Position numbers and translations under genes: made by a program. Positions 1 to 20,008 of a DNA stretch of 20,008 nucleotides are shown here, one piece after another; position 1 is the first letter of the stretch, and each line of letters begins with the position of its first letter. The notes beneath the pieces are model-generated. The model was not told the DNA's origin. It searched no databases and saw only the letters and a list, made by a program, of their open reading frames with translations. Source of the stretch: a virus; the IMG/VR virus record IMGVR_UViG_3300030693_000034, positions 1 to 20,008 of that record; one strand, written 5' to 3'.

Positions 1-93
1 GAGATCTGGAGTGAACTGGTCGACGTCGTCACCACGATCCATGGTAATGACGCCGACCTTCATTCCGCTACAGGTGATGACTCCGATTTGCAT
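1..93 (-). CDS. Partial gene downstream of tail tube, unknown
   Basis: The 5' end of a gene that runs off the left edge of the window; 31 codons are visible, beginning MQIGVITCSGMKVGVITM. Its ATG overlaps the tube gene stop codon as TAATG, which suggests translational coupling to the tube. The position after sheath and tube is where contractile phages usually carry tail assembly chaperones, but the visible residues do not show such a family, so I assign no function. The fragment repeats a short motif (IGVIT, then VGVIT). Confidence 0.6.
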   Translation of the reverse strand, partial: MQIGVITCSGMKVGVITMDRGDDVDQFTPDL

Positions 94-529
94 TACGCAA
101 TCGTTACCTTATCCGACGCCATAGCCTCGAGCGAGAGGCTGACAACCTTGTCGCGGCTGATGTCGCCGTGGCTGTTCAGAAACACCACGAGGTTGGTGTA
201 CTGATATCGGCTGACGGTGCCGTCGGGGTTGTTGATCGTTTCGTTCAGGTAGCCAGGCGCCATGACGTTGCCGGCGTTGAAGTTCGTACTGAACGTCACC
301 ATCAGATCTTCGAGCACAGATCCGTTGCGCGTGATGGTGAAGTCGATCTTGTAGCCGTCGGGAACGTAGCCGAACCGAGGCAACTGATTGTACGGCGAAG
401 ATTTGATGTCGTGCTTGAGCGCGGTGATCTTGACGTCTTGAACGTCACCGAGAGTAATCAGACTCCCGAGTTCGAGTCGTAGTAGGTGATCGAATAATCG
501 ACGCCTACGTTCATTCCATTGACGGGCAT
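93..529 (-). CDS. Tail tube protein, reading frame interrupted by a -1 shift
   Basis: Probable inner tail tube protein of a contractile tail; tube subunits stack inside the sheath and form the DNA channel. The gene directly follows the sheath gene. An ATG at 529, preceded by GGAG, opens a 23-codon frame starting MPVNGMNVGVDYSITYY that ends at a TGA at 458-460. The remaining roughly 120 residues lie in the -1 frame and continue sensibly as LITLGDVQDVKITALKHDI, then a stretch with FGYVPDGYKIDF and ending DKVTIA at 93. Joined, the product would be about 145 aa, the normal tube size. The longest uninterrupted frame in the second part starts only at a TTG at 383, without a good ribosome site. The junction shows no classic slippery heptamer, so a one-base deletion (real or sequencing error) is as likely as recoding. 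Tube identity rests on position and size plus general resemblance. Confidence 0.65.
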
Positions 530-544
530 TTAGGCATCTCCAAA

Positions 545-572
545 GAAAAAGCCCGCCGTGTTAGGGCGGGCT
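545..572 (-). terminator. Intrinsic terminator between sheath and tube genes
   Basis: On the minus strand an 8-bp GC-rich stem (AGCCCGCC pairing with GGCGGGCT, 7-nt loop) is followed by TTTTTC. It lies between the sheath stop and the tube start, and the tube Shine-Dalgarno GGAG follows within a few bases. It closely resembles the hairpin at 2905-2931. Confidence 0.85.
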
Positions 573-597
573 CTGAAAGGCTGATTGGGGTGAAGGA

Positions 598-2892
598 TTA
601 CGAGGTTGCGGTAGCCGTGTTCGCCGTGGCCGCGAACTGCGACGGCGTCGGCTGCGTGCTCTGAACGGTTACGGTGACATTGCCGCCGCCCTGGAATTTC
701 ACCACGAAGTATCGGATGACGTTCAGGTAGCGAACCTGCCAATAGAGGAACAGGTAACCGAGAGCCTGCAGGCTCGGCGGGTTGTTATTGAGATCGCACT
801 GGACCACCCACGGCTTGTCGATGATGCCTTGGCCGTTGATGCCGATACCAACCTGCGAAGATGCAAGCTGTGCCGACAGCCCGTCGAACAGGGACTTGGC
901 ATTGGAGCGAGTCTGATCGTTCGGCTGGATCGACTGCAACTGACCGACGAATGACCCTGCCGCCTTCGACTGAGAAGTACGGATCAGGAAGTTCGTCATG
1001 CGGGTGTACTCGATACCGTTCGCCGCGGTGTTCGAGCTGGCGTTGCGGCCGGTAGCGAACGAGTAGTAATAGCCACCGGGTGAAGAGTTCGGCGACAGGA
1101 TCGTATCGATGCCGCCTGTGTTGATCAGAGACAGCTCAGTGTCGCTGTAAGTCTGACCAAGCGTCGCACGCTGCGTCGAGGAGATGCCCTGCAGCGGCTT
1201 GTTCAGCGGGGACTCCTGCGGGGACAGATTACCGATGATCCCGAGACCAATGGCCGAGGAATTGATCAGTCGCGTCTGACCGTTGTAGCTGTCGTACCAC
1301 GACGGATAGTCGCCGAGGATGAACCAGAACCACGGGCTGTCGACGCCGGCATTGATGCGGGTATTGAGACAGTTCTGGATCGTGTCACCTGACGGCGAAG
1401 CGAACACCGGAAGCATCGTCTCGCTCAAGCCGAAGGATACGATCGCCGCATAGTCCGCGATGGTCGAGAGATCGCAGAGAGTGAAGCCGTCGCAGTTCGA
1501 ATTGCGGAGAGCATACATGCCCTTGCGAGGCACGATGTCCTGACCCATCAAGGTGGCATCGGTGACGCCGGCAGCGCCATCCGTACCTCCAGAGAGAACC
1601 AGCGGAGACGACAGCGTCGGGATTGCGACACCGGTTCCTACCGATGCGATCACATAGGCGGACGGACCGTGATACGGCGTGCCGTTGTTGATCGCGTTGG
1701 TCAGGTTGGTCCAGAAGGTGTTGCCAGTGCCGACGCCGCCCGTGAAGGCTGCACCGGAAATCACCAAGGTCGTCGATGACTTGGCGAGGGTCAGCGAGTT
1801 GCCGGCCGCGCCAACCACCTGGTTGATGTTGGCGGTCAACGTAACGATGCTTCCCTGCACCGACTGGTTGACCTTGATCAGGTTGGAGTCGGTCGAAGCC
1901 GACAAGAACGAGATCAGGTTAGCGATCGTGATTGCCTGGGTCGCACCGATCTGCACCTGATTGCCCGTCGGAGTCGCGGTCACGAAGGTGACGACGGTGC
2001 CGGCGATCGTCACGGTGTCGGAGTTCGCCGGGTTCCCGGTGAAGGAGACGGTGGCGGTCGCGGGAGTTGCGGCTGCAATGTTGTTGAACTGCTCCGGAAC
2101 CATGCCGGGGAATACGACGACAGCCATATAGGTGTTGGCCATCGTGCCGTTCTGGATCGAGAACTGGATCTTGTTGCCGAGGACGCCGCTGTACTTGCCA
2201 GAGATCGTCATACAAGCAGCGCCGCCAGCGGAGCCGCCGGTCAGCGTGGCGCCAGACAGCGTGATCGAGGTCGAAGACTTGGCGAGCGTCAGTGCGTTGC
2301 CGGCGGTGCCCGAGGTCACGGCCACCAGGTTCAGTACGAAGCCCTGCAGCGCGTAGGCGAACTTCACCAACTGGCTGTCGGCAGATGCCTGCAGCATCGT
2401 GATCAGGTTCTGAAGGGTCAAGGCAAGGTTGTTGCCGATGTTGACCTGGAGAGCCGACGCACCGGAAGCAACGAACGTGACAATGCTTCCGTTGATCGTC
2501 AGGGTGTCGTTGACGGATGGATTGGTCGTGAAGGCCGCAGAACCAACCGCGAAGGCAGCGCCGGACTGGATCTGCGAGAACGCAGCGGTATCCGTGCCGT
2601 CCGAGACGCGAACGCCCAGGAAGCCGATCGCCCCGCCGACCTGGCTGGCTGCCGACAAATAGGACGAGATGTCGTACGGACGGATGACGGGCGGCCCGAT
2701 GTTCAGCGCAGCATCCTGCGGCTTACTCATCGGGATCAGAGCATTCAGCGGGCCCCAGCTACCGACGCCGACCAGACCTTCGATATTCGTGGGCTGGCCG
2801 AGCAGCAACGGAGTCGGAAGTATAATGTCTCCGTAAACGCCGGGGACGGTTAGGGCCGCAAGATTTTGCTGGCCGTCGAGAAATACAGGCAT
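598..2892 (-). CDS. Contractile tail sheath protein with two inserted domains
   Basis: Tail sheath subunit, the outer sleeve that contracts to drive the tube through the host envelope. The N-terminus (VPGVYGDIILPT, then VGVGSWGPLN near residue 45) and the C-terminal region (WQVRYLNVIRYFVVKF near residue 725, followed by a Gly-rich strand) are typical of sheath proteins. At 764 aa it is much longer than the roughly 350-500 aa of common sheaths. The excess is largely two related domains of about 105 residues, at 118-221 and 281-386, each with an NDTLTI/SDTVTI strand, a helix such as LQNLITMLQAS, a GNALTLAKSST segment and a terminal TGG. The ATG at 2892 has GGAG six bases upstream. Terminator hairpins lie on both sides of the gene, which suggests separately controlled high expression. 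Confidence 0.88.
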   Translation of the reverse strand: MPVFLDGQQNLAALTVPGVYGDIILPTPLLLGQPTNIEGLVGVGSWGPLNALIPMSKPQDAALNIGPPVIRPYDISSYLSAASQVGGAIGFLGVRVSDGTDTAAFSQIQSGAAFAVGSAAFTTNPSVNDTLTINGSIVTFVASGASALQVNIGNNLALTLQNLITMLQASADSQLVKFAYALQGFVLNLVAVTSGTAGNALTLAKSSTSITLSGATLTGGSAGGAACMTISGKYSGVLGNKIQFSIQNGTMANTYMAVVVFPGMVPEQFNNIAAATPATATVSFTGNPANSDTVTIAGTVVTFVTATPTGNQVQIGATQAITIANLISFLSASTDSNLIKVNQSVQGSIVTLTANINQVVGAAGNSLTLAKSSTTLVISGAAFTGGVGTGNTFWTNLTNAINNGTPYHGPSAYVIASVGTGVAIPTLSSPLVLSGGTDGAAGVTDATLMGQDIVPRKGMYALRNSNCDGFTLCDLSTIADYAAIVSFGLSETMLPVFASPSGDTIQNCLNTRINAGVDSPWFWFILGDYPSWYDSYNGQTRLINSSAIGLGIIGNLSPQESPLNKPLQGISSTQRATLGQTYSDTELSLINTGGIDTILSPNSSPGGYYYSFATGRNASSNTAANGIEYTRMTNFLIRTSQSKAAGSFVGQLQSIQPNDQTRSNAKSLFDGLSAQLASSQVGIGINGQGIIDKPWVVQCDLNNNPPSLQALGYLFLYWQVRYLNVIRYFVVKFQGGGNVTVTVQSTQPTPSQFAATANTATATS
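1735..2052 (-). repeat. Sheath inserted domain, copy 2
   Basis: Encodes sheath residues 281-386, the second copy of the domain at 2230-2541. The two copies are separated by about 60 residues of probable core sheath sequence (ISGKYSGVLGNKIQFSI and following), so they occupy two separate insertion points or flank a core strand, rather than lying in direct tandem. Confidence 0.8.
2230..2541 (-). repeat. Sheath inserted domain, copy 1
   Basis: Encodes sheath residues 118-221. It shares with copy 2 the order FT.NP..(N/S)DT(L/V)TI.G..VTFV, a short helix with SADSQL, a GTAGNALTLAKSST segment and a final TGG. Similarity is also visible at DNA level around the ACTTGGCGAG stretch. A domain of this kind recurs in structural proteins of other phages, from memory; its role here is likely surface decoration of the sheath. 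Confidence 0.8.
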
Positions 2893-2904
2893 TTACGTCT
2901 CCAA

Positions 2905-2931
2905 TAAAAAAACCCGCCTCGAAGGGCGGGT
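2905..2931 (-). terminator. Intrinsic terminator just upstream of the sheath start
   Basis: The minus strand has ACCCGCC and GGCGGGT pairing as a 7-bp stem around a 6-nt loop, followed by seven T residues. It lies after the 43-aa gene and only a few bases before the sheath Shine-Dalgarno, so read-through, antitermination or RNA processing must supply sheath mRNA unless a promoter overlaps it. Confidence 0.85.
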
Positions 2932-2959
2932 CTGGAAAGGGTTGATTAGTGGAACTGGA

Positions 2960-3091
2960 TTAGAAGGAGGTGATCCGAACGAAGTGATGCTCGCGATCGA
3001 GCAGAAGCGTCGCCACTTCAGCAGCGTCGGTGATCATCGTGCCCTTCTCGTACTTTCCGAAAGGATGAACGCAAATGAGGAAGTAGTTCAT
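2960..3091 (-). CDS. Small conserved-looking phage protein, 43 aa
   Basis: A short gene beginning MNYFLICVHPFGKYEKG and ending HHFVRITSF. It has the look of a small phage family with an aromatic N-terminal strand, a G-x-I/M-I-T-D turn and a closing helix plus His-rich strand, which I recall near neck and tail genes of other phages. Function is unknown. AAGG stands about 8 bases before the ATG; the gene starts 10 bases after the stop of the preceding gene and is followed by the terminator in front of the sheath. The compact fold could be a small tail-completion or structural accessory factor, which is inference from position only. Confidence 0.7.
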   Translation of the reverse strand: MNYFLICVHPFGKYEKGTMITDAAEVATLLLDREHHFVRITSF

Positions 3092-3101
3092 GTGATGTGC
3101 C

Positions 3102-3980
3102 TTATGTTAAAGCTGTGGCTATCGCGCTGCCGATGCCCTGCGCGGTGATTGGGTTATTAACGGTCGTGATGACGGCGCCGGGGAATGTTTCGACGGTGGC
3201 ATATTCGACCATGTAGATCAGGTCGCGCCGGTAGACAGTCGCAGACGATTGGTCATCAGAAATGTTGGTGCGGCTGTAGATAACGAGAGCCTGAGATCCA
3301 TCAGGCATCGTGACTTTGTTACTGTTCTTGATGGCGACATCGATCGCCTTTGATAGAGTCGAGCGCACCGCTTGCGTTGGCGCCCATACACTCACCATCA
3401 CGGGATGACGTTGGCGATGAGTCACTTTGCCAAGAACGCCGTATCCGCCTTGGCGCACGATGAATGCGTGCGTGGTTGGAATGGTGATGGTGTTAGAAGT
3501 TGAAGATGCACTCGGATAGTTTGCTTGCGCTGCGCTGGCGAGAGTCGCCAAGATTGCTGCGGTGCTCGCTCCATTAGCCGAATAGGCGAATTGATCATCA
3601 CAGACCAACGTCAGGTATTCTTGCGCGTTAGGCTGTCCAGTTACGGTAAGAGTGTTGCCGTTGGTGGATAGACTCATTCCGTAGTTCACCGGAGTGACCA
3701 CGTATGTCTCGTCGAGGATTTGGTAGACGGCGATGCCAGTGCCCATCATTGGGAAGATGGACACGTTGGCTACGGGACCGCCTGGACGAGTGCCCGGAAG
3801 ACCAGTTGACAAGGACAACATCTTCCCGGCGAGATCGAGATCGAGCTGCGCCGCGTCAGGCCATCCTTCGTAGATCCTGCAGTCCATAGCCGCGACGGAT
3901 GGAACAGATATCCCATCTGGATAGACTGCGGCAGTTGCCGTGGCTTGGAGATACGCAGTGACGTCCGAAATGTCCGCCAC
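3102..3980 (-). CDS. Neck/tail-completion protein, possibly tail terminator
   Basis: A 292-aa structural-looking protein between the head-closure-like gene and the sheath, the position where contractile phages encode the tail terminator or completion protein. The N-terminus (MADISDVTAYLQATATAAVYPDG) resembles terminator-type proteins that open with a helix. A central segment (NTLTVTGQPNAQEYLTLVCDDQ, then residues around 135-165 ending NTITIPTT) looks like an inserted beta domain. The C-terminal third (HRQRHPVMVSVWAP, AIDVAIKNSNKVTMPDGSQA, DLIYMVEYATVETFPGAVIT) has alternating strands and one helix as in the terminator fold. The gene starts one base after the previous stop. I recognise no precise family, and tail terminator is an inference from order. 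Confidence 0.6.
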   Translation of the reverse strand: MADISDVTAYLQATATAAVYPDGISVPSVAAMDCRIYEGWPDAAQLDLDLAGKMLSLSTGLPGTRPGGPVANVSIFPMMGTGIAVYQILDETYVVTPVNYGMSLSTNGNTLTVTGQPNAQEYLTLVCDDQFAYSANGASTAAILATLASAAQANYPSASSTSNTITIPTTHAFIVRQGGYGVLGKVTHRQRHPVMVSVWAPTQAVRSTLSKAIDVAIKNSNKVTMPDGSQALVIYSRTNISDDQSSATVYRRDLIYMVEYATVETFPGAVITTVNNPITAQGIGSAIATALT

Positions 3981-3981
3981 G

Positions 3982-4371
3982 TTATGCCTCCAACCGGATG
4001 CAGCTCAGCTTGTAGCCGGCCATGCTCCAATAGTTTTGCCCGACCTCATATCGATATCCCTCTTCATCCAAGATGATGTCTCGATCCTTGATCGAGTATT
4101 GTGCGATCTCGGTAGGAGGAATGAAGATGTACCAGGTCGGCGCGTAGAAGACGTCGGAAGGAAGGGCTTTGCCTTTCTTACGTCCGGTGTCGCCTGACTG
4201 AATTGACGCAGCGATCCCCGTGAATAGGACTATTTCGCCCTGGGCATCGCTGGGGTTGGTTGATTGCTCTGCACCGGAATATCCGAGACCACCGATAGCA
4301 GTGTCTGCAGGTCCGGCCACTGATCTGAAACGGTGAACCTCCACCGTCCGAGGATAAAGAAGGTTCACCAT
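3982..4371 (-). CDS. Head closure-like neck protein
   Basis: A 129-aa protein starting MVNLLYPRTVEVHRF. A longer in-frame opening to 4593 exists, but the ATG at 4371 overlaps the stop codon of the preceding gene as TAATG, and the upstream part is a shadow of that gene, so I take 4371. The C-terminal half (YIFIPPTEIAQYSIKDRDII, DEEGYRYEVGQNYWSMAGYK, ending IRLEA) has the pattern of head-closure or stopper proteins of siphoviruses and myoviruses, which are small barrels ending in an EGxRYEV-type hairpin. Such proteins seal the filled head and join it to the tail. The family is not certain. Confidence 0.6.
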   Translation of the reverse strand: MVNLLYPRTVEVHRFRSVAGPADTAIGGLGYSGAEQSTNPSDAQGEIVLFTGIAASIQSGDTGRKKGKALPSDVFYAPTWYIFIPPTEIAQYSIKDRDIILDEEGYRYEVGQNYWSMAGYKLSCIRLEA

Positions 4372-4649
4372 TACTTGGCCTGCAGAAGGATCTGCACGCT
4401 TTCGATCATGGTGTCGCCGGCCGCCGTGGTGATCTCGTTGGAAAGCGTATAGACCTGACCAAGAAGTCCGGCGGTTAGCCATACCTTGGTGATAGACGCG
4501 ATGAACGAGTTGGAAACGATGGACAGATTTGAGCCGGTTGGGATGGTCCAAGCGGATGACACGATGGTGTCGCCAGCGAGACGCGCGGTCCAATCGAGAT
4601 CATAGTCCAGCGTCTCCGCCGGATCTTTAGGCGGCCACAGCAACGACAT
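4371..4649 (-). CDS. Phage fibre-tail adaptor-like protein (Gp77-like)
   Basis: A 92-aa Ig-like small protein: LLWPPKDPAETLDYDLDW, then LAGDTIVSSAWTIPTG, a W-containing strand (ITKVWLTAGLLGQVYTL) and a final strand ending in IESVQILL. This order (KDP-x-E-x-LDY-x-xDW, SS-x-W-x-xP, G-x-x-Y-x-L) is one I recognise from a widespread phage family annotated as fibre-tail adaptor (Gp77). These proteins are thought to bridge virion fibres and the tail or neck. The gene overlaps the next start by TAATG and lies 8 bases after the repetitive 396-aa gene, consistent with a fibre-attachment role for the block upstream. Confidence 0.7.
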   Translation of the reverse strand: MSLLWPPKDPAETLDYDLDWTARLAGDTIVSSAWTIPTGSNLSIVSNSFIASITKVWLTAGLLGQVYTLSNEITTAAGDTMIESVQILLQAK

Positions 4650-4657
4650 AGATCATC

Positions 4658-5848
4658 CTAATTGTTTGGGGGAGCTACTGCAGTCCTGTTCTCTGCCGCG
4701 ACTGATGCGCTCCTGAAATCGAGGAGAGCTGCGGCGATACGGGACGATCGTGCGAACACCTGGAGGGCTGCGCTCGACATGAACCCGAAGCTCGTCGACC
4801 CCGTCAGTGCGACGACGAAGACGACTCTGCCGATCAGTCCCTGCCCCGACGTGACGACTCGAGACACGCCGCTGAGCGCGACGTTGGCTGTTACCGAAGA
4901 GACAGATCGAACTGCGATCGTGGAGGATCCGAACAGACCAGCTATCCGAGACATGCTCGAAGAGCTTATGGTTCTGATCTTCGTTGCACCTGATAGGTGT
5001 ACCGAAGAAATAATACCGGCGCCCGAGGCCAGGGCCACCTTCATGGCTCCGGAGAGCTTCTGAGTGAAGGATGGATTGGATTTGGCCTGCACTGACAACG
5101 TCAGCGTCCCCTGGAGCGGAACGGTAGCCTTGGGTAATGCTCGAGCCATAACCGCAACGAATGCGCGACCGATTAGCGCAACAGCACCTGGTGGAACGAT
5201 CCGAGCCATGATGGCTGCCCGGCTCGCGCCAGATAGTCCGACGTGAGCAGACATAGCCGACAGCGTCTTGATGACCGAGGTCGTAGACCCGCTGAGACCA
5301 GTCTTGAGCGACGCGGATGATTTTCCTGTGCTGGCAACCTTTGAGTATCCAGCGAGAGAAGTTTTTGATACAGGCGAAGCGGATGCACGAATCTTGATGC
5401 CCATCGCGCCGAGAAGGGCAATGACAGACGGTCCGCCATAGTTTGCGGTAGAATGTATCGCAGAAGAGATGCGACCAGCCAGCGACACGACACCATGAGA
5501 TAGGGCTATGCCCTTGACCGCTACAGCCGTGCGCGCCGCCATCAACACCTTAGCGGTTAGGACGGCACTGCCTTTGACTTTCGCCTTGGTAGCACCGGAC
5601 AGGCTGGTCAGTCCCGCGATCTGCGCTTTGCCGATCAGCATCAGTAAGGATCGGCCGGCGAGCGCTACCGTTCCACCACTGACGACCGTCTCTGTCTCAG
5701 TAAGAACTGACCATCCGGAGGCATAGGTGCGCGAGCCTGTCTCCGTCACGATCCGCGGCGTCGCGCCGCGAATGACGTAGCTGCGCGTGGTCGCCGACGC
5801 TACAGTGGCGGCGGGGAGTTCTGCGGGTAAACCATAATACTGATGCAC
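4658..5848 (-). CDS. 20-residue repeat structural protein without acidic residues, unknown
   Basis: A 396-aa protein of unknown function. Residues about 61-350 consist of around fifteen repeats with a 20-residue period and consensus V-x-L-S/A-G followed by a strand such as ATKAKV. The small conserved Gly sits at residues 65, 85, 125, 147, 167, 187, 207, 227, 247, 267, 287, 307 and 327. From residue 54 to 376 there is not one Asp or Glu, while Lys and Arg are frequent, so the body should be strongly basic. Cys and Trp are also absent there. The head (residues 1-53) and tail (377-396) carry the only acids. I see no signal peptide. Placed among fibre-like genes and next to the Gp77-like gene, it may form a beta-solenoid fibre or a surface-binding shaft; that is inference. 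Confidence 0.75.
   Translation of the reverse strand: MHQYYGLPAELPAATVASATTRSYVIRGATPRIVTETGSRTYASGWSVLTETETVVSGGTVALAGRSLLMLIGKAQIAGLTSLSGATKAKVKGSAVLTAKVLMAARTAVAVKGIALSHGVVSLAGRISSAIHSTANYGGPSVIALLGAMGIKIRASASPVSKTSLAGYSKVASTGKSSASLKTGLSGSTTSVIKTLSAMSAHVGLSGASRAAIMARIVPPGAVALIGRAFVAVMARALPKATVPLQGTLTLSVQAKSNPSFTQKLSGAMKVALASGAGIISSVHLSGATKIRTISSSSMSRIAGLFGSSTIAVRSVSSVTANVALSGVSRVVTSGQGLIGRVVFVVALTGSTSFGFMSSAALQVFARSSRIAAALLDFRSASVAAENRTAVAPPNN
4799..5668 (-). repeat. About fifteen degenerate 60-bp coding repeats
   Basis: The DNA under residues 61-350 of the 396-aa protein repeats with a 60-bp period at protein level, marked by V-x-L-x-G every 20 residues. A single 22-residue step falls near residue 147. 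Nucleotide copies have diverged strongly, so this is an old repeat kept by selection on the protein. Confidence 0.75.
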
Positions 5849-5849
5849 A

Positions 5850-6179
5850 TTAAATTCTCAGCATCTTCCAAGCGAAGGTTCGGCCGGTACCTGCCACCTG
5901 CTTCAATGTGCATTTGATGCTCTGGTCGCTGGCGACCGGAGGCGCGATCTTGTGGTTGTTGATCTGGGCGTGCTGGTAAGTACCCTTCCACGCCTGGGTT
6001 AAGGTGCCGCCGCTCAATGCGATGGTGTAGACACGGACTTCGAGCAGGTCGCCAAGCGCGAGATTGCTGGTATCAACCTCAAGCACGAAGGTGCCGTTGT
6101 TAGTGTCAGTGGCCAGCGCCGTCTCGGTGCCGACCGTCAAGGCCGACGTCGTACCTGAATCACTGAGTGTCCATGTCAT
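5850..6179 (-). CDS. Conserved phage virion-type protein, 109 aa, unknown
   Basis: A compact all-beta-looking protein starting MTWTLSDSGTTSALTVGTET and ending TGRTFAWKMLRI. The pattern (GTET-x-LATDT-x-x-x-TFVLEVD, then L-x-LGDLLEVRVYT, then W-x-GTYQHAQI and a final TFAWK-x-LRI) is one I recall in tail/fibre regions of several phages with no assigned role. The start ATG overlaps the previous stop as ATGA, indicating coupling to the duplicated-domain protein before it. It may be a subunit or chaperone of that protein. Confidence 0.75.
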   Translation of the reverse strand: MTWTLSDSGTTSALTVGTETALATDTNNGTFVLEVDTSNLALGDLLEVRVYTIALSGGTLTQAWKGTYQHAQINNHKIAPPVASDQSIKCTLKQVAGTGRTFAWKMLRI

Positions 6180-7009
6180 AGGTAGACTCCATACAGTGTC
6201 AGATCGATTGGTCGCTGGTTGCCCGATCCGCTAGTTGCGTTTGTCTGGCAGCGCGCCGCGATGCGCGTTCCGGCAGGGATCTGGATGGGATGAAACGGAA
6301 ACTGGAACATCCAGTTGTTGCTATCGCTGTTATAGTTGAACAATTTAGGGATAATGATTTGCTCGCTGCCGGACGCACCGATGGCCACATCGACCAAGTA
6401 GGACTGAACCTTGCTGTTGCCCTGCTGGGAATCAAAAGCCCCGAAGATACCAACGTAATCCCGCGTGGTGGCAGCGATCAGTTGCGAGTATGCGCCCATC
6501 GTGTCGACGGTCGTGCTCGGGGTGAGTGAAGTTCCTTCAGTGCTGGTAGCAGTGAAGCCGATTGCATCGACGCCAGAATATCCGTCTGGCATGGTGAACC
6601 CAGCATCGAACAGGTTAAGGGAGACAGTGGCGGTCTGTGAACCGCTGCTGTCCTGCATGCGAGCGGCGATGCGCGTGCCTGCCGGAATTGAAATTGGAAA
6701 CGCCCAGACTACCAAGTTGTAACCAGCAAAGATCGTTTGCGTTACAAGATTGGGAACTAAAACTACTTCCGACCCCGACGCACCGACGGCGATGTCGATC
6801 GCAAAGTTTGGGCTGTTAGAGTTCTGGACGTAAATCCTGACCTCCATGAAAGCGGCGTCAGATGCTGTCGCCGCAATCAATTGCGTGTAGGCGCCCTTGG
6901 TGTTGGCGGTGGCGCTGGAGGTAACCACGGTACCGAACGACGTGGTCAGAACAGAGCCGACGTTCTGGCCGTTGCAAATGTCGTTATGGAGAGAAAAACC
7001 GCCCGGCAT
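6176..7009 (-). CDS. Duplicated-domain fibre-like protein
   Basis: A 277-aa protein made of two copies of a domain of about 120-130 residues. Shared landmarks are GAYTQLIAAT at 39-48 and GAYSQLIAAT at 172-181, DIAVGASGSE at 72-81 and DVAIGASGSE at 207-216, and PISIPAGTRIAAR at 105-117 and PIQIPAGTRIAAR at 241-253. The pattern suggests two beta-sandwich (jelly-roll-like) domains. I chose ATG 7009 (MPGGFSLHND), two bases after the preceding stop; the frame is open upstream to 7303 but that part is a shadow of the 145-aa gene. Probable virion surface or fibre component, by composition and position; no family recognised. Confidence 0.75.
   Translation of the reverse strand: MPGGFSLHNDICNGQNVGSVLTTSFGTVVTSSATANTKGAYTQLIAATASDAAFMEVRIYVQNSNSPNFAIDIAVGASGSEVVLVPNLVTQTIFAGYNLVVWAFPISIPAGTRIAARMQDSSGSQTATVSLNLFDAGFTMPDGYSGVDAIGFTATSTEGTSLTPSTTVDTMGAYSQLIAATTRDYVGIFGAFDSQQGNSKVQSYLVDVAIGASGSEQIIIPKLFNYNSDSNNWMFQFPFHPIQIPAGTRIAARCQTNATSGSGNQRPIDLTLYGVYL
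6179..6562 (-). repeat. Duplicated domain, copy 2
   Basis: Encodes residues about 150-277 of the 277-aa protein. The linker between copies carries MPDGYSG, echoing MPGGFS at the start of copy 1, so the duplication unit probably began at the very N-terminus. Confidence 0.75.
6605..6961 (-). repeat. Duplicated domain, copy 1
   Basis: Encodes residues about 17-135 of the 277-aa protein; aligned with copy 2 by the GAYTQLIAAT, IAVGASGSE and IPAGTRIAAR landmarks. Confidence 0.75.
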
Positions 7010-7011
7010 TT

Positions 7012-7449
7012 TTATGGTCCATCGATGCTGGCGGGAACGGCCATGATTGCGGTGAGTCGAGCTGACTGGATCAAATTGATCGAGGCGATATAGTTGGCGC
7101 CATCGATCATCTGTGCATTCGTCAAGTCGACCTGTTGAGTGTGGTTCAGCGCGTACATGAACTGCTGCACCGTCGGGTCGGTCGACGCATTGATGGCCTG
7201 AAACTCCGCCGCAGTGAACCGCATGATCCACATGCTCGTCAGGATCGGCTGCGGAGCAATAGGTGCCGTCACTGTTGCCGTGGTCTTGGTCGCGGCATTC
7301 CACCCAACGGTGGGTCCGAGTGCCGGCAACCCAGAAACCGACACGAGCCCGTTGGCGGCCAGAACATCGCTGGACGCCACCGGGTCGGTATCGTCAGGGC
7401 ACCACGAAGAAAGAGCGCCCGTGGTGCTGTTGTAGACGTAGATCGCCAT
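7012..7449 (-). CDS. Small phage virion/fibre-region protein, 145 aa
   Basis: Begins MAIYVYNSTTGALSSWCPDD, then a middle repeat-like stretch (VLAANGLVSVSGLPALGPTV) and a helical C-terminal half (TAAEFQAINASTDPTVQQFM, VDLTNAQMIDG, LIQSARLTAIM). The YVYN-x-x-TGAL-x-S-x-CP-x-DTDPVAS opening is a recurring one in phage fibre loci, from memory. The helical half might be a chaperone or assembly part, but I do not know its function. It starts 7 bases after the stop of the beta-helix-like gene. Confidence 0.7.
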   Translation of the reverse strand: MAIYVYNSTTGALSSWCPDDTDPVASSDVLAANGLVSVSGLPALGPTVGWNAATKTTATVTAPIAPQPILTSMWIMRFTAAEFQAINASTDPTVQQFMYALNHTQQVDLTNAQMIDGANYIASINLIQSARLTAIMAVPASIDGP

Positions 7450-7456
7450 CGCGGGC

Positions 7457-9226
7457 CTAACTTAGTGTGGGTGAAGGATCAAAGAGCGTCGTCACGGAGG
7501 TTGACCCGGTCTGCACGAAGGGTTGCACTTCGACTGGACCGGCAAGCGCCTGTTGCGGCGATGTCAGTGACGCCGTAATCTTGAAGCGCCACATCGCCTG
7601 GAATACTGCCGTTCCATCCGTTACCGAGCCGCCGTCGACGGCACTGGCATAACCACCAGGAACCGAAGATGCAGTGGTGCCGGCAGTCGTACAGATGAAA
7701 AGTCGGCCGGAGTTGGTCGACACTGCCATGACCTGGCCGAGGGTGACGGCCGTCGAGTTGGCGCGCTGCGGCGCTTTGCTATCCCATGCGCTGGTGTCGG
7801 CCGTGAGCGCCGTACCCGTCGTCGCGGAGATCGCAGTGCGCGTGGACATGACACTGCCAAGGGGTGCCGCAGACGATCCTGGATAGGTGACGTTCATCCA
7901 CACGGAAGCGTTCGTCGGCATCGCCGAGGCGCCAGAGACGCCATACAACGTCACGTTCAGCGCCGAGGTGGTCTTGTTGTTCCACGACGCAAGAGGAAAG
8001 CACTCGAACGGAAAATAGAATGACGTGACCTGGCTGTTGTTCGGGTTGGCGAACGTATTGACGGTGTGTCCAAAGGCACCAGTGTCATCAGCGGCACCGC
8101 CGGTGCGAACTAGTGTGCGGGAGGACAGCAGGTTGCCCGCGGCGCGGGTGACGCCGTGCACGTTGTCATCGTTGGCCGACGAGCACCGAATGAGATAGGA
8201 CGAGACCAGCGGGCCCTGCTTGCCGTCATCACCCGCCACACTGAAGGGAATGGCGTTCGAGGCCAGCTTGCAATTCTCTAGGTACTGCGATCCGGCTCCG
8301 CCCGACTGGTTGATGATGTAGTTCGAGCCCCAGCCCGAGAGGTCCGAGTCGATCAGGTGAAACTCACCCGCTGCCGGGTTGTTCCAGAACCGGCTCGGGA
8401 ACGACGTGCCCGACGCCATCTGCGCATTGATGACTCTGCCGATGCCTCCGCCAAAGCTGTTGTGGCAGGTGGTGTCGCCGAAGCTGAACGTGCAGTTATT
8501 CCAGGTGTGGGAATACGAGAATGGACCGCCCATCTTGTTGGCATCGGAACCGGCCAGCATCCCGAAATAACAGTTGTCGTACAGCTCCATGCCGTTGGAG
8601 CTGGACTGCATCTGGTGGGCCGAGATGAACGAGATCCCCCACCAGTACATCTGGACGTTGTTGCTGGGGTCGTTGAACGCGATGGCATTGTTGCCGGACG
8701 CAGTCATTGTGACCGAGGCGCCGAGGTTGGTGTTCTGCGTGCCCGGCTGGGGAAACCAGTCTTTCGCGAGCGGCGGCACATCGCCAGTGCCTGTGTTGTC
8801 GACGCAGATGACCTGGTTCAGCAACCAATTGCTGCCGGACATCTGGAACTTGATCTGGTTGGCTGACGACTCCGCGTGGTTCTTGGCGACGTAAATCGTG
8901 TCGCCCTCGGCAGCCCATCCGGACTGCATCGCGTTGTTGATCAGCTTGTGAGGAGCTGCCCACGCGCCGGGGGACTGAAAGGTCTGTTGACCGGTCACCT
9001 CGGTGAAAGTGGCGCCGCCAGACGTGGTCGTGCTGCCCGCGGTTAGATTCCACGTCGGTTCAGTACCTGCAGACGTACCCGCCGTCGTGCAACGAAAGAC
9101 TCGCTCGTTGCCGACAGTGGGGGTGGCCAACTGGCGAATAAGATTGCCGACCGTGTAGGCGTGCGAAACTGTGAACGCCGCAACGTTGCCGTAGTCGACG
9201 GACCCTACGTACCAGTTGTTGGCCAT
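7457..9226 (-). CDS. Large beta-helix-like tail fibre/tailspike-type protein
   Basis: A 589-aa protein rich in Gly, Ser, Thr and Asn, with a long central region (about 90-420) of short strands and Asn ladders (SWNNCTFSFGD-type turns, ENCKLASN, LIDSDLSGWGSN) suggesting a right-handed parallel beta-helix, as in tailspikes and pectate-lyase-like phage proteins. Near each end is the same small module: RVFRCTTAGTSAGTEPTW at residues 42-59 and RLFICTTAGTTASSVP at 508-523, the second followed by DGTAVFQAMW. Such CTTAG modules occur in many phage fibres and may bind glycans. Residues 92-115 hold EGDTIYVAKNHAE, a typical beta-helix entry motif. Probably adhesin or polysaccharide-binding fibre; no catalytic residues can be named, so a depolymerase role is unproven. 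Confidence 0.75.
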   Translation of the reverse strand: MANNWYVGSVDYGNVAAFTVSHAYTVGNLIRQLATPTVGNERVFRCTTAGTSAGTEPTWNLTAGSTTTSGGATFTEVTGQQTFQSPGAWAAPHKLINNAMQSGWAAEGDTIYVAKNHAESSANQIKFQMSGSNWLLNQVICVDNTGTGDVPPLAKDWFPQPGTQNTNLGASVTMTASGNNAIAFNDPSNNVQMYWWGISFISAHQMQSSSNGMELYDNCYFGMLAGSDANKMGGPFSYSHTWNNCTFSFGDTTCHNSFGGGIGRVINAQMASGTSFPSRFWNNPAAGEFHLIDSDLSGWGSNYIINQSGGAGSQYLENCKLASNAIPFSVAGDDGKQGPLVSSYLIRCSSANDDNVHGVTRAAGNLLSSRTLVRTGGAADDTGAFGHTVNTFANPNNSQVTSFYFPFECFPLASWNNKTTSALNVTLYGVSGASAMPTNASVWMNVTYPGSSAAPLGSVMSTRTAISATTGTALTADTSAWDSKAPQRANSTAVTLGQVMAVSTNSGRLFICTTAGTTASSVPGGYASAVDGGSVTDGTAVFQAMWRFKITASLTSPQQALAGPVEVQPFVQTGSTSVTTLFDPSPTLS

Positions 9227-9232
9227 CCGCTA

Positions 9233-10120
9233 TTACGCTGCGCTGATGACGATAGTGCCGGACGCGAACGACGGCGTTACGCCAGCCGGGATCGACTGCT
9301 GCACGATCTTTCGCAGCATGCCAGAGCCGGAGCTGGTTGTGACGCAAGCGGTCGCCGGGCCCGTAGTGGTGTCGACGTTGATGGCGTCGGTCGCGGGCGT
9401 GGCAACGAAGTTCACGGTGTAGCCCGTCCAGGTGCCCGTGGAGAGCGTCGGAAGAGTCCCGCCGTACTCCGCTGTGAACACGATCGGATCGTTGCTGGCA
9501 AACCCGTTGGCCTTGACGGACACTAGGTTGCTCGCGGTCGGAACCTCGAACGGCAACCAGGGGAAGTTGCCCAGGAAATCCCAAGCCAGAAGATCGCCCG
9601 CGGTCAGAGCGTCGTAGAGACCCCAAGCGATGACCGTACCGAAGCCGGCGCCCGTGGCAGCCGCGTACGCTACAGCAGCGCCATTGGTCGTGGACGACGG
9701 TGCAGTGCCGCTGGCATTCGGGAACGCCGAGAACGTCAAGCTGTCGGTCGAGCCGGAAGACGCATGCAGAGCGTTGGCCGTGAGGACCAGCGCGGTTCCG
9801 ACGTACGTCGAGACAGTGCCGATCGCCTGCGAGTTGGTCGTATCGTAGACGGTCATGCCAGGCACAACCCAGCCAGGGTTGGTCGTCATGGTGACGTTCG
9901 CCGAGCCGGTCGTGAACGACGCAGTAGCCGCAACGGAGCCGGCAACCTGCGTACGAGCATACGCGGTACCGGACGTCGAGACTTCGGTGAAGCCGGTGCC
10001 GGCGTCAGTACCGACCGCCGTGAACAGCGCCATGAACACAGACGGCGTGACCGGCTGCGCAATCTGTCCCGTGATGTTGTTCAGCAGATTGTCTGCCGAA
10101 TAGTTCGTGAGGCCGGTCAT
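9233..10120 (-). CDS. Phage tail fibre protein, Gp80-like
   Basis: A 295-aa protein whose N-terminus (MTGLTNYSADNLLNNITG, then TPSVFMALFTAVGTDAGTG, FTEVSTSGTAYARTQV) matches a recurrent phage fibre family (Gp80-like) in which an ALFT strand and a GxAYARQ-type motif are diagnostic. Residues about 66-133 look like an insert: GSANVTMTTNPGWVVPGMTV, DTTNSQAIGTV and SSGSTDSLTFSAFP; a small domain of this type occurs in other phage structural proteins. The C-terminal part (IAWGLYDALTAGDLLAWDFL, then a beta domain) is also family-like. It follows the small 74-aa gene by 9 bases and precedes the beta-helix protein by 6, consistent with one fibre operon. Confidence 0.7.
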   Translation of the reverse strand: MTGLTNYSADNLLNNITGQIAQPVTPSVFMALFTAVGTDAGTGFTEVSTSGTAYARTQVAGSVAATASFTTGSANVTMTTNPGWVVPGMTVYDTTNSQAIGTVSTYVGTALVLTANALHASSGSTDSLTFSAFPNASGTAPSSTTNGAAVAYAAATGAGFGTVIAWGLYDALTAGDLLAWDFLGNFPWLPFEVPTASNLVSVKANGFASNDPIVFTAEYGGTLPTLSTGTWTGYTVNFVATPATDAINVDTTTGPATACVTTSSGSGMLRKIVQQSIPAGVTPSFASGTIVISAA

Positions 10121-10129
10121 TTCGATTCC

Positions 10130-10354
10130 TTACGACAGCGCGGAGATGGCGGTGTTGACCGTGGTGATGTTCGAAGACTCGGTGCCCGACGGCGTCAGCA
10201 CATCGTTGACAAGATAGGTGAGCTTGGTGATGCACTCAGCAATCGCGAGTTCGACCTCGAGCATGATGCCAGGGAGATCGCACGCAGCGATTTCAGCCTG
10301 GTTCTTGCCGCCAGTCGTGAAGGTGATAGCAGTGAGGTTTGCCTTGACGCCCAT
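10130..10354 (-). CDS. Small helical phage protein, 74 aa
   Basis: Begins MGVKANLTAITFTTGGKNQ; the rest is mainly helical (LEVELAIAECITKLTYLVND), then TPSGTESSN and a final short helix. The C-terminal pattern P-S-G-x-x-S-S-N followed by alternating Val/Ala resembles that of the 73-aa protein at 14688-14909, so the two may be distant paralogues. Function unknown; position between adaptor and fibre genes suggests a minor virion or assembly protein. Confidence 0.65.
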   Translation of the reverse strand: MGVKANLTAITFTTGGKNQAEIAACDLPGIMLEVELAIAECITKLTYLVNDVLTPSGTESSNITTVNTAISALS

Positions 10355-10384
10355 GAGAGAAATTCCTTGATGTTGGGGATTGGA

Positions 10385-11290
10385 TTAGAATGTGGTCCGC
10401 GCGCGGAACGGGTCCAGCAACTTCTTGACGTCGTTGTCGAGAGTCGTTGCCGCGAACCGCATCATCGTGGTGTCGCCGGCTGTGATCCTCTGAAGACCGC
10501 CGCTTAGATTTGATGTCTGGATTAGACCTGATGCTATCTGTGCGGCTGCGCGTGCCACCGGATCAGGTACGGTCGGATATCCTGCGACGTACTTGATGCG
10601 AACGTCGGAGTAATAGGAGAGCAGTTCACCAGCCGGCACCCAGATCTCACCGGTCGCATCCGACCAGGATGACGGCGGGATCGCGATCGGTATCCACGGC
10701 GGCGGACCGCCGAAGGACTGGATCGACGCCAACAGGTTCATGTCCTGATAGAGACCGCCGACCTGATCAGACCGGCGCCCGTAGGAGTACCGGCCAAGCA
10801 TCGAGACGACGCTTACGAGCGGAAACTTGGCCACGCGAACGATTGAACGCTTACTTGGCGTGGTGCGATCTTCGCTGATGACACGACCGACGTCGGCCAG
10901 GGCGCCACTGGCGTGGCTGAACTGAACATTGCCGAGCGTGATCTGATTGGTTCCGTTGACAGCTACGATGACGCAAGCTTCTACGGCGGCCGGGTTAGCG
11001 AAGTCGAGGACAAGGACTTCACCGATGCTGTCGGCTCTGATATTTGCCGGAGTCACTGTCACGACGACATTGGTGCCAGGTGTGATGGCTGATCCAAGCT
11101 TGTATGTGAAGCTCGGCGTCATGGATGCCATGGCGCAAGGATTGCCGTTGCCGTCCTTGGTATAGATCAGACCTTCCGGTCGCTTGATCTCGGCATCGAT
11201 TAGGGTCGATGCGAGTTGAGCGACTCCGGCCGGCAGAGTGGCAGGAAGGCCGAAGCCGTCGTTGACACCCTGTAGATAATTCGATCCCAT
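10385..11290 (-). CDS. Probable head-tail adaptor (connector) protein
   Basis: A 301-aa protein, MGSNYLQGVNDGFGLPATLP at the N-terminus. The last 80 residues (DVRIKYVAGYPTVPDPVARA, then AAAQIASGLIQTS, a Gly-rich loop, and VKKLLDPFRARTTF) have the pattern of adaptor proteins that dock under the portal: a Y-x-AGYP strand, then helices containing ALA/AAAQ, ending in D-x-x-x-LL-x-PFR. Residues about 55-135 look like a beta insertion (TPGTNVVVTVTPANIRADSI, NQITLGNVQF). Its place soon after the capsid gene fits a connector role. It starts one base after the previous stop. Assignment is by pattern, not a firm family match. Confidence 0.6.
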   Translation of the reverse strand: MGSNYLQGVNDGFGLPATLPAGVAQLASTLIDAEIKRPEGLIYTKDGNGNPCAMASMTPSFTYKLGSAITPGTNVVVTVTPANIRADSIGEVLVLDFANPAAVEACVIVAVNGTNQITLGNVQFSHASGALADVGRVISEDRTTPSKRSIVRVAKFPLVSVVSMLGRYSYGRRSDQVGGLYQDMNLLASIQSFGGPPPWIPIAIPPSSWSDATGEIWVPAGELLSYYSDVRIKYVAGYPTVPDPVARAAAQIASGLIQTSNLSGGLQRITAGDTTMMRFAATTLDNDVKKLLDPFRARTTF

Positions 11291-11291
11291 A

Positions 11292-11696
11292 TCACGCCGC
11301 GTTCAGAAGAAGCGCAAATCCAGAGATGGTTGCAGTGGACCCGCCGGTGTTGGTGATGGTGACCTTGAACGACTGGAACGGGAGTCCATCGTTTGAGTTC
11401 ACAACGTTCGCGGTGGCGGCGACGAGCGTGGAAGAGATGGGCGCGCCCTGGGGAAGCGTACCAACCTTATCGACGTAACGCTGGATCGAAACTGCACCGG
11501 CCTGCGATGACAGAACAGCACAAGAGAGTGCCTTGAAGCCGTCACTCGCGATAACGTTCGACACGTAGCTACCGGCAGCAGCGATCGTCGTGGGCGGCGG
11601 AGTAGTTGCCGAGACACTCAGATCGCACTGCGCTACCGGGCCTGTGGCGACCGGCTCCCAGTATTGATCATTTATTTCGGATGAGACCTGAGGCAT
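11292..11696 (-). CDS. Small beta-rich virion protein, unknown
   Basis: A 134-aa protein, MPQVSSEINDQYWEPVATGP at the start. The core (SYVSNVIASDGFKALSCAVL, AGAVSIQRYVDKVGTLPQGA, FQSFKVTITNTGGSTATISG) alternates strands as in jelly-roll or Ig-like decoration domains seen in many phage virions. It lies between a small conserved gene and the adaptor, so a head decoration or neck role is plausible but unproven. Spacing to the next gene is one base. Confidence 0.65.
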   Translation of the reverse strand: MPQVSSEINDQYWEPVATGPVAQCDLSVSATTPPPTTIAAAGSYVSNVIASDGFKALSCAVLSSQAGAVSIQRYVDKVGTLPQGAPISSTLVAATANVVNSNDGLPFQSFKVTITNTGGSTATISGFALLLNAA

Positions 11697-11705
11697 GTGG
11701 ATTCC

Positions 11706-11960
11706 TTATGCGGTCAGAAGCTCGGGCAAGATCAGCCGGGACTTCTTCGCCAACTGATGTTTCACGAGATACTTCCCGATGGAGTCGGGGACATCCGCTT
11801 TGCCGAAGACGAACTCGACGTTGAATTCCAGGGGCGCGTTCTTATCGTCCACCCAATCGGATGGCATCTCACCCTGGCCCTCGAGGTGCTTGGCCGGACA
11901 GATGCTCATGATGAATGATTTTTGCTTCACGGCTTTGGCGCCGGTGGCGTAGACGTGCAT
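11706..11960 (-). CDS. Conserved small protein after the capsid gene, unknown
   Basis: An 84-aa protein: MHVYATGAKAVKQKSFIMSI, CPAKHLEGQGEMPSDWVDDK, PLEFNVEFVFGKADVPDS and ending KKSRLILPELLTA. The central mixed beta strands and the C-terminal K-x-SRLILP segment look conserved, and I recall similar proteins after capsid genes of alphaproteobacterial phages, without a known role. AGGAG stands 6 bases before the ATG. It is the first gene after the terminator that follows the capsid gene. Confidence 0.7.
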   Translation of the reverse strand: MHVYATGAKAVKQKSFIMSICPAKHLEGQGEMPSDWVDDKNAPLEFNVEFVFGKADVPDSIGKYLVKHQLAKKSRLILPELLTA

Positions 11961-11987
11961 GGAAACTCCTGTTTAAAGACGGGTAAT

Positions 11988-12018
11988 AAAAAACCCCCGG
12001 TGATTTCTCACCGAGGGT
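11988..12018 (-). terminator. Intrinsic terminator after the major capsid gene
   Basis: An 11-nt stem with one mismatch on the minus strand (ACCCTCGGTGA and TCACCGGGGGT, 4-nt loop GAAA) followed by six T residues. It sits 66 bases after the capsid stop and before the next gene, so capsid transcripts can end here. Confidence 0.88.
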
Positions 12019-12083
12019 GTGTTTAGACTCTGGAAGAGGCTTGTGAGGCTAATGTCCCCGAAGCGACAACTCTTCCCGAGTTA

Positions 12084-13094
12084 TTACGGACGCAGAACCT
12101 GGACCAGGCGGTGCGCGTAAGTCGCGCCCTTCACGATCAGGTTGTCGAACACGATGCCGACGTACTGGCCCTGCAACCCGGACAGCAGACCGAGCTGGAA
12201 CAGACGCGGGCTCATATTGCCGTCTCCGCCAGAGATGACGGCCATCTCGATGTCGGCCTCTGTCACGATGACAGCGTAGTAGCCCTTCAGCGCGGTCGGG
12301 ACCGCCGAGAAGCCATACGCCGAGACGCCCGCCGCAGAGATCGCCGCGGACAGGAACGGATCCACAACCAAGGGGATCGGGCCGGCCTGCGTCTGGATCG
12401 CGCGAACCATCACGCCGGCAGTCACTTCGACCTTGTCGAAGGTGATCTGCGACGCCTTGGCTTCACGATCGAGATAGTCACCGAGGATCGGATCGATGTA
12501 GATCGCGGTCGGTCGGATTACGTAGGTGGTATTCGCAACCATCTGGGCGACCTGGCTCTTGATGCCGTCGATGATGGAGGCGCCGTTCACGACCTGACCC
12601 GTGGTGGTGATCTGGGTCAGAGCCGAGACGTACTGGGTCGTGGTGGGGATCGTCAGCGACGTATCGGTGCCGGTCCAAACGCCGGAAGCCGACGCCACGA
12701 TGACGGAGTTCAGGATGTCCTGAATGTCCTTGGCTTCGACTGCAGCGAACTGGCCCTGCTGACGGGTAACTTCGACGTCGAACAGCGACAGGTTCGTCTG
12801 GTTGACGATCGCCTTAACGTAGGCCGAACGCTCAACACGCGCCGGACCAGTTGCGGTCGGGGTGATGTTGCGCGGATCGGTGAACGCTGCGGTCGCAATC
12901 GCGGTCTGCTCGAAGTAACGATGGGGATGACCCGTCGCAAGCTTGCGGCTGACGCGCTGAAGGAAGATCGAGTTCCGACGAATGATGTCGTAGATCTCGG
13001 ATTCGTACTTGTTGATTTCGATGGCGCCGTTGCCGAGGAAATCGGCGGCGGCAGTGATCTGGTCAACGAACTTGGCGGGCTGAATGAAAGACAT
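12084..13094 (-). CDS. Major capsid protein, HK97-like fold
   Basis: A 336-aa major head protein. It directly follows the protease-scaffold gene, as usual. An N-terminal arm with helices (AKFVDQITAAADFLGNGAIE, YESEIYDIIRR) leads into an E-loop-like stretch, and the region from about 70 to 150 (FTDPRNITPTATGP, SAYVKAIVNQTNLSLFDVEV) gives the strand and long spine helix of the HK97 fold. Later parts (YIDPILGDYLDREAKASQIT and VEVTAGVMVRAIQ, then VDPFLSAA) look like the A domain. No long N-terminal delta domain is present, consistent with a separate scaffold. AAGGA lies 9 bases before the ATG. High expression is implied by the strong terminator that follows. Confidence 0.85.
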   Translation of the reverse strand: MSFIQPAKFVDQITAAADFLGNGAIEINKYESEIYDIIRRNSIFLQRVSRKLATGHPHRYFEQTAIATAAFTDPRNITPTATGPARVERSAYVKAIVNQTNLSLFDVEVTRQQGQFAAVEAKDIQDILNSVIVASASGVWTGTDTSLTIPTTTQYVSALTQITTTGQVVNGASIIDGIKSQVAQMVANTTYVIRPTAIYIDPILGDYLDREAKASQITFDKVEVTAGVMVRAIQTQAGPIPLVVDPFLSAAISAAGVSAYGFSAVPTALKGYYAVIVTEADIEMAVISGGDGNMSPRLFQLGLLSGLQGQYVGIVFDNLIVKGATYAHRLVQVLRP

Positions 13095-13119
13095 TGTTCT
13101 TATTCCTTTTTCGCGCTTC

Positions 13120-13611
13120 TTACAGAGCGCCCAAACGCGACAGCTCTTGCTTGAGCGTCATGCGTTGATCCATGTTGAGACCAGCCGCCTTGAGTGAGAC
13201 GTCGAGTTCGGAGACCTTGAGCTTCGCGTCGCCCTCGGGCAGCGTGATAGACGCCCTGGCAAGCAAGCTGGTGATCATCGGGCTGACGGTTTTGCGATCG
13301 GGAGCGGCGGCAGCGGCGATAGCCTTCGCTTCAGCATCCTTGGCCTTCGTCTCCGCAGCGGCGAGCTGATCGACGAGCGGCTTGGTGGCGGCTTCGACGG
13401 CAGTCTTGACGGCTGTCTCGATCGCAAGGGTCTGCGCGGCAGCGATGCGCTGCACTTCAGCGGCCTGATCGAGTGCTTCCTTGACGGCAGCCTTGACGTC
13501 GACCACGGCGGGCGCAACGACAGTGGCTGCACCGGCTTCGATCTTGGTGAGGCGATCGCCGAAAGGCTTGAGCGCGCCGTCCAGGATTACCTTCAGTTCT
13601 TCGGGGGTCAT
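13120..13611 (-). CDS. Internal-start scaffold protein (in frame)
   Basis: An in-frame ATG at 13611, codon 249 of the fusion, begins MTPEELKVILDGALKPFGDR and would give a 163-aa protein made of the scaffold part alone. AGGAGA stands at the ideal distance upstream, which is unusual within a coding frame. The product is strongly helical: a VKEALDQAAEV coiled coil, an Ala-rich linker and a C-terminal helix-turn-helix-like end (SELDVSLKAAGLNMDQRMTL) that may bind capsid subunits. Excess scaffold over protease is needed for procapsid assembly, as known for lambda Nu3 within C. The internal start is seen in sequence; its use is inference. Confidence 0.7.
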   Translation of the reverse strand: MTPEELKVILDGALKPFGDRLTKIEAGAATVVAPAVVDVKAAVKEALDQAAEVQRIAAAQTLAIETAVKTAVEAATKPLVDQLAAAETKAKDAEAKAIAAAAAPDRKTVSPMITSLLARASITLPEGDAKLKVSELDVSLKAAGLNMDQRMTLKQELSRLGAL

Positions 13612-14355
13612 TTTTATTTCTCCTGCTTCGGCGGATGCCGCAAGCGATGTGGTTGTGTAGGCAGCCTTGTCCTTGCGGAGAATCGCTGCGCCGGTGAAAG
13701 ACAGATCGGTGATCGTGAGAATGTCGGCGCTCGGGTCTTCGATCGTCAGACGTTGCGCTTCAAAGCTGAAGCCCAGGACTTTCTTGAGATCTTTGATGAG
13801 TGCCGCCGTCTCTGGAAAATCGGCTGCGTAGATGAAGCCCTCGATCGCGATCGCGTTGCCAACGATGTTGGCTGACGTGATGATGCCAATCTTTTCCTGG
13901 GCATCGTGACCGTCGAACGAAGGAGTGAAGTTGACCGCCATACCCATCAGAGAGGAAAGTGCCCTCTCCGCTGCTCCGGCAGTGACGATGATCCGACGCC
14001 CGTGCGCGCCACCAGGGGCGCCGTCGGACGGCTGATCAAGTCGCGTCAGGATGCCAGAGAACGGCATCTTGTTCGGGTGATCTGAATTGGAGATGTTGAG
14101 CGCCATTGCCTCAAGGCTGATGGCTTTCAACTTATGCCAGTCGCTGGTGTCGACATCTAGTTCGACAGCACGAGCGATGATTAGGTGACGAGCTTCGCGC
14201 TTCTCGTCGATTGAAAGCCCTTGCGTGTTCTCGACGTTGTACCAAGAGAGCTTGGTATTGTGAGCGTCGTTGATACGAAGCTTGCGCTTGCCAGGAACTG
14301 CGAACTGATCGTCTGCGAGGGCTGCGATGCCCTTCTTGTCTAGTTTTACGTTCAT
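13120..14355 (-). CDS. Capsid maturation protease fused to scaffold
   Basis: A 411-aa head-assembly protein in three parts. Residues 1-75 resemble the DUF6582-type domain (ALADDQFAVPGKRKLRINDA). Residues about 90-235 resemble a prohead protease: FDGHDAQEKIG with H150 and D151, then VLGFSFEAQ with S197, then ITDLSFTGAAILRKDKAAY. H150 and S197 are likely catalytic residues by family analogy. Residues about 250-411 are Ala/Lys/Glu-rich helix (AVKEALDQAAEVQRIAAAQT, AAAETKAKDAEAKAIAAAA), the scaffold. The order protease, scaffold, capsid matches the lambda C/Nu3 arrangement. A second start at 13611 should give free scaffold. The protease should cleave scaffold and itself before DNA packaging. Confidence 0.8.
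   Translation of the reverse strand: MNVKLDKKGIAALADDQFAVPGKRKLRINDAHNTKLSWYNVENTQGLSIDEKREARHLIIARAVELDVDTSDWHKLKAISLEAMALNISNSDHPNKMPFSGILTRLDQPSDGAPGGAHGRRIIVTAGAAERALSSLMGMAVNFTPSFDGHDAQEKIGIITSANIVGNAIAIEGFIYAADFPETAALIKDLKKVLGFSFEAQRLTIEDPSADILTITDLSFTGAAILRKDKAAYTTTSLAASAEAGEIKMTPEELKVILDGALKPFGDRLTKIEAGAATVVAPAVVDVKAAVKEALDQAAEVQRIAAAQTLAIETAVKTAVEAATKPLVDQLAAAETKAKDAEAKAIAAAAAPDRKTVSPMITSLLARASITLPEGDAKLKVSELDVSLKAAGLNMDQRMTLKQELSRLGAL
13619..13624 (-). promoter_or_regulatory. Internal Shine-Dalgarno for the scaffold start
   Basis: AGGAGA, with the ATG at 13611 about 8 bases after its AGGAG core, inside the protease-scaffold frame. It is stronger than the site in front of the full-length start at 14355, where only GGGGC-like bases are seen. 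Confidence 0.75.
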
Positions 14356-14370
14356 GGTGGGCGAAGCCCC

Positions 14371-14688
14371 TTAGAGGTGGTAGGAAAGACCGATCAGGAA
14401 TTCCTTGGTGTCGCCGTTTGACTTATCGATCGCGACTTTAAGGAACGGCTTGATCTCAGCCAGGCGCTGATGGATCGCGTGACGTTCGTCAGTGAAGCCA
14501 TCGAGTTCAACAAGTGCGCCTGCCCATGCTTTGCGCTCGGGCTCATCCTCGTAGACGAATGGGTTCTCAAGGGACTCTGGGACCGCCAGCTTCTCAGCAT
14601 CCCGACTGACGTTCTCTGCGTCAGCTTCCTTGCGAAGCTCTTCGGCTTCCAGCTCGGCCATCAATTCCTCTTCTGTCTGATCGGCCAT
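14371..14688 (-). CDS. Small acidic coiled-coil phage protein, unknown
   Basis: A 105-aa protein. The first 40 residues are very acidic and helical (EEELMAELEAEELRKEADAE), a probable coiled coil; the rest (VYEDEPERKAWAGALVELDG, HAIHQRLAEIKPFLKVAID) is also helical, ending IGLSYHL. The ATG overlaps the preceding stop as TAATG, so it is translationally coupled. Located between the portal and the protease, it may be an assembly factor or minor virion protein, but I do not know the family. Confidence 0.65.
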   Translation of the reverse strand: MADQTEEELMAELEAEELRKEADAENVSRDAEKLAVPESLENPFVYEDEPERKAWAGALVELDGFTDERHAIHQRLAEIKPFLKVAIDKSNGDTKEFLIGLSYHL

Positions 14689-14909
14689 TATGCAAGCTCC
14701 GCAAGCACGGAGACGAGAGCAGCATGATTAGCTGAGTCACCACCGCTCGACGGGTACACAGAGATGATCTGAGACATAACTACCTTGAGTTCGGCGACGT
14801 GCTGCTTTGCCAGAGACACCAGCGCGTTGACATCGATTGCCAGTGCCGACATCGCGGTCTTGGACGACGCGGTCGTTACGATCGCGTTGAGGTCCGTCAT
14901 TACAGTCAT
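14688..14909 (-). CDS. Small helical phage protein, 73 aa
   Basis: The frame is open up to 15038, but the upstream part is a shadow of the preceding gene; ATG 14909 (MTVMTDLNAIVTTASSKTAM) has AAGGA about 9-10 bases ahead and lies just after the previous stop. Two helices (VNALVSLAKQHVAELKVVM and the end) flank PSSGGDSANHA. The PSxG..SxN pattern and length resemble the 74-aa protein at 10130-10354. Function unknown. Confidence 0.65.
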   Translation of the reverse strand: MTVMTDLNAIVTTASSKTAMSALAIDVNALVSLAKQHVAELKVVMSQIISVYPSSGGDSANHAALVSVLAELA

Positions 14910-14920
14910 ATTGTGATTCC

Positions 14921-15235
14921 TTACGCGGCGACGACGAGAACGTCGAAGGTGCCGGCGGGCAGCGTGGTCGCGGCGAGCAGCGGCGCCAGGTTGACCGTGA
15001 AGCCGAAGGTCGTCTTCGCGGAGATCCAGGCGATGCACGCCTGATAGTTCGTCACGATGACTTGGAACGTGGGCGGTAGCGCTTCGGCGAAGGTCACGAC
15101 AGTCGAGACCGTCTGGCCGGCGCCGCCGCCAATCAGGTTTGCAACTGCGAGCTGCTGGCCGAAGACCATTCGATCGGTAAAGTCCGGGGTGCTGGAACCG
15201 TCGATAACAGCAGTGACCCGCTTATTGATAGCCAT
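14921..15235 (-). CDS. Small beta-rich structural protein, unknown
   Basis: A 104-aa protein beginning MAINKRVTAVIDGSSTPDFT. The middle and end (AGQTVSTVVTFAEALPPTF, QVIVTNYQACIAWISAKTTF, GFTVNLAPLLAATTLPAGTF) are alternating beta strands with few charges, as in small decoration or spike proteins. It follows the portal by five bases with a weak ribosome site, so coupling to the portal is likely. Head decoration is possible from position between portal and capsid, not proven. Confidence 0.65.
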   Translation of the reverse strand: MAINKRVTAVIDGSSTPDFTDRMVFGQQLAVANLIGGGAGQTVSTVVTFAEALPPTFQVIVTNYQACIAWISAKTTFGFTVNLAPLLAATTLPAGTFDVLVVAA

Positions 15236-15240
15236 GTGGC

Positions 15241-16596
15241 TTAATCCTTCTTGGATGTTTTGGGTTTGGTCTTAGTGGTCTTGCTGCCACTAGACAGATT
15301 CTTGTCGTCGACCTGTGCGGCGCCGCGCGCAGCCTGTATTGCGATGTCGACATCGGCCTTGAGCATGTCCGAGAATGGATTGGTGCTCGGCGGCTGGCCG
15401 CGCTTCTCTCGGTACTGGTTCGGTGTGATAGCGTTGTTCTCGTATTCTATGCCGAACACTTCAGCGAGGTTTAGCTCGTCGTCGGACTCGATGCCCTTGA
15501 AGCGAAACTCAAGCTGAGAGAAGCCGAGCTTGGCGTGAAGAGCTTCGCGAGTGATGTGCGAAGCCATCAAATGCGCGACGGGCTTAATAGCCTGCCGACG
15601 ATCGCGATCCTCGGACGTCTCGGAAGTGTTGCGATTGACGTCGCGCTCGAGGCCGAGGTTCTGCGGACTGATATCGAAAGCCGTTGCCAGCTCGCGGATC
15701 AGGAATTCCTGGTACTGGAGATAGAGCCCGTCGTCGCCTTCGGGGAACAGCTTCATCACCGACGGGCCGCGGGCCTTCTCGGCGCCGGCCATGCCTGTGA
15801 TCGGCATAACACCCTGGCCTTCGACCTCGTTGCGCCAGTAGCTGCGGAACGCCCCAAGCGTTTCGGCCGTAGCGCCCTCGCCGAGATCGAGCAGGATAGA
15901 CGGTCGAGAGTTGGTGGCGACGTTGCCGGCGAACTCGCCGACGCCCAGGATCCTCGAAATCGTATTGAACGCGATCTCGAGCGGGCCATGACCGAACGGC
16001 GTCGCGGTCGACGGGTTCGGCCGGATGTACATCAGCTCGTCGTTGCGCAGCGGGATCATTTCTGAGTTGGACCCCGTGAAGGATCCGTAGCCGACGACTT
16101 GGACGTAACGGGCTTCGTTTAGCCCTCCGGACCAACCGGGATAGATTTGAATAGTGAGGCCGTCGACCGGCCACATCCAGAGCGGACGCAGAGGGTTTCC
16201 GCTGTCCTGCATCTCGATTGCGCCGGCGCCGAGGAGAATGTCTTCGGCTACCTGTTCGAATAGCGTTCGCGCACTATCATCACCGTTCGGATGATCGATG
16301 CAGTATGAAGCGACTTCGATCTGACGCTGCAGTTCACTGTTGGGATGCAGACCATCCGACGGTACGATCTCCCATTCCAGCATCGCGATCGGGTTCTTGA
16401 TCGAATTGATGGCGCGACGCGCGTACGGATTGAGAGAGAACCACCGAAGATTCCGCGGCGTCGGTTTGTAGGCAAGCTTCTTGGCGCTTCCGATGTTGTT
16501 CTGTGGAATTAGATTCGGGAACGCTATGGTGTCGCGGTGCGGCTCCTGCTTACGCCGCCCTGGGCGACCGCCCTTGAAGATATCGAGCAGCGCCAT
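15241..16596 (-). CDS. Portal protein, HK97 type
   Basis: The 451-aa portal forms the dodecameric ring at one head vertex through which DNA enters and to which the neck docks. Recognisable parts: RWFSLNPYARRAINSIKN near residue 51 (typical helix after the N-terminal arm), VAEDILLGAGAIEM near 116, MWPVDGLTIQIYPG near 141, FGHGPLEIAFNTISRILG in the stem region, and FDISPQNLGLERDVNRNT in the wing, then KPVAHLMASHI. The C-terminal tail (KTTKTKPKTSKKD) is very basic and probably DNA-facing. It follows the terminase by six bases. Length is normal for this family. Confidence 0.9.
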   Translation of the reverse strand: MALLDIFKGGRPGRRKQEPHRDTIAFPNLIPQNNIGSAKKLAYKPTPRNLRWFSLNPYARRAINSIKNPIAMLEWEIVPSDGLHPNSELQRQIEVASYCIDHPNGDDSARTLFEQVAEDILLGAGAIEMQDSGNPLRPLWMWPVDGLTIQIYPGWSGGLNEARYVQVVGYGSFTGSNSEMIPLRNDELMYIRPNPSTATPFGHGPLEIAFNTISRILGVGEFAGNVATNSRPSILLDLGEGATAETLGAFRSYWRNEVEGQGVMPITGMAGAEKARGPSVMKLFPEGDDGLYLQYQEFLIRELATAFDISPQNLGLERDVNRNTSETSEDRDRRQAIKPVAHLMASHITREALHAKLGFSQLEFRFKGIESDDELNLAEVFGIEYENNAITPNQYREKRGQPPSTNPFSDMLKADVDIAIQAARGAAQVDDKNLSSGSKTTKTKPKTSKKD

Positions 16597-16602
16597 GGTG
16601 CC

Positions 16603-17940
16603 TCATGCGAAAAAGAATGTTGAGGCGGAATCGCTGAGCATCAGCTCAGTGAGCGCCCAGACCATCGCGTCCAATCGGTCAGGCGAGTAGCCTGCCGTCG
16701 AGCGGTCAAAATCCTGAGTGAAGGCGCACATCTGATCTTCGAGCTGAGAGAACCCCCCAACGTGATGGACGCGGCCCTGTTCATAGAGTGCGCTGATTGG
16801 TTCGGCCCGAATGGCCTTGCCGCGCGAGGCGTGAACGCCTTTGTATGCGACGTTAGAATTGACGGCGCGGATCGTGTTCTCGATCATATCGCCGCCGTTG
16901 TTGGTCTCGCCGATGATCCGGTCACCACCCAGAGCTGCGTACATCCGGCATGCTAGGGTGGCCCATTCGTTCGGCTGAAGAACTCCGGACGTGTCCTGGA
17001 GGACGTATCCGTGTCCATCATATCCGAGACCGGCCGCGATGATTCCGGTTTCGTCGGCGTCTTCGCCGGACGTCATAGCGGGATCGATCGCGATTACGAT
17101 CCTCCGGAGTGGAGGCACTTGATTAGCGTGGATACGCAATTCATCCAGCTTCTCTCGTGTCCACATGGCTCCGGGGACGTCGTCGAGCATCTCGGCGTAA
17201 ATCTCTTGCTTACCGAGACGAGTGCCTTCGTATTTGCGTTTGATGGTCTCGATGAATTGCTTCGCGAGATTGTTTGCGTTCTCCAAAGTGGATCCACGCG
17301 TGATGACCGTGAACGGATCCTTGATGATGTCTTTCAACAAACCAATAGGTCTCGGCGTCGTTGACACCAACACCTGTGGATTGGATCCGAGACGAAGACC
17401 AAACTGCAATTGATCCCAGCTATCCTGCGCGTACTGCCATTTCGCCAGCTCATCGCACCATGCCGCGGAATGTTGAGGACCGCGGAGCTGGTCCGGCTCT
17501 GAGCCGTTGTAGATCGAGGCAACACATCCATTCGGCCAGGTGAGCCTTCGCTTGGAAGGCTCGTATAACGGCATGAAATCTTTGGGGTGGACCTGCAATA
17601 GGCCCGAACCTTCGGTCGACAACTTCCCGTCGCCGATCATAACGTCGCGCGCGTCTTTGGCGGTTTCGGCGATGATCGCGATGTGCGAATGCTTTCCACC
17701 AGACAGTGGCGTCGAGCCGCATGCTAGGGATCTCACCCACTCAGCGCCGGTGCGCGTCTTACCGAAACCGCGGCCGGCGAGAACTAACCACGTATTCCAG
17801 TCCATGCCATTAGGCAGCGTCTTTGGGGCGAACTGATTCTGCCGACCCCACATTTCCCAGGCGTAGGCAAAGTCGAGACGTTCTTCGTCCGACAGCTTAG
17901 CTAGGTAGTCCTCCCGGACTTCCTTCGGCCAGGTCGCCAT
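16603..17940 (-). CDS. terL: Terminase large subunit
   Basis: The DNA-packaging motor ATPase and nuclease. I use ATG 17940 (MATWPKEVREDYLAKL), giving 445 aa; an open frame extends to 18123 but is a shadow of the small subunit, with which TerL overlaps by 44 bases. The Walker A motif is AGRGFGKT at 55-62, Walker B with catalytic Glu is WCDE at 161-164, and motif III is VSTTPRP around 192-198. The nuclease domain shows D286 (IVIAIDPAMTSGEDADETGI), E345 (GETNNGGDM) and D421/D424 (SPDRLDAMVWAL), the usual acidic metal-binding set. Packaging strategy (cos or pac) cannot be read from this alone. Confidence 0.92.
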   Translation of the reverse strand: MATWPKEVREDYLAKLSDEERLDFAYAWEMWGRQNQFAPKTLPNGMDWNTWLVLAGRGFGKTRTGAEWVRSLACGSTPLSGGKHSHIAIIAETAKDARDVMIGDGKLSTEGSGLLQVHPKDFMPLYEPSKRRLTWPNGCVASIYNGSEPDQLRGPQHSAAWCDELAKWQYAQDSWDQLQFGLRLGSNPQVLVSTTPRPIGLLKDIIKDPFTVITRGSTLENANNLAKQFIETIKRKYEGTRLGKQEIYAEMLDDVPGAMWTREKLDELRIHANQVPPLRRIVIAIDPAMTSGEDADETGIIAAGLGYDGHGYVLQDTSGVLQPNEWATLACRMYAALGGDRIIGETNNGGDMIENTIRAVNSNVAYKGVHASRGKAIRAEPISALYEQGRVHHVGGFSQLEDQMCAFTQDFDRSTAGYSPDRLDAMVWALTELMLSDSASTFFFA

Positions 17941-18511
17941 TATCTCGCCCTTCGACGAGTTGGCTGTCAGCTTTGATTTCAGCGAAGGCGGCGCCGGGGT
18001 CGACGACGGAGAAGGTCCCGTCGATGACGGGGAGTCCTTCTTCCCCAGCAACGGGCCCAGCGAGTCGTCGTTCGATTTCGTCGAACTTGGCGGAGATTCG
18101 TTCGCCTGCACTGATGAGTTCAATTTTCACGTCCACGGTTGAATGAGTGTCGACCGGCTTGTCGAATTGACCGAGGACGTGCTTCGACAGGTGCATTGTC
18201 ATATTGACAGCGGGGCCGCCCTCACCTTCCGCGTGCCGCTGCTGCAGCATCCGAAGGTTGACCTTGCCGATCTCTCGGCCACGCTCGATCGTTTCGGCGA
18301 AGACCGGATCTTCCTTGATCTTCAGACCGAAGGTGCGCGCCGACATGCCCAGGATTGCGGCCATCTCCTGGTTCGTGCATTGCATCATCGCCATGCGCTC
18401 GAGGGATGGAAGCTTCACTTCTTTTTTGGGCCGACCGACTTTCTTCGGGCCGACCTTGGCGACCGAGCGTCTCCGACGGTTCTTCTCCGCGGTGGTTAGT
18501 TTGGCGACCAT
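17897..18511 (-). CDS. terS: Terminase small subunit
   Basis: A 204-aa DNA-recognition subunit. A very basic N-terminus (KNRRRRSVAKVGPKKVGRPK) is followed by a helix-turn-helix at about 45-67 (CTNQEMAAILGMSARTFGLK), then the oligomerisation helices (FAETIERGREIGKVNLRML, QQRHAEGEGGPAVNMTMHLS). The remaining C-terminal half is acidic and probably flexible (GPVAGEEGLPVIDGTFSVVD) and may bind TerL. Its ATG shares bases with the cold-shock stop (TGATG), and its end overlaps terL. Assignment comes from the HTH-plus-helix pattern and from the adjacent terL. Confidence 0.85.
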   Translation of the reverse strand: MVAKLTTAEKNRRRRSVAKVGPKKVGRPKKEVKLPSLERMAMMQCTNQEMAAILGMSARTFGLKIKEDPVFAETIERGREIGKVNLRMLQQRHAEGEGGPAVNMTMHLSKHVLGQFDKPVDTHSTVDVKIELISAGERISAKFDEIERRLAGPVAGEEGLPVIDGTFSVVDPGAAFAEIKADSQLVEGRDNGDLAEGSPGGLPS

Positions 18512-18720
18512 CAGGCCACCAAGGATACGTCTGCAGCTTTGAAGCCGTTGCCCTTCTCGGCAGATACGAGTTCGTACCGGACGGCCTGGTCGGGGAGCAG
18601 AACGTTGAGGGACCGAACCAGTGCGGTCCTATGGACGAACACTTCGTCGCCGCCATCATCCGGAGCGATGAAGCCGAAGCCCTTTGCGTCCGAGAAGAAT
18701 TTAACTTTTCCTGTAGCCAC
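18511..18720 (-). CDS. Cold-shock domain protein
   Basis: A 69-aa CspA-type RNA/DNA-binding protein. I start at GTG 18720 because AAGGA stands 8 bases ahead and the resulting (M)ATGKVKFFSD is the normal family N-terminus; an in-frame TTG at 18741 would add seven residues (MILRTNS). The two RNA-binding motifs are clear: RNP1 as KGFGFI at 13-18 and RNP2 as VFVH at 27-30. These proteins melt RNA structure and can act as transcription antiterminators in E. coli (CspA, CspC and CspE). Here the stop overlaps the terS start as TGATG, so expression is coupled to packaging genes. Phage-carried, or host-derived and kept. Confidence 0.88.
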   Translation of the reverse strand: MATGKVKFFSDAKGFGFIAPDDGGDEVFVHRTALVRSLNVLLPDQAVRYELVSAEKGNGFKAADVSLVA

Positions 18721-19107
18721 TGAGTTGGTCCTTAAAATCAACCTCGCAGTGAGTGATAGACACTTGGCCTATAACTCACGCGAAGGAACGGAAAGGACGC
18801 AAGCCTTTGGCCCCAACTTCACGAAGGGGTTATCCCGCTGCAATTCGGGGCCGGGTCTTTGGGCCGGGCTAGGCTCTGCGTCGAATGGGTTGAAGATTCC
18901 TGGGTAACTATTCGTCCAGCGACATCTTCAATGTGGATGGTAGAAGAGAACTGCCAGCGACCCACACACGGTGAGCTTTCTGATAGTCGCGACTATCAGC
19001 TATCGTTCGGTGAGAAGCGTTGCCGCCGGTCCCCGTGTAGTCCAACAGATTGTTCCATCCAGAGATGGTCTGCCTTCATCCTACGTTCCGCGCTGGATCA
19101 GTTTAGT
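18721..19107 (-). other. Intergenic stretch between tRNA and cold-shock gene
   Basis: About 390 bp without a convincing gene. It holds the perfect palindrome at 18980-18999 and several GC-rich segments (CCCGGCCCAAAGACCCGGCCCC around 18848-18868 on the minus strand is a direct repeat of CCCGGCCC). A 27-codon minus-strand frame at 18996-19079 starts MKADHLWMEQSV but has no good ribosome site. I see no promoter that meets consensus. It may be a long 5' leader of the cold-shock mRNA, as some csp genes have. Confidence 0.5.
18980..18999. repeat. Perfect 20-bp palindrome
   Basis: CTGATAGTCG followed by its exact reverse complement CGACTATCAG. No T-tract follows on either strand, so it is not an intrinsic terminator. 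Symmetry and length fit a dimeric repressor/operator site, or an RNA hairpin 3' of the tRNA. The site lies alone in the gap between tRNA and cold-shock gene. Confidence 0.8.
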
Positions 19108-19185
19108 TGGTTGCGGCGGGTCGGATTTGAACCGACGACCTTCTGGTTATGAGCCAGACGAGCTACCGGGCTGCTCCACCCCGCA
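19108..19185 (-). tRNA. tRNA-Met(CAU), initiator-like, acceptor stem with a bulge
   Basis: The minus strand reads TGCGGGG, a D arm GAGC..GCTC, an anticodon arm TCTGG-CTCATAA-CCAGA, variable loop AGGTC, T arm GTCGG-TTCAAAT-CCGAC, and the 3' end with encoded CCA. Anticodon CAT. The D arm with A11:T24 and the general body match bacterial initiator tRNAs. Unlike E. coli fMet, position 1 pairs with 72 (T-A), and the anticodon stem has TGG/CCA where fMet has GGG/CCC. The 3' acceptor strand is CCGCCGCA, eight bases opposite seven, so one G must bulge out. That could be a sequencing insertion, a decayed tRNA or a true variant. Confidence 0.85.
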
Positions 19186-19195
19186 ATATTTTGTA

Positions 19196-19354
19196 CTAAC
19201 CGCCACCACCGGTGTCGGTGTCGCTTACCTGGGCGGACGTATCCGGATTGGCAGCCATGTCGGCGTCAAGCTCAGCCTGGGTCGGCTCGACGGGATTCAT
19301 TTCGCTCGGGTCGGTGTCGCCGCCGAAGGTCGAGGGGTCTTTAGGATCGGTCAT
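19196..19354 (-). CDS. Very acidic 52-aa protein, unknown
   Basis: Begins MTDPKDPSTFGGDTDPSEMN and ends SDTDTGGGG. It has twelve Asp/Glu and one Lys, no hydrophobic core, and is probably disordered. AGGAG is 8 bases before the ATG, an excellent ribosome site, and the ATG overlaps the previous stop as ATGA, so I call it a real gene. Acidic, Gly-tailed small proteins of phages can act as DNA mimics or protein inhibitors, but nothing here shows this. The stop lies 10 bases before the tRNA. Confidence 0.72.
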   Translation of the reverse strand: MTDPKDPSTFGGDTDPSEMNPVEPTQAELDADMAANPDTSAQVSDTDTGGGG

Positions 19355-19545
19355 TTTGATTCTCCTGTGAGGGGTTGGTTGGATAAACGTTTGGCGTTCT
19401 TCCGAGAACGTTTCTCGATGGCCGCCTGGATGCGCTCCGCCCTGCCTGGAGCGTAGGCTCGCTTCATCGCGGCTTGGATGGCTCGGAATTGTTTGCGCGT
19501 CAGTGGGGCTGTCTGTGGCACCCTGGGCATGTTCATCGGATACAT
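19351..19545 (-). CDS. Small basic helical protein, 64 aa, unknown
   Basis: I start at ATG 19545 (MYPMNMPRVPQTAPLTRKQF), which overlaps the previous stop as TGATG; the frame is open farther upstream (19611) but within the preceding gene. Residues 15-55 are helical and basic (FRAIQAAMKRAYAPGRAERI, QAAIEKRSRKNAKRL), suggesting nucleic-acid or protein binding. Stop overlaps the next ATG as ATGA. No family recognised. Confidence 0.6.
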   Translation of the reverse strand: MYPMNMPRVPQTAPLTRKQFRAIQAAMKRAYAPGRAERIQAAIEKRSRKNAKRLSNQPLTGESK

Positions 19546-19748
19546 CAGCGAACAGACAGCAGTGGAGCTGGAGCCAGACAATCCTTCGAATGACCTTCGG
19601 GACCGCCCCATAGGTGCGTAGCCATGATCTGATGCAGAATGGTCAGTCGCTTAAATCCCTGATACCAACCGTACCGTTCGATGACTGCACTGGCCTCGCG
19701 TGAAGCCCGTTCGTAGGATAGTCCGCGATATTCCGGATATTCCATCAT
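19545..19748 (-). CDS. Small protein, 67 aa, unknown
   Basis: Begins MMEYPEYRGLSYERASREAS (two adjacent ATG codons at 19748 and 19745) with a weak AGG ahead. The middle has VIERYGWYQGFKRLTILHQI and HLWGGPEGHSKDC. Mainly helical, aromatic-rich, cytoplasmic-looking. The stop overlaps the next ATG as TGATG. The frame upstream of 19748 overlaps the membrane-protein gene. Unknown family. Confidence 0.55.
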   Translation of the reverse strand: MMEYPEYRGLSYERASREASAVIERYGWYQGFKRLTILHQIMATHLWGGPEGHSKDCLAPAPLLSVR

Positions 19749-19755
19749 GGTCGAC

Positions 19756-19771
19756 CTGTCTGTCTGTCTGT
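19756..19771. repeat. Short CTGT microsatellite
   Basis: Four copies of CTGT in the gap between two small genes, reaching the first base of the stop codon of the 46-aa gene. A related GACAGACAG string lies near the right edge of the window. Confidence 0.6.
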
Positions 19772-19911
19772 TACGGATAGAAGTGGATCGTCGAGATCTC
19801 GTAGAGAGCCATGATGCCGACGAAGACGATGGCACACCCGACGACGACCATGCTCTGCCAGACCCACGCGAGATCGGACGGTTTCTTATTCAAGCCAAAG
19901 TTGCGGGTCAT
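19771..19911 (-). CDS. Single-pass membrane protein, 46 aa
   Basis: Begins MTRNFGLNKKPSDLAWVWQS, then a hydrophobic segment at about 21-37 (MVVVGCAIVFVGIMALY) and a short tail EISTIHFYP. The basic N-terminus should remain in the cytoplasm, with the short tail outside. GAGGA is about 9 bases upstream, and the ATG overlaps the previous stop as ATGA. Small one-pass phage proteins include holins, antiholins and envelope modifiers; no lysis partner is visible here, so I do not name one. Confidence 0.65.
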   Translation of the reverse strand: MTRNFGLNKKPSDLAWVWQSMVVVGCAIVFVGIMALYEISTIHFYP

Positions 19912-20008
19912 TTGCGGAGATCCTCATAGCGCCAGGCGTATTCCGAATTCTTGTCAACGAGGAGCTGGAGTCGCGTGATCTCGTTGATGGCATCCCGACA
20001 GACAGAGG
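19908..20008 (-). CDS. Partial gene at right edge, unknown
   Basis: The 3' end of a gene whose start lies beyond the window. Visible residues include RDAINEITRLQLLVDKNSEY and end WRYEDLRK, probably a helix or coiled coil. Its TGA overlaps the next ATG as ATGA, the same coupling seen along this cluster. Function cannot be inferred. Confidence 0.5.
   Translation of the reverse strand, partial: SVCRDAINEITRLQLLVDKNSEYAWRYEDLRK

Follow-up and report, generated by a model that had tools for sequence, protein, structure and literature searches.

The window analysed here is a 20,008-base virus record (IMG/VR IMGVR_UViG_3300030693_000034, positions 1 to 20,008), near-unchanged copies of which occur in contigs of several other samples, the longest measuring 67,026 bases. 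Its minus strand carries, in order, terminase and portal genes, a head–tail adaptor-like gene (PHROG 442), a fibre block and tail genes (Table 1). Four genes separate the bead gene that opens the fibre block from the gene for a repeat protein, P0001, and judging from position alone they are probably other fibre components. The product of the next gene downstream of P0001 matches, in addition to its Pfam family, chain D of PDB 8jou (8jou_D, E = 4.5e−6). The first-pass annotation had placed P0001 in a fibre-like block beside a Gp77-like adaptor gene, and the two Pfam matches, PF23148 next door and PF23140 within the block, bear this out.

Table 1. Features of the window and of the corresponding region of phage GP4 (GP4 positions refer to its own genome).
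Feature	Positions	Strand	Description
Repeat protein P0001	5848–4658	minus	396 aa, GTG start; soil-phage gene; proposed rope strand of beaded neck fibre
Acid-free stretch of P0001	4721–5689	minus	residues 54–376, without Asp or Glu
Fifteen repeat units of P0001	4748–5662	minus	residues 63–367; 20 residues each, one of 22, one of 23
C-terminal motif RSASVAAENR of P0001	4685–4714	minus	residues 379–388; fits R-x3-[VI]-x2-[ED]-x-R
Gp77-type fibre–tail adaptor	4371–4649	minus	92 aa; next gene downstream of P0001; closes fibre block; Pfam PF23148, E = 7e−24
Gp80-type bead gene	9233–10120	minus	295 aa; opens fibre block; Pfam PF23140, E = 1.6e−11
Four genes between bead and P0001	5850–9226	minus	589, 145, 277 and 109 aa
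589-aa fibre-block protein	7457–9226	minus	residues 31–75 match PHROG 20658 ('head decoration')
Sheath-like gene	598–2892	minus	PHROG match carries no function
GP4 gp80 (bead)	1777–2199		
GP4 gp79	2206–3183		number assigned by position in this analysis
GP4 gp78			between gp79 and gp77; number assigned by position in this analysis
GP4 gp77 (adaptor)	4886–5167		

Two other products of the window have features of their own. In the 589-aa protein of the fibre block, a stretch resembling the PHROG 20658 region also occurs near the C-terminal part. The product of 598–2892 reads, from its sequence, like a sheath protein, and contains a domain of about 100 residues in two copies (DTLTINGSIVTFV... and DTVTIAGTVVTFV...), which are two stretches of PHROG 28344.

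The first-pass annotation gave no strand for P0001; its ORF is on the minus strand, and the plus strand at 4658–5848 contains many stops. Judged from codon usage, the P0001 frame is coding: log-odds per codon were +0.106 in this frame and below zero in the other five, and its synonymous codon choice fits the codon usage of the phage's other genes better than all of 500 random recodings (500/500). Both measures speak against the possibility, raised in the first-pass annotation, that the frame is not translated. The run without Asp or Glu spans exactly the residues described there, and Lys and Arg are indeed frequent in it (32 of 323 residues, 9.9%). No GAN codon was seen in this run, against 12.2 expected from the base frequencies of the first two codon positions (Poisson p = 5e−6); acids are thus missing beyond what base composition predicts, which counts against the composition being its by-product.

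A mark of the form V-x-L-S/A-G had been described as recurring every 20 residues about fifteen times with one 22-residue step, and we find fifteen units, with a step of 23 as well as one of 22. The mark residue lies at positions 63, 83, 103, 123, 145, 165, 185, 205, 225, 245, 265, 285, 305, 325 and 348, and is Leu, or Met in one unit; the unit at 103 reads MAA in place of LxG. Column 1 is Leu and column 3 is Gly in 14 of the 15 units each, within the consensus L-[SA]-G-x3-h-x-h-x-[GS]-x-[AS]-x-h-x3-V-x. Across residues 55–376, identity at lag 20 was 0.225, a value matched at any lag by 0 of 20,000 shuffles.

Beyond identical contigs, no homologue of P0001 over its whole length was found. Pfam, PHROGs and NCBIfam gave no match above cut-off (no PHROG family at E ≤ 1), tblastn in phages gave none at E ≤ 1, and comparison with PDB by sequence gave no meaningful match. 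DUF1427 was rejected at 14.9 bits, its cut-off being 27.1. Among the listed loci related through the tail gene at 3102–3980 (L013–L019), no comparable repeat gene was present at the corresponding place.

Genes of the same period and position were nevertheless identified in other phages. The 8jou bead sequence matched the 61,129-base genome of phage GP4 at 100%, and GP4 gp79, like BcepIL02 gp56 among the Burkholderia relatives of GP4, lies between a bead and an adaptor gene. Both proteins have a best lag of 20, reached by 0 of 1000 shuffles each, so that the 20-residue period is kept in genes that occupy this place in other phages. PHROG 19041, whose label is 'virion structural protein', includes both, and existing annotation lists BcepIL02 gp56 and BcepMigl gp57 as virion-associated. 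P0001 gave no match to the PHROG 19041 profile and, having no PHROG match at E ≤ 1, is not counted within this sequence family. It nonetheless shares with GP4 gp79 and its Bcep22-like homologues a location with a Gp80 bead gene on one side and a Gp77 adaptor gene on the other, the 20-residue period and a C-terminal R-x3-V-x2-[ED]-x-R. It differs from them in having 15 repeats rather than about 11 (our own count for gp79), in an Asp+Glu content of 1.5% compared with 8.6% in GP4 gp79 and 10.5% in BcepIL02 gp56, and in showing no detectable whole-length sequence homology to gp79.

Fibre I of GP4 reportedly consists of five gp80 dimers on a 15-fold adaptor, with an elongated rope protein linking the dimers. 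The 10 gp80 bead chains and 3 gp77 adaptor chains of PDB 8jou fit this arrangement, and 10 bead chains beside about 11 gp79 repeats would suit a pairing of each bead subunit with one repeat. By sequence, GP4 gp79 and gp78 and BcepIL02 gp56 have no meaningful match in PDB. That gp79 is the GP4 rope is therefore our inference, and so are the docking of the motif on the adaptor and the pairing of one repeat with one bead subunit. The mass-spectrometry list of virion proteins of phage JC1 contains bead gp53 and adaptor gp55 and lacks the gp79 homologue gp54, encoded between them (PMC9144972); few gp54 copies per particle would explain the missing detection, which still counts against certainty.

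We then surveyed genes beside Gp77-type adaptors, using four adaptors as seeds, collecting related loci from viral contigs and bacterial genomes, and clustering the adaptors at 60% identity. Of 29 adaptor clusters, 18 had an ORF directly upstream of the adaptor that was periodic at 17–26 residues (p < 0.01), a count that takes in the window's own cluster and the two loci that prompted the idea, compared with 1 of 28 for the downstream ORF; the upstream gene failed the period test in the other 11. In 19 of 40 clusters an upstream ORF had the motif R-x3-[VI]-x2-[ED]-x-R within its C-terminal 110 residues, versus 28 of 1610 control ORFs, a contrast that is descriptive, since the motif was picked after some of these sequences had been viewed, and that somewhat favours the clusters through the use of the best member of each. 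In one locus (L045) the order differs, running rope, bead, adaptor, so that the three remain together there despite the rearrangement.

Two further genes are among the closest known counterparts of P0001. A prophage gene of Nocardioides marmoriginsengisoli (L129, 4094–5965) repeats the L-[AS]-G unit of P0001 at 20-residue intervals, lies directly upstream of a PF23148 adaptor and carries C-terminal copies reading RTYNVPAENR; it differs in containing acids, in a net charge near zero and in an extra, unrelated N-terminal region, and the match between the units is modest, being equalled by 3 of 1000 column permutations of the P0001 units. An ORF of Agrobacterium phage Atu_ph08 (L106, 6432–6986) lies between a Gp80 bead and a Gp77 adaptor, is basic and acid-poor and ends in RALVVAPELR, differing from P0001 in its length (184 aa) and in a periodicity that is not clear. 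This ORF is unannotated, and GenBank places a CDS on the opposite strand at 6455–6766.

Taken with its place in the bead/adaptor block, which would explain the gene, these likenesses make P0001 probably the rope-type strand in a beaded neck fibre resembling fibre I of GP4. By position, period and tail motif it most likely acts like GP4 gp79, from which it differs as a sequence family. The C-terminal tail (R-x3-V-x2-E-x-R) would dock near the Gp77-type adaptor ring at the head–tail junction, and the 20-residue repeats would extend along the fibre, each offering a site for one Gp80-type bead subunit, so that, as we propose, the number of repeats would set fibre length. Unlike the podophage setting of GP4, the putative rope would here sit in a phage with a tail-sheath-like gene. 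The gene order, the period, the C-terminal motif and the bead and adaptor homologues are observed; against the rope reading, the likeness to gp79 is limited to period, position and a 10-residue motif, four genes lie between bead and P0001 in the window, and many surveyed loci lack a nearby bead or, in the 11 clusters above, a periodic upstream gene. The earlier proposal of an elongated structural element of the fibre block that works with a Gp77-like adaptor is thereby supported, and such an element can be specified further as the rope in a neck fibre like fibre I of GP4.

A different architecture, which we think rather unlikely, is a self-standing fibre shaft on the adaptor, folded as a beta-solenoid in which each repeat makes one turn, possibly as a trimer, and not threaded through Gp80 beads. 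In its favour, the hydrophobic pattern of P0001 is regular at 20 residues, and many of the surveyed loci showed no bead gene inside roughly 5 kb. A distant relative with a 22-residue period, modelled with AlphaFold2 from 22 aligned sequences, showed regular short beta-strands at pLDDT 70–80 at best, with a low-confidence C-terminal tail; several beta-helical proteins were among the weak Foldseek matches of this model to PDB, none of them significant or with E below 0.2. P0001 itself, however, gave a mean pLDDT of 36 from its single sequence and no usable model, a bead homologue is present in its block, and in GP4 and related phages the bead and repeat genes are neighbours. The P0001 repeats may adopt either a coiled or an extended beta structure.

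The first-pass annotation had further suggested that P0001 binds a negatively charged surface such as LPS, capsule or nucleic acid. Among same-slot genes, net charge ranged from −91 (L024) to +44, and most relatives are net acidic (GP4 gp79, −7), so that the acid-free composition is not kept in relatives. Other long acid-free runs (458 residues in L025, 327 in L028, 311 in L026 and 247 in L032) contain only 1–3% Lys/Arg. L106 combines a basic with an acid-poor character (12.4% Lys/Arg in 97 residues), as do L136 and L140 more weakly, P0001 having the longest basic acid-free run in the surveyed set. The 32 Lys/Arg without a single acid in 323 residues, the shortage of GAN codons and the second basic, acid-poor gene in the same slot of Atu_ph08 would all suit binding of a polyanion (LPS, capsule or DNA) of host or virion, but the spread in charge and the acid-free runs of at least 240 residues that are scarcely basic make it improbable that this is the main function of P0001; since the composition is not conserved, surface binding is unsupported. 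The acid lack is extreme, yet it varies within a wider family most of which has no name, and repeat expansion from an acid-less unit is its simplest account. In a P0001 rope it would be a property of the protein's own repeat unit and not key to function.

That the frame is untranslated and its odd composition a by-product of base composition is barely credible: there is no clear Shine–Dalgarno sequence close to the GTG start and no divergent whole-length homologue was found, but codon usage and synonymous choice agree with the other phage genes, genes at the same position elsewhere show the period, and the acid shortage exceeds what base composition predicts.

Basic P0001 could possibly help to hold the acidic bead protein (net charge −9). 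Charge pairing between rope and bead was rejected as a general rule, because the beads found were all net negative but the ropes ranged from strongly negative to positive. We put forward, as a speculation that may well fail, that the genes just upstream of Gp77-type adaptors encode widespread, fast-changing strands of 20–24-residue repeats with a constant C-terminal docking motif, acting as a ruler for bead number, and that P0001 is a basic version holding acidic beads partly by charge.

If P0001 is indeed a rope strand, beaded neck fibres would gain a sequence handle for their strand, a component of the virion that homology searches do not easily reveal. Candidates could be picked by a neighbouring Gp77-type adaptor, a period of 20–24 residues and a C-terminal R-x3-V-x2-E-x-R tail; such candidates occur across several phyla of bacteria, in phages as well as prophages, and most are unannotated. 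Should each repeat hold a single bead subunit, the sequence could reveal how long the fibre is.

Beaded neck fibres are also known from Anabaena phage A-1(L), which has a contractile tail and carries five of them (gp82-gp81-gp80) on a 15-fold neck ring (PMC10966104). The reported A-1(L) model is a trimer chain without a rope protein, in which it differs from our proposal for P0001.

Some surveyed loci carry other kinds of protein beside the adaptor. In L026 (1–2772), the protein encoded upstream of a Gp77-type adaptor is 923 residues long and consists almost entirely of SPSLSPSVSPS-type repeats. The closest relatives of the window's own adaptor in bacterial genomes are mostly from Acidobacteria/Bryobacterales (41–48% identity), which is a weak hint at the host. 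In acidobacterial loci (L118–L123, L125 and L126), a Gp80-type gene lies upstream, and the gene just upstream of the adaptor has the same E-x-R tail and not 20-residue repeats; in L118 its product shows a weak lectin/LamG-like match.
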